From Urechidicola croceus (GTDB lineage Bacteria > Bacteroidota > Bacteroidia > Flavobacteriales > Flavobacteriaceae), in contig NZ_CP017478.1 of assembly GCF_001761325.1 (NCBI RefSeq), forward strand, positions 2,935,501 through 2,999,500: DNA of 64,000 nucleotides. Direction: 5' to 3'. Below are positions 1 to 64,000 of this stretch, piece after piece (the first letter of the stretch is position 1; each line of letters begins with the position of its first letter). Under the pieces are notes generated by a model, which was not told where the DNA came from, did not search any database, and worked only from the letters and a program-made list of their open reading frames with translations. Both the position numbers and the translations under genes were made by a program.

Positions 1-457
1 TGTCATGGTTATTTCCTTTCATGTTACCTGCATTACTTACATAAATATCCAACAATCCATCTTGATTGATGTCAACCATATTTACACCAGTAGACCAAGG
101 TTTATTTCCAACAACACCAGCACTTTCAGTAATATCTTCAAATTCAAAATTACCTTTGTTTAAATAGAGTTTATTTGGAGCCATATTTCCTGTTAAGTAA
201 ATATCTGGCAAACTATCATTGTTTATGTCGCCAATTGCAACTCCACCACCATTGTAAAAATTACGGTATTTAAAGATGTTAAAATTCTTTTGATTTTTAA
301 CTTCGTTGATGAAATCAATTCCAGTTTCTTCTGATGAAAGAAGTGTAAATAACGTTTCTGCTTTTTCTTTTTTAACAACTTTTTCATCATTCTTGGTAGA
401 GCAAGAAGAAACTGCAAAAAAGAGGATAATTACATGTATGTATTTTATAAATTTCAT
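1..457 (-). CDS. VCBS/FG-GAP repeat lipoprotein, UnbV family (partial, N-terminal part)
   Basis: The reading frame starts at the ATG at 457-455 and runs off the window edge, so only about 152 N-terminal residues are visible. The N-terminus is a lipoprotein signal: a Lys-containing start, a hydrophobic stretch, and a VSSC lipobox with Cys19. Two Asp-rich VCBS/FG-GAP motifs follow (GDINNDSLPDIY and VDINQDGLLDIY), as in beta-propeller proteins with a C-terminal ASPIC/UnbV domain. The start lies 3 bases after the stop of the next upstream gene, a paralogue (461-3712), so the two are probably co-transcribed. Such lipoproteins often accompany SusC/SusD systems and are thought to sit on the cell surface, but their exact role is unknown. 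Confidence 0.85.
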   Translation of the reverse strand, partial: MKFIKYIHVIILFFAVSSCSTKNDEKVVKKEKAETLFTLLSSEETGIDFINEVKNQKNFNIFKYRNFYNGGGVAIGDINNDSLPDIYLTGNMAPNKLYLNKGNFEFEDITESAGVVGNKPWSTGVNMVDINQDGLLDIYVSNAGNMKGNNHD

Positions 458-460
458 GAG

Positions 461-3400
461 TTAATTAAGTTCTTTAGTTAAAAAGATAGGTGTATTATTA
501 TTTATACCAATTATGTATTGGTCAGTGCCATTAATTTTAATTTTTTCGATAGATCTTGCTGGTCCTTGAATGTTAAAATTCTGATTCTTCTTTTCTGTAA
601 AAAAACCTTTTTTATCATTCAATAATAATACTCCGTGAGAAGCATCAAATCTACCTAACTGCGTACTTATTTCATAATTATTACCAATTAAAAGTAGGTC
701 TGGAAATTGATCATTATTAAAATCGTCAATTACAATGTCAAATACATTTGAAACTTGAGCCATAAACGGTAGTTCATGTTTTTCAAAAGTATTATTTCCG
801 TTATTTTTAAAATAGCAAGAAGCCAATTCATAAACTTCTTTTTTCAAAGAAGTACTCAATTTTTCCTTTGAAAATAAATCTGTAAAATCAGCATTTGCAA
901 AATCAGCATAGGATAAATATTTCTTGTTTAGAAATGGCATTTGTTTCACCAATTCATCTTTTGAGGCAAATGGTGTTTCTTCTCCTTGATAATAATATGT
1001 TACAAGTGATTCAACACGTCCATTATCATCGAAATCCTGACTGTATAATGTAATTGGCTCTTTAGACGAGGCATTTAATCTTGAATTTAAGCCCCAATTT
1101 CCAGAAATGATATCCAAATCTCCATCTTTGTCAAAATCTTCAACTATTACTGAATTCCACCAACCATTGGATTCATTTAAATTGTTGTTTTTTTGTAACT
1201 CTAGTTGCTTGCCATTATTTATAAAAATAGAAATTGGCATCCAATGGCCTACGGCAATGGCGTCTTGTAGTTTATCTCCGTTCATATCTATCCAAACTAT
1301 GTCTTGAATATTACCAATCGTTTCAAATTCTTCAGCAAATATTGAAGTTATATTCTTAAAACTTCCTTTTCCGTCGTTTTCAAAAATATATTGAGTAGGA
1401 GTGACACCAAATTTCCAAGGTTGAAGGTTTGAGCAAATATTAATATCCAAATCACCATCATTATCAATATCAACGGCTTTAACTTTTGATGCATTAACAG
1501 CGATATTTTGAAACTGAATGGAATCTTTAGTGAATACACCATTTTTATTAATGTATAATCTCGGTCTTAAAGGTTTTCCATTTCTGAATTCATTTCCGCC
1601 ACTGACAACAAGCAAGTCTTTGAATCCATCATTATTTGCATCAAAAAACACTTGTGAAACATCTTCATTTATGGCATCGTGTTCAAAAATATTATTTTGA
1701 GAACTTTGGAATTCACCATTTGTTTGTTGAATATTCAGTTGAGAAGCTTGTCTTTTTCCTCCACTGATAAATATATCTTCTAAACTATCATTGTTAACAT
1801 CTACAATAGAAATTTCAGGGCCAAGATTTGTACTTGCATATGGGATTAAAGGATCACGATTAAATTCTACACTAGAACCATCTTTATGTTTAAAATTCAA
1901 AAGGTTAGAAGTATTAGTAAGTAAACCTTTAGTTAGGGTTGAAAAAATAGAGTAATAATCATCAAAAGCATCATAATAGTTGATAGTTAATTCTTGATTT
2001 GACTTAATATTTCTTATAGTTTGGTATTTTTTATCTGACCAAATAATGTGTATAGAATCAATTAGATTTACTTTTCCTAGTCCGAAATGTAATTCAGGTT
2101 GAACTGAGGATAAGTATCCTCTTGTACTATAGTTTTCTTGAGAAATAGTTAAACTATCACTATAAATTTTGACTTTAGCGCCTAGCCCAAATTTGTTTTT
2201 ATCACTTCCCTTTAATTTAATTTTTAAATAACTTGATTCAATATTTATAGATTTGTTTTCGATTACATGAGCAATCTCATTGACGTTATTCACAACAATA
2301 TCTAAATCACCATCATTATCTAAATCAGCATACGTTGCTCCATTGCTAAAGGAGTTTGGAGTGTCTTCAGAAGTTTTATTTTTGAAAGTATTATTTCCAT
2401 TATTTTTAAAAAAGTAATTTGCTGTTTTCTTTTGAGGTAGTTCATCAATTATGGATAAATCTTCCTTTGACATTCCTTGATTTATTTTCTTTTGAATTTT
2501 TTCATTTGAGACAAAATTGATAAAATCCATATCATTCGTAGCACCAAAAATACCATTGGTTATATACATATCTTTAAATCCATCATTATCAAAATCGGCA
2601 ATTAAAGGACACCATGACCATTCCGAAGCCGCAATTCCACTTTGAAAACCAATTTCGCTAAAGATTGAACTGCCCAAATTCAAGTGTAATGTGTTTTGCA
2701 TGTATTGAGGCGAATATCCATTTTTTAAGTAATATTCATATGTTGGATACGCATATTCTAAACCTGAAGTTTTATATGTTTTTAAATTTTCTGGAAGCAT
2801 ATCCAAAGAAATAATATCCATATTTCCATCATTGTTGATATCATCTATGGCATTACCCATAGAAAAATGAGTTGTATGTCCTATGGATGTGTTGTCATTT
2901 GAAATTACCTCTTTGAATGTTTTATCACCTTGATTGATGTATAAATAATCATTTTCAAAAAAATCATTTCCAACATAAATATCTTGAAAACCATCATTGT
3001 TTATATCGCTTATTGACGCCCCTAATCCATACCCAATCTTTCCTTGATAAATCTTGGATTTTTCTGTCACATCAACATATTTTCCATTTATATTTTCAAA
3101 TAATTTATCACCAGAATATTTGTCAATTTCTTTTCTTTTATCACCTTTTCCATAAGTTCTATTAGGATGTGTAGAATGATTTAATAGAAACATGTCTAAA
3201 TCTCCATCTGCATCAAAATCAAAAAAGGAGGCTTGTGTTGAAAAACCTCTAAAATCTAAACCATAAGATGTTGCATCTTCTTTAAAAGTTGGAATTCCAT
3301 TTTGAATACCTTGATTTATGTATAAGAGATTTTGACCTTCAATATGTCTATAATTTCCAATTTTACAGATATAAATATCTAATAATCCATCATTATTGAT

Positions 3401-3712
3401 ATCTATATTAGTAACACCAGTAGTCCAAGGTTCTTTATTTTGTATTCCAGAATCAACAGTGATATCTTTAAATTGTAAATTACCTTGGTTTAAGTATAAT
3501 TTGTCATCCGTTTGATTTCCTGTAAAATAAAGATCAATCAATCCGTCATTATTAAAATCGGCACTTGAAACTCCTCCGCCATTATAGTAATATAAATAGT
3601 TTAAAATGTTTAGTTGAGGAGTATGAGTTAAGGTGTTTTTAAAGTTTATCCCAGTATTAGATTTAATCGTGAAAAGAGATTTGTCATTATTTTGGCAAGC
3701 AAATAATAACAT
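461..3712 (-). CDS. ASPIC/UnbV and VCBS repeat surface lipoprotein
   Basis: From the first ATG the protein has 1083 residues. Repeated Asp-rich motifs of the type DFNNDGLIDLYFTGN mark VCBS/FG-GAP blades along the whole length, consistent with calcium-binding beta-propellers. A typical ASPIC/UnbV segment lies at about residues 555-625 (GLGAKVKIY, then YSTRGYLSSVQPELHFGLG). From the ATG at 3712 only MLLFAC precedes the lipobox Cys, which is too short for a signal peptide. The open frame continues upstream with KVNQNIILILC, a good signal core, but it holds no ATG, GTG or TTG. An ATC at 3751-3749 sits where a start would be expected. Either a rare start codon is used or the start has been lost. 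Confidence 0.85.
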   Translation of the reverse strand: MLLFACQNNDKSLFTIKSNTGINFKNTLTHTPQLNILNYLYYYNGGGVSSADFNNDGLIDLYFTGNQTDDKLYLNQGNLQFKDITVDSGIQNKEPWTTGVTNIDINNDGLLDIYICKIGNYRHIEGQNLLYINQGIQNGIPTFKEDATSYGLDFRGFSTQASFFDFDADGDLDMFLLNHSTHPNRTYGKGDKRKEIDKYSGDKLFENINGKYVDVTEKSKIYQGKIGYGLGASISDINNDGFQDIYVGNDFFENDYLYINQGDKTFKEVISNDNTSIGHTTHFSMGNAIDDINNDGNMDIISLDMLPENLKTYKTSGLEYAYPTYEYYLKNGYSPQYMQNTLHLNLGSSIFSEIGFQSGIAASEWSWCPLIADFDNDGFKDMYITNGIFGATNDMDFINFVSNEKIQKKINQGMSKEDLSIIDELPQKKTANYFFKNNGNNTFKNKTSEDTPNSFSNGATYADLDNDGDLDIVVNNVNEIAHVIENKSINIESSYLKIKLKGSDKNKFGLGAKVKIYSDSLTISQENYSTRGYLSSVQPELHFGLGKVNLIDSIHIIWSDKKYQTIRNIKSNQELTINYYDAFDDYYSIFSTLTKGLLTNTSNLLNFKHKDGSSVEFNRDPLIPYASTNLGPEISIVDVNNDSLEDIFISGGKRQASQLNIQQTNGEFQSSQNNIFEHDAINEDVSQVFFDANNDGFKDLLVVSGGNEFRNGKPLRPRLYINKNGVFTKDSIQFQNIAVNASKVKAVDIDNDGDLDINICSNLQPWKFGVTPTQYIFENDGKGSFKNITSIFAEEFETIGNIQDIVWIDMNGDKLQDAIAVGHWMPISIFINNGKQLELQKNNNLNESNGWWNSVIVEDFDKDGDLDIISGNWGLNSRLNASSKEPITLYSQDFDDNGRVESLVTYYYQGEETPFASKDELVKQMPFLNKKYLSYADFANADFTDLFSKEKLSTSLKKEVYELASCYFKNNGNNTFEKHELPFMAQVSNVFDIVIDDFNNDQFPDLLLIGNNYEISTQLGRFDASHGVLLLNDKKGFFTEKKNQNFNIQGPARSIEKIKINGTDQYIIGINNNTPIFLTKELN

Positions 3713-3794
3713 ACATAATATTAAGATGATATTTTGATTTACTTTTGTGATGGTTATAAATTAATCTTGAGTTGTATTTTTTATTATAAAATAG

Positions 3795-3824
3795 TAAAAA
3801 AGCCAACAAAAATTGCTGACTTTT
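3795..3824 (-). terminator. Terminator-like hairpin in the leader of the UnbV operon
   Basis: Read on the minus strand, AAGTCAGCAA can pair with TTGTTGGCTT as a 10-bp stem with two G-U wobbles, followed at once by a run of Ts. This is the form of a Rho-independent terminator pointing left. No minus-strand gene ends here: the gene to the right is on the plus strand and starts at 4000. The hairpin therefore lies just upstream of the UnbV gene, so it could be a leader attenuator or the end of a short RNA. It could also be chance in AT-rich DNA. Confidence 0.4.
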
Positions 3825-3999
3825 AAATGACATAAATCGTTTGAATAATTTGTCTAACTAACTGTTGCTAAAATACGATGAATTATGTTTCAAAAAGGTT
3901 AATCATAAGGTAAAAAGATTAATGAAAAGCTAATAGAATTAATAAAAGCATAACAAACCAATAAATTAGTCAATTTTTAAGTATTTTGCTGATGAAATC

Positions 4000-5268
4000 A
4001 TGAATAAAAGAAAATTATTTATTGTCATTTTTATCATTTCTGTAGTTGGTCTAGCATATATTCAATACCAATATTTAAGAATTGGACTGAATTTGGCAAA
4101 AGTTCAGTTTAATGAAAAAATAAGTAAAACGGCAGACGATATTAAGTTAACATTATCTGAAAGAAATCAATTAACTGTTTTGCTAGAAAAAGCAATTACT
4201 GATGATGAAACTTATTTTAAGTTAAGTATTGATAGTGTACAAGATGCATCAAAGTTTTTTTTGAATGATTATCTTAGTGAACAATTGGTTGCAAATGGTA
4301 TTAAAACAGATTTTGCTTATCAAATTTTCTCTAAAGATTCTGCCTATTATTTTAAATCAAAAAAAATAATTTCTAATGATGATATTATAAGTTATCCAAT
4401 TCAACTTGAAGGATATTTACCAGAAAAACTTGAAAAACGTTTAGTTCTTGAATTACAATTTGAAGACTTGAATAATTATTTCTTATTTCAACTTAATGGA
4501 TTGACAATTCCTAGTATATTGTTTATGTTGGCTATTATTACGGTCATATTTTGGGTGTTAAAATCTTTTTATTGGCAGCAAAATGTGATTACTACGACCA
4601 ATGAATTTATTAATAATCTTACTCATGAATTAAAAACTCCTGTCTTTTCAATTGGATTGGCAACAAAGATTTTAGAAAAGGGTTTGGATCAAGGTAAAAA
4701 ACATATATTAGATATCATTAATCAACAAAATGATAGATTGAAAAACCATATTGATAAAGTATTAGAATTGGCAAGTTTAGAGCAAAACAGAAGTGTTTTT
4801 GATTTGAAAATTATTGATTTTAAGCCGCAATTAGAAAAGTTATGTGAAGAATTTAAATTGTTTTCAAAAATTGAAGAAGTCAATTTTGATTATGTTTTGA
4901 TAGGTGAAAATTATAGTATTAGAGCAGAAATATTCCACCTAGAAAATGCAATTAATAATCTGCTTGATAATGCCAAAAAATACACTCTAAAAAACCCAAA
5001 AATTAAATTGGCAGCAAAAATCCAAGGTAGATATTTGGTAATTATAATTTCTGATAATGGTATTGGAATTGATAAAAAAGACGTGAATCGTATTTTTAAA
5101 AAATATTATAGAGTTGGAAACTCAACTATTCATGATGTGAAAGGATATGGTATTGGTTTAAACTATGTTAAAACAGTAATAAAAAAGCATAAGGGTTCAA
5201 TTGATGTTGAGAGTGAAGTGGGAGTCGGTACAAAAATGATAATTAAAATTCCAATTGATAAAAAATGA
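4000..5268 (+). CDS. Sensor histidine kinase
   Basis: This 422-residue membrane histidine kinase has one transmembrane segment at about residues 7-24, an extracytoplasmic sensor region to about 165, and a second membrane segment at about 170-195. The cytoplasmic half carries the H box (NNLTHELKTP, phospho-acceptor His), the N box (NAINNLLDNAKKY), G1 (DNGIGID) and G2 (GYGIGLNYV), so it looks catalytically complete. No HAMP or PAS domain is evident. The stop overlaps the ATG of the response regulator (ATGA), a sign of translational coupling. The signal it senses cannot be read from the sequence; the glycan loci and UnbV genes alongside are possible targets. Confidence 0.95.
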   Translation: MNKRKLFIVIFIISVVGLAYIQYQYLRIGLNLAKVQFNEKISKTADDIKLTLSERNQLTVLLEKAITDDETYFKLSIDSVQDASKFFLNDYLSEQLVANGIKTDFAYQIFSKDSAYYFKSKKIISNDDIISYPIQLEGYLPEKLEKRLVLELQFEDLNNYFLFQLNGLTIPSILFMLAIITVIFWVLKSFYWQQNVITTTNEFINNLTHELKTPVFSIGLATKILEKGLDQGKKHILDIINQQNDRLKNHIDKVLELASLEQNRSVFDLKIIDFKPQLEKLCEEFKLFSKIEEVNFDYVLIGENYSIRAEIFHLENAINNLLDNAKKYTLKNPKIKLAAKIQGRYLVIIISDNGIGIDKKDVNRIFKKYYRVGNSTIHDVKGYGIGLNYVKTVIKKHKGSIDVESEVGVGTKMIIKIPIDKK

Positions 5269-5960
5269 AGAAAAAATATAACATATTGTTAGTAGAAGAT
5301 GATACTTCATTAGGATATCTATTATCTGAATATTTGAAAATGAAAAATTTTAATATAGTTTGGGAAGTAGATAGTACCAACGCTTTAAGTCTTGTTAATG
5401 AAGAGGATTTTGATTTGATTATTTTAGATGTTATGATGCCTCAATTGGATGGTTTTTCATTAGCTAAAATGATAAAAGAACAATTTCCTCAAGTCCCATT
5501 TATATTTTTATCAGCACGCTCCTTAAAGATTGATGTTTTAAAAGGGTTTTCACTTGGAGCAGTAGATTATCTTAAAAAGCCAATAGATGAAGAGGAATTA
5601 GTGGTTCGGATAAATACTTTATTAGATAGGTTAACAAAACCAATGTTATCTAAAGTTGAGTCAAGTTTAGTTGAATTAGGAAAATATATATTTAATAGCA
5701 ATAATCTTCAATTGATATTTGATGGAGAAGTTATTCAATTGACACAAAGAGAAAGTAAATTATTGCAATTATTAGTAGAAAATAGAGAACAGATATGTTC
5801 ACATAAAGAAATACTAAATTCTATTTGGGGTAAGAATGATTATTTTAATAAAAAAAGTTTAAATGTATTTATTTCAAGACTAAGGAAATATTTATCAAAA
5901 GATAACAATATAAAAATTGAAAATATCCATAGTCAAGGTTTTATTCTTAAAATTTTATGA
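5265..5960 (+). CDS. OmpR-family DNA-binding response regulator
   Basis: The 231-residue protein has a CheY-like receiver (residues about 5-118) with acidic pocket residues E11, D12 and D13, phospho-acceptor Asp55 in LIILDVMMP, and the conserved Lys in LKKPI. A winged-helix DNA-binding domain follows (about 135-230, with LTQRESKLLQLL and a C-terminal IHSQGFILK hairpin). It overlaps the kinase gene by four bases and is surely its partner. The gene ends just before a strong bidirectional terminator, so the kinase and regulator form a two-gene operon. The regulon is unknown. Confidence 0.95.
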   Translation: MKKKYNILLVEDDTSLGYLLSEYLKMKNFNIVWEVDSTNALSLVNEEDFDLIILDVMMPQLDGFSLAKMIKEQFPQVPFIFLSARSLKIDVLKGFSLGAVDYLKKPIDEEELVVRINTLLDRLTKPMLSKVESSLVELGKYIFNSNNLQLIFDGEVIQLTQRESKLLQLLVENREQICSHKEILNSIWGKNDYFNKKSLNVFISRLRKYLSKDNNIKIENIHSQGFILKIL

Positions 5961-5963
5961 ATA

Positions 5964-5995
5964 AAAAATGCTCCTAATTTTAGGAGCATTTTTAT
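5964..5995. terminator. Bidirectional Rho-independent terminator
   Basis: The inverted repeat AAAAATGCTCCTA, loop ATTT, TAGGAGCATTTTT has 13-bp perfect arms, with A-runs on the left and T-runs on the right. It can therefore stop transcription both ways. It lies between the convergent response regulator gene and susD. Confidence 0.92.
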
Positions 5996-6020
5996 TTATT
6001 AAAATTAGAAACTTTATTAA

Positions 6021-7580
6021 TTAGTATCCTGGATTTTGCATTAAATTAGGATTTGATAATATAGCATTTGATGGAATAGGGAAAAGATTTTTAGTTTCAT
6101 CACCAATAGATTCAGGACTTTTAAATTCCCAATCTTTAGTGTATTGACCAAAACGAATTAAATCGTTTCTTCTCCACATTTCTTTATATAGCTCTCTACC
6201 TCTTTCATCAATCATATCCGTTTCAGAAAGTGAACTTAAAGGAGTAGCATCACGCATTGTGCGTAATTCATTTACTAATGTTAATGCATCTCCTCCACTA
6301 GCACCTCTCATAATAGCTTCAGCTTTCATTAAGTGAGCATCTGCATATCTAAACACAATTTCATGTTCAGTAAATGCTCCATTAATTGGGTGGTATTTTA
6401 TAGTTCTAATACCAGTTGCGTCATTATTTCCTACCAATCCCGGAAAATCACGAGTAAATTCTAAATCTGCACCTGCTCTATTTTTCTTTGGTTGACCATC
6501 AACTCCGTATTGTTTCCCAATTAGGAATCCATAACCGATACCATAGTTGCTTTCATCAGCATTTGTAGCGTCAGGCACCCATCCTCTTCTTTCTTCTTGT
6601 CCTGAGCCTACAACATTCGTATTAGCATCTCCTTCAAATAAGTCATAGAATTCTGATAGTGTTGTGAATCCATTCCATCCACCACCATCATTTCCAGGAG
6701 CGCCTTGAGAATAATGCATACCATTCCAAATTCTGTTACCTACACCTGTAGGTAACCACCAAATAGTTTCATTATCTGCATCTTGCTTGAAAATGTCAAA
6801 ATAACCATCTTCAATTGCAAAACCATCAGCGGCAATTGCATCAACTAAAGCAACTACTTCATTCATATTTCCTGTGTCAGCAGTACCAGTACCATCATAT
6901 ACATGAGCATTTAATAATACTTTTGCTTTTAAAAATCTTGCAGCAGCCTTTGTTCCTCTTTTTAATGCATCTCCACTTCCTGCAGTGGCATTAGGTAAAC
7001 CTGCTATTGCAACATCTAAATCAGCCAAAACAAAAGCCATAGCATCTGGTCTAGTCATTACCATAGGGTTGATTTCTGGACCTTCATCTGGTGCTCTAAA
7101 TGGTACTTGACCAAAATTATCCATTATAATAAACATTGCATATGCCCTTGCAAAACTTGCTAATGCAATTTGTTCAGCATTTGCATTACTTCTTGAATCA
7201 ATAATTTCAGATGCTCCAAAAATAGTTGAGTTCCAGTTATTCCATGCAGTTAATATATGTTGGTGGTTTGCATCCCATGTATGTTGGTGCAGAGTTCTCC
7301 ATATACCATTATCACCCCAATCTGTACCACGAGTTGGAATTAATAACTCATCTGTTGAAACTTCTGAAATTGCGTAGATGTTTGCTTGGTCACCTATACG
7401 GTTTAGACCATTATATATATTTGTAAGAGAAGATTCAACATCTTCAACACCGTCAAAACCGCCATCTGTAGATGTGTCAATTATAGAATCGGTTCCTTCA
7501 ATCTCTAAATTGGTACAAGAGATGATGAATATTGTTGATAATGACAACAATAAATACTTTTTAATTTGTTTTATTTTCAT
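6021..7580 (-). CDS. SusD/RagB-family glycan-binding lipoprotein (trehalose locus)
   Basis: The 519-residue protein begins with a lipoprotein signal ending in IISC (Cys22), so it is likely anchored in the outer membrane. Helical repeats typical of SusD follow, with the C-terminal RagB/SusD pattern: ERGRELYKEMWRRNDLIRFG, then FPIPSNAI and a final NPGY. SusD proteins form a lid over the matching SusC porin and bind the glycan. It lies 19 bp downstream of the susC gene (7600-10704) in the usual susC-susD order. The SusC partner carries an in-frame stop codon, so this SusD may have no working channel. Confidence 0.93.
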   Translation of the reverse strand: MKIKQIKKYLLLSLSTIFIISCTNLEIEGTDSIIDTSTDGGFDGVEDVESSLTNIYNGLNRIGDQANIYAISEVSTDELLIPTRGTDWGDNGIWRTLHQHTWDANHQHILTAWNNWNSTIFGASEIIDSRSNANAEQIALASFARAYAMFIIMDNFGQVPFRAPDEGPEINPMVMTRPDAMAFVLADLDVAIAGLPNATAGSGDALKRGTKAAARFLKAKVLLNAHVYDGTGTADTGNMNEVVALVDAIAADGFAIEDGYFDIFKQDADNETIWWLPTGVGNRIWNGMHYSQGAPGNDGGGWNGFTTLSEFYDLFEGDANTNVVGSGQEERRGWVPDATNADESNYGIGYGFLIGKQYGVDGQPKKNRAGADLEFTRDFPGLVGNNDATGIRTIKYHPINGAFTEHEIVFRYADAHLMKAEAIMRGASGGDALTLVNELRTMRDATPLSSLSETDMIDERGRELYKEMWRRNDLIRFGQYTKDWEFKSPESIGDETKNLFPIPSNAILSNPNLMQNPGY

Positions 7581-7599
7581 AATTCTTAATCTTTTTTAA

Positions 7600-10500
7600 T
7601 TAAAATGTAGCATTTATACCAAGTGTGAAAGTTCTTGGTTTTGGGAAACCTGTCCAGTCAATACCAGCAGTTGGAAGACTATTTAATAAGTCACCTCCAG
7701 CAGGTTGTACACTCACCTCAGGATCTAATCCACTATAATCTGTAATTAAGAATAGATTTTGACCTGTTAAAGAAAAACGTATACTTTTAAATCCTATTTG
7801 ATCTTTTAAAGGTACATTGTATCCTATACTTGCATTTTGTAATCTAATAAAATCGCCTTTTTCTAAAAACCTTGTAGAAACTGAAGCTGCAGCAGCACCT
7901 GATTCGCCATTTCCAATTACATCTTGTGTTACGTTACGCCCACCAGCAATTGATCCTGCAGTAAAGAACGCATTTTTAGTATTATTATAAACATGGAAAT
8001 CAAACTGCCCTGTAAAATATGCTGAAAAATCCCAGTTTTTATAAGACATATTCGTAGAGAATCCAGCATTAATATCTGGAATTGCATCTTTACCAACGAA
8101 TGTTTGATTATCTCCTATGGGTTGACCGTTAGCATCAAATCCTTCAAACTCTCTTAAGTAGTATGAGAATAATGGATAACCACCTGCTAAAATTTGAGCA
8201 TAGGCTCCAGATAGTCCTTGACCTCTAATAGTTCCAGCCTGAATTAATCCATCAAAGTCTTGTAATTCATTTGTGTTAAATGAAGTATTGAAAGATGCAT
8301 TCCAATTAAAATCATCTCCTTGTACAATATCATAAGCTATTGCAAACTCAACACCTTCATTTAAAATTGTACCATCTAAATTTGTAAAGAAAAACGGTTG
8401 TGGTGATGGTTGGGCAGCTTGAATTTGTAATAAGAAATCAGACGTTTCTTTTCTATAATAATCAACACTTCCAGATAAACGATCATTATTGAATCCAAAA
8501 TCTAGACCTGCTCCATAAGAAAATGTTTCTTCCCATTTAAGTGCAGGTTCTGCAAATGCAACAGCATTTGTACCAGGTATTGTTATTGAACCATCATTGG
8601 CAATAGCAGCTCCTGCATATCTTGTACGATTTACAAAGTTTCCATACCCTAACCCTTCTTGATTACCAGTTATACCAGCACTTACTCTTAGTTTTAATGT
8701 TGAAATATTCTCTGAAGAAATAAAATCTTCTTCATTTAATTTCCATGCAAAAGCTCCTGAAGGGAAATATCCATATTGATTATCTGATCCAAAACGGGAA
8801 GAACCATCAGCACGTAAAGTTGCTGTAAATAAATATTTATTTGACAGTGAGTAATTTACCCTACCAAAAAATGATTGTAATTCATCTGAGTTATCAAAGG
8901 TATCTCCAAATATAGAACTTACTGTTGTGTTTGGAGCAGCAACATTTGTAGTAGCTACCTCAGGGAATAACCTATTAACGAATACTTCTGTATCAGAAGA
9001 GCCTATTCCATATTGTTGGTAAGATCCATCAATAACACCTTCAATTTCATTGGCTGAATTTTCTAAACTATCACCCATACCATCTAAATCTGTTGTTCCA
9101 AATCCCCAGCCTATTACATTTCTTCCGTCTCTTTGGAAGTCTTGAAAAGAATACCCCACTAAAACATCTAAATTAGAATTTTCAAATTCTTTTTTATAGT
9201 TTAATGTTGCTTCTAATAAATTGTTTTTAGCGTTTAAATCATTAACAGACCCTCGACCATTTCCAGCAATTCCAGTTGTAAACCCAAATGTATTTGCAGA
9301 AATCATACTTTTTCTTGTAGACTCAGAAGCATCATAACCTAAGTTTACTTTACCAGTCAATTCTGAATTAAATTTGTATTCAACAGATCCATTTAATAAT
9401 AAACGATTTGTATTTGTTAAACTTTGATAGTTTTCTAAGATATTTGCTGGGTTTGGTAAACTTTCAGGATCAAAATTTGGGTTATTTGGCCAAGTTGGAT
9501 TGGCTGAATAAGCCATACCTAACAAATCTCCTCTAAATCCACCACTACCTGTTACTAAAGGAGCTTCGTCATTAATTCTTGAAACAGTTGCTTGAACATT
9601 AACAGTTAATTTATCATCTAAAAAACGATGCGTCCAATTTGCTCTTCCGGTAACACGTTCCATTGATGAATTTTCAACAACACCAAATTGTTTTCCGTAT
9701 CCAAAAGTTGCTCTAATATTTCCAGACCCATAATTTTGAGAATATGATAAGTTTTGGTTTTGAGAAGCAACAGATCTTGTTACTACTTTTTGCCAATCTG
9801 TATTTCCTCCAAAATCTTGTGTACTAGCGTTACCCCCATATGAAGTATAGGCTGCTAAATACTCATTTCTATCTAATAAATCATGTTCATTAGCAGGTTT
9901 AGCTATACTTAGGGATTATGAAAATTCAAAAACCCCTCCTGAACCAGCTTTACCACTTTTTGTAGTTATAATTACTACACCATTTGCACCTCTAGAACCA
10001 TAAATTGCTGTTGCAGAGGCATCTTTTAAAACTGAAATACTTTCAATATCTGAAGGGTTTAAAAAGTTTAATGGATTTCTAGATGTACTAGTACCACCTT
10101 CACCTCCAGTGATATCAGAACCGCCAGCAGAAATTGCATCACCTGCTAAAGGAACACCATCAACTACAAATAAAGGGTTGTTGTTCGATCTTACAGAGTT
10201 TGTACCTCTAATACGGATATCCATTCCAGCTCCAGGTTCACCACTTGTTTGTGTAATTTGTACACCAGCAGTTTTACCTTGTATTAATTGCTCTGGAGAG
10301 GCAATTACACCACCATTAAAATCTTCTGCAGAAACAGATGATACAGACCCTGTTGCATCTTTAACAGTTGTTGTACCATATCCGATTACTACAACTTCTT
10401 CAAGTTCATCGGCGTTAACAGAAAGCGTTACATTGATAGTGCTTTGACCATTAACAGGAATTTCTTGAGATTGATACCCAAGGGAACTAAATTGTAAAAT

Positions 10501-10704
10501 AGCATCTGAAGGTACATTACCCAATGAGTAATTACCATCAAAATCAGTTGCTGTACCATTGTTAGTACCTTTTACAATAACATTAGCTCCTGGAATTGGG
10601 CCGTTGTTATCAGAAACTGTACCTGATACGGTTTGTGCATATATAATCCCTCCAAGGAGAATAAATGCGCTAAAAAACACTTTTCTTAGTAGATTGTTCT
10701 TCAT
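7600..10704 (-). pseudogene. SusC/RagA-family TonB-dependent receptor interrupted by an in-frame TAA
   Basis: The gene is a full SusC of about 1,034 codons. It has a signal peptide, a carboxypeptidase-regulatory-like domain (TVSGTVSDNNGPIPGANV), a TonB-box region (EEVVVIGYG), a plug domain (DIRIRGTNSV, then NPLFVVDGVPL and LKDASATAIYG), a beta-barrel, and a terminal Phe in FTLGINATF. Codon 263 (9918-9916) is TAA, directly after GGVFEFS. The same frame stays open on the far side (SLSIAKPANEHDLL) until the normal stop at 7600. Two open pieces result: 10704-9916 (262 residues) and the part downstream, whose first ATG is at 9663. The arrangement is a single nonsense change with no frameshift. A sequencing error or readthrough cannot be excluded. 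Confidence 0.88.
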
Positions 10705-10809
10705 ACTTGTTAATTTAAGTTAGTTATATTGTTCTTATTCAAACAAAATTAATTAAGTGCAATTTAACTAAAAATTAACAAATATTACATGATTGAATTA
10801 AAATTTACG

Positions 10810-10819
10810 CAAACGTTTG
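10810..10819. promoter_or_regulatory. Possible LacI-type operator, palindrome CAAACGTTTG
   Basis: A perfect 10-bp palindrome lies about 105 bp upstream of the susC start of the trehalose locus. The central ACGT with flanking A and T tracts resembles LacI-family operators. No LacI-type regulator gene is in the window; the local regulator is of the AraC type. The match is short and could be chance. Confidence 0.3.
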
Positions 10820-10825
10820 AGTATG

Positions 10826-10905
10826 CTATTTTATCACTTTTTGATAGAATAGTTTAAGGTATTCTTTATTTTGGTATTTTTCTATCAAAAAAAATGATAA
10901 AATAG
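10826..10905. promoter_or_regulatory. Duplicated operator-like motif in opposite orientations upstream of susC
   Basis: CTATTTTATCA, 5-7 bases (mostly T), then TGATAG occurs at 10826-10847 on the plus strand and again at 10882-10905 on the minus strand. The two copies share almost every position and face each other, with about 34 bp between them. The first copy is also part of a wider inverted repeat, CTATTTTATC/GATAGAATAG. They fill the 282-bp gap between the trehalase stop and the susC start, where a promoter and regulator sites for susCD are expected. The regulator is unknown. Confidence 0.4.
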
Positions 10906-10986
10906 TATTAATTAAAGGAGGTTAATGAGGTCGGTTTTAATTGTTGTAAATTGATATTTTGTTTTGTGATTAAAATAAAAAGTAGC

Positions 10987-12807
10987 CTAATCTTTTAATA
11001 AATATAGTCCAAGTTGAAACGATGCGTTCATCCATCCAAAACCTTCTTGCGTTATGTATTCAAACTCGGTACCTACATTTCCATATTCAGTAAAAACTTT
11101 ATGGGTAGCATCTACAACATCATATTTTTCAGGAACAGTACCATTATAATCAGTGGCATTTTGGGCAATCATATGAAGCCATTTTTCTATTAAATCAAGG
11201 ACTTCTTTTTCATAACCATAGTGAAGTAGCCCTTTCCATATTAACATTTGATGAGGTGCCCAACCATATGGATAGTCCCATTGACGTTGTGGATTGTTTT
11301 CATCAACTATTCCTCTAGATTCTTTTGTGCAACTTACAACTCCGCCTTTTTCTATGAGTTTTGGAAGAATATTTACTACTAGTTTTTCTGCTTGTTCTTT
11401 TGAGCATATTTTTGCCCAAAGGGGATAAAAAGTTGTTGCAGAAATAAATATTTCTTGCTTTTTAGTTTCAATATTATAATCGTAATAAATGCCATCCTCA
11501 TTATTCCAAAGATATTTATTGATTAATTCTTTTCTTTTTCCTGATTTTTCTAACCAATACTCGGAAGAGTATTTTTTTCCTTTTGAAGAAATGAATGTGC
11601 CGTCAAAATATGTTGAGATAATTTCAGCAAAATCGGTTTCGTATTTATATAGGAGTGAATTTAAATCTACTGTGTTAAGCGAAGCACATTTATCTTCCAA
11701 TCTGTTAGAGGTGTCATGACCACTTTCACGCAAACTTCTATCGTGTATAAAATAGATATCTAATTCCTTGTCTATAATTTCACGTGAAGCATATTTAGTT
11801 TCGAATTCATCTAAAGATAAATTATGCTTTTTTGCAAATACAGATAAAATACTTTTAAAATGCCCTTCTTCTGTTTCGGGAGGCATTCCTATTCCTTCTG
11901 CATAATAACGATTTAGTCCATTTTCGGTTAATCGTTTTCCATCAACCATCCAGACAGTTTCATATTCTTTAATAGCGGTATTCAATCGTTCTTTTAACCA
12001 ATCAATATTTTTTTCTTTGCTATTTTCAAAAACTTCTTTAATTAAGGAGGAGAAAAATGGAGGTTGTGTTCTAGTAAGGTAATAACTTCTATTGGCATTT
12101 AAAATTTTTCCATAGTGTTGAATTTGATAGTCAAAATTATCAGCCATTGCTTTGGCAAGATGTGTTTTTCCATCAATCATCAAACCGATGGATTCAAAAT
12201 AACTATCCCAACCATACATTTCGTTAAATCGACCTCCAGGAACCACAAATGGTATACCTTTTATATCACCATTTCTATTTTCTAATGCTAATGAAAGTAT
12301 TCCGGGTTTGTTGTTAATCGATAAAACGTATTCTGGAGTTATAATTTCTGGAAGAATTTCTACTTTTATATTTCCAATTTCATTTGCAACTTTCACAAAA
12401 TATTTTTGCGCTAATGTATCACCAAAAGGAACATAGATTATTTTTTCTGTGCTTTCGGATTTTTCATCTTGCACTATTTTTTCAATTCCTTCTTTGTCAA
12501 TAGTTCTTGTTAATCCATCCCAAAAATAATCTCTAATCATTCTTGAGATTCGATCAAATGGTGGTTCTTCGATTTTTGAAAGTGGAATAATAGTTTCAGT
12601 TTTACCTTCATTTTTAGCAATGACTAATTCTTGCAGTAGATTTGATAAATGATAAGTTCCGTTAACTAAATATGATTTTCCTTCAGTTGAAATTAATTCA
12701 AATTTCTGAGGACCTTTATCTTCAATTGTAATTTTTTTATCACCATCAGTATCTTCTTGTAATAATAACATTTGAAGATTTGTTTCTATATTAACTTTGA
12801 ACTGCAT
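10987..12807 (-). CDS. Neutral trehalase, GH37, with N-terminal calcium-loop segment
   Basis: This 606-residue enzyme hydrolyses trehalose to two glucose. Both GH37 signatures are present, PGGRFNEMYGWDSYF and QWDYPYGWAP. So are the likely catalytic Asp in RESGHDTSNR and the catalytic Glu in TQEGFGWMNAS. The N-terminus has an EF-hand-like loop, DTDGDKKITIEDKGP (D19, D21, D23 to D30), which matches the calcium-binding segment of fungal neutral trehalases such as yeast Nth1, as does the HDTSNR form of the catalytic motif. There is no signal peptide, so it should act in the cytoplasm on imported trehalose. It overlaps the MFS transporter gene by 17 bp and is the last gene of the araC-acylase-MFS-trehalase run. 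The function call is strong; the calcium dependence is inferred. Confidence 0.93.
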   Translation of the reverse strand: MQFKVNIETNLQMLLLQEDTDGDKKITIEDKGPQKFELISTEGKSYLVNGTYHLSNLLQELVIAKNEGKTETIIPLSKIEEPPFDRISRMIRDYFWDGLTRTIDKEGIEKIVQDEKSESTEKIIYVPFGDTLAQKYFVKVANEIGNIKVEILPEIITPEYVLSINNKPGILSLALENRNGDIKGIPFVVPGGRFNEMYGWDSYFESIGLMIDGKTHLAKAMADNFDYQIQHYGKILNANRSYYLTRTQPPFFSSLIKEVFENSKEKNIDWLKERLNTAIKEYETVWMVDGKRLTENGLNRYYAEGIGMPPETEEGHFKSILSVFAKKHNLSLDEFETKYASREIIDKELDIYFIHDRSLRESGHDTSNRLEDKCASLNTVDLNSLLYKYETDFAEIISTYFDGTFISSKGKKYSSEYWLEKSGKRKELINKYLWNNEDGIYYDYNIETKKQEIFISATTFYPLWAKICSKEQAEKLVVNILPKLIEKGGVVSCTKESRGIVDENNPQRQWDYPYGWAPHQMLIWKGLLHYGYEKEVLDLIEKWLHMIAQNATDYNGTVPEKYDVVDATHKVFTEYGNVGTEFEYITQEGFGWMNASFQLGLYLLKD

Positions 12808-14026
12808 TGGCTTTGTTTTTTATTAATTTTTGAATAATTAAGACAGAAATAATTAATAAAATAATTGGAATTATCAAGAAATAAAAGGCATTTACACCTC
12901 CAACTTTTTCAAATAAAGTTCCAACAATTCTAGAGCCTAAAGTGCCGCCCAATGCTGAGGAAATAATGATCAATCCTGACATGGGTGAATGTAAGTTTTT
13001 TGATAAATTACTAAGTACGGCAGAGTTTAATAATGGATAAATAGGTGCAATAAGTAATCCAATCAAAGGTAAAACGAATCCTAAAAATGGAATTTCTGAA
13101 AGTTTTGATAAGGTTGTAACATCTCCATCAGTTTTTAATTGGGGTAATACGCTTAAGAGTAAAATAATGGATAGGGCAGCACAACCAATTACAATTTTCA
13201 CCCAAGAAATTCTTTTTGTTAACCAACCGGCTATAAACCTTCCGATAGCCAAAGAAATTGCTAAAATTGAGGCCATTTGGACACTTAATTTTTCAGAAAA
13301 AGAAAATATTTTTTCATTAAATCTCGGTAACCAAGTCATTACACCTTGCTCGATCATCACAAAGAAAAAGGCAGAACATATAAACACTAATACTAGTGGA
13401 ATTACAATTAATGAAATAGAATTTTTGATATCTTCTTTCCAATCACTTCCACTTGTTTCTGCATCTATCTGTATGTTTGAAAATGCAAGAAATAAAAATG
13501 ATGCCAAAATTAAAACGGCTAATAAAAGATATACTCTAAGCCATGCGTCTGGATTTGTATCCGAATAAAAGGCAGGGAATAAAAAATAAGCACTTGCTAT
13601 TCCAACCATAAAGAATCCTTCTATCGAACTCATTAAAGCTGAATGCTCTTTTGAATCATTAGTAATTACTCCAATTAAACTATAAACAGATAATTTTATC
13701 AATGCAAAACTCACTCCGACAGTTAAAAACATCAATTTAGCAGACCAAAAGCTGTTTCCGTAATACATGCCTAAACATCCGAAGAAAACGATAGCGAGTG
13801 CAATTAGCATTCCTTTTTTATATCCAAGTCTTGGTAAGAAAGATGCTATGAAAAAAGAAACGATTGCAATAGGTAAATCTTTAAACGCTTCTAATATTGA
13901 AGCGCTAGACTCTGTAACACCATATACATTTATAGATTTTGATATAACAATCCCCACACTATTCAGTAGGATTGCAAACACAAAATAGTTAAGGTATAGT
14001 GCAATTTTTATTGATGAATTCTTCAT
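12791..14026 (-). CDS. MFS sugar transporter, probably trehalose importer
   Basis: The 411-residue protein is almost entirely hydrophobic, with about 12 membrane segments and a hydrophilic stretch near residues 188-200 (IDAETSGSDWKEDIK) between the two halves. This is the major facilitator fold, most like FucP-type sugar permeases. Its gene overlaps the cytoplasmic trehalase gene by 17 bp and follows the acylase gene by 6 bp. The likely job is to move intact trehalose, or a related disaccharide, from the periplasm to the cytoplasm. The substrate is inferred from context only. Confidence 0.85.
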   Translation of the reverse strand: MKNSSIKIALYLNYFVFAILLNSVGIVISKSINVYGVTESSASILEAFKDLPIAIVSFFIASFLPRLGYKKGMLIALAIVFFGCLGMYYGNSFWSAKLMFLTVGVSFALIKLSVYSLIGVITNDSKEHSALMSSIEGFFMVGIASAYFLFPAFYSDTNPDAWLRVYLLLAVLILASFLFLAFSNIQIDAETSGSDWKEDIKNSISLIVIPLVLVFICSAFFFVMIEQGVMTWLPRFNEKIFSFSEKLSVQMASILAISLAIGRFIAGWLTKRISWVKIVIGCAALSIILLLSVLPQLKTDGDVTTLSKLSEIPFLGFVLPLIGLLIAPIYPLLNSAVLSNLSKNLHSPMSGLIIISSALGGTLGSRIVGTLFEKVGGVNAFYFLIIPIILLIISVLIIQKLIKNKANAVQS

Positions 14027-14032
14027 GTTTAG

Positions 14033-16411
14033 TTAGTTTATTGATGTTAAAATGAGTTTGGTAGAAACTTTTTCAATTTCTTCTTTATTCATTCTCATTT
14101 TTCGAAATTCTCCATTAGCAAACATTTCAGCTTGATCTCGATAATGTTTACTTAAAGGATTTCCAGAATTTCCTGTTGGTAAGATACTCCAACTATTATC
14201 AACATCTGAAAAATCTACAATTCGTCGTGTAGATGGTCCTGCATGAATGTTATAAGTTGCGTCTAGAGTATAGTCGTTTATTTGTTGATTTAGAACTTCA
14301 TTTGCTCCATCAATATCATATGTGCCAACATTAAAGTATGTTTTTAAAGTTTGAACACTTCCTAACGGATGTGTGTGTTCAACTTTATGTACTCGATTCC
14401 AAGTCCAAGAATTAACATCTGTTCCAAGTTGCTTTTCGAGAGAAGAAACAGTTTCTGAAAATGATTTTTTAAAAATATCTGATTTCACTTCTTTTTCATT
14501 GGTATTAATATTATCCCACCAAATTGATTCCTCTTTTCGAACTTGTTGAGCAATCATTCTTTTCATGATGTGCGTATTTACAAAATCAAAAAATACTTCT
14601 TTGGTTATTTCATCTTCAAATGTATTTCTCATAAATAAGAATACAAACCGACTATAAATAGTCGCTCCAATACTTGATTTAACAAAGTTTCCATCCCAAT
14701 TTTCAAGAATTTTTATTGATTCTATTTCATTTTCAGTTTTTGATGCTGACTTTACCTCTGAAACTATAATTTTAGAAAGTTCTTCGGCGACTAATGATTT
14801 TGAGTCATTCAACATTTTTTTATAATCATCAACATCAAAATCATTTTTTTCTTCTAATAATTGAACGGTTCTTTTGGCTCTATCTTCAGGTAAATAATAT
14901 CCAGGATATAACATTCCAGCAATTGAATCAGGCTGATTGTTATTGGAATATACATAATTCCATGGTGGATTATGTGCTTGGGGGTTTTGACTAAAATCTA
15001 AATATTCTTCAATTTCGTCTTTTCCATTTGTTCCGTTTAAAACAAATTTTGGATTTGCTTTTTCTGGTAATTTATATAGTTTTCCTGCTGCGATCCATGA
15101 AATGTTTCCATTATTATCACCATACATGACATTTAATCCTGGTGCATGTATTAAAGAAACACCACTTTTAAACTCTCCAACATTGTTTGCGTGAGACATT
15201 TTGTATATAGCTTCTAATATTTTATTTGGGGTTTTGGTGTAAATCCATGACATGGCAAGGGGTTTTTTAGACTCTAAACCTTTTATAGCATCATTTATTA
15301 ACGGACCATGAATTGAACTTTTAACTTTAAACTCTATGTTTTCAGTATCTTTTACAGTAATTATTTTATTTGATATTTTATATGGTTTATAACCGTTAAT
15401 AGTCTTGTATTTTGAATTGTCTGTTGGGTGATTTTCTTCTTGATAGAAATCTAAATCGTCATTTTCAAACATGGTTAATCCATAGGCATATTCACGATTG
15501 TGTTGAAGTAAAGGAAATGGAACTCCGCCAAGATAATAACCATAACTTTCAAAGTCAGGTGTTTTGATATGTGCTTCGTACCAAACGGAAGGTGAGGAAT
15601 ATCCAATATGTGGATCATTTGCAAATAAAACCTTGCCATTTTTTGCTTTTTCAGAAGCAACTACCCAACTATTGCTACCAATAAATGCTGGAATTGGTGA
15701 TTTGCCTTGAATTTTGGCAACTTCACGTGCAATAATTGAATTTGTGTTATTATAATTTTTTATCAATGTTGAATTTGGATTAATGTCAATTCCTAATTCT
15801 TTGATATATTCATTTCCTAATTTTGCTTGTAAACTACTTAGTATTGGGTCAGTTTTATATGCCATTGCAAAACTAAATGCCATATAGCCAATGATATTGT
15901 GAACGTCATTTAATGTAAATTCTTTTTTATCTATTCCAAGTATGTAAAATTCTATTGGTGTTTTTCCTTCTATAATGTATTGATTGATTCCATCTAAATA
16001 GGCCATTGATAGTTTGTATGTTTCACTATTTTTATCAAAACTATCAACGGTTTTTTGAGAATATTCATCGATGCCTAATGTGATGTTGAATTTATCATTT
16101 TCAATTGCCACTTCACCAAATATTTCTGATAATTTTCCTGGAGCGATACGGCGTAAAAGTTCCATTTGCCATAAACGATCTTGAGCATGTACATACCCTA
16201 AAGTTTTTATAGCGTCTGTTTCATTTTTAGCATAAATGTGAGGAATTCCGTAGTCGTCAAAATATACATCAGTAGTAGATTGTAGCCCTTGTAAATTAAT
16301 ATTGCCTTCGTATGTAGGTTTTAAATTATTTACAAAAAAGTAGCCAGTAATAATTAACATTAAAAAAAACACAACGAGTATTTTTAATAGTGTTAGAATT
16401 CGTTTTTTCAT
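14033..16411 (-). CDS. Penicillin acylase family protein (peptidase S45, Ntn hydrolase)
   Basis: The 792-residue precursor has an N-terminal membrane or signal segment (about residues 7-27). The alpha-chain region carries TDVYFDDYGIPHIYAKNETDA and HAQDRLWQMELLRR. The self-cleavage site is GSNSWVV, where Ser246 would become the N-terminal nucleophile of the beta chain. DPHIGYSSPSVWYEAH and a C-terminal GPSTRRIVDFSD further match S45 acylases. Family members remove acyl groups from penicillin G, N-acyl homoserine lactones and other amides. It is probably periplasmic after maturation. Its place between araC and the sugar transporter suggests an acylated substrate handled by this locus, but nothing in the sequence names it. 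Confidence 0.9.
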   Translation of the reverse strand: MKKRILTLLKILVVFFLMLIITGYFFVNNLKPTYEGNINLQGLQSTTDVYFDDYGIPHIYAKNETDAIKTLGYVHAQDRLWQMELLRRIAPGKLSEIFGEVAIENDKFNITLGIDEYSQKTVDSFDKNSETYKLSMAYLDGINQYIIEGKTPIEFYILGIDKKEFTLNDVHNIIGYMAFSFAMAYKTDPILSSLQAKLGNEYIKELGIDINPNSTLIKNYNNTNSIIAREVAKIQGKSPIPAFIGSNSWVVASEKAKNGKVLFANDPHIGYSSPSVWYEAHIKTPDFESYGYYLGGVPFPLLQHNREYAYGLTMFENDDLDFYQEENHPTDNSKYKTINGYKPYKISNKIITVKDTENIEFKVKSSIHGPLINDAIKGLESKKPLAMSWIYTKTPNKILEAIYKMSHANNVGEFKSGVSLIHAPGLNVMYGDNNGNISWIAAGKLYKLPEKANPKFVLNGTNGKDEIEEYLDFSQNPQAHNPPWNYVYSNNNQPDSIAGMLYPGYYLPEDRAKRTVQLLEEKNDFDVDDYKKMLNDSKSLVAEELSKIIVSEVKSASKTENEIESIKILENWDGNFVKSSIGATIYSRFVFLFMRNTFEDEITKEVFFDFVNTHIMKRMIAQQVRKEESIWWDNINTNEKEVKSDIFKKSFSETVSSLEKQLGTDVNSWTWNRVHKVEHTHPLGSVQTLKTYFNVGTYDIDGANEVLNQQINDYTLDATYNIHAGPSTRRIVDFSDVDNSWSILPTGNSGNPLSKHYRDQAEMFANGEFRKMRMNKEEIEKVSTKLILTSIN

Positions 16412-16432
16412 CAGTTAAGTATATAAGGTAAC

Positions 16433-17323
16433 TTAAAGTACCCGTTTAATTCCTTCGAAATTTTTGCGATATTCAGTAGGGGTACAGCCTCGACTGTTTT
16501 TAAAATTACGATTAAAATTTGCTAAATTATTAAATCCGCTTTTATAAGCAATTTCAGAAATGCTTAATTCTTTTTCAATTAACCACCTAGATGCATACCC
16601 AATTCTTAAATCATTTAAATATTCCACAAATGTTTTTCCTGTCCGTTTTTTAATAAATCGGCTAAATGAAACTTCAGTCATATTAACCATTTGAGCAACA
16701 TCCTTGACTTTAATTTTAGTTTCAAAATTGTCGCGAATATATTCATAAACAAGTTTGATTTTTTCACTATTGTAAAAGTCATCATTATTAGAGTTTATTG
16801 AGTTTGAACTCAATAATCGCTGATTTCTTGAAGTAGCTAAATCATTTAATAAGGAAAGTAATTCAATGAAATAATCAATTCCGTTTAATCGAGAAATTTT
16901 TAAAAATCTAGGTTTCAGTTGTTCTGCCGTTTCAGTTGAAAAAACAATTCCTTGTGATGCTCGTTCAAACATATCTCTGATAGGTTTCATAATTCTTCTT
17001 GACAAAAAAGTATTATGAAATAAGTCATTGTGAAATTGAATTGTTACTTCATGTATATCTTTATTGGTGCAATTATGTAATTTCCAGCCATGAATAATAT
17101 TTGACCCAACAAGAACTAGTTCAATAGGTTCTTCTAATTCTTCAACACTATCACCAACAAAACGCTTAAGACCTTTACAATTAATGATAAAATTTATTTC
17201 ATATTCAGGATGGAAATGAATTGGGAATTCAAAATCTTCTTTAACTCTATCGAAAACTAAAAAACAATCCTGCGAAGAAATTGGTGTTATCTCGCGATGT
17301 ACATTTGCAATATTGAATTCCAT
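16433..17323 (-). CDS. AraC-family transcriptional regulator with cupin sensor domain
   Basis: The 296-residue protein has an N-terminal cupin-like sensor domain (residues about 10-120, with FPIHFHPEYEINFII) and a C-terminal double helix-turn-helix of the AraC type (about 190-290: VKDVAQMVNMTEVSFSRFIK, then ISEIAYKSGFNNLANFNRNF and GCTPTEYRK). It is the first gene of the minus-strand trehalose run, 21 bp ahead of the acylase gene. It is also divergent from the symporter-GH130-epimerase operon at 17501. It could control either or both loci, and the palindromes in the 177-bp intergenic region are candidate sites. Confidence 0.93.
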   Translation of the reverse strand: MEFNIANVHREITPISSQDCFLVFDRVKEDFEFPIHFHPEYEINFIINCKGLKRFVGDSVEELEEPIELVLVGSNIIHGWKLHNCTNKDIHEVTIQFHNDLFHNTFLSRRIMKPIRDMFERASQGIVFSTETAEQLKPRFLKISRLNGIDYFIELLSLLNDLATSRNQRLLSSNSINSNNDDFYNSEKIKLVYEYIRDNFETKIKVKDVAQMVNMTEVSFSRFIKKRTGKTFVEYLNDLRIGYASRWLIEKELSISEIAYKSGFNNLANFNRNFKNSRGCTPTEYRKNFEGIKRVL

Positions 17324-17441
17324 ACTTGTAAATATTTGTAATAATATATTGTATAATTGATAAAATAATACTAATAAATTGTAAATATAGTATGTAGGTT
17401 TGTTTTTTAATAATTTTTAATGTTAAAAAGGTATATTTGAG

Positions 17442-17478
17442 AAATATTTAAATGTTTAAATATTTGTTAATTAACAAA
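17442..17478. promoter_or_regulatory. Two adjoining palindromes between araC and the symporter operon
   Basis: AAATATTTAAA, TG, TTTAAATATTT is a perfect 11-bp inverted repeat (17442-17465). It runs straight into a second perfect palindrome, TTTGTTAATTAACAAA (17463-17478). They lie 22 bp upstream of the symporter start and between two divergent operons, where operator or promoter sequences are expected. AT-rich DNA makes such palindromes easier to find by chance. Confidence 0.4.
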
Positions 17479-17500
17479 CTAACTAATTTAGAACTAACTT

Positions 17501-19339
17501 ATGAAATTACTGCATACTATTGATATTATAATTATTTTAATTTATTTAATTACAATTGTGGTTATCGGACTTGTGCTTCGAAAAAGAGCACAAAGAAGTA
17601 AAGATGATTATTTATTGGGAGGAAAATCTATTCCTTGGTATATGTTAGGGCTGTCAAATGCTTCAGGAATGTTTGATATTTCTGGAACGATATGGCTTGT
17701 AACATTGATGTTTGTTTATGGGATAAAAAGTGCTTGGATACCATGGTTATGGCCAGTTTTTAATCAAATATTTTTAATGGTTTACCTTTCAAAATGGTTG
17801 AGAAGGTCTAATGCGACAACTGGAGCAGAGTGGATAGGAACCCGATTTGGATTTGGTAAAGGAGCAAAAATGTCACATATAATTGTAGTGGTTTTTGCTT
17901 TGGTAGTTTGTTTAGGATATTTGGCTTATGGGTTTATAGGTTTGGGTAAATTTGTGGAGATTTTTGTACCATGGGAATTGGTAAGTAATTATATACCTTT
18001 TGAAGTTTCTCCTGAATATGTTCCTCATTTTTATGGAACTATGTTCACGATTTTTGCTGTATTTTATTCATTACTTGGAGGGATGTCGGGTATTGTTTGG
18101 GCCGATGTTGTTCAATTTGCAATAATGACTATTGCTGCTTTGGTTATAGGCTATCTAGGATGGCAAGCAGTTGGAACTGGAGGTTTAAATGTTCCTGATG
18201 GTTGGATGAGTCCATTTAGTGGTGGTTTAGATATGGATTGGAATACCATTATTCCTGAAGTAACTGATAAAATACAAAGTGATGGATATGGTTTGTTTAC
18301 GTATTTATTATTAATGATGTTGTTTAAAGGGATATTGGTGAGTGTTGCTGGGCCAGCGCCAACTTATGATATGCAAAAAATATTATCAACCAAATCGCCA
18401 GCGGAAGCGGCAAAAATGAGCGGATTTGTTTCGGTAATATTAATGCCAATTAGATATTTAATGATTGCAGGATTTGCTGCATTGGCATTGATTTATTACG
18501 ATAAATTAGATTTGTTGAATTCAACGGGTAATATTGATTTTGAATTAATATTGCCAACAGCAATTAAAGAATTTGTACCTGTTGGATTATTAGGTTTGTT
18601 ATTAGCAGGTTTAATAGCTGCCTTTATGTCAACTTTTGCTGGAACTTTAAATGCTGCTCAAGCCTATTTGGTTAATGATATCTATTTGAAATATACCAAG
18701 CCAAATGCAAGTACTAATCAAATAAAAAACATGAATTATATCACAGGAATAGTTGTGGTTGTAGTTAGTATAGTTTTAGGTTTATTTGCAGAAAATGTAA
18801 ATGCAATATTAAATATTATTGTTTCGGTACTTTATGGAAGTTATGTTGGGGCAAATATTTTAAAATGGCATTGGTGGAGATTTAATGGAGAGGGGTTTTT
18901 CTGGGGAATGGTTGCTGGATTAGCTTCAGCTTATATAGTACCAACATTCTTATTTCCAGATGTAAATGAATTGTACTTATTCCCAATTTTATTGATAGTA
19001 TCTCTAATAGGAAGTATTATAGGTACTTACTCAGCGCCACCAACTGAAGAAAATGTATTAAAAGACTTTTATAAAAATGTGAGACCTTGGGGATTTTGGA
19101 AACCAATTCATGATAAATTGGTTGCTGAAGATTCAGCATTTAAGAAGAATGAAAGTTTTGGAATGGATATGTTCAATGTAGCAGTTGGTATTGTTGCTCA
19201 AACTACATTGGTAATTATACCTATGTATATCATTTTTAGACAAGATGTACCAGTATATATAGGAATCGCAATATTAATAGTATGTGTTTTCTTATTGAAA
19301 AAATTCTGGTGGAATAAATTAGAGGAGAAATTAGATTAA
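17501..19339 (+). CDS. Sodium/solute symporter (SSS family), probable mannobiose importer
   Basis: The 612-residue protein has about 13-14 membrane segments and the SSS/SGLT-type start (IYLITIVVIGLVLRKRAQRSKDDYLLGGKSIPWYMLGLSN). A conserved SGTIWLV region follows, and later GLIAAFMSTFAGTLNAAQAYLVND. Members use the sodium gradient to import sugars and other solutes across the inner membrane. The gene is 17 bp ahead of a GH130 phosphorylase and a cellobiose 2-epimerase gene, so the cargo is most likely beta-1,4-mannobiose or another beta-mannosyl disaccharide. The substrate is inferred from the neighbours. Confidence 0.9.
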   Translation: MKLLHTIDIIIILIYLITIVVIGLVLRKRAQRSKDDYLLGGKSIPWYMLGLSNASGMFDISGTIWLVTLMFVYGIKSAWIPWLWPVFNQIFLMVYLSKWLRRSNATTGAEWIGTRFGFGKGAKMSHIIVVVFALVVCLGYLAYGFIGLGKFVEIFVPWELVSNYIPFEVSPEYVPHFYGTMFTIFAVFYSLLGGMSGIVWADVVQFAIMTIAALVIGYLGWQAVGTGGLNVPDGWMSPFSGGLDMDWNTIIPEVTDKIQSDGYGLFTYLLLMMLFKGILVSVAGPAPTYDMQKILSTKSPAEAAKMSGFVSVILMPIRYLMIAGFAALALIYYDKLDLLNSTGNIDFELILPTAIKEFVPVGLLGLLLAGLIAAFMSTFAGTLNAAQAYLVNDIYLKYTKPNASTNQIKNMNYITGIVVVVVSIVLGLFAENVNAILNIIVSVLYGSYVGANILKWHWWRFNGEGFFWGMVAGLASAYIVPTFLFPDVNELYLFPILLIVSLIGSIIGTYSAPPTEENVLKDFYKNVRPWGFWKPIHDKLVAEDSAFKKNESFGMDMFNVAVGIVAQTTLVIIPMYIIFRQDVPVYIGIAILIVCVFLLKKFWWNKLEEKLD

Positions 19340-19356
19340 CCATATATAAATTATAG

Positions 19357-20526
19357 ATGAGTACAAATAACCTTAAAAAGGTAAAAAAACGCTATGCTAA
19401 ATTAATTAGTAAAAAGAATAAGCCTGTTTCTTATTCAAATGGAGTTTATGAAAGATATAAAAACCCAGTAGTAACTGCTGATCATATTCCAGTTCATTGG
19501 AGGTATGATTTGAATCCAGAAACTAACCCTTATGGAATGGAGAGAATTGGGGTGAATGTTGCTTTTAATTCTGGTGCTATGAAATGGAATGGGAAATATA
19601 TTTTGGCTGTAAGAGTTGAAGGGAATGACCGTAAATCATTTTTTGCTATTGCTGAAAGTTCAAACGGAGTAGATGGTTTTGAATTTTGGGATAAACCAAT
19701 TGTAATTCCTCAAGTCGAGGGAAATCCAGATACAAATGTATATGATATGCGTTTGACACTACATGAAGATGGTTGGATTTATGGAATTTTTTGTACTGAA
19801 AGAAAAGATCCTAATGCTCCTGCAGGAGATACAAGTTCAGCAATTGCAAATGCTGGTATTGTTAGAACTAAAGATTTATTGAACTGGGAGCGTTTGCCTG
19901 ATTTAGTTTCAAATACTGGACAACAAAGAAATGTAGTGTTACACCCAGAATTTGTAAATGGAAAGTACGGTTTATACACTAGGCCACAAGATGGATTTAT
20001 TGATATTGGAAACGGTGGAGGAATTGGATTTGGATATGTTGAAGACATGGAAAACCCTATTGTGAATGACGAGAAAATATTTACAAATAAAGTATATCAT
20101 ACTGTTTATGAATTGAAAAACGGGCAAGGGCCAGCACCAATTAAAACTGATAAAGGCTGGTTGCATTTGGCACATGGTGTTCGTAATACTGCTGCAGGAT
20201 TGCGTTATACTTTGTATATGTTTATGACTGATTTAAATGATATTACAAAAGTTATTCATCATCCTGCAGGTTTCTTTATGGCCCCAAACTATAAAGAAAC
20301 TTTGGGTGATGTATCTAATGTTTTATTTACTAATGGATGGATAGAAGATGAAGATGGAAAAGTATTTATTTATTACGCATCTTCTGATACTAGAATGCAT
20401 GTAGCAACAACTACAGTTGATAAATTAATAGATTACTGTATGAATACTCCAGAAGATAAATTTACTTCTGCTGGTTCGGTTGAAACTATTATTGACTTAA
20501 TTAATAAGAATAAAGGTCTTTATTAA
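19357..20526 (+). CDS. GH130 phosphorylase, probable 4-O-beta-D-mannosyl-D-glucose phosphorylase
   Basis: The 389-residue protein is a five-bladed propeller of family GH130. It has the patterns of the mannosylglucose phosphorylase group: GVNVAFNSGAM, then YILAVRVEGNDRKSFFAIAES, NVYDMRLTLHEDGWIYG with the probable proton donor Asp130, and HTVYELKNGQGPAPIKT. The enzyme converts Man-b1,4-Glc plus phosphate to mannose-1-phosphate plus glucose. It has no signal peptide, so it is cytoplasmic. Its stop overlaps the start of the 2-epimerase gene (TAATG). That pairing is the known mannobiose route, which supports this specificity over that of other GH130 enzymes. Confidence 0.9.
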   Translation: MSTNNLKKVKKRYAKLISKKNKPVSYSNGVYERYKNPVVTADHIPVHWRYDLNPETNPYGMERIGVNVAFNSGAMKWNGKYILAVRVEGNDRKSFFAIAESSNGVDGFEFWDKPIVIPQVEGNPDTNVYDMRLTLHEDGWIYGIFCTERKDPNAPAGDTSSAIANAGIVRTKDLLNWERLPDLVSNTGQQRNVVLHPEFVNGKYGLYTRPQDGFIDIGNGGGIGFGYVEDMENPIVNDEKIFTNKVYHTVYELKNGQGPAPIKTDKGWLHLAHGVRNTAAGLRYTLYMFMTDLNDITKVIHHPAGFFMAPNYKETLGDVSNVLFTNGWIEDEDGKVFIYYASSDTRMHVATTTVDKLIDYCMNTPEDKFTSAGSVETIIDLINKNKGLY

Positions 20527-21704
20527 TGCATCCAATAATAGAAAAATTATCACTTTCTTTAGGTTCTGAATTAAGAAATATTCTCAATTATTGGAAAGAC
20601 AATACAATTGATAATGTTGATGGTGGTTTTGTAGGTGAGAGAGATCATTTTAATAATTTAGTTCCAAATGCTTCAAAAGGGATAATATTAAATTCACGTT
20701 TACTATGGTCTTTTTCGGCAGCTTCCAATCATTATAAATCTAATGAGTATAAAGATATTTGTGATCGTTCTTATAATTATTTAAAAACTTTTTTTAAAGA
20801 CGAAAATTATGGAGGGGTCTTTTGGGAATTAGATTCTAAAGGAAGTCCAATAAATACAAGAAAACAAGTATATGCTCAGGCATTCATGATTTATGCGCTG
20901 TCTGAGTACTATATGTTTTCGGGAAACAAAGAAGCACTTGATTGGTCTATAGAAATCTATGAACTCATAGAAAAATATGCTAATGACTCTGTTAATAAGG
21001 GTTACATAGAAGCATTTAATGAAGATTGGTCTCCTATTGAAGATATGAGATTGAGTGATAAAGATGAAAATGAAGCTAAAACGATGAATACACATTTACA
21101 CGTTTTAGAAGCATATACAAATCTTTATAAAGTTTATAAGAATCAAAGTTTAAAAAATAATTTGACAGAATTGATTCAATTATTTTTTGACAAATTCTTA
21201 ACTAAAGAAAATCATCTGAATTTGTTTTTTGATGAAGAATGGAACTTAAAAAGTTCAGTTGTTTCATTTGGTCACGATATTGAAACTGCTTGGTTATTGA
21301 TTGAGGCTGCCAAAGTAATTGAAAATCAGGAATTGATAAATGAAACAAATAAAGTAGCTATTTTGATTGCTGATAGGTTTCTTGAAAAAGGAATTGATGA
21401 AGATGGGGGTGTATTGAATGAATACGATCCTGAAACTGGTAGGTTAGATGGTGATAAGCATTGGTGGCCACAAGCAGAGGCTTTAGTAGGTTTACGTTAT
21501 GCTTATAATATTTCTAATGATGAAAAATATTTAAATGCTTCCTCTGCAATTTGGGAGTTTACACAAAAAAATATTATTGATAATGAAAATGGAGAATGGT
21601 TTTGGCGAGTTGATAAAAGTCGAAATCTAATCACAACTGAGTATAAAGTTGGTATGTGGAAAGCTCCTTATCATAATTCAAGAGCCTGTATAAATTTGTC
21701 ATAA
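20526..21704 (+). CDS. Cellobiose 2-epimerase (AGE family)
   Basis: The 392-residue protein has the (alpha/alpha)6-barrel pattern of the N-acylglucosamine 2-epimerase family. The catalytic histidines of cellobiose 2-epimerases appear in NTHLHVLEAY (H190), FGHDIETAWLL (H250) and WKAPYHNSRACIN (H383). HWWPQAEALVG is also typical. The enzyme interconverts the reducing-end glucose and mannose of beta-1,4 disaccharides, here most likely Man-b1,4-Man to Man-b1,4-Glc for the adjoining GH130 phosphorylase. No signal peptide is present, so the whole route is cytoplasmic. It ends the symporter-GH130-epimerase cluster; a 280-bp gap precedes susC. Confidence 0.92.
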   Translation: MHPIIEKLSLSLGSELRNILNYWKDNTIDNVDGGFVGERDHFNNLVPNASKGIILNSRLLWSFSAASNHYKSNEYKDICDRSYNYLKTFFKDENYGGVFWELDSKGSPINTRKQVYAQAFMIYALSEYYMFSGNKEALDWSIEIYELIEKYANDSVNKGYIEAFNEDWSPIEDMRLSDKDENEAKTMNTHLHVLEAYTNLYKVYKNQSLKNNLTELIQLFFDKFLTKENHLNLFFDEEWNLKSSVVSFGHDIETAWLLIEAAKVIENQELINETNKVAILIADRFLEKGIDEDGGVLNEYDPETGRLDGDKHWWPQAEALVGLRYAYNISNDEKYLNASSAIWEFTQKNIIDNENGEWFWRVDKSRNLITTEYKVGMWKAPYHNSRACINLS

Positions 21705-21923
21705 TTTAATGAATATAGTGTTGGAATGATAAAATATATTACATGTATTTTTTATTATTATAACAGCCTGTAAATCAATAAAATATTGAGTGCAATGTCT
21801 GTTTTAAAAACTGTTAAATATAAATTAGTATAGGCAATTGACAAAATAATATTAGTGTAAGATTTAAATTATTACTAAAATTGTCCTTTAATAGAAAAAT
21901 TAAAGATTAACTCAAAAAGTTTT

Positions 21924-21954
21924 AAAATGATTGATTTTAACTGTCAATCATTTT
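21924..21954. promoter_or_regulatory. Inverted repeat upstream of the second susC
   Basis: AAAATGATTGA, 9 bases, TCAATCATTTT is a perfect 11-bp inverted repeat centred about 45 bp before the susC start. It could be an operator or a leader hairpin. The rest of the 280-bp gap (21705-21984) is AT-rich, and I see no gene or clear promoter in it. Confidence 0.35.
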
Positions 21955-21984
21955 ATAATTAAAATTAACTTAACTTAATTATTT

Positions 21985-24900
21985 ATGCAAAAGTTTAAAT
22001 TTAGAAATTTACAAAAGCAGGGTAAACGATTAAAATTCGTATTGGCACTGTTCTTTTGTAGTTTAAGTGCTTTTATGACTGCACAGACTGTATCTGGTGT
22101 GATAACAGATGCTGATGGTTCTCCTTTACCAGGAGTAAATGTAGTAGAAAAGGGAACAAGCAACGGTGTGAGTTCAGATTTTGATGGGAACTATCAAATT
22201 TCTGTCGGTCAGAATGCTACATTAGTGTTTAGTTCACTAGGTTTTGATACCCAAGAAATACAAGTAGCAGGTAAAGTTGTTATCAACGTTACCATGGCTG
22301 AGGATTTACAAAGCCTCGATGAGGTAGTAGTAATTGGGTATGGAACTCAATTAAAAGAAAATTTAAGTGGTTCTGTTTCGACTGTAGATACTGAGGCGTT
22401 GGAAAACATTCCTCAAGTTAGTATTGATCAAATGATACAAGGTAGAGCTGCTGGTGTTACAGTTACTCAAAACTCTGGTCAGCCAGGAAGTTCTGTTTCT
22501 GTAAGAATTCGTGGTGTAAATACTATCTCTGGTTCAAGTGAACCGCTTTATATTATTGATGGTGTACCGGTTTCAGGAGAAAGTAGTGGTGGAGATAATT
22601 CTGGCTTAAGTCCTTTAGCAGCAATTAATCCAAGTGATATTGAGTCTGTAAACGTACTTAAAGATGCATCTGCAACGGCAATTTATGGATCAAGAGGTTC
22701 AAATGGAGTTGTAATTATTACTACAAAAAGAGGTAAAAGTGGAAAAGGTACATTTGCCTATGATACATTCTTAGCTGTTCAACAACCTACTAATAAAATA
22801 GAAGTATTAGATTTACCAGGCTACGCTGTACTACAAAATGAAATGTCCGAAGTTTATGGAATTGAACCAAGTATTGAGTTTTTAAGACCAGAACTTTTAG
22901 GTAAAGGAACTAACTGGCAAGATGAAATTTTTGATAATGCATTAATGCAAAACCATCAAATTTCATTTTCTGGAGGTCAAGACGGTACAAACTATTTTGT
23001 TTCTGCAGGATATTTAGACCAAGAAGGAACAGTAATAGGTTCCGCATTTGATCGTCTAACTGTTAGAGCAAATGTTAATACTAAATTGAATGATTGGATT
23101 ACTGCAGGTGTGAGTATGACATCAAGTAGAACCAATGAAAAATTGACCTTGAATGGACAAAACAATGGTATTATTGGTTTGTCTTTAGCAAATAACCCAG
23201 CGACTGCAGTTTATAACCCTGATGGGTCATTTGCGGGACCAGTTACTGCAGATGAAATTGCTAATGGTATAAGAAATCCAATTGCAGAGGCATTAAGTAT
23301 TGATAATAGATTAGTTAGAAATAGAGTGCTAGGAAATATCTATTTACAATTTAAATTATCAGATCATTTAGACTTTAGAACAGAATTAGGAGGTGATTTT
23401 GGAACCAACCAACAAGATAATTTCCAGCCAACCTATACTTATGGAGCTTTAGATAGAGGTGAAAATCAATTGAATACAAGAAGAGAAAACAATGATTTTT
23501 GGGTAATCAAAAATTTATTGACTTACCATAATACTTTTAATGACAAGCACGACTTTACAGTGCTATTTGGTCAAGAGGCTCAACAATCAAGTTGGGGAGG
23601 TATAATTGCACAAGATGGAGATTTTGTAAGTAATGATGTTCCAATTTTGGGAACAGGTAATGCAAATGATTTTACAGACCAATATAAAGGTAGTTCTGCA
23701 TTAGAATCTTATTTCAGTAGAATGATTTATACATTTGATAGAAGGTTTAATATTACAGCATCAATTAGAGCTGATGGTTCTTCTAAATTTGCAGAAGGAA
23801 ATAAGTGGGGGTATTTCCCATCAATTTCAGGTTCTTGGAATTTTTCAAATGAGAAGTTTATGGAAAATGTAACTTCTGTTCAAGATATCAAAATATATGG
23901 AGGTTATGGTGAAGTAGGAAATCAAAACATCCCTAATTTTGCATATGGTTCAAGATTAAATACAGAAAATACAGGTTTAGGAACTGCATTTTCTATAGCT
24001 AATTATGCAAATCCTGATTTAACTTGGGAGTCATCAACACAAATAAATGTTGGTGTTGATATGGCATTTTTTGATAGAAAATTAGATGTAACCGTAGAAG
24101 GATATAAAAAGATATCAAAAGATTTCTTATATCAATTAGCAGTTACAGACTTCATTACAGGAGGTGCGTCTCCAGGGGCAATTACCGCACCATGGGTTAA
24201 CTTAGGTGAAATGGTAAATAAAGGGGTAGACCTTACAATTGGCTATAACACAGTAAGTAATAATGATTTTTCATGGAACTCTTCTTTGACACTTTCTCAC
24301 TATAAGAACGAGGTGACTAAATTATTAGACGATTTAACTATTAACGAAAGTGTATTTATTGCCGACAATAATGAGAATGTTACATTCACTCAAGAAGGTG
24401 AACCATTAGGTTTGTTTTATGGATATAAAGTTGATGGTTTATTTAGAACTTTAGATGATATACAAGGTGCTCCAATTCAGTTCAACAGACCATTTCAAGA
24501 GGGTACTTCAGGAACTAACTGGTTAGGAGATATTAAATTTAAAGATATAAATGGTGATGGTATCATAGATGCAAATGATAGAACTGAAATTGGTAATCCT
24601 CATCCAGATTTCACATTTGGTTTTCAAAATTCATTGAATTATAAAAACTTCGATTTATCAGTATTTATGCAAGGTTCTTATGGAAATGATGTAATTAATT
24701 TAATTGCTCGTGATTTAACAACTGTAAGTTTAACATATAGAAATCAATTAGCTTCGGTATTAGATTTCTGGAGTATTGATAACCCTAATGGAAATGCACC
24801 TAGAATTGCAGCAGATGATACTCAAAATAAAAATATATCAGATAGATATATAGAAGATGGATCTTATTTAAGAATTCAAAATGTTACTTTAGGTTATACT

Positions 24901-25104
24901 TTGCCTTCTGAAATACTTGAAAAATTAGGTGTTAGTAAATTAAAGTTTTACGGAAGTATCCAAAACTTACATACGTTTACTAATTATTCTGGATACGATC
25001 CTGAAGTAGGATCTTTAAATCAAAACACTTTATTAACAGGTGTAGATTATGGGCGTTATCCAACGCCAAGAACGTATACGATGGGAATTAATATAGCATT
25101 TTAA
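21985..25104 (+). CDS. SusC/RagA-family TonB-dependent outer-membrane receptor
   Basis: The 1039-residue protein is an intact SusC. It has a basic signal peptide ending near TAQ, a carboxypeptidase-regulatory-like domain (TVSGVITDADGSPLPGVNV), a TonB box (LDEVVVIGYG) and a plug (VRIRGVNTISGSSEPLYIID, then LKDASATAIYGSRGSNGVVI). A long beta-barrel follows and the C-terminus is YTMGINIAF. An Asp-rich turn, DINGDGIIDANDRTEIG, is normal for the family. With SusD 11 bp downstream it forms a TonB-driven glycan importer. The cargo is probably beta-mannan oligosaccharides, judged by the operon before it. Unlike the SusC at 7600-10704 it has no internal stop. Confidence 0.95.
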   Translation: MQKFKFRNLQKQGKRLKFVLALFFCSLSAFMTAQTVSGVITDADGSPLPGVNVVEKGTSNGVSSDFDGNYQISVGQNATLVFSSLGFDTQEIQVAGKVVINVTMAEDLQSLDEVVVIGYGTQLKENLSGSVSTVDTEALENIPQVSIDQMIQGRAAGVTVTQNSGQPGSSVSVRIRGVNTISGSSEPLYIIDGVPVSGESSGGDNSGLSPLAAINPSDIESVNVLKDASATAIYGSRGSNGVVIITTKRGKSGKGTFAYDTFLAVQQPTNKIEVLDLPGYAVLQNEMSEVYGIEPSIEFLRPELLGKGTNWQDEIFDNALMQNHQISFSGGQDGTNYFVSAGYLDQEGTVIGSAFDRLTVRANVNTKLNDWITAGVSMTSSRTNEKLTLNGQNNGIIGLSLANNPATAVYNPDGSFAGPVTADEIANGIRNPIAEALSIDNRLVRNRVLGNIYLQFKLSDHLDFRTELGGDFGTNQQDNFQPTYTYGALDRGENQLNTRRENNDFWVIKNLLTYHNTFNDKHDFTVLFGQEAQQSSWGGIIAQDGDFVSNDVPILGTGNANDFTDQYKGSSALESYFSRMIYTFDRRFNITASIRADGSSKFAEGNKWGYFPSISGSWNFSNEKFMENVTSVQDIKIYGGYGEVGNQNIPNFAYGSRLNTENTGLGTAFSIANYANPDLTWESSTQINVGVDMAFFDRKLDVTVEGYKKISKDFLYQLAVTDFITGGASPGAITAPWVNLGEMVNKGVDLTIGYNTVSNNDFSWNSSLTLSHYKNEVTKLLDDLTINESVFIADNNENVTFTQEGEPLGLFYGYKVDGLFRTLDDIQGAPIQFNRPFQEGTSGTNWLGDIKFKDINGDGIIDANDRTEIGNPHPDFTFGFQNSLNYKNFDLSVFMQGSYGNDVINLIARDLTTVSLTYRNQLASVLDFWSIDNPNGNAPRIAADDTQNKNISDRYIEDGSYLRIQNVTLGYTLPSEILEKLGVSKLKFYGSIQNLHTFTNYSGYDPEVGSLNQNTLLTGVDYGRYPTPRTYTMGINIAF

Positions 25105-25115
25105 AAATTTAAGAC

Positions 25116-26681
25116 ATGACAATGAATAATAATTTATTTAAGACAAAATTTATATTGATCTTTACTTTGGCATTATCTGTAGTTTCTTGTGGGGAAGATT
25201 TTCTTGACCGTCCACCAGAAGACTCATATAGTGTTGATGAATTTTATAAAACACCAGAGCAGGTGATATCATCTACAAACTCAATTTATGCCAGACCATG
25301 GTATAATTTTGTAACTAATGTAGCTTGGTGTATTGGAGAATTAAGTTCAGGAAACGGGCGTACTTGGGATGCAAGAAATTCTGCATTTGATAATTTTACA
25401 ATTAATGGTAATCATGGTACTTTAACTCAAGCATGGGAATCTTTATATGCTGTAATCGCTCAATCAAATGGTGTAATTAACACCTTGCCGGAGAAAGTTG
25501 ATCCAAGTTTACCTTCTTCAGTAGTTAATAATTCAATAGCCGAAGCTAGATTTATTAGAGCCACAGCTTATTTTTATTTAGTAAGAATTTTTGGATCAGT
25601 ACCAATTATTGCCGATAACAATGTATTTGTTTTAGAGCCAATTGTACCTCGTAATCCAGAATCAGATATATATCAGTTCATAAAATTAGATTTAGAATAT
25701 GCAATTGCAAATTTAACAAACACTAAATCTACACAGCCAGGTAGGATTTCTTCAAATGGTGCAAAGGCAATGTTGTCTAAGATTTATTTATACGAAGAAG
25801 ATTACTCAAAGGCTTTTCAGTTATCAAATGAAGTAATTAATGCCGGAGAATTCAAACTTTATGGAGGTGATGCTTCAGATGGTGATGAAAGTGGTAGTTA
25901 TTACGATTTGTTTAAAACAGAAAATGATAACAATCCAGAATCAATTTTTGCTTTACAGTGGTCAACTTCTGGTCAATATGCTGAAGGTAATGGAATTCAA
26001 TCATTATTTGCTCAAGGTGGTATAACTGGAGATAGTTCTGGTTGGTCTGCTATTGGTCCTTCATTAGATCTGCAAGATGCATATGAAGATACAGAAGAAG
26101 ATTTAAGATATTATGCTACAATTATGGACCCAGAATCTTTTTATCCAGATTTGAACGGAGGGTTTACAGTATCTGAAAATGTAAATCACCAAGGTACTGG
26201 TGTTGGTATTAAAAAATATGTTGTTGGTAATGCTGCTAGTAATGGTGGAGGTGGACAACAAAGTTATCCAAACAATACTTATATTTTAAGATATGGAGAG
26301 GTTTTATTAATCAATGCAGAAGCAGCATTAAAAGGTGGTGGATCTGTAGCAGTTGGTACTGCTAATTTTAATAAAATACGTCGTAGAGCAGGATTAGATG
26401 AAATTGCATCACCTACAGTAGATGATGTATTTCAGGAAAGAAGAATTGAATTAGCATTTGAGATGGAATTTTGGTATGATGTAATTCGTTTAGGAGCAAA
26501 TGAAGCAATTGAATTCCTAAGTAATACAGAAAGAGGAACGTGGAATAACGATACAACTCCTGCAACTGTTAACTCAGAAATGTTTACTCCTACAATCGAT
26601 GATTTATTATTTCCATATCCAACTGCAGAGACTCAAAACAATCCTGCATTGTTAGAGCCACCTGTTCCTTATCAATTTTAA
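25116..26681 (+). CDS. SusD/RagB-family glycan-binding lipoprotein
   Basis: The 521-residue protein starts with a lipoprotein signal ending in SVVSC, followed by GEDFLDRPPEDSYSVDEFYK, a typical start of mature SusD. Helical TPR-like repeats follow, then the C-terminal RagB/SusD pattern (NFNKIRRRAGLDEI, FQERRIELAFEMEFWYDVIR, LLFPYPTAE). It would cap the SusC porin encoded 11 bp upstream and bind incoming oligosaccharides at the cell surface. A second in-frame ATG two codons downstream is an equally possible start. Confidence 0.94.
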   Translation: MTMNNNLFKTKFILIFTLALSVVSCGEDFLDRPPEDSYSVDEFYKTPEQVISSTNSIYARPWYNFVTNVAWCIGELSSGNGRTWDARNSAFDNFTINGNHGTLTQAWESLYAVIAQSNGVINTLPEKVDPSLPSSVVNNSIAEARFIRATAYFYLVRIFGSVPIIADNNVFVLEPIVPRNPESDIYQFIKLDLEYAIANLTNTKSTQPGRISSNGAKAMLSKIYLYEEDYSKAFQLSNEVINAGEFKLYGGDASDGDESGSYYDLFKTENDNNPESIFALQWSTSGQYAEGNGIQSLFAQGGITGDSSGWSAIGPSLDLQDAYEDTEEDLRYYATIMDPESFYPDLNGGFTVSENVNHQGTGVGIKKYVVGNAASNGGGGQQSYPNNTYILRYGEVLLINAEAALKGGGSVAVGTANFNKIRRRAGLDEIASPTVDDVFQERRIELAFEMEFWYDVIRLGANEAIEFLSNTERGTWNNDTTPATVNSEMFTPTIDDLLFPYPTAETQNNPALLEPPVPYQF

Positions 26682-26703
26682 TTAATAATAAATGTATACT
26701 ATT

Positions 26704-27786
26704 ATGAAAGATAAAAAATATATTAAAAAGAGTTTAAAATGGTTCTTTTTATCAATTGTAACTGTATTTTCACTTACTTCATGTGAAAGTGAATTTTCAG
26801 GAGAAACTTCTGTTTTCGGCGGAAGTTCTCTTCCTCCTATCATTACAAGCGTAAATGAAGCGAGTGAAGATATTCCAGTTACTCAAGGTGTATTAGAAAA
26901 TACATACATTATAAGAGGTGAAAATTTATCAGGTTTAACTGCTATTTATTTTAATGGTACACAAGCAGGATTTAATGCTGCTTATTTAACTGATAACATT
27001 GCCTTTGTTACAGTACCAGAAGAAGCGCCATATGTTGGCCAATCTAATATTATGAGATTAGAAACTTTAGGTGGAGCAATTAACTATGATTTTTCATTAT
27101 TAACTATTGAAGAGTTTACTGAAGAGTTTATTGATGGTGTGAAAGTTGTAAACTTAATTGGTGGAGACTTTACTGATACAGAATCTGTAACTTTTGTTAG
27201 TGGAACAGAAGAGGATGGTAATTTAGTTGAACGTGAAGCAAATATAGTTTCAATATCTGAAGATGTAGTTGTTGCAGAAGTTCCTGCTGGTGTTGAACAA
27301 GCATTTATTTATTTAGCAACAACACGAGGTGCAGTTGTTCAATCAGACTCTTATGGATTTAGTTATTCAATTTATATAGATGAATTGAACCCAGATTGGA
27401 CTCTTGGTGGTTGGGGTGGTACTTTTGATGCTGCATCTACCGAACAAGCTTTAGGTACGTACTCTGTAAAAAGTATTAGAGAAGGTTGGTCTGGTTTAAC
27501 TTATACCAATGATACAGGTATAGATTTAAACGATTATCAATTTGTTACTGTTCAATTATATGGAACTGGTGCTCCAGGAGATATGGTAAATTTAGCATTT
27601 AATGATTTCGAAGTTTCTGTACAATTAGAATTAATTCCTGGACAGTGGACTAAATATGTTATTCCAATAAGTGATTGGTATCCTGGAGGCGCTCCAAGTT
27701 CAATTACAAGATTAGATTTTCAAGAAGCATCTAATACAGGTCTTGTAGAATATATTTTCTATGTTGATGATTTTGGTTTGATATAA
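26704..27786 (+). CDS. IPT/TIG-domain surface glycan-binding lipoprotein (SGBP-B type)
   Basis: The predicted protein has 360 residues from the ATG at 26704; the ATG at 26692 would add four residues before the signal peptide. A lipoprotein signal ends in LTSC. Two IPT/TIG-like immunoglobulin folds follow (about residues 45-130 and 130-220). The C-terminal region of about 130 residues, with GGWGGTFDAASTEQALG and an end of YIFYVDDFGLI, resembles the glycan-binding domain of SGBP-B proteins encoded after susD. It probably holds glycan chains at the cell surface for SusC/D. The ligand specificity cannot be read from the sequence; beta-mannan is inferred from context. Confidence 0.82.
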   Translation: MKDKKYIKKSLKWFFLSIVTVFSLTSCESEFSGETSVFGGSSLPPIITSVNEASEDIPVTQGVLENTYIIRGENLSGLTAIYFNGTQAGFNAAYLTDNIAFVTVPEEAPYVGQSNIMRLETLGGAINYDFSLLTIEEFTEEFIDGVKVVNLIGGDFTDTESVTFVSGTEEDGNLVEREANIVSISEDVVVAEVPAGVEQAFIYLATTRGAVVQSDSYGFSYSIYIDELNPDWTLGGWGGTFDAASTEQALGTYSVKSIREGWSGLTYTNDTGIDLNDYQFVTVQLYGTGAPGDMVNLAFNDFEVSVQLELIPGQWTKYVIPISDWYPGGAPSSITRLDFQEASNTGLVEYIFYVDDFGLI

Positions 27787-27839
27787 ACTATTCATTCAAT
27801 TATAAAGAAAAAATTAACTTAATTAATAAAAACGTTAAA

Positions 27840-30341
27840 ATGAAAATATCCAAAATTATAAATGGGTTGTTGGTATTCATGTTTTGCTTGACTGTAGTAG
27901 TGTCTTGTAAAGATGATGATGAATTATACCCGCAGTTAGGATCAGATCCTAAAAATATTACTGAAATAGCTCAAGAGACTCCTGAACTTTCTAGTCTATT
28001 AGGAGCATTAACACAAGTTGGTCTAGATTCAACATTACGATCTACTGCTACTTATACTGTATTTGCACCAAATAATAGTGCTTTTTCAGGTGTAGATGTG
28101 TCAAGTTTGTCAGATTCTATATTAACAAATGTTTTACTAAACCATGTAATTACTACTACAACACCAGATTTTGCTTCAACATTAGCAACTGGTTATATCA
28201 GTACAATGGCAACTGGTCCTGAAGAGACTAATTTAAGTTTGTATATAAATGCTGATAATAGTCTAAATTTTAATGGAGTTGCATCACCGGTTGAAGGTAT
28301 GTTTGATATAGGTGCAACTAATGGTATAGTGCATGTTGTAGATAATGTATTAATGCCACCAACAGTTGTTGATCACGCTTTGGCTAACCCTGATTTAGCA
28401 AGTTTAGCAGAAGCAGTTGTACAAGCGGAATTGGCAGTTACATTAAGTGGTGCTGGACCTTTTACAGTTTTTGCACCAACAAATGCAGCTTTTGAAGAAT
28501 TTTTAACTGCTGTTAATGGAGCATTCGGATGGTCAACATTAAGTGATATTCCAGTTGATGTATTAACTGAAGTATTATTATATCACGTTATTTCTGGTGA
28601 AAATATTGTTGCTGAAATGACAGACGAAACTACACAAATTTCTATGCAAGGGGAAACTTTTGCAATCGGAGGAACAGAAATAGATGACGCTTCTTATGAA
28701 AATGCAAACATTGTTGCTACTGATATTCAAGGTGTCAATGGAGTTGTACATGCAATTGATAAGGTATTGTTACCTGAAGGAGTATTCCAATCAGTATTAA
28801 GTGCAACACTTGATATTCCACAAAGATGTGAAGATAGAGGTTTTACAACATTCTTAGAAGCAGCAGATAAAGTTGGTTTAACAGAAACTTTAGAAACAGA
28901 AACTTTAACTGTTTTTGCACCAAGTAATGATGGTTTCGAAGCTCTTTTTGCTTTAACTGAAAATTTTGAAAGTATAGCTGATTTTGTAACTGAAGAAGAA
29001 TTACAAGTTTTAGCAGATATAGTAAATTATCATTTAGTTGCTGGTGAATTAATGGAAAGTGATTTAGTAGATGGTCAAGAAATTGAATCTGTCTATGGAG
29101 ACACTTTTACAGTTGATTTAACAGGCGAATTCCCTAGACTTAGACCGTCATTTGAAGATGCCATTCCTTCAGGAATTGTAACAAGTAATATTGGTGCAAC
29201 TAATGGTATTATTCATGAAATTAATAGAGCAATGATACCAGATGCATTACTTAGTGCTCTAGGAATTGATACCGGAGGTTGTGAAGGTGCTCATCCAGTT
29301 GGAGATCCAGATTTAGTATTCTTTGATTGGGATGACAATGGTGCATGGTGGGGTTCAGTTGCCGCAGAAAATGAAGGTTCAATAAGTTTGGATGGATCAA
29401 GTTATGGTCGCGCTAATTTCACTACTGGTGGTGGTGGATGGAATGATATGTATTGGAGAAATGATGCAGGTACATTTAATGGTGCAGCTACAGTTGGTAC
29501 AAACTTAGAAGACTATGTTTTAAAATTTGATATTAATACACTAGATACACCAATTGCTGCAGGAATTTTTAAATTTAGATTCCATAGTGATGCAGTAGAT
29601 GCTTTTTATGATTTTGCACCTTGGAGTGCGTCTGGTGAAGCATTAGATACAGAAGGTGGTTGGATTTCAATTGAAATTCCATTATCAGAATTAGGACAAC
29701 CAGATTTCAGTGCCGTAAACCAAGAATTTGGTATGGCATTTGACGATGGTGGAACGGCAATTGCTTTAAATTTTGCAATTGACAATGTTAGGTTTGATGC
29801 TCCTGGTTATACATGTGGAGGACCAGACCCAGTTGATGACGTTGATTTAGTATTCTTTGATTGGGATGATAACGGTGCATGGTGGGGAGCAGTTGCCTCT
29901 GAAGGTGAAGCATCAATCAGTTTAGACGGTTCTAATTATGGAAGAGCAAATCTTACTACCGGTGGTGGTGGATGGAATGATATGTTTTGGAGAAATGATG
30001 CTAGTACATTTAATGGGGCAAGTACGGTAGGTACAAATATTGATGATTATGTATTAAAATTTGATATTAATACATTAGATACACCAATTTCAGCAGGTAT
30101 ATTTAAGTTTAGATTCCATAGTGATGCAGTAGATGCATTTTATGATTATGCTCCTTGGACTGCTTCGGGAGAAGCATTAGATACAGAAGGTAGTTGGATT
30201 ACAATTACTATTCCGTTATCTGAACTTGGTCAACCAGATTTTGGTGCAGTAAACCAAGAGTTTGGTATGGCATTTGACGATGGAGGAGTTGCAATAATGT
30301 TAAACTTTGCTATTGATAATGTAAGATTTGAAGCATTGTAA
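27840..30341 (+). CDS. Fasciclin (FAS1) lipoprotein with duplicated C-terminal beta-sandwich domains
   Basis: The 833-residue protein has a lipoprotein signal ending in VVSC (Cys23). Three FAS1 domains follow at about residues 38-175, 178-312 and 325-475, each with the TVFAPNN or TVFAPSN and NGIVHVVDNVL types of motif. Two nearly identical domains then occupy 489-666 and 667-833, each starting near DLVFFDWDDNGAWWG and ending near NFAIDNVRF. These C-terminal domains look like carbohydrate-binding beta-sandwiches. FAS1 domains are linked to adhesion and surface binding. The gene is last in the SusCD operon, before a strong terminator. I infer a cell-surface glycan-binding role; no enzyme motif is visible. 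Confidence 0.85.
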   Translation: MKISKIINGLLVFMFCLTVVVSCKDDDELYPQLGSDPKNITEIAQETPELSSLLGALTQVGLDSTLRSTATYTVFAPNNSAFSGVDVSSLSDSILTNVLLNHVITTTTPDFASTLATGYISTMATGPEETNLSLYINADNSLNFNGVASPVEGMFDIGATNGIVHVVDNVLMPPTVVDHALANPDLASLAEAVVQAELAVTLSGAGPFTVFAPTNAAFEEFLTAVNGAFGWSTLSDIPVDVLTEVLLYHVISGENIVAEMTDETTQISMQGETFAIGGTEIDDASYENANIVATDIQGVNGVVHAIDKVLLPEGVFQSVLSATLDIPQRCEDRGFTTFLEAADKVGLTETLETETLTVFAPSNDGFEALFALTENFESIADFVTEEELQVLADIVNYHLVAGELMESDLVDGQEIESVYGDTFTVDLTGEFPRLRPSFEDAIPSGIVTSNIGATNGIIHEINRAMIPDALLSALGIDTGGCEGAHPVGDPDLVFFDWDDNGAWWGSVAAENEGSISLDGSSYGRANFTTGGGGWNDMYWRNDAGTFNGAATVGTNLEDYVLKFDINTLDTPIAAGIFKFRFHSDAVDAFYDFAPWSASGEALDTEGGWISIEIPLSELGQPDFSAVNQEFGMAFDDGGTAIALNFAIDNVRFDAPGYTCGGPDPVDDVDLVFFDWDDNGAWWGAVASEGEASISLDGSNYGRANLTTGGGGWNDMFWRNDASTFNGASTVGTNIDDYVLKFDINTLDTPISAGIFKFRFHSDAVDAFYDYAPWTASGEALDTEGSWITITIPLSELGQPDFGAVNQEFGMAFDDGGVAIMLNFAIDNVRFEAL
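29304..30338 (+). repeat. In-gene tandem duplication of a 178-codon module
   Basis: The module starting at 29304 (residue 489) is repeated from 29838 (residue 667), an offset of exactly 534 bp. Long stretches of the encoded protein are unchanged, for example LKFDINTLDTPI and FKFRFHSDAVDAFYD, and much of the DNA is too. The linker ending the first copy has a Cys-Gly-Gly-Pro turn that the second copy lacks. The closeness points to a fairly recent duplication. Confidence 0.9.
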
Positions 30342-30363
30342 TAATTTGAATTAATACAATAAA

Positions 30364-30396
30364 AAAACCTGACTGGAAACAGTCAGGTTTTTTTTT
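30364..30396 (+). terminator. Rho-independent terminator after the fasciclin gene
   Basis: AACCTGACTG, loop GAAA, CAGTCAGGTT is a perfect 10-bp stem followed by a run of Ts. It ends the SusCD-TIG-FAS1 transcript. A-residues on the left side mean it may also act on the opposing minus-strand DinB gene. Confidence 0.93.
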
Positions 30397-30421
30397 ATAG
30401 AAAAAAATTTTAGTATAATTA

Positions 30422-30937
30422 TTATAAATACCTCTCTTTTATTATTTCAACATGATGATTTTCATGACCAACGGTTACAAATCCTATTGCTCTTGGTGAA
30501 ATGTTATAGGTACTTACATGACCAATTCGGAGAAGCATTTCTTTAGAGAATGATTTAAATAGCGAAATAGTATTATCTCTTGATATACTATAGTCTGCAA
30601 TTAAATCATATTTACTTTTATTATTTGCGCCAGAAAACGGATTAAATTCATCTTGATCAAATCCAGGTAATTCTGTTTTGTCATTTCTTGCAATTCTCAA
30701 GGCTCTATAGGAAAATATTCGTTCCGTGTCTATTATATGCTGTAGTAATTCTTTTATTGTCCATTTATCTTTAGCATATTTATATAGAAATTTATCTTCA
30801 GGAATTGATTCAAAAAAAGACTTTATTTTTTCTTTATTAGCTATTAAACTTTCCATTAGTTCATTATTTCCAGCCTTTTTCAAATATGTTAATTGGAAAT
30901 TAAGATATTCTTTTTTAGATAAATCTTTAACAGTCAT
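30422..30937 (-). CDS. DinB-family protein (putative metal-dependent)
   Basis: The 171-residue protein has the four-helix DinB/YfiT-like pattern: KWTIKELLQHIIDTERIFSYRALRIARND in the middle and GHENHHVEIIKERYL at the end. The spaced histidines (one in QHIIDTE, and GHENHH near the C-terminus) are the usual metal-binding set. DinB-fold proteins include thiol-dependent transferases, but the role of this branch is not known. It is a single gene converging on the fasciclin operon terminator. Confidence 0.85.
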   Translation of the reverse strand: MTVKDLSKKEYLNFQLTYLKKAGNNELMESLIANKEKIKSFFESIPEDKFLYKYAKDKWTIKELLQHIIDTERIFSYRALRIARNDKTELPGFDQDEFNPFSGANNKSKYDLIADYSISRDNTISLFKSFSKEMLLRIGHVSTYNISPRAIGFVTVGHENHHVEIIKERYL

Positions 30938-30974
30938 AATATTATTTTTAGAAGAGTGATAAATATAAAAATAA

Positions 30975-31010
30975 AAGTGTCAGTTCTAACTAATTATAAA
31001 ACTGACACTT
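30975..31010 (-). terminator. Rho-independent terminator after ppc
   Basis: AAGTGTCAGTT and AACTGACACTT form an 11-bp perfect stem with a 14-base loop. On the minus strand a T-rich tract follows. It sits just after the ppc stop codon (31034). Confidence 0.85.
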
Positions 31011-31033
31011 CATTAATTGTTTAATTAGAATTT

Positions 31034-33625
31034 TTATGCAGAATTTCTACTCGCATTAATATTACCAAATAAAGAACGAGTTACAATCTTTTCATAAACC
31101 TCAATTTCTTTAGTGTCAACATTAGGTTGTTTCTTTAATTCTTGAATTTTTCTTAACGCAAATTGTTGGATAGTTAAAAGAGGTAAAACTATATTTTCTC
31201 TAATATCTATTGATGCTTTTCCTTCAGGACTGTTCTCCATCAATTCTGAATACCCAGCAACCTCCAGAATCAATCTCTTAGTTGTTTTGTATTCTTCGTA
31301 TATAATTTTCCAAAAGTCTCCAAATTCAGGGTCGTTTGCCATATAAGAAGTTAATTCAAAGAAAGATTTAGACAATGACATCATACTATTTTCAAGTAAT
31401 GTTTTAAAGAAATCTGAATTGTTGTATAAGTCTTTCACTTTATCTAGTTCTCCATTGTCTTCATATTTCTTAAGTGCTGTTCCTACCCCATAAAACCCAG
31501 GGACATTCTGTTTTAATTGACTCCAAGATCCTACAAATGGAATTGCTCTTAAATCAGAAAAATTTAATTTGTCTGATTGAGAACGTTTAGAAGGTCTACT
31601 ACCAATATTTGTTTTGGCATAATATTTTAATGTACTCATTTGCTCTAAATATGGTAAGAACTTCGGATGGTTTTTAAAATCAACATAAGTTTTATAAGAT
31701 ATTTGAGCTAAGTCTTCCATAAGACTTTTTTGATCATTTGTTAAAACATTTTTACTTCCACTAAATAATTCATTTGAAATACCAGCGCTTAAAAGTTGTT
31801 CTAAATTGTATTGTGATGATTCTAAAGTTCCAAAGTTTGAACTAATTGTTTGTCCTTGAATTGTTAATTGAATTTCTTGATTTTCAATAGTTGGTCCAAA
31901 TGAAGCGTAGAACTGATGTGTTTTTCCACCACCACGTGCAGGAGGTCCACCACGACCATCAAAGAAAATAACTTTAACTCCATATTTTCTTGACATTTGA
32001 GTCAAGTTTTCTTTGGCTTTGAAAATTCCCCAATTTGCCATTAAATAACCACCATCTTTTGTTCCGTCAGAAAACCCAAGCATGATTGTTTGTTTATATT
32101 TTCTGTTTTTTAGGTGCTTGATATATGCCTTATTTTGGTATAACTCTTCCATTACTGTATGAGCTACTTTTAAATCTTCAACAGTTTCAAAAAGTGGAAT
32201 AACATCAACAGGAAGTTTGCTTCCAAATCCACATAAATTAAGCATGGCAAATGTTTGCATCACGTTTAATGCAGTTTGATTATTACTAATGATGTATCTA
32301 TTGCATCCTAATTCTCCATTGTTTTTTTGTATTGTTTTTAGTGCGTAAATCGAACCAATAGTTTTTTCAATAAGTTCATTATTATACCCAGAATCATTAA
32401 TTTTTCCTTTGACAGTAGATAGAAACTCAACTTGTTCTGTCGTTGATAAATCATTATAGTTTTTTGGGAAAATATCACTACCTTCTTTTTGAAGATGTGC
32501 TACTAATTCTGTAAAAACAGTGTGATGTACTCTACTGTCTTGACGAATGTCAAGAGTAGCGAAATGGAAACCGAATAATTTTACTTTATTAATTAAATCA
32601 TCTAATTCATCTAAAAATAAAGATTTATGCTTTGTTATTATAGTTTCTCTAATAGTTAGAAGTTGATTTATAAAATCTTCTAGTTTTAATTTTCCTTTTT
32701 TATTTTTTGGAAAAGTAATCTCTTCATAAACTCTACGCTCTAATTCAGTAATTGGTTCTTTAACTTGATCAAATGTCAAGCGTCGTTTTAGTTTTCTAAG
32801 GTCTCTAAAATAATTAGTTAAAACAGTATGGCGTAATCTTTCTGCAACTTTTAAAGTGATTTCCGTAGTTACAAATGGATTTCCATCTCTATCACCACCA
32901 GGCCAAAAACCAATATTTATTACTTCATTATTTATTGATGTATCAGACCCAATATTCCCTTGGATATAGTTATATATTTTAGAAAATGAATGGTAAAAAA
33001 CATTTTCTAGATACCATATAAGGTTAACGGCTTCATCGTACGGAGTAGGTTTTTGTTGTTTGAAAAATGGAGTTTTTCCAAGTTGTGCTAATAATTTTTT
33101 TATTTTCAATAAATCTCCAGTTTCAATAGCTTTTGTTAGATCGGTAATGATTCCAAGAACTGTACCTGGGTAAAATTGAGTTGGATGTGCAGTTAAAACG
33201 ATTCGAACTTTAAAATCATTTAATAGTTTTATTAGAGCATCTCGTTTTTCATTTGACTTTGCCATTTCCTTGATGTTTCTCAAAGTACCAACACCACTCA
33301 TATTGTTTATGATTGGAAATGCTGCATCTTCTATAGCGTCAAATAATACTACTTGTCTTTCGATATATTGGATGAATCTAAATAGTAAACTGATTTGATC
33401 ACTCTCAGATGGTTTGTCTTGGTATTTTTTAAAAAAATATTCTACAATTTCCGTTGGGTTTTTTTTGTTAGCAAACCCATTTTCACATACTTCATGAAAT
33501 AATGGTAGAAGCACTCCTGTATTGCTAATACTATCAAACGGTAATGCAGTAAAAATACTGTTGTAGATTTGGTATTTATCTAAAACATTATCGTTGAATC
33601 GTTTTAATTTTGGTTGTGTTGCCAT
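31034..33625 (-). CDS. ppc: Phosphoenolpyruvate carboxylase (divergent Bacteroidota type)
   Basis: The 863-residue enzyme would carboxylate PEP to oxaloacetate, replenishing the TCA cycle. Family motifs are recognisable but altered. VLTAHPTQF has the catalytic His but Gln in place of the usual Glu. WPGGDRDGNPFV is intact. LGFSDGTKDGGYLMANW replaces the common SDSNKDGG form. FFDGRGGPPARGGG has Asp where E. coli has His579, although the following Arg is kept. LRAIPFVGSWSQLKQNVPG matches the C-terminal active-site region. The protein is a little shorter than the E. coli enzyme and ends RNSA rather than the usual NTG. These changes may be normal for this clade. A hairpin terminator follows. Confidence 0.9.
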   Translation of the reverse strand: MATQPKLKRFNDNVLDKYQIYNSIFTALPFDSISNTGVLLPLFHEVCENGFANKKNPTEIVEYFFKKYQDKPSESDQISLLFRFIQYIERQVVLFDAIEDAAFPIINNMSGVGTLRNIKEMAKSNEKRDALIKLLNDFKVRIVLTAHPTQFYPGTVLGIITDLTKAIETGDLLKIKKLLAQLGKTPFFKQQKPTPYDEAVNLIWYLENVFYHSFSKIYNYIQGNIGSDTSINNEVINIGFWPGGDRDGNPFVTTEITLKVAERLRHTVLTNYFRDLRKLKRRLTFDQVKEPITELERRVYEEITFPKNKKGKLKLEDFINQLLTIRETIITKHKSLFLDELDDLINKVKLFGFHFATLDIRQDSRVHHTVFTELVAHLQKEGSDIFPKNYNDLSTTEQVEFLSTVKGKINDSGYNNELIEKTIGSIYALKTIQKNNGELGCNRYIISNNQTALNVMQTFAMLNLCGFGSKLPVDVIPLFETVEDLKVAHTVMEELYQNKAYIKHLKNRKYKQTIMLGFSDGTKDGGYLMANWGIFKAKENLTQMSRKYGVKVIFFDGRGGPPARGGGKTHQFYASFGPTIENQEIQLTIQGQTISSNFGTLESSQYNLEQLLSAGISNELFSGSKNVLTNDQKSLMEDLAQISYKTYVDFKNHPKFLPYLEQMSTLKYYAKTNIGSRPSKRSQSDKLNFSDLRAIPFVGSWSQLKQNVPGFYGVGTALKKYEDNGELDKVKDLYNNSDFFKTLLENSMMSLSKSFFELTSYMANDPEFGDFWKIIYEEYKTTKRLILEVAGYSELMENSPEGKASIDIRENIVLPLLTIQQFALRKIQELKKQPNVDTKEIEVYEKIVTRSLFGNINASRNSA

Positions 33626-33725
33626 GGTTAATTATTATAATTTCTTCGAAGTTACGAAACGATTTTAAAACTAAAGGTAAATTTTGATATAAATATGTTA
33701 AAAATTATTTATAATGACAGGTTAA

Positions 33726-33757
33726 TTTGTCATTAAGTAAAATATAATTTACATTTG
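33726..33757 (+). promoter_or_regulatory. Bacteroidota sigma-A promoter for the small XRE gene
   Basis: TTTG (33726-33729), 20 bases, TACATTTG (33750-33757) fits the Bacteroidota -33/-7 consensus well. Transcription would start near 33764, about 25 bases before the ATG at 33789. Confidence 0.65.
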
Positions 33758-33788
33758 TTACTTATGAATATCATGTTTAGTTGTAATA

Positions 33789-33989
33789 ATGAAAAATAAT
33801 TTAAAGATTGAAAGAGCGATTAAAAACTTTACACAGGCTCAATTAGCAGAATTGATTGGTGTAAGTAGACAAACAATTAATTCTATGGAATTGAATAAAT
33901 ATGTTCCTTCAACAGTATTGGCTCTTAAGATTTCTCAAATTTTTGAAAAAAATGTAAACGACATTTTCTTTTTAGAAGATGATGATTAA
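33789..33989 (+). CDS. Small XRE-family (Cro/CI-type) transcriptional regulator
   Basis: The 66-residue protein is little more than one helix-turn-helix: IERAIKNFTQAQLAELIGVSRQTINSME, then YVPSTVLALKISQIFEKNVNDIF. It is close in form to the small YozG/HTH_3 proteins often found as single genes. It has its own promoter and its own bidirectional terminator, so it stands alone between the ppc and dsbD genes. Its target is unknown; self-regulation is common in the family. Confidence 0.9.
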   Translation: MKNNLKIERAIKNFTQAQLAELIGVSRQTINSMELNKYVPSTVLALKISQIFEKNVNDIFFLEDDD

Positions 33990-34017
33990 AAAAAGCACTC
34001 ATTTGAGTGCTTTTTTT
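33988..34017. terminator. Bidirectional Rho-independent terminator
   Basis: AAAAAAAGCACTC, ATTT, GAGTGCTTTTTTT forms a stem with 13-bp arms, an A-run before it and a T-run after it. It serves the XRE gene and the convergent dsbD gene. Confidence 0.92.
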
Positions 34018-34023
34018 AATATT

Positions 34024-36003
34024 TTAGAAATTAGATAATCCATCTTTAAGCCAATTGTAATAATTGTCAACATTTGGATCGTATGCTGTGGGTTCGTTTA
34101 AATTTTCGCCATTATGATTGACTAAAACATAATATGGCTGAGAATTTGTTTTGTATTTTAAAGCTTGAAATTCACTCCATTTTTGTCCTATAAATCGCAA
34201 TTTTTTACCAGTAATTTCTGAAATTATTTGTTCATCTTCTGGTAATTTTCTTTTATCATCAACATATAAAGAAATTAATACAATATCATTTTTTAAAATT
34301 TCTAATACTTTTGGATTTGGCCAAACATAATCTTCCATTTTACGACAATTCACACACGCATGCCCTGTAAAATCAATCATTACAGGTTTGTTTACTTTTT
34401 TAGCATATGCCATTCCTTTTTCATAATCATGAAATGAAATGATATCATGTGGTCCGTAATGTGCATCTTCTGGTAATTGTGATAAAGATGTTGTATTTCC
34501 TTTTGTATTTCCAACTCCATATGGTGATTCGCTATAGTGTAAAGGTGGAGGGAAACCGCTGATTAACTTTAATGGAGCTCCCCATAATCCAGGAATTAAA
34601 TAAATAGTAAATGATAGAACAATTAAACCTAAACTTAACCTGCCAACAGAAATATGATCGGATGGAGAATCGTGTGGTAATTTTATTTTTCCGAATAGAT
34701 ATAAAGCCAAACCACCAAAAATGGCAATCCATATTGCTAAGAAAATTTCTCGTTCAAGTAAGTGTAATTGTAGTACTAAATCGGCATTTGATAAAAACTT
34801 AAATGCTAATGCTAATTCTAAAAACCCTAGTGTAACCTTTACGGTATTCAACCAACCTCCAGATTTTGGTAGTGAATTTAACCAACCAGGAAATGCTGCA
34901 AACAAAGCAAAAGGTAATGCTAATGCCGAAGAAAATCCCAACATTCCAATTATGGGAGCGATACCTCCTTTTGAAGCAGCTTCAACTAATAATGTTCCAA
35001 CAATAGGACCAGTACATGAAAACGATACTATTGCTAATGCCAATGCCATAAAAAGAATGCCGATAATTCCTCCTCTATCGGCTTGTGCATCAATTTTTGT
35101 TCCCCAAGAACTAGGTAATACAATTTCAAAAGCACCAAAAAAAGATATTGCAAAAATGACCAAAAGGATAAAAAAGATAAGATTAAACCAAACATTAGTC
35201 GATAATGCATTTAATGAATCGGCTCCAAAAATTGCTGTAACTACTGAGCCTAAAAAAACATAAATTGCAATAATTGACAGCCCATAAAAAACAGCATTTT
35301 TTATTCCTTTGGCTTTAGTTTTACTTTGTTTGGTGAAAAAACTAACAGTCATAGGAATCATAGGAAATACACAAGGTGTCAATAATGCTGCAAATCCCCC
35401 AAGAAAACTTAAAATAAAAATGCTCCACAAACCTTTTTTAGATTCAGGGTTATCTTTTGTTTTGTTGTTGGTTACTGCATTTTTTTTTTCTACTTTTTCA
35501 ATTGGTTTAGAAATGATAGCATTCGTATTTTCGATAAATTCTCCAGCAATTCCTTGAACTGAAAAATTAATGTCCTTATAAGTAGGGGGTAAGCACTGGC
35601 TATCATCACATACCATATACTCAATTTCACTAGTAATATCAACTTTGTTATTAGTCAGTAAATGAATACGTTGCTTGAAAACGGCTTCGTCTTCAAAAAA
35701 CTTGATGCGCATTCCAAATACAGGGTCATCAATTTCATGCCCTTTATCTTCTATTGGTTTTCCAATTAATTGAAACGTATTTAAGGAATCTTTTAAATAA
35801 ATTGTTGTTGGAATTGGACCGTCTTCTGGAACATTTTGAGAATATAAATGCCAACCACTTTCAATATCGGCCTTAATAACTAAATTGAAATCTGTATCTG
35901 AAATTTTTTCTACTGAGGTTGTAAACTTAACTGGGTCAAGTATTTGAGCGTTCGAAATGAATACTGCTAAAGAAAATATGAAAAGACTAATTAATTTTTT
36001 CAT
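34024..36003 (-). CDS. dsbD: Thiol:disulfide interchange protein DsbD
   Basis: The 659-residue membrane protein carries electrons from cytoplasmic thioredoxin to the periplasm. After a signal peptide (ending near SNAQ) comes the N-terminal alpha domain with its redox pair in CDDSQC. The eight-helix CcdA-like membrane domain has cysteines in LTPCVFPMIPMT and FSCTGPIVGTL. The C-terminal thioredoxin-like domain has the active site CVNC in GHACVNCRKMEDYVW. All three cysteine pairs are present. The start overlaps the end of tilS by 17 bp, so the two are probably co-transcribed. Confidence 0.95.
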   Translation of the reverse strand: MKKLISLFIFSLAVFISNAQILDPVKFTTSVEKISDTDFNLVIKADIESGWHLYSQNVPEDGPIPTTIYLKDSLNTFQLIGKPIEDKGHEIDDPVFGMRIKFFEDEAVFKQRIHLLTNNKVDITSEIEYMVCDDSQCLPPTYKDINFSVQGIAGEFIENTNAIISKPIEKVEKKNAVTNNKTKDNPESKKGLWSIFILSFLGGFAALLTPCVFPMIPMTVSFFTKQSKTKAKGIKNAVFYGLSIIAIYVFLGSVVTAIFGADSLNALSTNVWFNLIFFILLVIFAISFFGAFEIVLPSSWGTKIDAQADRGGIIGILFMALALAIVSFSCTGPIVGTLLVEAASKGGIAPIIGMLGFSSALALPFALFAAFPGWLNSLPKSGGWLNTVKVTLGFLELALAFKFLSNADLVLQLHLLEREIFLAIWIAIFGGLALYLFGKIKLPHDSPSDHISVGRLSLGLIVLSFTIYLIPGLWGAPLKLISGFPPPLHYSESPYGVGNTKGNTTSLSQLPEDAHYGPHDIISFHDYEKGMAYAKKVNKPVMIDFTGHACVNCRKMEDYVWPNPKVLEILKNDIVLISLYVDDKRKLPEDEQIISEITGKKLRFIGQKWSEFQALKYKTNSQPYYVLVNHNGENLNEPTAYDPNVDNYYNWLKDGLSNF

Positions 36004-37315
36004 GTGTTATTTTTAATGTTTGGGTTGTTTTATCAGTAATTTTAAATCTGTTATCAAGACGCTTACCAATTACCCAGATTATTTCATTTAATTCGGTGCA
36101 AAGTAACCAAGTTTTTTCTTTTTCTAAAATTGACATTTTTTCATCTTTAAAAAATTTACTTAATTTCTTTTTACCACCTAATCCTATTGGGTAAAAGTAG
36201 TCTCCTTTTTCCCATTTTCTTACATTCAAAGGATAATTTAACAAATTTTTATCAATATAAACAATGCTATTTGAACTGTTACTCGGTAGGTGTTCCTTAC
36301 TGTTTTTAAATAACAGCTTAAATTCAGAGTTTTCAAAAGAGTTAGTTTTAGCATCTATTTTATAATTAAGATTATGAGTGTCACAATTTAATTTAGTTAG
36401 TAATAAATAAGATCTATCTTTAATAACCCTGTGTGTTTTGCTTTGTATTTGTTTGCCACTCTGAGCATTTAGTAAATTAGAAATATCATTCCATTCAGTA
36501 AAACCATATCCTTTTAAAAGTTGAAACAAATAAGCCTTAGGGTTTGATAATTCTTTTATTTGTTCAATTTTTAATTTTAGTGTTCCTTCTTCAGTAATTA
36601 TAATTTTATCTTTAAGATCTGAAATTTTATCATTAATAATTTGTTGGCTTTCGTTTAAATTAGTCAGGGTGTTATCAAAAGAATCCATCAAATTTGAGTT
36701 CAATTCTTTTAAAATTGGAATTATTTTATGTCTAATTTTATTTCTAAAATATTTTGTTGAAGTATTACTTTGGTCTTCTCGCCATTTAATAGAATTGTTT
36801 TTAGCAAAAAATTCTATTTCTTCCCTTGTAAAATTAAGAAGCGGTCTTACAACATATCCGTTTGTTTCTGGAATACCTGTTAATCCTTCAAGACCTGTTC
36901 CTCTTGTGAAGTTTATTAAAAATGTTTCTAAAACATCATCTTTATGATGTGCTGTAAGTATGTAATCTAAATTATTTTCTTGTCTAATTTTTTCAAACCA
37001 CTCATATCTTAATTCTCGTGCTGCCATTTGAATTGACAACTTATTTTGAGCGGCATATTTTTCTGTTTCAAAAGAAATAGTATAGTAGTTGATGTCAAGA
37101 TTTTGAGCTAGATTTTTAACAAATTTTTCATCTAAATTACTTTCTTTTTCTCTTAAATTGAAATTACAATGAGCGAGGGAAATATTATAATGAGATAGTT
37201 TTAATAAGTGGGTTAAAACAACACTATCAATACCTCCAGATATAGCGATGAGTAATTTTTTATCCTTTAAAAAAGGAAGTTTTGAATCAATATGTTGTTG
37301 AAATGGTTTTAACAA
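35987..37315 (-). CDS. tilS: tRNA(Ile)-lysidine synthase TilS
   Basis: The 442-residue enzyme modifies C34 of the CAU-anticodon tRNA-Ile with lysine so that it reads AUA codons. The PP-loop SGGIDS is at residues 26-31, and further family signs are AHCNFNLREKESNLDEKFV, LTAHHKDDVLETFLINFTRG and the C-terminal domain starting near NVRKWEKGDYFYPIGLGGKKKL. Length is normal for a TilS with the C-terminal domain. It overlaps dsbD by 17 bp. Confidence 0.95.
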   Translation of the reverse strand: MLKPFQQHIDSKLPFLKDKKLLIAISGGIDSVVLTHLLKLSHYNISLAHCNFNLREKESNLDEKFVKNLAQNLDINYYTISFETEKYAAQNKLSIQMAARELRYEWFEKIRQENNLDYILTAHHKDDVLETFLINFTRGTGLEGLTGIPETNGYVVRPLLNFTREEIEFFAKNNSIKWREDQSNTSTKYFRNKIRHKIIPILKELNSNLMDSFDNTLTNLNESQQIINDKISDLKDKIIITEEGTLKLKIEQIKELSNPKAYLFQLLKGYGFTEWNDISNLLNAQSGKQIQSKTHRVIKDRSYLLLTKLNCDTHNLNYKIDAKTNSFENSEFKLLFKNSKEHLPSNSSNSIVYIDKNLLNYPLNVRKWEKGDYFYPIGLGGKKKLSKFFKDEKMSILEKEKTWLLCTELNEIIWVIGKRLDNRFKITDKTTQTLKITHEKIN

Positions 37316-37367
37316 GAAAAAAGATTTAATTACAAAGATAGTTATTAAGTATCAATAATTTATTGAA

Positions 37368-38192
37368 TTAAATATTACTGTCAATCCAGTTGATAACATC
37401 CTGTAATACTTCTTTTTTACATAAATCATTGTGCAATTCATGATAACCACCTTCGTATATTTTAAGAGTTGCTTTTTCAGTTTTGTTAGCAAATTCTATA
37501 GATGCGCTATAATCAATAATTCTATCATCAGAACCATGAAGAATATATGTTGGGTAATTTAATTTATGAGCGTTTTTAATTGCCCATTTCCCTTTTCTCA
37601 TAATTGTAATTGAATAGTTTGGGCTCACTTGATCATGGATTAATTGATCGTGTTCATATTTATGAACCTCAAGTTTGTCTCTAGAGATATCTTTTGGGTT
37701 AAGCTCATTGCTAAGAGTAATGAAAGGTGCTATTTTTTGAAGTATTTTTCCTGCAATTAATTTCCATTTAGGCGGTTGAAAAGCCAACCTTAAAAAAGGG
37801 CTCGTAGCAATAATTCCATTGACATTTGGCTGTTTAGTCAATGCGTAATTGAGTACTAAATTCCCACCCATACTATGACCGTATAAATAAGTTGGTATAT
37901 TTCCATAGACCTCTTGTTTTTTATTCAAAACTTTAGATATTACACTAAGAAGTGATTGGTAATTTGGATTATGACCGCGTTTTCCTTCTGTTTTTCCATG
38001 TCCAAAATTATCATAACTTATTACTGCAATATTGTTTTTTAATAGAGTTGGAACGAAGAAATTGGCATATCTGCCTGAATACTCACCCATTCCATGAACT
38101 AATACAACAACTGACTTAGGATGTCTAGGTTTCCAATATTGACCAAAAAAGTTTGTTTTCTTATGCTTAAAGTGAAATTCTTTGTGAGTCAT
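37368..38192 (-). CDS. Alpha/beta hydrolase, monoacylglycerol lipase-like
   Basis: The 274-residue protein has the serine aminopeptidase S33/Hydrolase_4 pattern: VVLVHGMGEYSGRY (oxyanion region), the nucleophile elbow GHSMGG, the acidic residue in LHGSDDRIIDY, and the catalytic His in EGGYHELHND. No signal peptide is seen, so it is probably cytoplasmic or membrane-associated. Relatives hydrolyse monoacylglycerols or lysophospholipids. Its start overlaps the stop of the LysM gene by one base (TAATG). Confidence 0.9.
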   Translation of the reverse strand: MTHKEFHFKHKKTNFFGQYWKPRHPKSVVVLVHGMGEYSGRYANFFVPTLLKNNIAVISYDNFGHGKTEGKRGHNPNYQSLLSVISKVLNKKQEVYGNIPTYLYGHSMGGNLVLNYALTKQPNVNGIIATSPFLRLAFQPPKWKLIAGKILQKIAPFITLSNELNPKDISRDKLEVHKYEHDQLIHDQVSPNYSITIMRKGKWAIKNAHKLNYPTYILHGSDDRIIDYSASIEFANKTEKATLKIYEGGYHELHNDLCKKEVLQDVINWIDSNI

Positions 38193-38683
38193 TATTGAAT
38201 TTTAAGTTTTTGACCTATTAGTATTTTATTCGATGCCAGATTGTTAATGTCCTTTAACTTATCTACGGTTAAATTGTAAATCTTAGAAATAGAATATAAA
38301 GTATCGCCATATTTTACTAAATGTGAATTCGATTCGTCTAAAACAGTTATTGAAATTTCTTGTCCTATATATAATGTTGAGTTTGGATCTAAGTTGTTTA
38401 AATCACAAATATCCTTTACACTAGAACCATAATTTCTGGAGAGGCTTGTAAGAGTCTCGCCATGTTCAATTTTGTGTTTTATTAAGCCAGAATTTTTAGT
38501 ATTGGTATGAGTATTAGATTTGTTAGAATAAGTTGTTTTTTTAAATGGGTTATTATAAATTATTTCTCCTGTTTTTTTTGACATGTAAGCCTCTTTTCCA
38601 TCTAAAAGAATTGTTTCGTATTCTTCTTGAGAAAAAGTAAGTACAGATGTTAGCAATAATAAAATAGTGATTTTTAATTTCAT
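38192..38683 (-). CDS. Secreted protein with two LysM domains
   Basis: The ATG at 38683 gives a 163-residue protein with a clear signal peptide (MKLKITILLLLTSVLTFSQ). A longer frame from 38740 would place 19 unneeded residues before it. Two LysM domains follow, at about residues 75-118 (HKIEHGETLTSLSRNYG) and 120-163 (HLVKYGDTLYSISKIY). LysM domains bind peptidoglycan or chitin-like glycans, so this is probably a periplasmic cell-wall-binding protein. No catalytic domain is present. It is translationally coupled to the lipase gene after it. Confidence 0.88.
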   Translation of the reverse strand: MKLKITILLLLTSVLTFSQEEYETILLDGKEAYMSKKTGEIIYNNPFKKTTYSNKSNTHTNTKNSGLIKHKIEHGETLTSLSRNYGSSVKDICDLNNLDPNSTLYIGQEISITVLDESNSHLVKYGDTLYSISKIYNLTVDKLKDINNLASNKILIGQKLKIQ

Positions 38684-38749
38684 CTTTTCCAGTAATTTGA
38701 TTATGTAAACAATATTAAAATTTTCTGTAATCAAAAACAATAAATATGT

Positions 38750-40066
38750 TTAAGAATTAGTATTTAGTAAGACCTCACGCATAGCTTTTGCTTTAAGTAA
38801 GCATTCTTCATATTCTTTTTCAGGAATTGATTTTGCAGTAATTGCCCCGCCAACAGAATATGAAATGTATTTTTCAGATTCATTATATAAAATACTTCTA
38901 ATTACCACATTAAAATCAAAATTTCCGGATGGAGTGAAATATCCAACAGCGCCTGAATATAAACCACGTTTTGTTTCTTCAAGTTCTTCGATGATTTTCA
39001 TTGCACTTATTTTAGGAGCTCCAGTCATACTTCCCATCGGGAAGAGACTTTTGATTATATCAACGGAATTGGTTTCTGATTTTACTTCTGAAACAACTGT
39101 TGAAATCAATTGATGTACTTGTTTAAATGTATAGACTTTGCATAACTCGGCAACTTTAACACTTCCTTTTATAGCAGTTCTAGAAAGGTCATTTCTTACC
39201 AAATCAACAATCATTATATTTTCAGCTCTCTCTTTTAAATCATTTTCAAGTTGAAATTTTAAATCAATATCTTCAATAGGAGTTTCACCTCTTTTAATGG
39301 TTCCTTTAATTGGTTGAGAAATCACTTTATTTTCACTTCTTTTTAAAAACCTTTCTGGAGATGCAGAAAGTAGAAACTTGTCATCCAATTTTAAGTATGT
39401 TGCAAACGGAGGAGTAGAAATTTCATTTAAATTTTGATATACTTCAAAAGGGTTTATTTCAGAGTTTTCAGCATAAAATTCTTGACAAAAACTTACTTCA
39501 TAAATATCGCCTCTTAAAATGTGGGCTAAGACTTTACTAATTTTGTCAAAATATTCATCTTTATGAATACGAAGTTTTATTTTTATATCATTTGGTTGGT
39601 GAAAATCAGTTAATTTGATGTTTATTATTTCTTCTAAATCAGATTCAATCTCATTTTCAAAAGTTTCCAAATAACTTATTTTGACAGTATTTCCTTTGAT
39701 GAAAAATATTTTTTTTGGCTGAAAAAAATACAAATCAGGGAAATGAAGTCCATCAAAATTTTTGGATTGAAGATTTTCAATATCATTTTTCAAATCATAG
39801 CCTAAATAACCAAATATATAGTCTTTCGTTATTTGTTGATATTCTTTTAGAATTCCAAAGGAATCATCACAATCACATTGAATTTCTGAATGCATATCAA
39901 CTGCCAATACAGCATCAAATTCTGAAAGTATTTCTGAGTTTTTATTTTCTGATGAATTATTTGAGTCTAGCCAAGAAATTTTATCAAATTTCTGAGCCCA
40001 AGCTAATAATTTGGACTTAAATTCATTAATAGTATTACTTGAAAAAATGCGTTCAGTTCTTTGCAT
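38750..40066 (-). CDS. pabB: Aminodeoxychorismate synthase component I (chorismate-binding)
   Basis: The 438-residue enzyme belongs to the anthranilate synthase I/PabB family. The C-terminal chorismate-binding domain has SQPIKGTIKRGETPIEDI, VDLVRNDLSRTA, PMGSMTGAPKISAMKIIEELE and YSGAVGYF. The Lys in PIKGT is typical of PabB, whereas TrpE has Ala there, so the enzyme should aminate chorismate to 4-amino-4-deoxychorismate for folate synthesis. No glutamine amidotransferase partner gene is nearby. Confidence 0.92.
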   Translation of the reverse strand: MQRTERIFSSNTINEFKSKLLAWAQKFDKISWLDSNNSSENKNSEILSEFDAVLAVDMHSEIQCDCDDSFGILKEYQQITKDYIFGYLGYDLKNDIENLQSKNFDGLHFPDLYFFQPKKIFFIKGNTVKISYLETFENEIESDLEEIINIKLTDFHQPNDIKIKLRIHKDEYFDKISKVLAHILRGDIYEVSFCQEFYAENSEINPFEVYQNLNEISTPPFATYLKLDDKFLLSASPERFLKRSENKVISQPIKGTIKRGETPIEDIDLKFQLENDLKERAENIMIVDLVRNDLSRTAIKGSVKVAELCKVYTFKQVHQLISTVVSEVKSETNSVDIIKSLFPMGSMTGAPKISAMKIIEELEETKRGLYSGAVGYFTPSGNFDFNVVIRSILYNESEKYISYSVGGAITAKSIPEKEYEECLLKAKAMREVLLNTNS

Positions 40067-40087
40067 AGTAGGACAAAAATACGAATC

Positions 40088-41311
40088 TTAATTTTTTGAA
40101 ATAGGAATTTTTAAACTAATACCAGTTTGAACATCCGGAGCGTTATTTACAAAGAAATCTTCTTTAAGATACAGTGTTAATTTGTATTTTGGTTTTCCGT
40201 AAGTATATAAAAATGTCCAATTGGAAAGAGAGGAGTATAGGGTTGAAAAACCATTGTGCCATCCAGCATTAATTTCACTCCAAAGTCCAACTAATTTATA
40301 ATAATCAGATTCTTCATTTTTATTATATCTAGTTTGAATTTGATAATTTATTCCAAAAGAATGGTAATTTTTAAGTTTGGTGTATTTTGTAAATTCAAAT
40401 TCACCTTCAAAAGTTCCCAATAGTGAATTGTTTCCTAGATCAATATTGTCTTTAAAATCAATTAGATTCTTTTTTAAAATACTTATTCCTAATCCAATAT
40501 TAAATTCATTATTACTTTGTAATTTGATGTTTTTAATTGCATTAGCAGAAATTCCAATATCGGTTGATGAATTGTATTTTGATGTATTTAAGCCTATATG
40601 GCTCCCAAAATTAACAAAGAAATTTTCTTTTTGATTGATTAAAAATTTTGGGTAATAGTAGTAATTTAATTCAATTCCTCCCATTAAAAAATCTCCATTA
40701 TTTAACTCTAATACTTTACCATTTCTATCAGTATATTTAAAATCAACTTGATTTAAACCATAGTATCTCCTTCCAAAAGGATCTTCACCACCTGCAATAT
40801 TACTATGAAACCACTCGATACTTTCATCACTTGTAAAAAAAGATAAAGGGTATTTTCCATTGTTAATTAAATATGACCTTACACTTATTCCAACTTCGTG
40901 TTCATCACTAATTTTGGTGTTAAAATCTACACGAAAACCTTTGATAACAGCATCTACAACTATATTCATATACTCTGCAGGTGTCGTTTCTTGATCTATA
41001 AAAGTAAATTGTCTATCAAACCAATTTATATTATTAAACGAGGCTCTTACTGCCTGATCTTTTGGTAGATACGCCTCAACAAATGGATGCATAGTATTTC
41101 CACTTTCAATACTAAAATTAAGTGTTGATTTCTCAGGAGGTTTAATTTTAAAATTTTGATTAATTCTTGAACTGAAAATTCCAAAATGATGTGTTGTTAA
41201 AGTACTTGGTTTATCTATTCCGTTTTTAAGAGTTGAATCTTCATTTTGTGAATAAACACAAATAATACAACAGGAAAGAAGTAGTAGGGTCAAAAAGACT
41301 TTTTTTATCAT
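40088..41311 (-). CDS. Uncharacterised outer-membrane beta-barrel-like protein
   Basis: I do not recognise this 407-residue protein. It has a cleavable signal peptide ending near CVYSQ, no lipobox used for anchoring, and alternating aromatic/polar strands (GGIELNYYYYPKFL, FFVNFGSHIGLN, HSFGINYQIQTRYN, KLTLYLKEDFFV), which suggest an outer-membrane barrel. It lies between pabB and lpd with no functional link to either. The protein is conserved in style but the function is unknown. Confidence 0.75.
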   Translation of the reverse strand: MIKKVFLTLLLLSCCIICVYSQNEDSTLKNGIDKPSTLTTHHFGIFSSRINQNFKIKPPEKSTLNFSIESGNTMHPFVEAYLPKDQAVRASFNNINWFDRQFTFIDQETTPAEYMNIVVDAVIKGFRVDFNTKISDEHEVGISVRSYLINNGKYPLSFFTSDESIEWFHSNIAGGEDPFGRRYYGLNQVDFKYTDRNGKVLELNNGDFLMGGIELNYYYYPKFLINQKENFFVNFGSHIGLNTSKYNSSTDIGISANAIKNIKLQSNNEFNIGLGISILKKNLIDFKDNIDLGNNSLLGTFEGEFEFTKYTKLKNYHSFGINYQIQTRYNKNEESDYYKLVGLWSEINAGWHNGFSTLYSSLSNWTFLYTYGKPKYKLTLYLKEDFFVNNAPDVQTGISLKIPISKN

Positions 41312-41342
41312 TTTATAAAGTTATAATAATTTTACAAAAAAT

Positions 41343-41367
41343 AAGCATCCAACAATTGTGGATGCTT
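41343..41367 (-). terminator. Rho-independent terminator after lpd
   Basis: AAGCATCC, 9 bases, GGATGCTT is an 8-bp perfect stem. Read on the minus strand it is followed by ATTTTTTGT. It lies between the lpd stop and the outer-membrane protein gene. Confidence 0.85.
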
Positions 41368-41397
41368 AAAAATATATTTAGATTTTGTTTTTACAAA

Positions 41398-42795
41398 TTA
41401 ACTGTGTATTGCTCTTCCATCAACTGCAAGACATGCTTCTTTAATAGCTTCTGTATAAGTTGGGTGAGCATGAGAACTTCTAGCGACATCTTCTGAAGAT
41501 GCTCTAAATTCCATTGCAATAACCGCTTCAGCAATCATATCAGCAGCACGTGCTCCAATCATGTGCATACCCAATATTTCATCAGTCTCAGCATGGGCCA
41601 ATACTTTTACCTGTCCATCAATATCCATACTAGCACGAGCACGACCTAAGGCACGCATAGGGAAACTTCCAGTTTTGTATTTTACCCCTTCTTCTTTTAA
41701 TTGTTCTTCTGTTTTTCCAACAGAAGCAACTTCTGGCCATGTATAAACAACTCCAGGAATTAAATTATAATCGATGTGTGGTTTTTGACCTGCAATGATT
41801 TCAGCAACCATTGAGCCTTCTTCTTCTGCTTTATGAGCAAGCATTGCTCCTTTAATAACATCGCCAATTGCGTAGATATTTGAAATGTTAGTTTTTAAAT
41901 GGGCATCAGTTTCAATTTGACCTCGTTCTGTAACTTTAACACCTACATTTTCTAAGCCTAGACCATCAGTATATGGTTTTCTGCCAACTGAAACCAAACA
42001 ATAGTCACCTTTAAATTCAACAGGATTTCCTTTTTTATCATCAGCAGTTACGGTAACCTCATTTCCATTAACAGAAACGCCATTTACCTTGTGACTTGTA
42101 TAAAATTTCATTCCTTGTTTTTTTAAAGATTTTTGTAATTCTTTAGATAGCATACTATCCATAGTTGGAATAATAGTTGGCATATATTCAATTACTGATA
42201 CTTCAGCACCAAGTCTACTGTATACTTGGCCTAACTCAAGTCCAATTACACCACCTCCAATTACAATCATATGTTTTGGAATTTCACTTAAACTAAGTGC
42301 TTCGGTTGAAGTAATTATTCTTTTTTTATCAATTTTGATAAAGGGTAGAGAAGAAGGTTTTGATCCAGTTGCAATAATAGTATGTTTAGATTCTATCGTA
42401 TTAACTTCATCATTAGAAGTTATGTTAATATGTGTTGCATCTTTAAAACTACCAAGACCCGTATAAACATCAATATTGTTTTTATCCATTAAGTAATTGA
42501 TTCCACCACTGGTCTGAGCAACTACCTCACCTTTACGATCAATCATTTGTTTGAAATTGATTTTTACTTCTTTTGCGTCAATTCCATGTTTTTCAAAATG
42601 ATGTATTGCATCATGATAATGGTGTGAAGAATCTAATAATGCTTTAGATGGAATACAACCTACATTTAAGCAAGTTCCTCCTAATGTATTATATTTTTCA
42701 ATTATTGCTGTTTTTAAACCTAATTGTGCGCAACGTATTGCTGCAACATAACCTCCAGGCCCAGAACCGATAACGGTTACATCATATGTGCTCAT
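41398..42795 (-). CDS. lpdA: Dihydrolipoyl dehydrogenase (E3)
   Basis: The 465-residue flavoenzyme reoxidises dihydrolipoamide in 2-oxoacid dehydrogenase and glycine cleavage complexes. The FAD-binding GSGPGGYVAAIRCAQ, redox-active disulfide GGTCLNVGCIPSK, NAD-binding GGGVIGLELG, IYAIGDV and the C-terminal catalytic motif HAHPTYTEA are all present. The ATG at 42795 fits the family start (MSTYDVTVIG); a frame opening at 42840 would add 15 non-family residues. The gene stands alone, and the intergenic repeat island lies upstream. Confidence 0.97.
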   Translation of the reverse strand: MSTYDVTVIGSGPGGYVAAIRCAQLGLKTAIIEKYNTLGGTCLNVGCIPSKALLDSSHHYHDAIHHFEKHGIDAKEVKINFKQMIDRKGEVVAQTSGGINYLMDKNNIDVYTGLGSFKDATHINITSNDEVNTIESKHTIIATGSKPSSLPFIKIDKKRIITSTEALSLSEIPKHMIVIGGGVIGLELGQVYSRLGAEVSVIEYMPTIIPTMDSMLSKELQKSLKKQGMKFYTSHKVNGVSVNGNEVTVTADDKKGNPVEFKGDYCLVSVGRKPYTDGLGLENVGVKVTERGQIETDAHLKTNISNIYAIGDVIKGAMLAHKAEEEGSMVAEIIAGQKPHIDYNLIPGVVYTWPEVASVGKTEEQLKEEGVKYKTGSFPMRALGRARASMDIDGQVKVLAHAETDEILGMHMIGARAADMIAEAVIAMEFRASSEDVARSSHAHPTYTEAIKEACLAVDGRAIHS

Positions 42796-42818
42796 AAATT
42801 GTATTATTTGTTTAAATA

Positions 42819-42826
42819 CAAAAGTA
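42819..42826 (-). promoter_or_regulatory. Possible -7 promoter element of lpd
   Basis: On the minus strand TACTTTTG matches the Bacteroidota -7 consensus TAnnTTTG and lies 24 bp before the lpd ATG at 42795. No good -33 element is seen at the right distance. Confidence 0.35.
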
Positions 42827-42909
42827 GCATATTTTGACAATTTATTAAGTAATTAGTCTTCTTTTAGGATAAAAAATGTAAAAGTTAAATTGTTGAAGTA
42901 CTTATATAT

Positions 42910-42941
42910 CCATTTATTGTTTTTTTATTACCATTTATTGT
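42910..42941. repeat. Direct repeat pair, 21-bp spacing, left edge of the lpd-M3 island
   Basis: CCATTTATTGT occurs at 42910-42920 and again at 42931-42941, an offset of 21 bp. The same sequence with the same 21-bp offset appears at the other edge of the intergenic island (44007 and 44028), in the same orientation. Two helical turns between copies would suit a protein binding one face of the DNA, or they may be ends of an inserted element. Confidence 0.6.
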
Positions 42942-42999
42942 TTTAAAGTATAAATAGATAAACTTTCTTTTTTTATAGTCTAGTATTTTACTATGTTTG

Positions 43000-43132
43000 T
43001 CATGTATTTGAAAATAAGTAGTTTGTTTTCAAATTGGCCCCGAAAGACATAATTTTTACTTATTGAGATTATTCTCAATATTGTTGCTGAAAACTTTAGA
43101 TCCCCGTAAAGAGATCGGCTTTTTTTATGGTA
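43000..43132 (+). other. Possible small RNA gene with CCCC motifs and T-run end
   Basis: A -7-like TATGTTTG lies at 42992-42999, giving a possible start near 43006. Within the segment are CCCCGAAAGACAT (43038-43050), a perfect hairpin TATTGAGA-TTAT-TCTCAATA (43061-43080), a second copy CCCCGTAAAGAGAT (43102-43115), and then GATCGGC followed by TTTTTTT. The GC-rich spots in very AT-rich DNA and the T-run at the end are what an RNA gene would look like. The terminal stem is weak and no family was recognised. Confidence 0.25.
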
Positions 43133-43256
43133 AAATTGAAGGGTTGAAACTATTAAAAATTGCTATATCAGATTTATTTCTGATAGTTTTTCAAGTTTTC
43201 ACTTAATAAGAATATTACAATATTAAATCTTAGAAATAAGTTTTAATAAACAATAT

Positions 43257-43547
43257 AACAATTGTAATTAAAAATCTGGGAGGTAATTGTTGTGGGGACA
43301 ATTATAAGGATGAAATTTAAGAGTGGTTGTTTGTTTTGCAAGTTTTTTAAATAGGCAAGACGATATTAAACAAGATTATTAAAAACCTATATATTATTGT
43401 GGGGATAGTATTAAGGACGATTAATAAAAATTGTTTAATTGAGAGATAAATTTAATATCTATAAACAGTTGTAACGCTTAAAACTTTTTTGAATATATAT
43501 CGTTGTGGGGACGAAAAACATTTAAAAGGTTTATGTTGCAACTGTTT
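43257..43547 (+). repeat. Three degenerate repeat units of about 106 bp with TTGTGGGGA core
   Basis: TGTGGGG occurs at 43291, 43398 and 43504, spaced 107 and 106 bp. In units 1 and 2 it is the 7-base loop of a 7-bp stem: TAATTGT/ACAATTA at 43284-43304, and ATATTAT/ATAGTAT with one G-U pair at 43391-43411. Unit 3 keeps a 4-bp inner stem (TCGT/ACGA). Units 1 and 2 also share AAGGATGA or AAGGACGA 8-9 bases after the core. Each core is preceded at about 20-30 bases by TTAAAA. In unit 1 an upstream AACAATT (43257-43263) could pair instead with AATTGTT (43285-43291). No coding potential beyond tiny ORFs is seen. Confidence 0.55.
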
Positions 43548-43552
43548 TTTTA
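43463..43552 (+). other. Long hairpin enclosing repeat unit 3, followed by T-run
   Basis: AAACAGTTGTAAC (43463-43475) and GTTGCAACTGTTT (43535-43547) are inverted with 12 of 13 positions matching. They enclose the third TTGTGGGGA hairpin in an 85-base structure. A T-run follows directly, so the 3' arm with its T-tract could act as a terminator for an RNA read from the left. This is a structure seen by eye only. Confidence 0.4.
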
Positions 43553-43645
43553 TTTTGGTTGGGGGTGATAATGTTTGTTAGAAGGTTAATATAGAATAAA
43601 CCTAGCCGTAACCATTTCACTGTAAAATGTTTACTGTGGGTGCAA

Positions 43646-43915
43646 TCATTTTACAAATGCTACGACCGATTTATCCTTTCCTACTAAAATATATTGTGAA
43701 ATCTTATTTAAATAATAAGTGAACTTTTCTTTTGTTAAAAATAAACCTACGCTTTTTTGTTGATTATTAAGAGTAAATTTTGAAACTCCCAATAATGATA
43801 AGTATTCGTTGTTAACGCTAATTACTGTAAAACTTTCTATGACATTATTGGTATAGAAATTACCGGCTGAAATGTCCAGCAAAAAAGCGATAGGTCTAAA
43901 TGAAATTAATTTCAT
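43646..43915 (-). CDS. Possible small gene inside the repeat island, 89 residues, unknown
   Basis: The open frame encodes 89 residues with a fairly protein-like mix (VSKFTLNNQQKSVGLFLTK, then KISQYILVGKDKSVVAFVK) and no recognised domain, signal peptide or catalytic motif. The ATG lies inside a perfect 16-bp palindrome, ATGAAATTAATTTCAT (43900-43915). A fourth TTGTGGGGA core lies directly upstream of it (43918-43926 on the plus strand). An 8-bp inverted repeat GTAAAATG/CATTTTAC (43622-43654) overlaps the stop. In AT-rich DNA a frame of this length could be chance, so it is a weak call. Confidence 0.35.
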   Translation of the reverse strand: MKLISFRPIAFLLDISAGNFYTNNVIESFTVISVNNEYLSLLGVSKFTLNNQQKSVGLFLTKEKFTYYLNKISQYILVGKDKSVVAFVK

Positions 43916-43932
43916 CGTTGTGGGGAATTTGA
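43912..43932 (+). repeat. Fourth TTGTGGGGA core
   Basis: ATCGTTGTGGGGA repeats the left half of unit 3 exactly (ATCGTTGTGGGGA, 43498-43510 region). It lies 415 bp after unit 3, close to four times the 106-bp spacing of the first three. The flanking stem is poor (4 of 7 pairs). It abuts the start of the possible 89-residue minus-strand gene. Confidence 0.45.
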
Positions 43933-44006
43933 TTAGTCTGAAATAATTTTACTTTGCAATGATATAAGAAAAAAATGTATCAGCAAAATATTTTTAAATA
44001 AAAATA

Positions 44007-44038
44007 CCATTTGTTTTGAAAATAATACCATTTATTGT
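44007..44038. repeat. Direct repeat pair, 21-bp spacing, right edge of the island
   Basis: CCATTTGTTTT (44007-44017) and CCATTTATTGT (44028-44038) are 21 bp apart. The second copy is identical to the left-edge repeats at 42910 and 42931, and all four are in the same orientation. The pairs bracket about 1.1 kb of non-coding DNA. Confidence 0.55.
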
Positions 44039-44094
44039 GAAAAACGTGCATTTTATTTTAAAAAGAGCTAATCTAAGACGAATTTAATTGTAGT

Positions 44095-46122
44095 TTATTT
44101 CAATAAACCAGCACGTTTTAATAAAGCATTTGCGTTAGGTTCTTTTCCTCTAAATTTTTTGTAAAGTGTCATTGGTTTTTCAGTTCCACCTTTTGAAAGT
44201 ACATTTTCTTTGAATTTTTGTGCAATTTCTTTATTGAAAATCCCTTTTTCTTTGAAGTACTCAAAAGCATCTGCATCCAAAACTTCAGCCCATTTATAAG
44301 AATAATATCCAGATGAATATCCACCTTGAAATATATGAGAAAAAGCAGTACTCATACAATTTTCTTTTACATCAGGATATAATTTTGTGTCTTTAAAAGC
44401 AGTGTCTTCAAATTCTTTTACAGATTTTATTTCTGAAGGGTTTTCTCCATGCCAACTCATATCTAATAAACCAAAACTTAATTGACGCATAGTTGCTATT
44501 CCTTCAAGAAAATTAGAAGAATCCTTAATTTTTTGTACTAATTCCATAGGGATAGATTCGTTAGTTTCATAATGTTTTGCAAATAAGTCAAGAGCCTCCT
44601 TTTCATAACACCAGTTTTCTAATACTTGACTTGGAAGTTCTACAAAATCCCAATAAACACTCGTTCCAGAAATACTAGGATATGTTGTGTTGGCTAACAT
44701 TCCGTGTAAAGCATGGCCAAATTCATGAAATAAGGTAGTAACTTCATTAAATGTTAACAATGAAGGTTTTGTTTCGGTGGGCTTTGTAAAATTGCAGACA
44801 ATTGAAATGTGTGGACGAGAATTTTCACCATTTCGTTTCCATTGACTTTTATATGAAGTCATCCATGCACCATTCCTTTTACCTTTTCTTGGAAAAAAGT
44901 CAGCATAGAAAATAGAAATAAAATTATTATTCGAATCAGTTACTTTGTATGTTTTAACTTCTTCGTGATATTTGTCAATATCATTAATTTCTTCAAAATT
45001 TAAATCATACAATTTATTAGAAATAGTAAAAACTCCATCTAGAACATTTTCAAGTTTGAAATATGGTTTTAATTGTTCTTCATCTAAATCAAATAATTCT
45101 TTTTTAAGTTTTTCAGAATAATATGCACCGTCCCATTTTTGAATTGTTTCAATATCATCTTTAGATGCAGAAGATTTTATTTGATTAAATTCTCTTAAAG
45201 CAGCAGGTTTGGCTTTGGTTAGTAAATCATTTAAAAAAGTCATTACTTTTTCAGGACTTTCTGCCATTCGCTCTTCTAAAACAAAATCCGCATGAGTTTT
45301 ATATCCTAATAAATTTGCACGTTGATGACGCAGATTTACGATTTCTAGGACAATATTTTCATTGTTATTTTTATTGTTTTTAAATGACCTTGCTCCAAAT
45401 GCTTTAGCCATTTTTTTACGTAAATTTCTGTCTTCTAAATAAGTCATAAAAGGAACGTAACTAGGGTAGTCTAATGTAAATACCCAACCTTCTTTTTCTT
45501 TCTGTTTTGCAACTAGTTTTGCGGCTTCTTTTGTTCCTTCAGGTAATCCTTTTAATTGATTTTCATCAGTTATATGTAGTTCAAAAGCATTGGTTTCGGC
45601 TAAAACATTTTCTCCAAACTTTAAAGAGGCTTTGGATAGTTTTTTATCTATTTCTCTTAATTTTATTTTATCATCTTCATTTAGATTTGCTCCATTTCTA
45701 ACAAACATTTTATATTGATTGTCAAGAAGCATTTCTTGTTCGTCAGTAAGATTTAATTCATCTTTTATATCATAAACTGCTTTAACTCTTTCAAATAATT
45801 CTTTATTTAATCTAATATCATTTCCAAATTCAGATAGCATTGGTGATACTTCTTGAGCAATCTTTTGAATTTCTTCATTTGTTTCGGCAGAATTCAAATT
45901 AAAAAACACACTAGAAACTCTTTTCATTTGCATTCCAGCAAATTCTAATGCTTCAACAGTGTTTTGATAAGTTGGAATACCCTTGTTGGAAGTAATTACA
46001 TCAATTTCTTTTTTAGCAGAAGAAATAACAGCTTCAAATGCTGGTTTGAAATGCTCATTCTTAATTTGAGAAAAAGGAGCAGTTTCATATTTTGTATTGA
46101 AAGGTTTTAAAAGTGGGTTCAT
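44095..46122 (-). CDS. M3-family metallopeptidase (peptidyl-dipeptidase Dcp/oligopeptidase A type)
   Basis: The ATG at 46122 gives 675 residues beginning MNPLLKPFNTKYETAPFSQI, the usual family start; a frame opening with TTG at 46140 adds six residues. The zinc motif HEFGH is in TLFHEFGHALHGML (first His at residue 466). Other family signs are FVELPSQVLENWCYE and a C-terminal YSYKWAEVLDADAFEYF. No signal peptide is present, so it is probably cytoplasmic, degrading short peptides. Dcp and oligopeptidase A are hard to separate by eye. Confidence 0.93.
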   Translation of the reverse strand: MNPLLKPFNTKYETAPFSQIKNEHFKPAFEAVISSAKKEIDVITSNKGIPTYQNTVEALEFAGMQMKRVSSVFFNLNSAETNEEIQKIAQEVSPMLSEFGNDIRLNKELFERVKAVYDIKDELNLTDEQEMLLDNQYKMFVRNGANLNEDDKIKLREIDKKLSKASLKFGENVLAETNAFELHITDENQLKGLPEGTKEAAKLVAKQKEKEGWVFTLDYPSYVPFMTYLEDRNLRKKMAKAFGARSFKNNKNNNENIVLEIVNLRHQRANLLGYKTHADFVLEERMAESPEKVMTFLNDLLTKAKPAALREFNQIKSSASKDDIETIQKWDGAYYSEKLKKELFDLDEEQLKPYFKLENVLDGVFTISNKLYDLNFEEINDIDKYHEEVKTYKVTDSNNNFISIFYADFFPRKGKRNGAWMTSYKSQWKRNGENSRPHISIVCNFTKPTETKPSLLTFNEVTTLFHEFGHALHGMLANTTYPSISGTSVYWDFVELPSQVLENWCYEKEALDLFAKHYETNESIPMELVQKIKDSSNFLEGIATMRQLSFGLLDMSWHGENPSEIKSVKEFEDTAFKDTKLYPDVKENCMSTAFSHIFQGGYSSGYYSYKWAEVLDADAFEYFKEKGIFNKEIAQKFKENVLSKGGTEKPMTLYKKFRGKEPNANALLKRAGLLK

Positions 46123-46218
46123 TTTTTTAATTTTTTTCAATCCGAAACAAGTTCGGATTGATTATATTAGAAATTAAGATAATTGTATTTCAAGTAGATT
46201 AAGAAGTAATAGAAGTTT

Positions 46219-46704
46219 CTATTTTTTCATTTCGTCTGACGCTTTATTGACTTTTATTTTTAATCCTTCTTTGTAGGCTAAAATTTTATCAAGCACACAT
46301 TTGTCTGATGAACCAATAATTTGAGCAGCTAATATTCCAGCATTTGTGGCACCATCAAGTGCTACTGTTGCTACTGGAACTCCAGAAGGCATTTGTAATA
46401 TTGATAAAACTGAATCCCAACCGTCAATTGAGTTTCTTGATTTGACAGGAACTCCAATAACTGGAAGCGGACTCATCGAAGCAACCATTCCAGGTAAATG
46501 AGCTGCGCCACCAGCACCAGCAATAATAACAGAGATTCCTCTTTCATGTGCGTTTTTAGAATAATCAAATAATTTTTCAGGAGTTCTATGTGCTGAAACA
46601 ATGTCAACTTCTGTTTCAATATCGAAACCTTCTAAAATATCTATTGCACCTTGCATAACTGGAAGATCTGAATTACTTCCCATGATGATTCCTACTTTTG
46701 CCAT
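46219..46704 (-). CDS. purE: N5-carboxyaminoimidazole ribonucleotide mutase
   Basis: The 161-residue protein is a class I PurE. It moves the carboxylate of N5-CAIR to give CAIR in purine synthesis. Seen are GIIMGSNSDLPVM, the conserved His in VSAHRTPEKL, and IAGAGGAAHLPGMVAS with PVIGVPVKS. It lies 52 bp after purK in the same direction, so the two form the standard purK-purE pair. The gap holds a short hairpin (TTAGCA/TGCTAA) and a repeated TTTTTAGTTGTT. Confidence 0.97.
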   Translation of the reverse strand: MAKVGIIMGSNSDLPVMQGAIDILEGFDIETEVDIVSAHRTPEKLFDYSKNAHERGISVIIAGAGGAAHLPGMVASMSPLPVIGVPVKSRNSIDGWDSVLSILQMPSGVPVATVALDGATNAGILAAQIIGSSDKCVLDKILAYKEGLKIKVNKASDEMKK

Positions 46705-46756
46705 TATATTGTTTTTAGTTGTTGCTTTTTAGTTGTTAGCACTTGATTGCTAAAAC

Positions 46757-47914
46757 TCATTTACTTATAACTTTTATTGTTTTTTTTACTTCTGCTGCTA
46801 TTTCCCGAGCCTTATTTATATCTTTATTTATGATTGTTACATGCCCCATTTTTCGGAATGGGCGTGTTTGTTTTTTACCGTAGATATGTGGTGTAACCCC
46901 ATCAATTTTCATGATATTTTCAATATTTTCATAGATAACATCTCCATTATAACCTTCTTCACCAACCAAATTCACCATTATTCCAGCAACTTTGTTTTGG
47001 GTATTACCCAATGGTAAGTCTAAAACAGTTCTTAAGTGTTGTTCAAATTGACTGGTATATGAAGCTTCTATACTATAATGACCGCTATTATGAGTTCTTG
47101 GAGCAACTTCGTTTACAATGATTTCATCTTCTTCTGTCTGAAACATTTCAACTGCCAATAAACCAACATGTTTAAATGAATCAGCAACTTTTAATGCAAC
47201 TTCTTGTGCTTTTTTCGCAACCTTTTCATCAATTCTTGCTGGACATATTACATATTCAACTTGATTTGCTTCAGGATGAAACTCCATTTCAACAACAGGG
47301 TATGTTTTAATTTCTCCACTAGGATTTCGAGCAACTATAACTGCCAATTCGTTTTTGAATGGAATGAGTTGTTCGGTTATACATTCTCCATGTGGTAAAT
47401 TTATTAAATCATTTTCTGATTTGATAATTTTCACTCCAGTTCCGTCATATCCAAATTGTGCGGACTTCCATACAAATGGCAATGATAAACCACCATGTTT
47501 TAATGCTTCATTTATTTCTGATGAGAATGCAAATCGAGAGAATTCTGCAGTAGGGATATTATGATCTTGAAAAAATAATTTTTGAGTTGCTTTATTTTGA
47601 ATTTTGCGTAGAGTTTTGGAAGATGGATATACTTTAATTCCTTCTGCTTCGAGTTTCTCTAAGGCGTTTACATTGACATGCTCAATTTCAATTGTCAAAA
47701 CATCAACAGTTTTACCAAACTTATAAACGTCATCAAAATCCATTAAATTTCCAAGATGAAATTCATTGCATATTTGAGCACAAGGCGCATCATTTGAGCC
47801 ATCTAATATTGCAGTGTAAATATCGTATTTCTGAGTTTCGGCTAGGAGCATTTTGCCTAATTGACCACCACCAAGAACACCTAATTTAAAATCGGAAGAG
47901 AAGTAGTTTTTCAC
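46757..47914 (-). CDS. purK: N5-carboxyaminoimidazole ribonucleotide synthase
   Basis: The 385-residue ATP-grasp enzyme makes N5-CAIR from AIR, bicarbonate and ATP. It has the N-terminal GVLGGGQLGKMLLAE, the ATP-grasp core (FVWKSAQFGYDGTGVKII, with ECITEQLIPF), and VNEVAPRTHNSGHYSIEA. Its product goes straight to PurE, encoded downstream. A -7-like TATTTTTG lies on the minus strand at 47939-47932, 18 bp before the ATG. Confidence 0.97.
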   Translation of the reverse strand: MKNYFSSDFKLGVLGGGQLGKMLLAETQKYDIYTAILDGSNDAPCAQICNEFHLGNLMDFDDVYKFGKTVDVLTIEIEHVNVNALEKLEAEGIKVYPSSKTLRKIQNKATQKLFFQDHNIPTAEFSRFAFSSEINEALKHGGLSLPFVWKSAQFGYDGTGVKIIKSENDLINLPHGECITEQLIPFKNELAVIVARNPSGEIKTYPVVEMEFHPEANQVEYVICPARIDEKVAKKAQEVALKVADSFKHVGLLAVEMFQTEEDEIIVNEVAPRTHNSGHYSIEASYTSQFEQHLRTVLDLPLGNTQNKVAGIMVNLVGEEGYNGDVIYENIENIMKIDGVTPHIYGKKQTRPFRKMGHVTIINKDINKAREIAAEVKKTIKVISK

Positions 47915-47959
47915 GTAAATTATCTTTCGTACAAAAATAAGAATACGGATTTGAAAATT

Positions 47960-48367
47960 CTAATAATTAGTAACATTTAAAACAGTCCCACTAACTTGAA
48001 TTACCCGAAATTCACAAACTGAATTTGTAATACCAGAAGTTTGTGGAGAACCATCAAGAATACTAAATTGAGCACCATCACATGGACATACCATTTTTAT
48101 ATCATTTTCAACAGTCATTTTGTTTGAACAAGATAATTGTGGGCATTCACGACTGAATGCTTTAAATGAACTTCCGAAATTGTATAAAATTAGTCCTTTT
48201 GGACCACCATTTGCATAATTCCATCCAGCAGGTACTTGTAGATTGATAAATTCAGGATTTGCTAAATTAATAGTTTGATTATTTATTATATCGCAAAATT
48301 GGTTGTTTCCATCACTTTCGCAACTTATGAATGTTAGAAGTAGTAAAAAACAAAAGAAATTTCTCAT
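47960..48367 (-). CDS. Rieske-fold lipoprotein lacking the usual cluster histidines
   Basis: From the ATG at 48367 the protein has 135 residues with a lipoprotein signal, MRNFFCFLLLLTFISC; a frame from 48421 adds 18 residues before it. The rest resembles small Bacteroidota Rieske-like proteins: SSFKAFSRECPQLSC, then MVCPCDGAQFSILDGSPQ. A true Rieske site needs C-x-H and C-x-x-H, but here both His positions are replaced (CPQ and CPCDG). It probably keeps the fold without a classical 2Fe-2S cluster, or binds something through its cysteines. It is divergent from greA. Confidence 0.75.
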   Translation of the reverse strand: MRNFFCFLLLLTFISCESDGNNQFCDIINNQTINLANPEFINLQVPAGWNYANGGPKGLILYNFGSSFKAFSRECPQLSCSNKMTVENDIKMVCPCDGAQFSILDGSPQTSGITNSVCEFRVIQVSGTVLNVTNY

Positions 48368-48395
48368 ATATAGTATATTGATACGTTCAAAACGA

Positions 48396-48424
48396 TTGCA
48401 ATCTACAAATATTTTGTACATTTG
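48396..48424 (+). promoter_or_regulatory. Sigma-A promoter of greA
   Basis: TTG (48396-48398), 18 bases, TACATTTG (48417-48424) fits the Bacteroidota consensus. It puts the transcript start near 48431, which supports the greA start at 48484 rather than the in-frame ATG at 48436. Confidence 0.6.
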
Positions 48425-48483
48425 TAAGACATCTCATGCTGATATCAGTTTTGAGATTTTTTGTTTTATTTAATAGACTAGTT

Positions 48484-48957
48484 ATGAGTGAAATATCATA
48501 TTATACACCAGAAGGGTTTCAAAAGTTAAAAGAGGAGTTAGAACATCTTGAAACTGTTGAAAGACCTAGGGTTTCACAAGAAATTGCAGATGCCAGAGAT
48601 AAAGGAGATTTAAGTGAAAATGCTGAATATCATGCCGCGAAAGAAGAACAATCGTTGTTGGAGTTTAAGATTGCAAAGTTAAAAAACGTATTTTCAAATG
48701 CGAGAATTTTAGATGATTCGCAATTAGATTTATCAAAAGTTTTAGTACTATCTAAAGTGAAAATTAAAAATTTGAGTAATAATATGGAATTTACCTATAC
48801 TTTAGTTGCTGATGCTGAGGCAGATTTAAAGCAAATGAAATTATCGGTAAACTCACCAATTGGTAAAGGTTTATTAGGTAAGAAAGTTGGTGATATTGCC
48901 GATATTCAAGTTCCTAATGGTATATTGAAGTTTGAAATTATTGAAATTTCTAGATAA
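48484..48957 (+). CDS. greA: Transcription elongation factor GreA
   Basis: The ATG at 48484 gives 157 residues beginning MSEISYYTPEGFQKLKEEL, the normal GreA start. The coiled-coil tip motif RDKGDLSENAEYHAAKEEQ and the C-terminal domain with SPIGKGLLGKKVGD are clear. GreA rescues backtracked RNA polymerase by stimulating transcript cleavage. The stop overlaps the start of the HIT gene (TAATG), so the two are coupled. Confidence 0.96.
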   Translation: MSEISYYTPEGFQKLKEELEHLETVERPRVSQEIADARDKGDLSENAEYHAAKEEQSLLEFKIAKLKNVFSNARILDDSQLDLSKVLVLSKVKIKNLSNNMEFTYTLVADAEADLKQMKLSVNSPIGKGLLGKKVGDIADIQVPNGILKFEIIEISR

Positions 48958-49349
48958 TGGCAACAATATTCACAAAAATTATAAACGGTGAAATTCCTTC
49001 TTATAAGGTTGCAGAAAACAATGATTTTATTGCATTTTTAGATATTAATCCAAACGCTATTGGGCATACGCTTGTTGTTCCAAAAAAAGAAGTAAATAAA
49101 CTTTTTGATTTAGATAAGGAAACTTATTCTAACTTGATGGAGTTTTCAAGAGAAGTTGCATTGGCACTTGAGAAAACCATCCCATGCGAACGTATCGGAA
49201 TGTCAGTTATTGGATTGGAAGTTCCGCATGTTCATGTTCATTTGATACCGTTGAACTCAATGGCAGATATTCAATTTAAAAAGAAAGTATCTTTATCTAA
49301 AGAAGAATTTAACAATGTTGCGAAACAGATTTCTGAAAATTTAGGATAG
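48957..49349 (+). CDS. HIT-family nucleotide hydrolase/transferase
   Basis: The 130-residue protein has the full histidine triad HVHVHLIP near residue 95 and the family start IFTKIINGEIPSYKVAEN. HIT proteins of this branch act on nucleoside phosphoramidates or dinucleotides; the exact substrate is unknown. It follows greA with one base of overlap and converges with a histidine kinase gene, overlapping it by 9 bp. Confidence 0.93.
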   Translation: MATIFTKIINGEIPSYKVAENNDFIAFLDINPNAIGHTLVVPKKEVNKLFDLDKETYSNLMEFSREVALALEKTIPCERIGMSVIGLEVPHVHVHLIPLNSMADIQFKKKVSLSKEEFNNVAKQISENLG

Positions 49350-50525
49350 TTTTTTTAGACTCACGCAAAACGTAGTTCCTTTTCCAATTTCAGATTTTTG
49401 GACAAATATTTTGCCTTTATGATATTCTTCCACAATCCTTTTTGAAAGTGAAAGCCCAAGACCCCAACCTCTTTTTTTGGTGGTGTATCCTGGGGTAAAT
49501 ATTTTTTGTCGTAAAGCTTTAGGAATCCCCTTTCCTGTATCAGAAATTAGAATATTAATGTTTTTTTGACTTTCATCAATTGAAACATTAAGTTTGCCTT
49601 TTCCTTGCATAGAGTCAATAGCATTTTTTACTAAATTTTCAATTACCCAACCATAAAGTTGCAAGTTTATTTCAGTTATAAGACTTTTTTGAGAACTTTC
49701 AAATGAGAATTCTATTTGTTTAGAACTTCGTGACTTTAGATATTTAAATGCTTCTTGAGTTTCTTTTACAACATCATGTTTGTTTAGGACAGGTATGGAG
49801 CCTATTTTAGAAAACCTATCAGCGATTACATTAAGGCGATGAACATCTTTTTCAATTTCTGGAACTATATTCTCATCAATATTTTCCATTCGAAGTAGCT
49901 CAATCCATCCAAGTAATGATGATAAAGGTGTACCTATTTGATGAGCAGTTTCTTTTGCCATTCCTGTCCAAAGTCGATTTTGCTCAGCAACCTTTGAAGA
50001 CTTGAAAAATAAATAAATGACACTTGAGAATAACAATAAAATTAATATCAATGCTAAAGGATAATATTTTAATTTATCCAATAAATCAGAGTTTTTATAA
50101 TAAATAAACTGCTGAACATTAGTGTCATCAACATTGTAACTTACATCAATTGGTGAGTTTTGATTTTTCATAATTTGAAGCTGCTTATTTAAAAACATTC
50201 TTTCTTGGGTAGAAAGTGAATTGTAAGTTTTATTATCACTTACATTTAGTTTACTCCAATTACTTATTTCGCCTTCTTCATTAGTAATAATCATCGGTAT
50301 TGTATTATTACTTTCAATAATGAAATTTTCTAAATCAATATTGGCATTTAAATCTGCTTCACCAAAGCGTTCATAGGCTTTACCAAGAATTTCCATTTTC
50401 ATACGTTCTTCTTCCTTAAATTTTTGAAAAAAGGAATAGGTGTTCCACAAGATTAGTGAAACAATGATGAAGGAAGCAGTTATTGCAATCCAACGCGAAA
50501 CTTGGGTGTTTTTAAAAAGCGACAT
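49341..50525 (-). CDS. Orphan sensor histidine kinase
   Basis: The 394-residue kinase has membrane segments at about residues 11-30 and 155-175 around a small extracytoplasmic domain. The cytoplasmic part has an H box of the ETAHQIGTPLSSLLGW type, the N box NLVKNAIDSM, DTGKGIP and GWGLGLSLSKRIVEEYH, so ATP binding and the phospho-acceptor His are present. No response regulator gene is adjacent. Its partner and signal are unknown. Confidence 0.92.
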   Translation of the reverse strand: MSLFKNTQVSRWIAITASFIIVSLILWNTYSFFQKFKEEERMKMEILGKAYERFGEADLNANIDLENFIIESNNTIPMIITNEEGEISNWSKLNVSDNKTYNSLSTQERMFLNKQLQIMKNQNSPIDVSYNVDDTNVQQFIYYKNSDLLDKLKYYPLALILILLLFSSVIYLFFKSSKVAEQNRLWTGMAKETAHQIGTPLSSLLGWIELLRMENIDENIVPEIEKDVHRLNVIADRFSKIGSIPVLNKHDVVKETQEAFKYLKSRSSKQIEFSFESSQKSLITEINLQLYGWVIENLVKNAIDSMQGKGKLNVSIDESQKNINILISDTGKGIPKALRQKIFTPGYTTKKRGWGLGLSLSKRIVEEYHKGKIFVQKSEIGKGTTFCVSLKKLS

Positions 50526-50664
50526 TAAAACAAATATATAATTATATGTACATATAACTTAAAAACAAATATGATATTATACTGTTAATAAGTTTGTAGA
50601 ATATGAAACTTTAATTTGCAGTCAAAAAATTACATTTGCAATACGAATAATTATATATAGAAAA

Positions 50665-51033
50665 ATGGAAATATCAGGAAAAATTAAATTGATTGGCGAA
50701 ACTCAAACATTTGGTGCCAGTGGTTTTAGAAAAAGAGAATTGGTTGTAACAACTAGCGAACAATATCCTCAAATGTTGATGATTGAATTCGTTCAAGATA
50801 AATGTGACATTTTAAATTCTTATAAAGTAGGGCAGGATGTTAAAGTGTCTATCAACTTGAGAGGTAGAGAGTGGATTAATCCAGAAGGAGTAGCAAAATA
50901 TTTTAACTCAATTCAAGGTTGGAGAATAGAAATGTTGCAACCAGAAGGAGGTGCAGGTTCATCATTACCACCGTTAGAGGAAATTCAAGCAGCAGATTTA
51001 TCTTCTGATGAACCAGATGATTTGCCGTTTTAA
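50665..51033 (+). CDS. DUF3127 protein, OB-fold, SSB-like
   Basis: The 122-residue protein has an N-terminal region of about 95 residues typical of DUF3127 (ISGKIKLIGETQTFGASGFRKRELVV, then NLRGREWINPEGVAKYFNSIQGW), which looks like an OB-fold. The acidic tail ends DEPDDLPF, much like the C-terminal tip of single-stranded DNA-binding proteins that recruits repair factors. A role with ssDNA is inferred; the family is not well studied. A -7-like TACATTTG is at 50631-50638. It ends in a perfect palindromic terminator. Confidence 0.88.
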   Translation: MEISGKIKLIGETQTFGASGFRKRELVVTTSEQYPQMLMIEFVQDKCDILNSYKVGQDVKVSINLRGREWINPEGVAKYFNSIQGWRIEMLQPEGGAGSSLPPLEEIQAADLSSDEPDDLPF

Positions 51034-51046
51034 TTAAAATATATTT

Positions 51047-51088
51047 AGAATAAAAAAGAGTGATTTTAAAATCACTCTTTTTTATTCT
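51047..51088. terminator. Bidirectional terminator, perfect 42-base palindrome
   Basis: The sequence is a perfect inverted repeat with 21-bp arms and no loop mismatch. It has A-rich outer left and T-rich outer right ends around the core GAGTGATTTTAAAATCACTC. It ends the DUF3127 gene and overlaps the last codons and stop of the convergent membrane-protein gene at 51082. Confidence 0.92.
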
Positions 51089-51702
51089 ACTATTTTGTAA
51101 ATGGCTAAACCATATAATCCGAAACGAACAAATCTAAATAATCCAAATAGTAATACTCCTCTTAAGGGATATTTGATAATTCCAGCAGATATACAGGTGA
51201 TTGAAAACGGTAAAGGCAACAAAGCTCCTGCTATAATTAAAAAGCCTCCCCATTTTTTTGTGTTTTTTAAATATTTAGACATCTTTCCGTCTAAATAAGT
51301 TCTAATTTTTTTAATTTTTAAACTTGTTTTACCAATAAAGAATGAAACGATTCCACCTATATAAGAAAGTGTAGCCAAAATTGTCAACATTAAAACTGGT
51401 TCGTTCATTTTTTTTGACCAAGCAATGAATATTTCGGGAGGAATCAAACCTAAAAAAGATTCTGAAAGAAAAAAAATAGTTAATATGCTAGGTGTAGAAA
51501 ATGTATTTGTTATATGCTTTAATCCATCATTTAGATTAAAGACATAGGTGTTAAATGCCCATAAACCAACTATGATTAGGATTGAAGGTATGATAGCCTT
51601 TTTAAGACTCTTTTTTATAAAACTATAAAACCCTGTATATGAATAGTATTGGTGTAACAGTTGTATTCTAGTTTTTTTTTGAGTTTTAGAATTGGAATTC
51701 AT
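51082..51702 (-). CDS. VTT/DedA-like membrane protein
   Basis: The 206-residue protein has about five to six membrane segments and the VTT (SNARE-associated Golgi/DedA) pattern: FFLSESFLGLIPPEIFIAW near residue 80 and GGFLIIAGALLPLPFSITCISAGIIKYP near 150. Family members are lipid scramblases or flippases, or support envelope homeostasis. Its last codons lie within the shared palindromic terminator. The precise substrate is unknown. Confidence 0.85.
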   Translation of the reverse strand: MNSNSKTQKKTRIQLLHQYYSYTGFYSFIKKSLKKAIIPSILIIVGLWAFNTYVFNLNDGLKHITNTFSTPSILTIFFLSESFLGLIPPEIFIAWSKKMNEPVLMLTILATLSYIGGIVSFFIGKTSLKIKKIRTYLDGKMSKYLKNTKKWGGFLIIAGALLPLPFSITCISAGIIKYPLRGVLLFGLFRFVRFGLYGLAIYKIVE

Positions 51703-51736
51703 AACAAATACTAATTTCTTTAAGCCTGCAAATATA

Positions 51737-51768
51737 TTGTGTGGATTCCTTCAAAACAATTAATTTTG
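51737..51768 (+). promoter_or_regulatory. Sigma-A promoter of aat
   Basis: TTG (51737-51739), 21 bases, TAATTTTG (51761-51768) fits the Bacteroidota consensus and lies 29 bp before the aat ATG. Confidence 0.6.
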
Positions 51769-51797
51769 ATTAATTAACAATATTTTATAGTAGTATT

Positions 51798-52424
51798 ATG
51801 CATTTTTTATCCCATAAACTTGAATTTCCTCCAGTTGAACAAAGTAACAAGTTTGGAATACTTGCCGTAGGAGGAGATTTATCTCTAGAAAGATTAATAC
51901 TGGCTTATAAAAAAGGGATTTTTCCTTGGTATTCTGAGGGAGATCCAATTATTTGGTATTGTCCAGATTCTAGAATGGTACTATTTCCAGAAAAATTGAA
52001 GGTGTCAAAAAGTATGCGTCAAGTACTTAAAAAGAACATCTTTAAAGTTACATTTAATCAAGCGTTTGATGAGGTCATATCAAACTGTAAAACGATTGAT
52101 AGAGATGGTCAGTCTGGAACTTGGATTACTGATGAAATGAAAACTGCATATATTAAATTACATGAATTGGGAATTGCAAAATCGATAGAGGTTTGGCAAA
52201 ATGATGAATTAGTTGGTGGTTTGTATGGTGTTGAGGTTGGAAATATTTTTTGTGGAGAGAGTATGTTTAGTAAAACAAGCAACGCATCTAAGGTTGCATT
52301 TATCAATTTGGTGAAAAACGCACCCAGAAATTATCAATTAATAGATTGTCAAGTTTATAATGATCATTTGGCGAGCTTAGGTGCTGAAGAAATTCCAAGA
52401 AATGAATTTTTGAAGTATTTGTAA
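51798..52424 (+). CDS. aat: Leucyl/phenylalanyl-tRNA--protein transferase
   Basis: The 208-residue enzyme adds Leu or Phe from tRNA to proteins with N-terminal Lys or Arg, marking them for the ClpS-ClpAP N-degron route. Family motifs are clear: GILAVGGDLSLERL, GIFPWYSEGDPIIWYCPDSRM and GNIFCGESMFSKTSNASKVAF. Length is typical. It has its own promoter and converges with a small secreted-protein gene 5 bp away. Confidence 0.96.
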   Translation: MHFLSHKLEFPPVEQSNKFGILAVGGDLSLERLILAYKKGIFPWYSEGDPIIWYCPDSRMVLFPEKLKVSKSMRQVLKKNIFKVTFNQAFDEVISNCKTIDRDGQSGTWITDEMKTAYIKLHELGIAKSIEVWQNDELVGGLYGVEVGNIFCGESMFSKTSNASKVAFINLVKNAPRNYQLIDCQVYNDHLASLGAEEIPRNEFLKYL

Positions 52425-52429
52425 AATGT

Positions 52430-52807
52430 TTAATTATCAATTAAGCCTAGTACTATTTCCCCTTCAATTTTCATAACTTTATATCTAAACTTAGATTTTC
52501 CTCTAAGATCTAATATTGAAATTTCATTAGTTTCTTCATTAAATTTCCATTTACCATTATGCATTCTGATTTCTGAATTGTCAATTACAGAATATCTAGA
52601 CATATCAAAGGCTGGTAAAATCGCTATTCGGTTTTTATTATTGGGGATGTCTTTAGTACAAGGTCTAAATATTATTGTATTATCAGATACAGTTGTTTTG
52701 CCCGAATCAAACCAACAGCCTACAAGATCAGTTTTTTGAATATTTTGACAAAAAAGTTTATTAGGAATAAAGATAACTATTAAAAGAATAAAAAAGTATT
52801 TATGCAT
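52430..52807 (-). CDS. Small secreted protein of unknown function
   Basis: I do not recognise this 125-residue protein. It has a signal peptide (ending near KLFCQ) and then a compact region with beta-strand patterns. It begins DLVGCWFDSG and later has GKWKFNEETNEISILDLRGKS, which recalls small lipocalin-like or copper-resistance-type barrels that begin with a Gly-x-Trp strand. Two cysteines remain in the mature part (GCW and RPCTKD) and could form a disulfide. It stands alone between aat and the MazG-like gene. Confidence 0.7.
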   Translation of the reverse strand: MHKYFFILLIVIFIPNKLFCQNIQKTDLVGCWFDSGKTTVSDNTIIFRPCTKDIPNNKNRIAILPAFDMSRYSVIDNSEIRMHNGKWKFNEETNEISILDLRGKSKFRYKVMKIEGEIVLGLIDN

Positions 52808-52918
52808 AATAATTTGATTTGTATTAACAATAACTTCTAAATATATATTTTTTAAATTTTAGAAACAAACTAAAACAAGAAATACTATCTTTGGTTTTTC
52901 AATAAATAAATCACTTAT

Positions 52919-53245
52919 ATGAACATTAATAATGCCCAATTAAAGGTTGATAATTGGATAAAAGAACACGGTGTTCGGTATTTCAATGAATTGACTAATA
53001 TGGCACAATTGACCGAAGAAGTTGGAGAAGTTGCCCGTATTATTGCCCGTCGATACGGAGAGCAAAGTGAAAAAGAAAGTGACAAAGGAAAAGATTTAGG
53101 AGAAGAATTAGCTGATGTGCTTTTTGTTGTTTTGTGTTTAGCAAATCAAACTGGAGTTAATCTACAGGAATCTTTTGATAAAAAATTGGATTTGAAAACT
53201 AAACGTGACCACGATAGGCATCATAATAATCAAAAACTAAAATAA
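52919..53245 (+). CDS. MazG-like nucleotide pyrophosphohydrolase
   Basis: The 108-residue all-alpha protein has the metal-binding pattern LTEEVGEVARIIARR and GEELADVLFVVLCLANQ, in which Glu and Asp residues coordinate Mg2+. Such enzymes remove pyrophosphate from (d)NTPs, often non-canonical ones. A -7-like TATCTTTG at 52886-52893 lies 26 bp before the ATG. The stop overlaps the next gene (TAATG), so it starts the small run MazG-membrane protein-aroA. Confidence 0.92.
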   Translation: MNINNAQLKVDNWIKEHGVRYFNELTNMAQLTEEVGEVARIIARRYGEQSEKESDKGKDLGEELADVLFVVLCLANQTGVNLQESFDKKLDLKTKRDHDRHHNNQKLK

Positions 53246-53484
53246 TGAATAAATACAAAGACACTTCCTTTATTAATCTTGTCATTCGTTTTGAAATGAT
53301 CTTTTTTATTGCAATTGCACTTATAAAAATCATACTTGGTTTTTTTAGATTTAGTGGTTTTAAAGGGTTGCAAGATGAATATTTTGCTGATGGTAAATGG
53401 CAATATTTTTTGATTAGTAATTTGGTAATGTCATTTATTTATGGATTATTGATGGCGGGTTATTACAAATTTATAAAGAAATAA
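53245..53484 (+). CDS. Small membrane protein, unknown
   Basis: The 79-residue protein has two hydrophobic segments, about residues 12-34 and 54-74, and a short soluble loop between them (RFSGFKGLQDEYFADGKWQY). It overlaps the MazG-like gene by one base and precedes aroA by three, so it is clearly part of this operon. No function can be assigned. Confidence 0.8.
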   Translation: MNKYKDTSFINLVIRFEMIFFIAIALIKIILGFFRFSGFKGLQDEYFADGKWQYFLISNLVMSFIYGLLMAGYYKFIKK

Positions 53485-53487
53485 ACA

Positions 53488-54693
53488 TTGAACTTAAAAT
53501 TACAACACCACACACAACCACTAAACGGAACAATTCAGATTACAGGTTCAAAGAGTGAGTCAAATCGATTGTTGATTTTACAAAAGTTTTATAACAATTT
53601 AGAAATTGAAAATTTAGGAAACTCTGATGATGCTCAATTAATGCAAAAGGCATTGGCGTCAAATGAAGTTGAAGTTGATATTCATCATGCTGGAACAGCA
53701 ATGCGATTTTTAACAGCATATTTTTCTATTACTGAAGGTCGTGAAACGATACTTACGGGTTCTAAAAGAATGAAAGAGCGGCCAATTAAATTATTGGTTG
53801 ATGCTCTAAAAAGTTTAGGCGCAGATATTGAATATCTTGAGAATGAAGGGTATCCTCCAATAAAGTTGATTGGCAAAAAATTGACTGAAAATAAAGTGAA
53901 AATTAATGGTAGTGTAAGTAGTCAGTATATTTCTGCATTATTATTAATAGCACCAAGTCTTGAAAACGGGATTGAAATTGAATTTGAAGGAAAAGTAACT
54001 TCTATTCCTTATATAAAGATGACTTTAGGATTACTTTCAGAGCTAGGAATTGAAAATTCTTGGGATGGTAAAAAAGTTTCTGTAAATCCTAAAACTGTGA
54101 TTGAAAATACAACTGCAGAAGTTGAATCAGATTGGAGTTCGGCATCTTATTATTATAGTTTTGTTGCATTGAGTGAAGACTCTGATATTACTTTAAAATC
54201 ATATAAGAAAAATAGTCTTCAGGGTGATTCTGCTCTAGCGAAATTGTATAAGGATTTTGGAGTAGAAACAACATTTTTTGATCATTCTATTAATTTGAAA
54301 AAGATATCGAAATCTAAATCACATATAGAATTTGATTTAGCAAGTTCTCCTGATATAGCGCAAACTATTGCAGTGACTTGTTTTGGACTTGGTATTTCGT
54401 GTGATTTAACCGGCTTACACACTTTAAAAATAAAAGAAACAGACCGATTAGTAGCATTGAAAGTTGAAATTGAAAAATTGGGAGGTGAAGTTGAGATTAC
54501 CGATAACAGTTTACATTTAAAACCATCAAAATCAATTAATAAAGATGTTTTAATATCTACATATAATGATCATAGAATGGCCATGGCTTTTGCACCTTTA
54601 CTTTTAAAGACAAGTTTGGAAATTGAAGATGCCAATGTGGTTTCAAAATCATATCCAGATTTTTGGAATGATATTGAAAAACTGATTAAATAA
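53488..54693 (+). CDS. aroA: 3-phosphoshikimate 1-carboxyvinyltransferase (EPSP synthase)
   Basis: The 401-residue enzyme joins PEP and shikimate-3-phosphate in the shikimate pathway. Family features are GTIQITGSKSESNRLLIL near the start, HHAGTAMRFLTAYF, RMKERPIKLLVDAL, SDWSSASYYYSF, IKETDRLVALKVE and YNDHRMAMAFAPL. The start codon is TTG at 53488, four bases after the upstream stop. No ATG lies before residue 54, so TTG is almost certainly used. It is the last gene of the operon from 52919. Confidence 0.95.
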   Translation: MNLKLQHHTQPLNGTIQITGSKSESNRLLILQKFYNNLEIENLGNSDDAQLMQKALASNEVEVDIHHAGTAMRFLTAYFSITEGRETILTGSKRMKERPIKLLVDALKSLGADIEYLENEGYPPIKLIGKKLTENKVKINGSVSSQYISALLLIAPSLENGIEIEFEGKVTSIPYIKMTLGLLSELGIENSWDGKKVSVNPKTVIENTTAEVESDWSSASYYYSFVALSEDSDITLKSYKKNSLQGDSALAKLYKDFGVETTFFDHSINLKKISKSKSHIEFDLASSPDIAQTIAVTCFGLGISCDLTGLHTLKIKETDRLVALKVEIEKLGGEVEITDNSLHLKPSKSINKDVLISTYNDHRMAMAFAPLLLKTSLEIEDANVVSKSYPDFWNDIEKLIK

Positions 54694-54723
54694 TTTTGAA
54701 TTCAAAAGTTTTGGTCTAAACAC

Positions 54724-54755
54724 TTGACAAGGCCTAGTTTCATATCGTATATTTG
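54724..54755 (+). promoter_or_regulatory. Sigma-A promoter of queA
   Basis: TTG (54724-54726), 21 bases, TATATTTG (54748-54755) is a close match to the Bacteroidota consensus. It overlaps the in-frame ATG at 54753, showing that the true queA start is the ATG at 54783. Confidence 0.7.
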
Positions 54756-54782
54756 CATTCTGAAAAAAAATTAAAAGTATTT

Positions 54783-55832
54783 ATGAAATTATCAAAATTC
54801 AATTTCGAATTACCAAGTGAATTATTAGCCGAATATCCTGCAGAACATCGTGATGAATCACGTTTAATGGTTTTGAATAGGAAAGAGAAAACTATTGAAC
54901 ATAAGATGTTTAAAGATTTAATCAACTATTTTGACGAAGGAGATTTGATGGTATTGAATGATACTAAGGTATTTCCAGCAAGATTGTATGGTGAGAAAGA
55001 AAAAACTGGTGCGCGTATCGAAGTATTCTTATTAAGAGAATTAAATGAAGAGCAACGTTTATGGGATGTATTAGTTGATCCAGCACGTAAAATAAGAATT
55101 GGAAATAAATTGTTTTTTGGAGAAGATGAAAGTTTGGTTGCTGAAGTAATTGACAATACAACCTCAAGAGGTCGTACTTTACGTTTCTTATATGATGGCT
55201 CTTACGAAGAATTTAGAAAACGATTGAATGATCAAGGGGAGACACCATTACCTAAATATATTAAGAGAGCTGCAGAGCCAGAAGATATTGAGCGTTATCA
55301 AACCATTTATGCAAAAAATGAAGGTTCAGTAGCTGCACCAACTGCAGGGTTACATTTTTCTAAGCATTTATTAAAAAGATTAGAAATAAAAGGAGTTGAT
55401 TTTGCAAATTTAACTTTACATGTAGGTTTAGGTACATTTAATCCTGTTGAAGTTGAAGATTTATCTAAACATAAAATGGATTCAGAGCAGATTCATATTC
55501 CTGAACAAGCAACGAAATTAGTAAATAATGCCTTAGATAATAAGAAAAGAGTTTGTGCCGTTGGTACAACAGCCATGAGAGCTTTAGAAAGTTCAGTTTC
55601 GTCAAACAACCGTTTAAATACATTTGATGGTTGGACAAATAAATTTATTTTCCCACCTTATGATTTTGGAATTGCTAACTGTATGGTAACGAATTTCCAT
55701 ATGCCAAAATCTACTTTAATGATGATGACTTCGGCTTTTGCAGGTCATGATTTCTTAAAGGAAGCTTATGAAGAAGCAGTTAAAGAAAAGTATAGATTTT
55801 ACTCCTACGGTGATGCTATGCTAATCCTATAA
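54783..55832 (+). CDS. queA: S-adenosylmethionine:tRNA ribosyltransferase-isomerase
   Basis: The ATG at 54783 gives 349 residues starting [19 protein letters not shown], the usual QueA start. The enzyme makes epoxyqueuosine in tRNA from preQ1 and SAM. Clear motifs are [17 protein letters not shown]-like (here [17 protein letters not shown]), [29 protein letters not shown] and [20 protein letters not shown] possible queuosine-precursor transporter gene is found later in the window (61485-62183). A terminator follows. Confidence 0.97.
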
Positions 55833-55844
55833 TATTGATAAATG

Positions 55845-55880
55845 ACCCCATCCGAGACTCCTCATGATGGGGTAATTTTT
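55845..55880 (+). terminator. Rho-independent terminator after queA
   Basis: ACCCCATC (55845-55852) and GATGGGGT (55866-55873) form an 8-bp GC-rich stem with a 13-base loop, followed by AATTTTTT. Confidence 0.9.
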
Positions 55881-55904
55881 TATTAAACAAAACACAACTT
55901 AAAA

Positions 55905-56969
55905 ATGTTTATCAATAATAACTTTTTACAAAAATTATGTTTTTTAGGATTAGTTTTTCTACTTATTAGTTGTAATTCAAAATCAAAAGAAACGTCTCCA
56001 ATATTAATTCATAAAGAACAATCAATTGTAATAAATGATGAAAAAACCCCTATTGAGTTATATGGTCAGTTAAGTGTTAAAGGTACTAAGATTTTAGACC
56101 AGTTTAAAAACCCAGTACAATTAAGAGGAATGTCTTTTTTTTGGAGTCAATGGATAAGTAAATATTATAACATTGAAACTCTAAAGTGGTTAAAAGAAGA
56201 TTGGCGATGTAATGTTGTGAGAATACCACTAGGTATAGAAGTTGAAGGTTTTTTAGAAAATCCTAAAAAAGAAAAAGAAAAAGTTTTTAAAATGATAGAT
56301 GCAGCCATCGAATTAGGTATGTATATAATTATAGATTGGCACGATCATAATGCAGAAAATCATTTAAAAGAATCTAAAGAGTTTTTTGAAGAGGTCGCAA
56401 AACGATATGGAAAATACCCAAATGTTATTTATGAAGTTTATAATGCTCCATTAGATAATGTATCCTGGTCAAAAGTTATTAAACCATATCATGAAAAGTT
56501 AATTAAAACCATTAGAAAGTATGATGCAGATAACATTATAATTTGCGGAACCAGAACATGGTCACAGCAAATAGAAGAGGTTGCTGATGATCTTATAGAT
56601 GCTGATAATATTGTGTATGGATTGCATTTTTACTCATCAACACACAAACAAGATATTAGAGATAGAACATTTAGAGCAATAGAAAAAGGAGTTCCAGTAT
56701 TTGTTTCTGAATTTGGAACATCTGAGGCTAGTGGAGATGGTTTTTTAGATAAAACTGAGACAGAGTTATGGTGGGATTTTTTAGATAAAAATGATATTTC
56801 TTGGGTGAATTGGTCAATTTCTGATAAGAATGAAACTACAAGTGCTTTAAAAGGAGGTGCTTCGGATAGAGGGAATTGGGATATTGATGAAATTACAGTT
56901 TCAGGACAACTGGTTAGGGAAGAGTTAAGAAAAAAGAATCCTGTGCCAAAAAAAAGAGCACTTCAATAA
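55905..56969 (+). CDS. GH5 cellulase-like lipoprotein with missing acid/base Glu
   Basis: The 354-residue protein has a lipoprotein signal ending in LISC (Cys23) and a GH5 (subfamily 2-like) TIM barrel: LRGMSFFWSQW, then CNVVRIPLGIEVEGF, IIDWHDHNAENH, YGLHFYSSTHKQ, the nucleophile Glu269 in VFVSEFGTSEASG, and WVNWSISDKNETTSAL. The acid/base residue should be the Glu of a conserved NEP, but here the motif reads YEVYNAPLD, with Ala181 encoded by GCT at 56445-56447. The rest of the active site looks intact. It may bind glycans without cleaving them normally, or work with altered catalysis. It overlaps the rlmN start by one base (TAATG). Confidence 0.9.
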   Translation: MFINNNFLQKLCFLGLVFLLISCNSKSKETSPILIHKEQSIVINDEKTPIELYGQLSVKGTKILDQFKNPVQLRGMSFFWSQWISKYYNIETLKWLKEDWRCNVVRIPLGIEVEGFLENPKKEKEKVFKMIDAAIELGMYIIIDWHDHNAENHLKESKEFFEEVAKRYGKYPNVIYEVYNAPLDNVSWSKVIKPYHEKLIKTIRKYDADNIIICGTRTWSQQIEEVADDLIDADNIVYGLHFYSSTHKQDIRDRTFRAIEKGVPVFVSEFGTSEASGDGFLDKTETELWWDFLDKNDISWVNWSISDKNETTSALKGGASDRGNWDIDEITVSGQLVREELRKKNPVPKKRALQ

Positions 56970-58018
56970 TGAAGGATAAAAAAAGAGATATTCGTTCACT
57001 TACCAAAGAGCAACTTCGTGATTTTTTCGTTGAAAACGGAGACAAAGCATTTAGAGGTAATCAAGTATATGAGTGGTTGTGGAGTAAAATTTCACATTCA
57101 TTTGATGATATGACTAACATTTCAAAATCAACTCGTCTAATGCTTGAAAAGAATTTTGTAATTAATCATATTGAAGTTGATGAAATGCAAAGAAGTGCTG
57201 ATGGCACTATAAAAAATGCTGTAAGATTACATGATGGATTGATGGTTGAATCAGTATTGATACCAACCAAAAGTAGAACTACAGCGTGTGTTTCTAGTCA
57301 AGTAGGCTGTAGTTTAGATTGTAAGTTTTGTGCAACAGCGCGTTTAAAACGAATGCGAAATTTAAATCCTGATGAAATTTATGATCAAGTAGCAGCAATA
57401 AATCAAGAGAGTTTATTATATCATAATCACAAATTAACAAATATTGTATTTATGGGAATGGGTGAGCCATTGATGAATTATAATAATGTTGTAAAGTCAA
57501 TAGAAAAAATAACTTCTCCAGAAGGTTTAGGAATGTCACCAAAACGAATTACTCTATCAACATCTGGAGTTCCAAAGATGATTAAAAAGATGGCAGATGA
57601 TGAGGTGAAATTCAATTTAGCAGTATCATTACACTCTGCAATTGATGAAGTTAGAACCCAAATTATGCCGTTTAATAAAACATTTCCTTTAGATGATTTA
57701 AGAGATTCATTGGAGTACTGGTATGAAAAAACTCAGCGTAAAATTACCTATGAGTATATTGTTTGGAACGGAATAAATGATTCTAGAAAAGATATAGATG
57801 CCTTGGTGAAATTCTGCAAATACGTTCCTTGTAAAGTCAATATAATTGAATACAACCCAATTGATGATGGAGAATTTCAGCAGGCACCAAAACGTGCAAT
57901 AGCCGATTATGTTAGTATTCTTGAAATGAATGATATTGTTGTAAATGTGCGTCGTAGTAGAGGTAAAGATATTGATGCTGCTTGTGGTCAATTGGCTAAT
58001 AAATCTTCGGTTAATTAA
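56969..58018 (+). CDS. rlmN: 23S rRNA (adenine2503-C2)-methyltransferase, radical SAM
   Basis: The 349-residue enzyme methylates A2503 of 23S rRNA and also some tRNAs. The radical SAM cluster motif is CSLDCKFC, preceded by the catalytic-region ACVSSQVGC and followed by IVFMGMGEPLMNYNNV. A C-terminal Cys, in the position of the resolving cysteine, is in DIDAACGQL. Its ATG overlaps the GH5 stop. Confidence 0.95.
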   Translation: MKDKKRDIRSLTKEQLRDFFVENGDKAFRGNQVYEWLWSKISHSFDDMTNISKSTRLMLEKNFVINHIEVDEMQRSADGTIKNAVRLHDGLMVESVLIPTKSRTTACVSSQVGCSLDCKFCATARLKRMRNLNPDEIYDQVAAINQESLLYHNHKLTNIVFMGMGEPLMNYNNVVKSIEKITSPEGLGMSPKRITLSTSGVPKMIKKMADDEVKFNLAVSLHSAIDEVRTQIMPFNKTFPLDDLRDSLEYWYEKTQRKITYEYIVWNGINDSRKDIDALVKFCKYVPCKVNIIEYNPIDDGEFQQAPKRAIADYVSILEMNDIVVNVRRSRGKDIDAACGQLANKSSVN

Positions 58019-58073
58019 GTATTATGATATCTAGACATAATTCATTTTACTTTTTCTTATTTTTGATTTCTAA

Positions 58074-59051
58074 ATGAAGCCAGTAGAACAAATAAAACAA
58101 CCCATTTTATCTGAAATGGAACTCTTTGAAAGCAAATTCAAAGAGGCAATGGAAACTAAAGTTCCTTTGCTTAATAGAATCACTCATTATATCGTTCGAA
58201 GAAAAGGTAAACAAATGCGTCCGATGTTTGTTTTTTTGGTTGCTAAAATGGTTTCTAATGGTAATTTTGATGAACGAACATATCGTGGTGCATCTGTAAT
58301 CGAATTGATTCATACTGCAACTTTGGTGCATGATGATGTTGTAGATGATAGTAATGAACGACGTGGTTTCTTTTCGTTGAATGCACTTTGGAAAAATAAA
58401 ATTGCCGTTTTAGTTGGTGATTTTTTACTGTCTAAAGGATTGTTACTCTCAATAGATAATGATGATTTTGATTTGTTAAAATTAATTTCTGTTGCAGTTC
58501 GAGAAATGAGTGAGGGTGAGTTATTACAAATTGAAAAAGCCCGAAAATTAGATATTACAGAAACCGTTTATTTTGATATTATCCGGCAAAAAACTGCCAC
58601 ATTAATAGCGGCTTGTTGTGCTATTGGTGCAGCTTCGGTTGGAGCAAATGAAGAAGAAGTTGAAAAAATGCACAAATTTGGAGAGTTAATAGGAATTGCC
58701 TTTCAAATTAAAGATGATTTATTTGATTATTCTGATGCTAAAATTGGAAAACCAACAGGAATTGATATAAAAGAACAAAAAATGACTTTGCCTTTGATTT
58801 ACACACTGAATAATTGCGAAAAATCAGAAAAAAAATGGTTGATTAATTCGGTTAAAAACCATAATAAAAATAAAAAGCGAGTTAAAGAAGTGATTGCTTT
58901 TGTAAAACAAAAAGGTGGAATTGAATATACAACTTCTAAAATGAAAACGTATCAGCAAGAAGCCTTAGAGATATTAAACACATACCCAAAATCTGAATAT
59001 AGAGATTCTCTTGAAAAGATGGTGAACTACGTTATTGAGCGCAAAATTTAG
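58074..59051 (+). CDS. Polyprenyl diphosphate synthase (octaprenyl-type)
   Basis: The 325-residue enzyme makes a long trans-prenyl diphosphate, probably the menaquinone side chain. The first Asp-rich motif is in LVHDDVVDDSNERRG and the second in FQIKDDLFDYSD, with GKQMRPMFVFL near the N-terminus. Product length cannot be fixed by eye. A -7-like TATTTTTG at 58058-58065 is so close to the ATG that the transcript may be nearly leaderless. The gene converges with, and overlaps by 4 bp, the next one. Confidence 0.93.
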   Translation: MKPVEQIKQPILSEMELFESKFKEAMETKVPLLNRITHYIVRRKGKQMRPMFVFLVAKMVSNGNFDERTYRGASVIELIHTATLVHDDVVDDSNERRGFFSLNALWKNKIAVLVGDFLLSKGLLLSIDNDDFDLLKLISVAVREMSEGELLQIEKARKLDITETVYFDIIRQKTATLIAACCAIGAASVGANEEEVEKMHKFGELIGIAFQIKDDLFDYSDAKIGKPTGIDIKEQKMTLPLIYTLNNCEKSEKKWLINSVKNHNKNKKRVKEVIAFVKQKGGIEYTTSKMKTYQQEALEILNTYPKSEYRDSLEKMVNYVIERKI

Positions 59052-60574
59052 TTCAACGTAACTGTATCCAATTCTAATAATTCTTCCATTAAAAATCTTT
59101 CATTTAATAATCTAGGGATTTTATGTTGACCGCCTAATTTACCTTTCATTTTCAGCCAATCATAAAACAATCCTTTTCTAGCTTCATGAATTTTAGGCAT
59201 CTCTAAAGTCATGTTGTTATAGCGTTTGGCTTCATAATCTGAATTAATTGCCTTTAGTGAATTGTCTAAAATTTCAGTGAAGTAATTAAGGTTCTTTGGG
59301 GCTTTGTCAAATTCAATCATCCATTCATGCTTTCCGCTATTTTTACCATCCATAAAAATTGGAGCAACAGTATAATCAGTAATTGTAGCTTTTGTTTTTG
59401 AACAGGCTCTTTTAAGTGCGTCTTCAACATTTTCAATATTAAGTTCCTCCCCAAAAACGTTGATATAATGTTTGGTTCTACCAGTAATTTTAATTCTAAA
59501 TGGATTAAGTGAAGTAAATTTAATAGTATCGCCAATTAAATAGCGCCATAATCCTCCATTAGTAGTAATGACTAATGCGTAGTCTACATTCAATTTAACT
59601 TCAGAGAGTGTAATGGTAGTAGAATTTTCACCCTTATACTCATTCATTGGAATAAATTCATAGAAAATTCCGTAATCCAACATTAATAATAACTCACTTG
59701 AATTATTTTGATCTTGAATGGCAAAAAAACCTTCTGAAGCATTATACGTTTCATAATATTTGAAACTCGATTTTGGAATTAATTTTTTGAATTGTTCTCT
59801 ATAAGGATTGAAGTTAACTCCACCGTGAAAATACACTTCCAAATTAGGCCAAACTTCCAAAATATTTTCTTTTCCAGTTCTCTCTAAAACCTTATTTAAT
59901 AATACCAACATCCATGATGGCACACCTACTAAACTTGTAATATTTTCACCAATTGTTTCATTTATGATAGCCTCCATTTTTGCCTCCCATTCGCTCATTA
60001 ATGCAGTGTCATGACTCGGAGCACTGCTAAAATCTGCCCAAAAAGGAAGGTTTTCGATAATAATTGCTGATAAATCGCCGAAATAAGTATTGTTATCTTC
60101 ATATATATCAGAACTTCCACCAAGTTTTAATCCTTTTCCGGTAAACATTTGTGTGTCTGGATTGTTGTTAATGTATAAGCACAACATATCCTTTCCTGCT
60201 TTCATATGGCAATCTTCAATTGCTTCTTCGCTTAACGGAATAAATTTGCTTTTCGCATTAGTTGTTCCGCTTGATTTTGCAAACCATTTTATAGTTGAGT
60301 TCCAAAAAATATTTTGTTCACCTTGCCTTGTTCTTTCAATAAATGGTGAGACACTCTCATATTTTTGTATTGGCACATTTTCTACAAATGATTGATAATC
60401 TTTAATATTTTTAAATCCACATTGGATACCAATTTCAGTATTTTTGGAAACATAAATAAGTCTAAAAAGTAATTCTTTTTGAACATCAATAGGATATTTT
60501 AAAAACAACTCAATTTGATGAATTCGTTTTTTTAAAAACCAGGAAATAATGGAGTTTACTATTGGAATTGCCAT
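59048..60574 (-). CDS. GH3 auxin-responsive promoter family acyl-adenylate enzyme
   Basis: The 508-residue protein is a bacterial relative of plant GH3 acyl-acid-amido synthetases. Seen are the ATP-binding loop FAKSSGTTNAKSKFIPLSEEA, then YETYNASEGFFAIQDQ and LWRYLIGDTIKFTS with TGRTKHYINVFGEELN. Members form acyl-adenylates and join acids to amines. In Bacteroidota the natural substrate is not established. No signal peptide is present. Neighbours give no clue to function. Confidence 0.9.
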   Translation of the reverse strand: MAIPIVNSIISWFLKKRIHQIELFLKYPIDVQKELLFRLIYVSKNTEIGIQCGFKNIKDYQSFVENVPIQKYESVSPFIERTRQGEQNIFWNSTIKWFAKSSGTTNAKSKFIPLSEEAIEDCHMKAGKDMLCLYINNNPDTQMFTGKGLKLGGSSDIYEDNNTYFGDLSAIIIENLPFWADFSSAPSHDTALMSEWEAKMEAIINETIGENITSLVGVPSWMLVLLNKVLERTGKENILEVWPNLEVYFHGGVNFNPYREQFKKLIPKSSFKYYETYNASEGFFAIQDQNNSSELLLMLDYGIFYEFIPMNEYKGENSTTITLSEVKLNVDYALVITTNGGLWRYLIGDTIKFTSLNPFRIKITGRTKHYINVFGEELNIENVEDALKRACSKTKATITDYTVAPIFMDGKNSGKHEWMIEFDKAPKNLNYFTEILDNSLKAINSDYEAKRYNNMTLEMPKIHEARKGLFYDWLKMKGKLGGQHKIPRLLNERFLMEELLELDTVTLN

Positions 60575-60617
60575 AGTTAATTGATTATCTTTATCGAGTT
60601 AAAAATACAAATCTATT

Positions 60618-61412
60618 ATGACATATCAAGGTGTACTTAAAAAAATGAAGACCTCTTTTGAAGATGTTGTGCAATATTATCTAGACATGGAAGCAGATTT
60701 CTTGAATATGAACCAATTATTGGATCGTGAAATTGAAATGTCTTTTGTGAAATATGAATGTTTAAATTGTCATTTAGATAAAGAAATATATCGTCAAGGG
60801 TTTTGTAAAAGTTGTTTTTTTGAAATTCCAACTGCTGGTGATTGGATTATGAAACCAGAATTGAGCACTGCTCATTTAGGAGTTGAGGATAGAGATTTGG
60901 AATATGAACAGCAAGTACAACTACAACCACATATTGTATATTTGGCAAATTCTAGTGATGTGAAAGTTGGAGTGACAAGAAAAACTCAAGTACCAACACG
61001 TTGGATAGATCAAGGAGCACACGAAGCAATTGAAATTGTTGAAGTGCCTAATAGATATTTAGCAGGAATTACCGAAGTAGCCTTAAAAGACCATGTTTCT
61101 GATAAAACGAATTGGCGTAAAATGCTAAAAAATGATATTGTTGATGCAGATTTAGTGAAAATTAAAGAGGAGTTATCTCAATATATTCCTGATGAAGCCA
61201 GAGAATATTATCTAAATGGAAATTCAAAAGAGACTAATATTAACTTTCCAGTACATAAATATCCAGAAAAAGTAAAAAGTTTGAATTTAGTTAAATCACA
61301 TTCTTATAAAGGCGTGCTAAAAGGAATAAAAGGACAGTATTTGATTTTTGAAGATAATACTGTTTTTAATATTCGAGCTAATGAAGGTTTGGTGGTAAAT
61401 ATTATAGTTTAG
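60618..61412 (+). CDS. DUF2797 protein with Cys zinc-ribbon-like motif
   Basis: The 264-residue protein has an N-terminal four-cysteine motif (YECLNCHLDKEIYRQGFCKSC, residues about 52-72, which could bind zinc) and a DUF2797 core: HIVYLANSSDVKVGVTRKTQ, then PTRWIDQGAHEAIEIVEVPNR and AGITEVALKDHVSDKTNWR. The VKVGVTR and TRWIDQGA parts recall GIY-YIG-like folds, but no function is proven. It has divergent spacing from the GH3-family gene (43 bp) and ends at a long palindromic repeat. Confidence 0.85.
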   Translation: MTYQGVLKKMKTSFEDVVQYYLDMEADFLNMNQLLDREIEMSFVKYECLNCHLDKEIYRQGFCKSCFFEIPTAGDWIMKPELSTAHLGVEDRDLEYEQQVQLQPHIVYLANSSDVKVGVTRKTQVPTRWIDQGAHEAIEIVEVPNRYLAGITEVALKDHVSDKTNWRKMLKNDIVDADLVKIKEELSQYIPDEAREYYLNGNSKETNINFPVHKYPEKVKSLNLVKSHSYKGVLKGIKGQYLIFEDNTVFNIRANEGLVVNIIV

Positions 61413-61413
61413 T

Positions 61414-61483
61414 TGTCATTCCTGCGAAGGCAGGAATCTCTATGCTAATTTCACTATGGATTCCTGCCTTCGCAGGAATGACA
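61414..61483. repeat. Long intergenic palindromic repeat (REP-like), 25-bp perfect arms
   Basis: The left arm 61414-61438 and right arm 61459-61483 are perfect inverted copies with a 20-base loop. Each arm also holds a short palindrome, CCTGCGAAGGCAGG. The sequence TGTCATTCCTGCGAAGGCAG is GC-rich, unlike its surroundings, and is the kind of dispersed intergenic repeat seen in many Flavobacteria. It fills the gap between the convergent DUF2797 and transporter genes, starting one base after one stop and ending one base before the other, so it may also stop transcription. Confidence 0.9.
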
Positions 61484-61484
61484 G

Positions 61485-62183
61485 TTAGTTTAAGTTTATC
61501 TCTTCGTTTATTTTTAATCCAAACTTTTTTCTAAAAGCAAATACCAAAGCATATAATATTGGCGTGTCAAGTGCGGCGATTATTATTTTAAATAAAAATC
61601 CACTGAGTAATAAACTACTAAACATTGACCAAGGCAATACTTTAAAAGAGCATAAAAGCATTAAGACAGTAAACGTGTCAATGAACTGAGAAGTAAACGT
61701 GGAAAAATTATTTCTAAGCCATAAATGTTTCCCTAGTGTTTTTGCTTTCCAAAAATGAAATATTCTAATATCAATAAATTGCGCAAAAAGATAAGCCAAC
61801 ATTGATGCCAATACAGCAATAGGAGAGAGCCCAAAGACCTGAGAAAAAGTTTCGTTATTTACAGGCGAATTATCAATTGCAGGAACTTTATTGGCAACAA
61901 AAATTATTAGCATTGAAAAAATGGAGGCAATAATTCCAGCTACTACAACTTTATTTGCCTTTTTTCTTCCATAAATTTCAGAAATAATATCGGTGATTAA
62001 AAAAGTAATTGGATATGGTAAAATGCCTACAGATATTTCAAATCGATACAATCCAAAAGGATTCCAGTAAAAGAATTTTTGAAAAATTAAATTTGATGCA
62101 ACTAATGCCGCTATAAACATTCCAGCGAGTATTAAATATATATTTTGTGCTAACTCTTTATTCTTTGGAATCATATTTGTCAT
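61485..62183 (-). CDS. yhhQ: Queuosine-precursor transporter (YhhQ/VUT family)
   Basis: The 232-residue protein has about six membrane segments and the family pattern ALVASNLIFQKFF, GILPYPITFLITDIISEIYGRKKANKVV, FAQFIDIRIFHFWKAKT and FTSQFIDTFTVLMLL. YhhQ proteins import queuosine precursors such as preQ0 or preQ1, which fits the presence of queA in the same window though not the same operon. A start at the second Met (62174) is possible. Confidence 0.9.
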   Translation of the reverse strand: MTNMIPKNKELAQNIYLILAGMFIAALVASNLIFQKFFYWNPFGLYRFEISVGILPYPITFLITDIISEIYGRKKANKVVVAGIIASIFSMLIIFVANKVPAIDNSPVNNETFSQVFGLSPIAVLASMLAYLFAQFIDIRIFHFWKAKTLGKHLWLRNNFSTFTSQFIDTFTVLMLLCSFKVLPWSMFSSLLLSGFLFKIIIAALDTPILYALVFAFRKKFGLKINEEINLN

Positions 62184-62223
62184 TTAAACACGAAGATATT
62201 AAATATATCTAATATCATTTTTC

Positions 62224-62231
62224 TATTTTTG
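62224..62231 (+). promoter_or_regulatory. -7 promoter element ahead of fabD
   Basis: TATTTTTG matches TAnnTTTG. No good -33 box is seen at the normal distance. If used, the leader would be about 60 bases and would contain the hairpin repeat at 62247-62273. Confidence 0.4.
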
Positions 62232-62246
62232 CAACAGAAAATGATT

Positions 62247-62273
62247 GGTTACTGAGCGGAGTCGAAGTGAACC
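62247..62273. repeat. Short palindromic repeat in the fabD leader
   Basis: GGTTACTGAGCGGAGTCGAA followed by GTGAACC forms an imperfect inverted repeat (GGTTACT against AGTGAACC). The GAGCGGAGTCGAAGTGA core is GC-rich in an AT-rich gap and resembles dispersed intergenic repeats of Bacteroidota. It lies 24 bp before the fabD ATG and would form a hairpin in the leader RNA. Confidence 0.65.
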
Positions 62274-62297
62274 AAAATAAAATTAAAGAACAACTTT

Positions 62298-63185
62298 ATG
62301 AAAGCATATATATTTCCAGGTCAAGGAGCACAATTTACAGGAATGGGTCTAGATTTATACGAAAACTCAACTTTAGCGCAAGAATTATTTGAACAAGCAA
62401 ATGAAATTTTAGGATTCCATATTACAGATATTATGTTTGAAGGAACTCCAGAACAGTTGAAAGAAACGAAAGTAACTCAACCAGCTATTTTCTTGCATTC
62501 TGTTATACTAGCTAAAGTTTTAGGTGATAATTTCAAGCCAGAAATGGTCGCAGGACATTCATTAGGAGAATTGTCTGCTTTGGTTGCAAATGGAGTGTTA
62601 ACTTTTGAAGATGGATTGAAATTGGTTTCAAAAAGAGCTTTAGCAATGCAAAAAGCTTGTGAAATACAAGAGTCAACAATGGCTGCAGTTTTAGGGTTGG
62701 AAGATAAAGTTGTTGAAGATGTGTGTGCAGAGATTGATGGAGTAGTGGTTGCTGCAAATTATAACTGTCCTGGACAGTTGGTAATTTCTGGAGAGATTGA
62801 TGCAATAAACAAAGCATGTGAAGTGTTAACTGAAAAAGGTGCTCGTAGAGCTTTAGTTTTACCAGTTGGTGGTGCGTTTCATTCACCATTAATGGAGCCA
62901 GCAAGAGAAGAATTAGCTGCTGCAATAGAGGAAACTACTTTTAGTGAACCAATTTGTCCAGTATATCAAAATGTAGTTGCAAAGGCAGTAACAAATCCTG
63001 ATGAGATAAAAGAAAATTTAATGGTTCAATTGACTGCGCCTGTAAAATGGACACAATGTATCCAAGCGATGATTGCTGATGGAGGTACTGAATTTATTGA
63101 GGTAGGTCCAGGAAAAGTTTTGCAAGGATTGATGCGCAAAATTGATAGAAGTGTTGCTGCTAATGGAGCAAGTCTTGAAGTTTAA
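62298..63185 (+). CDS. fabD: Malonyl-CoA:ACP transacylase
   Basis: The 295-residue enzyme loads malonyl groups onto acyl carrier protein for fatty acid synthesis. The N-terminal FPGQGAQFTGMG, nucleophile motif GHSLGELSALVA and catalytic His in PVGGAFHSPLM are all present, with VGPGKVLQGLM at the C-terminus. Length is normal. The gene stands alone and is followed by a terminator. Confidence 0.97.
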   Translation: MKAYIFPGQGAQFTGMGLDLYENSTLAQELFEQANEILGFHITDIMFEGTPEQLKETKVTQPAIFLHSVILAKVLGDNFKPEMVAGHSLGELSALVANGVLTFEDGLKLVSKRALAMQKACEIQESTMAAVLGLEDKVVEDVCAEIDGVVVAANYNCPGQLVISGEIDAINKACEVLTEKGARRALVLPVGGAFHSPLMEPAREELAAAIEETTFSEPICPVYQNVVAKAVTNPDEIKENLMVQLTAPVKWTQCIQAMIADGGTEFIEVGPGKVLQGLMRKIDRSVAANGASLEV

Positions 63186-63208
63186 ATAAGATATTAAGTA
63201 TTAAAAGT

Positions 63209-63244
63209 AAAATCCTCTAAGTTTAAACTCGGAGGATTTTTTTT
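63209..63244 (+). terminator. Rho-independent terminator after fabD
   Basis: AAAATCCTC (63209-63217) pairs with GAGGATTTT (63232-63240). An inner AGTTTAAACT palindrome lies in the loop, and a T-run follows. Confidence 0.88.
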
Positions 63245-63371
63245 GGTTTAAAAGGTAATTGATTTTTTAACTTCCCTCAATCATACAAATATTTCACCCA
63301 TTAAATAGTTGCTTTCCCTCACTTGTACTTTTGAATAGTACATAAACATGTTAGTTTTATAAAAAAAAGTC

Positions 63372-64000
63372 ATGTTTAGATTTATTGTATTAAGTATTAT
63401 CAGTTTAGTTTTTATTTCTTGTAATAAAATGAATGCTAAAACTGGAGAGGATGAAAAAAACAATATTGTTTCAGTACAAGTGCCAGAAAATCCAAATTTA
63501 AAAAATGCCGAAATTGTATTTTGTTTGGATGCAACAGGAAGTATGAAAGGATTGATTGACACAGCCAAAGAGAAAATTTGGGATATTGTATCTGAATTAG
63601 CACAAGATAATGATGTCGATACTCTTAAAATGGGAATCATTTTTTATAGAGATAGAGGAGATCAATTTATAACTAAAACTATTCCACTTTCTATAGATTT
63701 AGATGAGGTATATACTGATTTGTTAGAAATACAAGCTGATGGAGGAGGAGATACACCTGAAAGTTTAAATCAAGCACTTGATGAGTCGGTTAATAAGATG
63801 GATTGGTCATTAAATAAAAACACTTACAAAACAATATTTGTTGTTGGAGATTGTCCTCCTCATATGGACTATCAAGATGATGTAAAATATACTATTTCTT
63901 GTCAAAAAGCAGCAGAAAATGGTATTGTAATAAATACTATAAAATTAGGTGTAAGTTGTACAAGTGCAATTCAACATTTTAAGAACATGTCTAATTGTAG
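63372..64000 (+). CDS. VWA-domain lipoprotein (partial, N-terminal part)
   Basis: The frame runs open to the window edge, so 209 residues are visible. A lipoprotein signal ends in FISC. A von Willebrand factor A domain starts at about residue 50, with a MIDAS-like DATGSM in IVFCLDATGSMKGLIDTAKE. Later signs are MGIIFYRDRGDQF and EIQADGGGDTPESLNQALDE, with the conserved Thr/Asp region, and a VVGDCPPH motif. Such proteins bind partners through a metal site on the cell surface. A -7-like TACTTTTG is at 63326-63333. Confidence 0.85.
   Translation, partial: MFRFIVLSIISLVFISCNKMNAKTGEDEKNNIVSVQVPENPNLKNAEIVFCLDATGSMKGLIDTAKEKIWDIVSELAQDNDVDTLKMGIIFYRDRGDQFITKTIPLSIDLDEVYTDLLEIQADGGGDTPESLNQALDESVNKMDWSLNKNTYKTIFVVGDCPPHMDYQDDVKYTISCQKAAENGIVINTIKLGVSCTSAIQHFKNMSNC

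Follow-up and report, generated by a model that had tools for sequence, protein, structure and literature searches.

A probable minus-strand noncoding RNA locus with CCCCACA hairpins, a conserved folded domain and a conserved operator between lpd and an M3 peptidase gene in Urechidicola croceus

The window analysed here (the whole stretch of 64 kb, positions 2935501-2999500 of the complete 3.43-Mb genome of Urechidicola croceus) is gene-dense and contains a single long gap, at 42841-44094, between lpd and an M3 peptidase gene, both of which lie on the minus strand according to ORFs and Pfam. As the first-pass annotation had reported with exact coordinates, this gap of 1,254 nt is the largest between ORFs of at least 100 aa and the only one that exceeds 400 nt, the second largest measuring 398 nt. 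The hairpins and the CCCC and GGGG tracts described there are present in the island, and so are the repeated cores: TTGTGGGGA occurs in it at 43290, 43397, 43503 and 43918, all four on the plus strand, and the total of five in the window compares with 0.43 expected per 64 kb and was reached by 0 of 100 shuffles. The lack of fit to a known class was also borne out, with no Rfam covariance model matching the island at the gathering threshold (best sub-threshold match, E 0.37) and no tRNA or tmRNA detected in it by ARAGORN. Note that no terminator was called in the island by a scan with a loop limit of 8 nt and a stem rule that may miss such hairpins, and that the sigma-70 scan of the island, which does not cover Bacteroidota promoters, returned nothing useful.

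The right half of the island (~43585-44060) matches 9 of 13 same-genus genomes with E 1.1e-8 or better and 68-74% identity, and the match adjoins the M3 gene in all nine relatives; G005, G006, G008 and G013 (completeness 69-97%) gave no strong match to this half, and many same-genus genomes are incomplete assemblies. The order in the nine relatives is M3, the conserved domain described below, a CAP-domain lipoprotein gene and then mostly a CCCCACA repeat array with an OmpA/SprF-like cluster. The CAP gene stands mid-locus in 9/9 relatives read, with an OmpA-like gene beyond it in 8/9 (cluster names given by eye), and in G003 (L054) lpd follows directly after CAP. No CAP match was obtained in the window's genome at E 1e-12, 104 of 149 family genomes having one, and no CAP remnant was found in the island. 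Urechidicola croceus has lost the CAP gene and kept the domain and the repeats of the RNA. The earlier suggestion of a scar was in this respect half right, since the CAP gene and the OmpA-like gene of the relatives are both missing here.

The matching repeat pairs noted at both edges turned out to be two-part operators of the form CCATTTRTT-N12-CCATTTRTT, and the pattern CCATTTRTTN{9,14}CCATTTRTT has only two matches in the 3.43-Mb genome, one at each island edge. The right one (44007-44036, plus strand), a LytTR-like direct repeat CCATTTGTT..CCATTTATT, lies upstream of a putative minus-strand promoter, and the second copy (42910-42939, plus strand), a pattern match, could face lpd. A repeat pair at 21 bp from start to start (12 bp between the 9-bp repeats) is found in the window and, with up to one mismatch allowed per repeat, in 9/9 relatives; indeed, TACCRTTYRTT-like repeats stand on the strand opposite to the presumed transcription in 10/10 genomes, with promoter-like boxes next to them. 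In the window these boxes (43957-43988, minus strand) are TTTTGC at 43988-43983 and TATCATTG at 43964-43957, read by eye, which we take to be a Bacteroidota promoter from its general consensus, and the relatives show TTTGG and TANNWTTG in 9/9, also by eye. A minus-strand start site may be guessed near 43950 from the sequence. LytTR operators are described, in the excerpt of PMC6193735 available to us, as direct repeats 11-13 bp apart upstream of a promoter; the right operator agrees with this in spacing and position.

A conserved structured RNA domain of ~330 nt occupies 43600-43930 on the minus strand (fold z -4.23), with a long-range stem (helix 1, 43743-43897, minus strand) whose arms lie at ~43880-43897 and ~43743-43759. 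In alignment A2, composed of 10 genomes picked by homology and synteny and not by folding, the consensus comprises 43 pairs, 18 of which show compensatory double changes, a number matched by 0 of 500 shuffles. Pairing holds in 91.9% of the A2 cells against 40-49% with the partner slid by 1-3 columns, a comparison that favours the consensus structure, as this was derived from the alignment on which it was scored. The RNAalifold consensus energy is -23.8 on the minus strand versus -12.7 on the plus strand; single-sequence energy, lower on minus in just 5/10 genomes, offers no choice of strand. For the domain structure, more weight attaches to the double changes and to the difference between strands in consensus energy, and comparison of the sequences establishes both the structure and its consensus strand. 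Structure is hence conserved in relatives, the lack of which had been named in the first-pass annotation among the findings that would speak against its proposal. The 3′ part of the domain is a hairpin, with the loop CCCCACA in 8/9 relatives and ACCCACA in the window.

Overlapping this domain is an 89-codon open frame (43646-43915, minus strand), noted early on as a possible gene of 89 residues, which exists as a frame and is probably not a protein gene. The frame stays open for 76-102 codons from a matching start in 9/9 relatives, and an open frame in 10 genomes would on its own suggest coding; a leader box also stands ahead of it, so that a real small protein might be imagined to account for the conservation. 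This we hold to be hardly probable, since differences are flat over codon positions (1363/1309/1517) with a mean uncorrected pN of 0.37 and pS of 0.44 in the 10 genomes, in contrast to the CAP-gene control in nine relatives (1668/1275/2758; pN 0.24, pS 0.62), the conserved residues coincide with stem arms and a Pfam search of the product gave no match. Within the pair L050/L051, pS is 0.14 and pN 0.10 in the ORF region and 0.49 and 0.05 in the CAP gene, and within L052/L057 pS is 0.21 in the ORF versus 0.46 in CAP. The ORF does not show purifying selection on amino acids and was rejected as a protein, its substitutions being even over codon positions and pN near pS, unlike the CAP control. Judged by this substitution pattern, the constraint on the region acts on nucleotides, and the region evolves as RNA and not as protein.

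The island carries four hairpin units, and those of its left part measure ~70-85 nt each and are spaced by ~106 nt. All four are placed on the minus strand, namely 43600-43671 (loop ACCCACA; model E 0.012; z -3.95 on minus and -0.52 on plus), 43463-43547 (loop CCCCACA at 43504-43510; E 3.7e-11 on minus and 6.9e-6 on plus; z -5.36 and -5.14, respectively) and two diverged units with the loop CCCCACA, at 43368-43436 (loop at 43398-43404; E 0.0097; z -1.97 on minus and -3.15 on plus) and 43256-43332 (loop at 43291-43297; E 0.0031; z -3.69 on minus and -2.91 on plus). The copies at 43463-43547 and 43368-43436 belong to the training set of the model; those at 43256-43332 and 43600-43671 lie outside it, three relatives' copies of the latter being inside. 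This covariance model (R1) gave five matches at E<0.02 in the 64 kb, all in the island (the four minus-strand units and one re-read on plus), and nothing at E<1 outside the island in the same 64 kb. Across loci, the family unit consists of an outer stem CAGYYGYAA/TTRCRRCTG and an apex of approximately AATTGTCGT-CCCCACA-ACGGTAGTAT.

Elsewhere in its own genome, R1 found one strong and one weaker copy. Among 397 family genomes, 7 were positive at E 1e-4, from 3 of the 237 scored Flavobacteriaceae genera and with 1-4 matches per positive genome, in a search whose stricter filters lose weak matches; the same-genus search at E 1 gave 13/14 positive genomes, G008 and G013 only weakly. An exact search for the 18-mer CGTCCCCACAACGGTAGT in a collection of 84,980 species yielded 82 stretches, nearly all of them titled Lutibacter or other Flavobacteriaceae (L195, L221 and L237 bear other names). 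It is thus well supported that these hairpins form a multi-copy RNA family, not found in Rfam and so far seen only in few related marine Flavobacteriaceae. From the sequence evidence, the island is most likely a minus-strand noncoding RNA locus composed of a conserved operator, promoter-like boxes, a folded domain and CCCCACA hairpins. The idea of a tandem small-RNA locus put forward in the first-pass annotation came close to this, to which should be added that the hairpins are of one family and that a covarying structured domain is part of the island.

In the hairpins, changes in one arm are compensated in the other, and the loop sequence is retained. Unfiltered, 104 of 233 sites show the outer arms (72 of the 81 exact sites), as compared with 10-26 of 224-232 when the positions are shifted, and at the sites collected without the inner-pair pattern, some others having been gathered with a pattern that already contained three inner pairs, at least four inner pairs occur in 38/152 versus 3/160 controls. 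The 91.1% of pairing in alignment A1 (41 units) overstates the support because its members were chosen for both stems: the 233 sites were reduced to 73 with both stems, to 53 without near-duplicates, to 49 without L218, L244, L249 and L259 and to 41 without L216, L242, L247 and L273 (other stem class), L051 (twice), L052 and L053. Note that the CAP-proximity count and the unit consensus used 80 of the 82 stretches (L194-L273), that the outer-arm, inner-pair and strand-stability counts used L194-L273 less L195 and L221 plus earlier loci, and that the gene-position count used L194-L273 less L195, L221 and L237. The units L216, L242, L247 and L273 represent a second class, with another outer stem (TTCTAATT-like arms) and the same apex; that of L216 lies behind a glycine dehydrogenase-like gene.

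Hairpin positions relative to genes were counted for 82 sites in 77 named loci, 74 of these sites having a visible gene of at least 100 aa. Read along the C strand, the nearest gene upstream is same-strand in 71/74 sites, at 44-991 nt, as compared with 47/74 for the opposite strand; convergent genes flank 41/82 sites, and in 11 sites an OmpA-like gene ends with its stop codon 42-46 nt away. A CAP gene stands within 1.5 kb upstream in only 31/85 sites, the remaining ones being behind an M3, a threonine synthase-like or a glycine dehydrogenase-like gene or at a typA-MarR locus (neighbours named by eye, with Pfam matches for examples of M3, MarR, CAP and LRR), and the same few loci carry the hairpin across Lutibacter species. 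Regarding stability, only 16/104 family units are more stable when read on the C strand, whose outer stem contains C-A or A-C mismatches in 37 and 16 of 104 that correspond to G-U pairs on the opposite strand; in the island, plus gives the lower energy for three of the four units, only the domain hairpin clearly preferring minus. Transcription of the island, the strand of the array units and the mechanism discussed below are what we infer from these data.

The same string is met ahead of start codons. A CCCCACA leader box (43919-43925, minus strand), whose CCCC is at position -10 relative to the ATG at 43915, stands at the start of the domain, and the box is doubled at 9-11 nt spacing in 8/10 genomes. 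Of 46 distinct CAP leaders, 36 have a CCCC no more than 18 nt from the ATG, compared with 5 of 342 other genes (80 of the 82 stretches, L274 and L275 replacing L195 and L221), and the first base of the last CCCC is at -10 in 21 CAP leaders and at -9 in 9, which at the sequence level fixes the leader position of the box. The five other boxed genes are three LRR genes, whose loci were fetched via the leader pattern itself, one lipoprotein-like gene (L196) and a 613-aa lipoprotein-like gene of the window's species. Leader boxes often occur without a hairpin, and Lutibacter leaders usually share CCCC only. Over whole genomes, the pattern ACCCCN{5,6}ATGAA is not clearly enriched (24 versus 18 for the reversed pattern in four genomes; 6 versus 4 in the own genome). 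Among the 30 best loci from other genera, CAP genes have the box in 1/27 leaders and CCCCACA within 700 nt downstream in 0/27, and in G016, from the third hairpin genus, which has the hairpin, two CAP leaders are without the box. With 36/46 boxed CAP leaders in the clade and 1/27 elsewhere, box and hairpin therefore largely go together by clade. The CAP leaders of other genera (L324-L347) carry a different conserved string, approximately CCAAATCTAAATttACCTacttATG, before the ATG in 18/27 loci; a search through the rest of these loci showed it at the leader only. This hints that the leaders of CAP mRNAs may be regulated across Flavobacteriaceae. The 613-aa gene itself (~1,096,780-1,096,930 of the own genome; L290:2780-2930) has the leader CCCCACGACATG, and its promoter region is similar to the island (71%, E 3.3e-7).

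The explanation that we consider best, with a probability of about 0.36, is that leader boxes and hairpins bind one trans-acting factor, which the CCCCACA hairpin RNA would titrate; the shared factor and the titration are both things we infer. Such a factor, most likely an RNA-binding protein, would recognise CCCC(ACA) in leaders and hairpins, control initiation at the leaders and be titrated by the hairpins, mostly located behind genes, and the array would normally serve to report, or to buffer, the mRNA of the CAP lipoprotein itself. As the CAP gene is gone in this species, the transcript would be left with the role of a decoy (about five sites), presumably on the remaining leader-box genes, i.e., LRR, the 613-aa lipoprotein-like gene and MarR (whose box here is TCCCACA). 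The RNA may in this way contribute to the control of a few surface-protein genes, and the locus would be a possible case of an mRNA turned into a noncoding decoy.

Against this stands the reading of the hairpins as 3′-end structures, either stabilisers or bidirectional terminators, with a protein that binds the apex in RNA processing, the leader box being separate. It draws on the location of the sites 3′ of genes (71/74) and between convergent genes (41/82), on the 11 sites at 42-46 nt from an OmpA-like stop codon and on the A/T-rich flanks round the outer stem in many copies, and we regard it as unlikely though deserving attention, because plain terminators need not conserve a long apex across loci and genera, the units stand in tandem, the terminator scan of the island (whose 8-nt loop limit and stem rule may miss the units) was empty and the apex string is repeated in leaders at a fixed distance from the ATG. 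Still less probable is RNA-RNA pairing, in which an opposite-strand transcript with the loop UGUGGGG would pair with CCCCACA leaders and repress initiation in the manner of FopS, small RNAs that act near start codons according to the excerpt of PMC11697453. The lower stability of the C strand and its mismatches that turn into G-U pairs would agree with this proposal, as would the plus strand of the 43503 unit, complementary by eye over 13 nt to the minus-strand leader at 43918; yet it is the C strand that is sense to the upstream gene (71/74 against 47/74), the 43600-43671 unit folds significantly on minus only, and many Lutibacter leaders share CCCC alone, too short for pairing.

If the string were instead double-stranded operator DNA, bound by the linked MarR-family protein encoded at the typA locus, which we think improbable, one would understand why the MarR gene's own leader has the palindrome-like ATTGTTGTCCCCACAACAAT in 4/9 same-genus genomes, with one-letter variants in 4 more (the MarR domain was confirmed in 2/2 tested). 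The string's fixed distance to the ATG, the compensatory variation of the arms around a constant loop, the copies behind genes and the Lutibacter MarR leaders read, which have CCCCCCGAAG-like strings and not CCCCACA, all speak against such an operator. A non-autonomous mobile element (REP/MITE-like) or its remnant, as also entertained in the first-pass annotation, would account for multi-copy palindromes at several loci, tandem copies and gene loss at the site, but is not favoured and seems very improbable to us: the conserved part adjoins M3 in 9/13 same-genus genomes, the hairpins of Lutibacter recur at the same few loci across species, copy numbers are low (1-4 matches per positive genome at E 1e-4; two more copies in the own genome, the one strong and the other weaker), and inspection by eye of the neighbourhoods read showed no transposase.

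Returning to titration of a shared factor, the closest likeness is with Csr/Rsm (CsrA with CsrB/RsmZ-type decoys), where, in the excerpts consulted, one short string is likewise used in initiation regions and in repeated hairpin loops. The Csr/Rsm loops carry GGA, in contrast to CCCCACA/ACCCACA on the minus strand of the island (GGGGA being here on the opposite strand, which might itself be transcribed), and the present hairpins, unlike those of Csr/Rsm, are mainly behind genes. In addition, a CsrA match reached the cut-off in 0/5 genomes, where two fragments with E 0.034 and 0.091 stayed under it, as against 3/14 control genomes, so that the system is at most Csr-like in its logic. We tentatively propose, as a possibility that should be read with some doubt, CsrA-independent Csr-like translational control, with a CCCC box at a Shine-Dalgarno-like position, titration by a heptaloop and a former mRNA as pure decoy; mRNA decoys for CsrA, e.g., Campylobacter flaA, are known. 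The Cuckoo/CcsR RNAs of Alphaproteobacteria, too, form hairpins in tandem, with C-rich loops, behind a gene; the island differs from them in loop, phylum and neighbour gene. Integron attC arrays, defined by RYYYAAC/GTTRRRY ends and a linked integron integrase, were considered in view of the cassette-like placement of the island-family hairpins after genes.

The FopS sRNAs, which act with RbpB near start codons in Bacteroides thetaiotaomicron, are likewise a multi-copy Bacteroidota RNA family tied to start-codon regions of surface-protein genes; they are short and act by pairing through a single-stranded seed, whereas the string of the island family is a hairpin loop (PMC11697453, in excerpt). 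No covariance-model match to FopS or any Rfam family was found in the island, with an Rfam set that may not include FopS. Bacteroidia ribosomes largely fail to use Shine-Dalgarno sequences (PMC9976891, in excerpt), and a box at this position together with a clade-specific hairpin therefore offers, as far as this excerpt goes, a testable entry to another mode of control. Among the literature records found, none on small RNAs in Lutibacter was to the point (one oral-microbiome study came up), and those on Urechidicola concern, by their titles, ecology, new isolates and nomenclature.

Some minor observations should be mentioned. The hairpin-rich stretch at 42950-43250, assigned to neither strand, has moderate fold z-scores on both (-2.39 on plus, -2.62 on minus) and gave short weak matches only in the compared loci, the best with E 2.6e-5 over 61 nt; its plus strand contains GGCCCCGAAAG and GATCCCCGTAAAGAGATC, with no clear homologue among these loci. 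The apex elements GTCGT..ACAA..GGTAG (e.g., in 43463-43547) follow one another, by eye, just as they do in the 16S rRNA motif AAGTCGTAACAAGGTAGCCGT given in the excerpt of PMC9976891, which could be chance. Finally, the region ~794,980-795,120 of the own genome (L288:4980-5120), upstream of a secreted-protein-like gene, contains three CCCCAC boxes and a weak hairpin match (R1, 795045-795116, E 4.7e-4).
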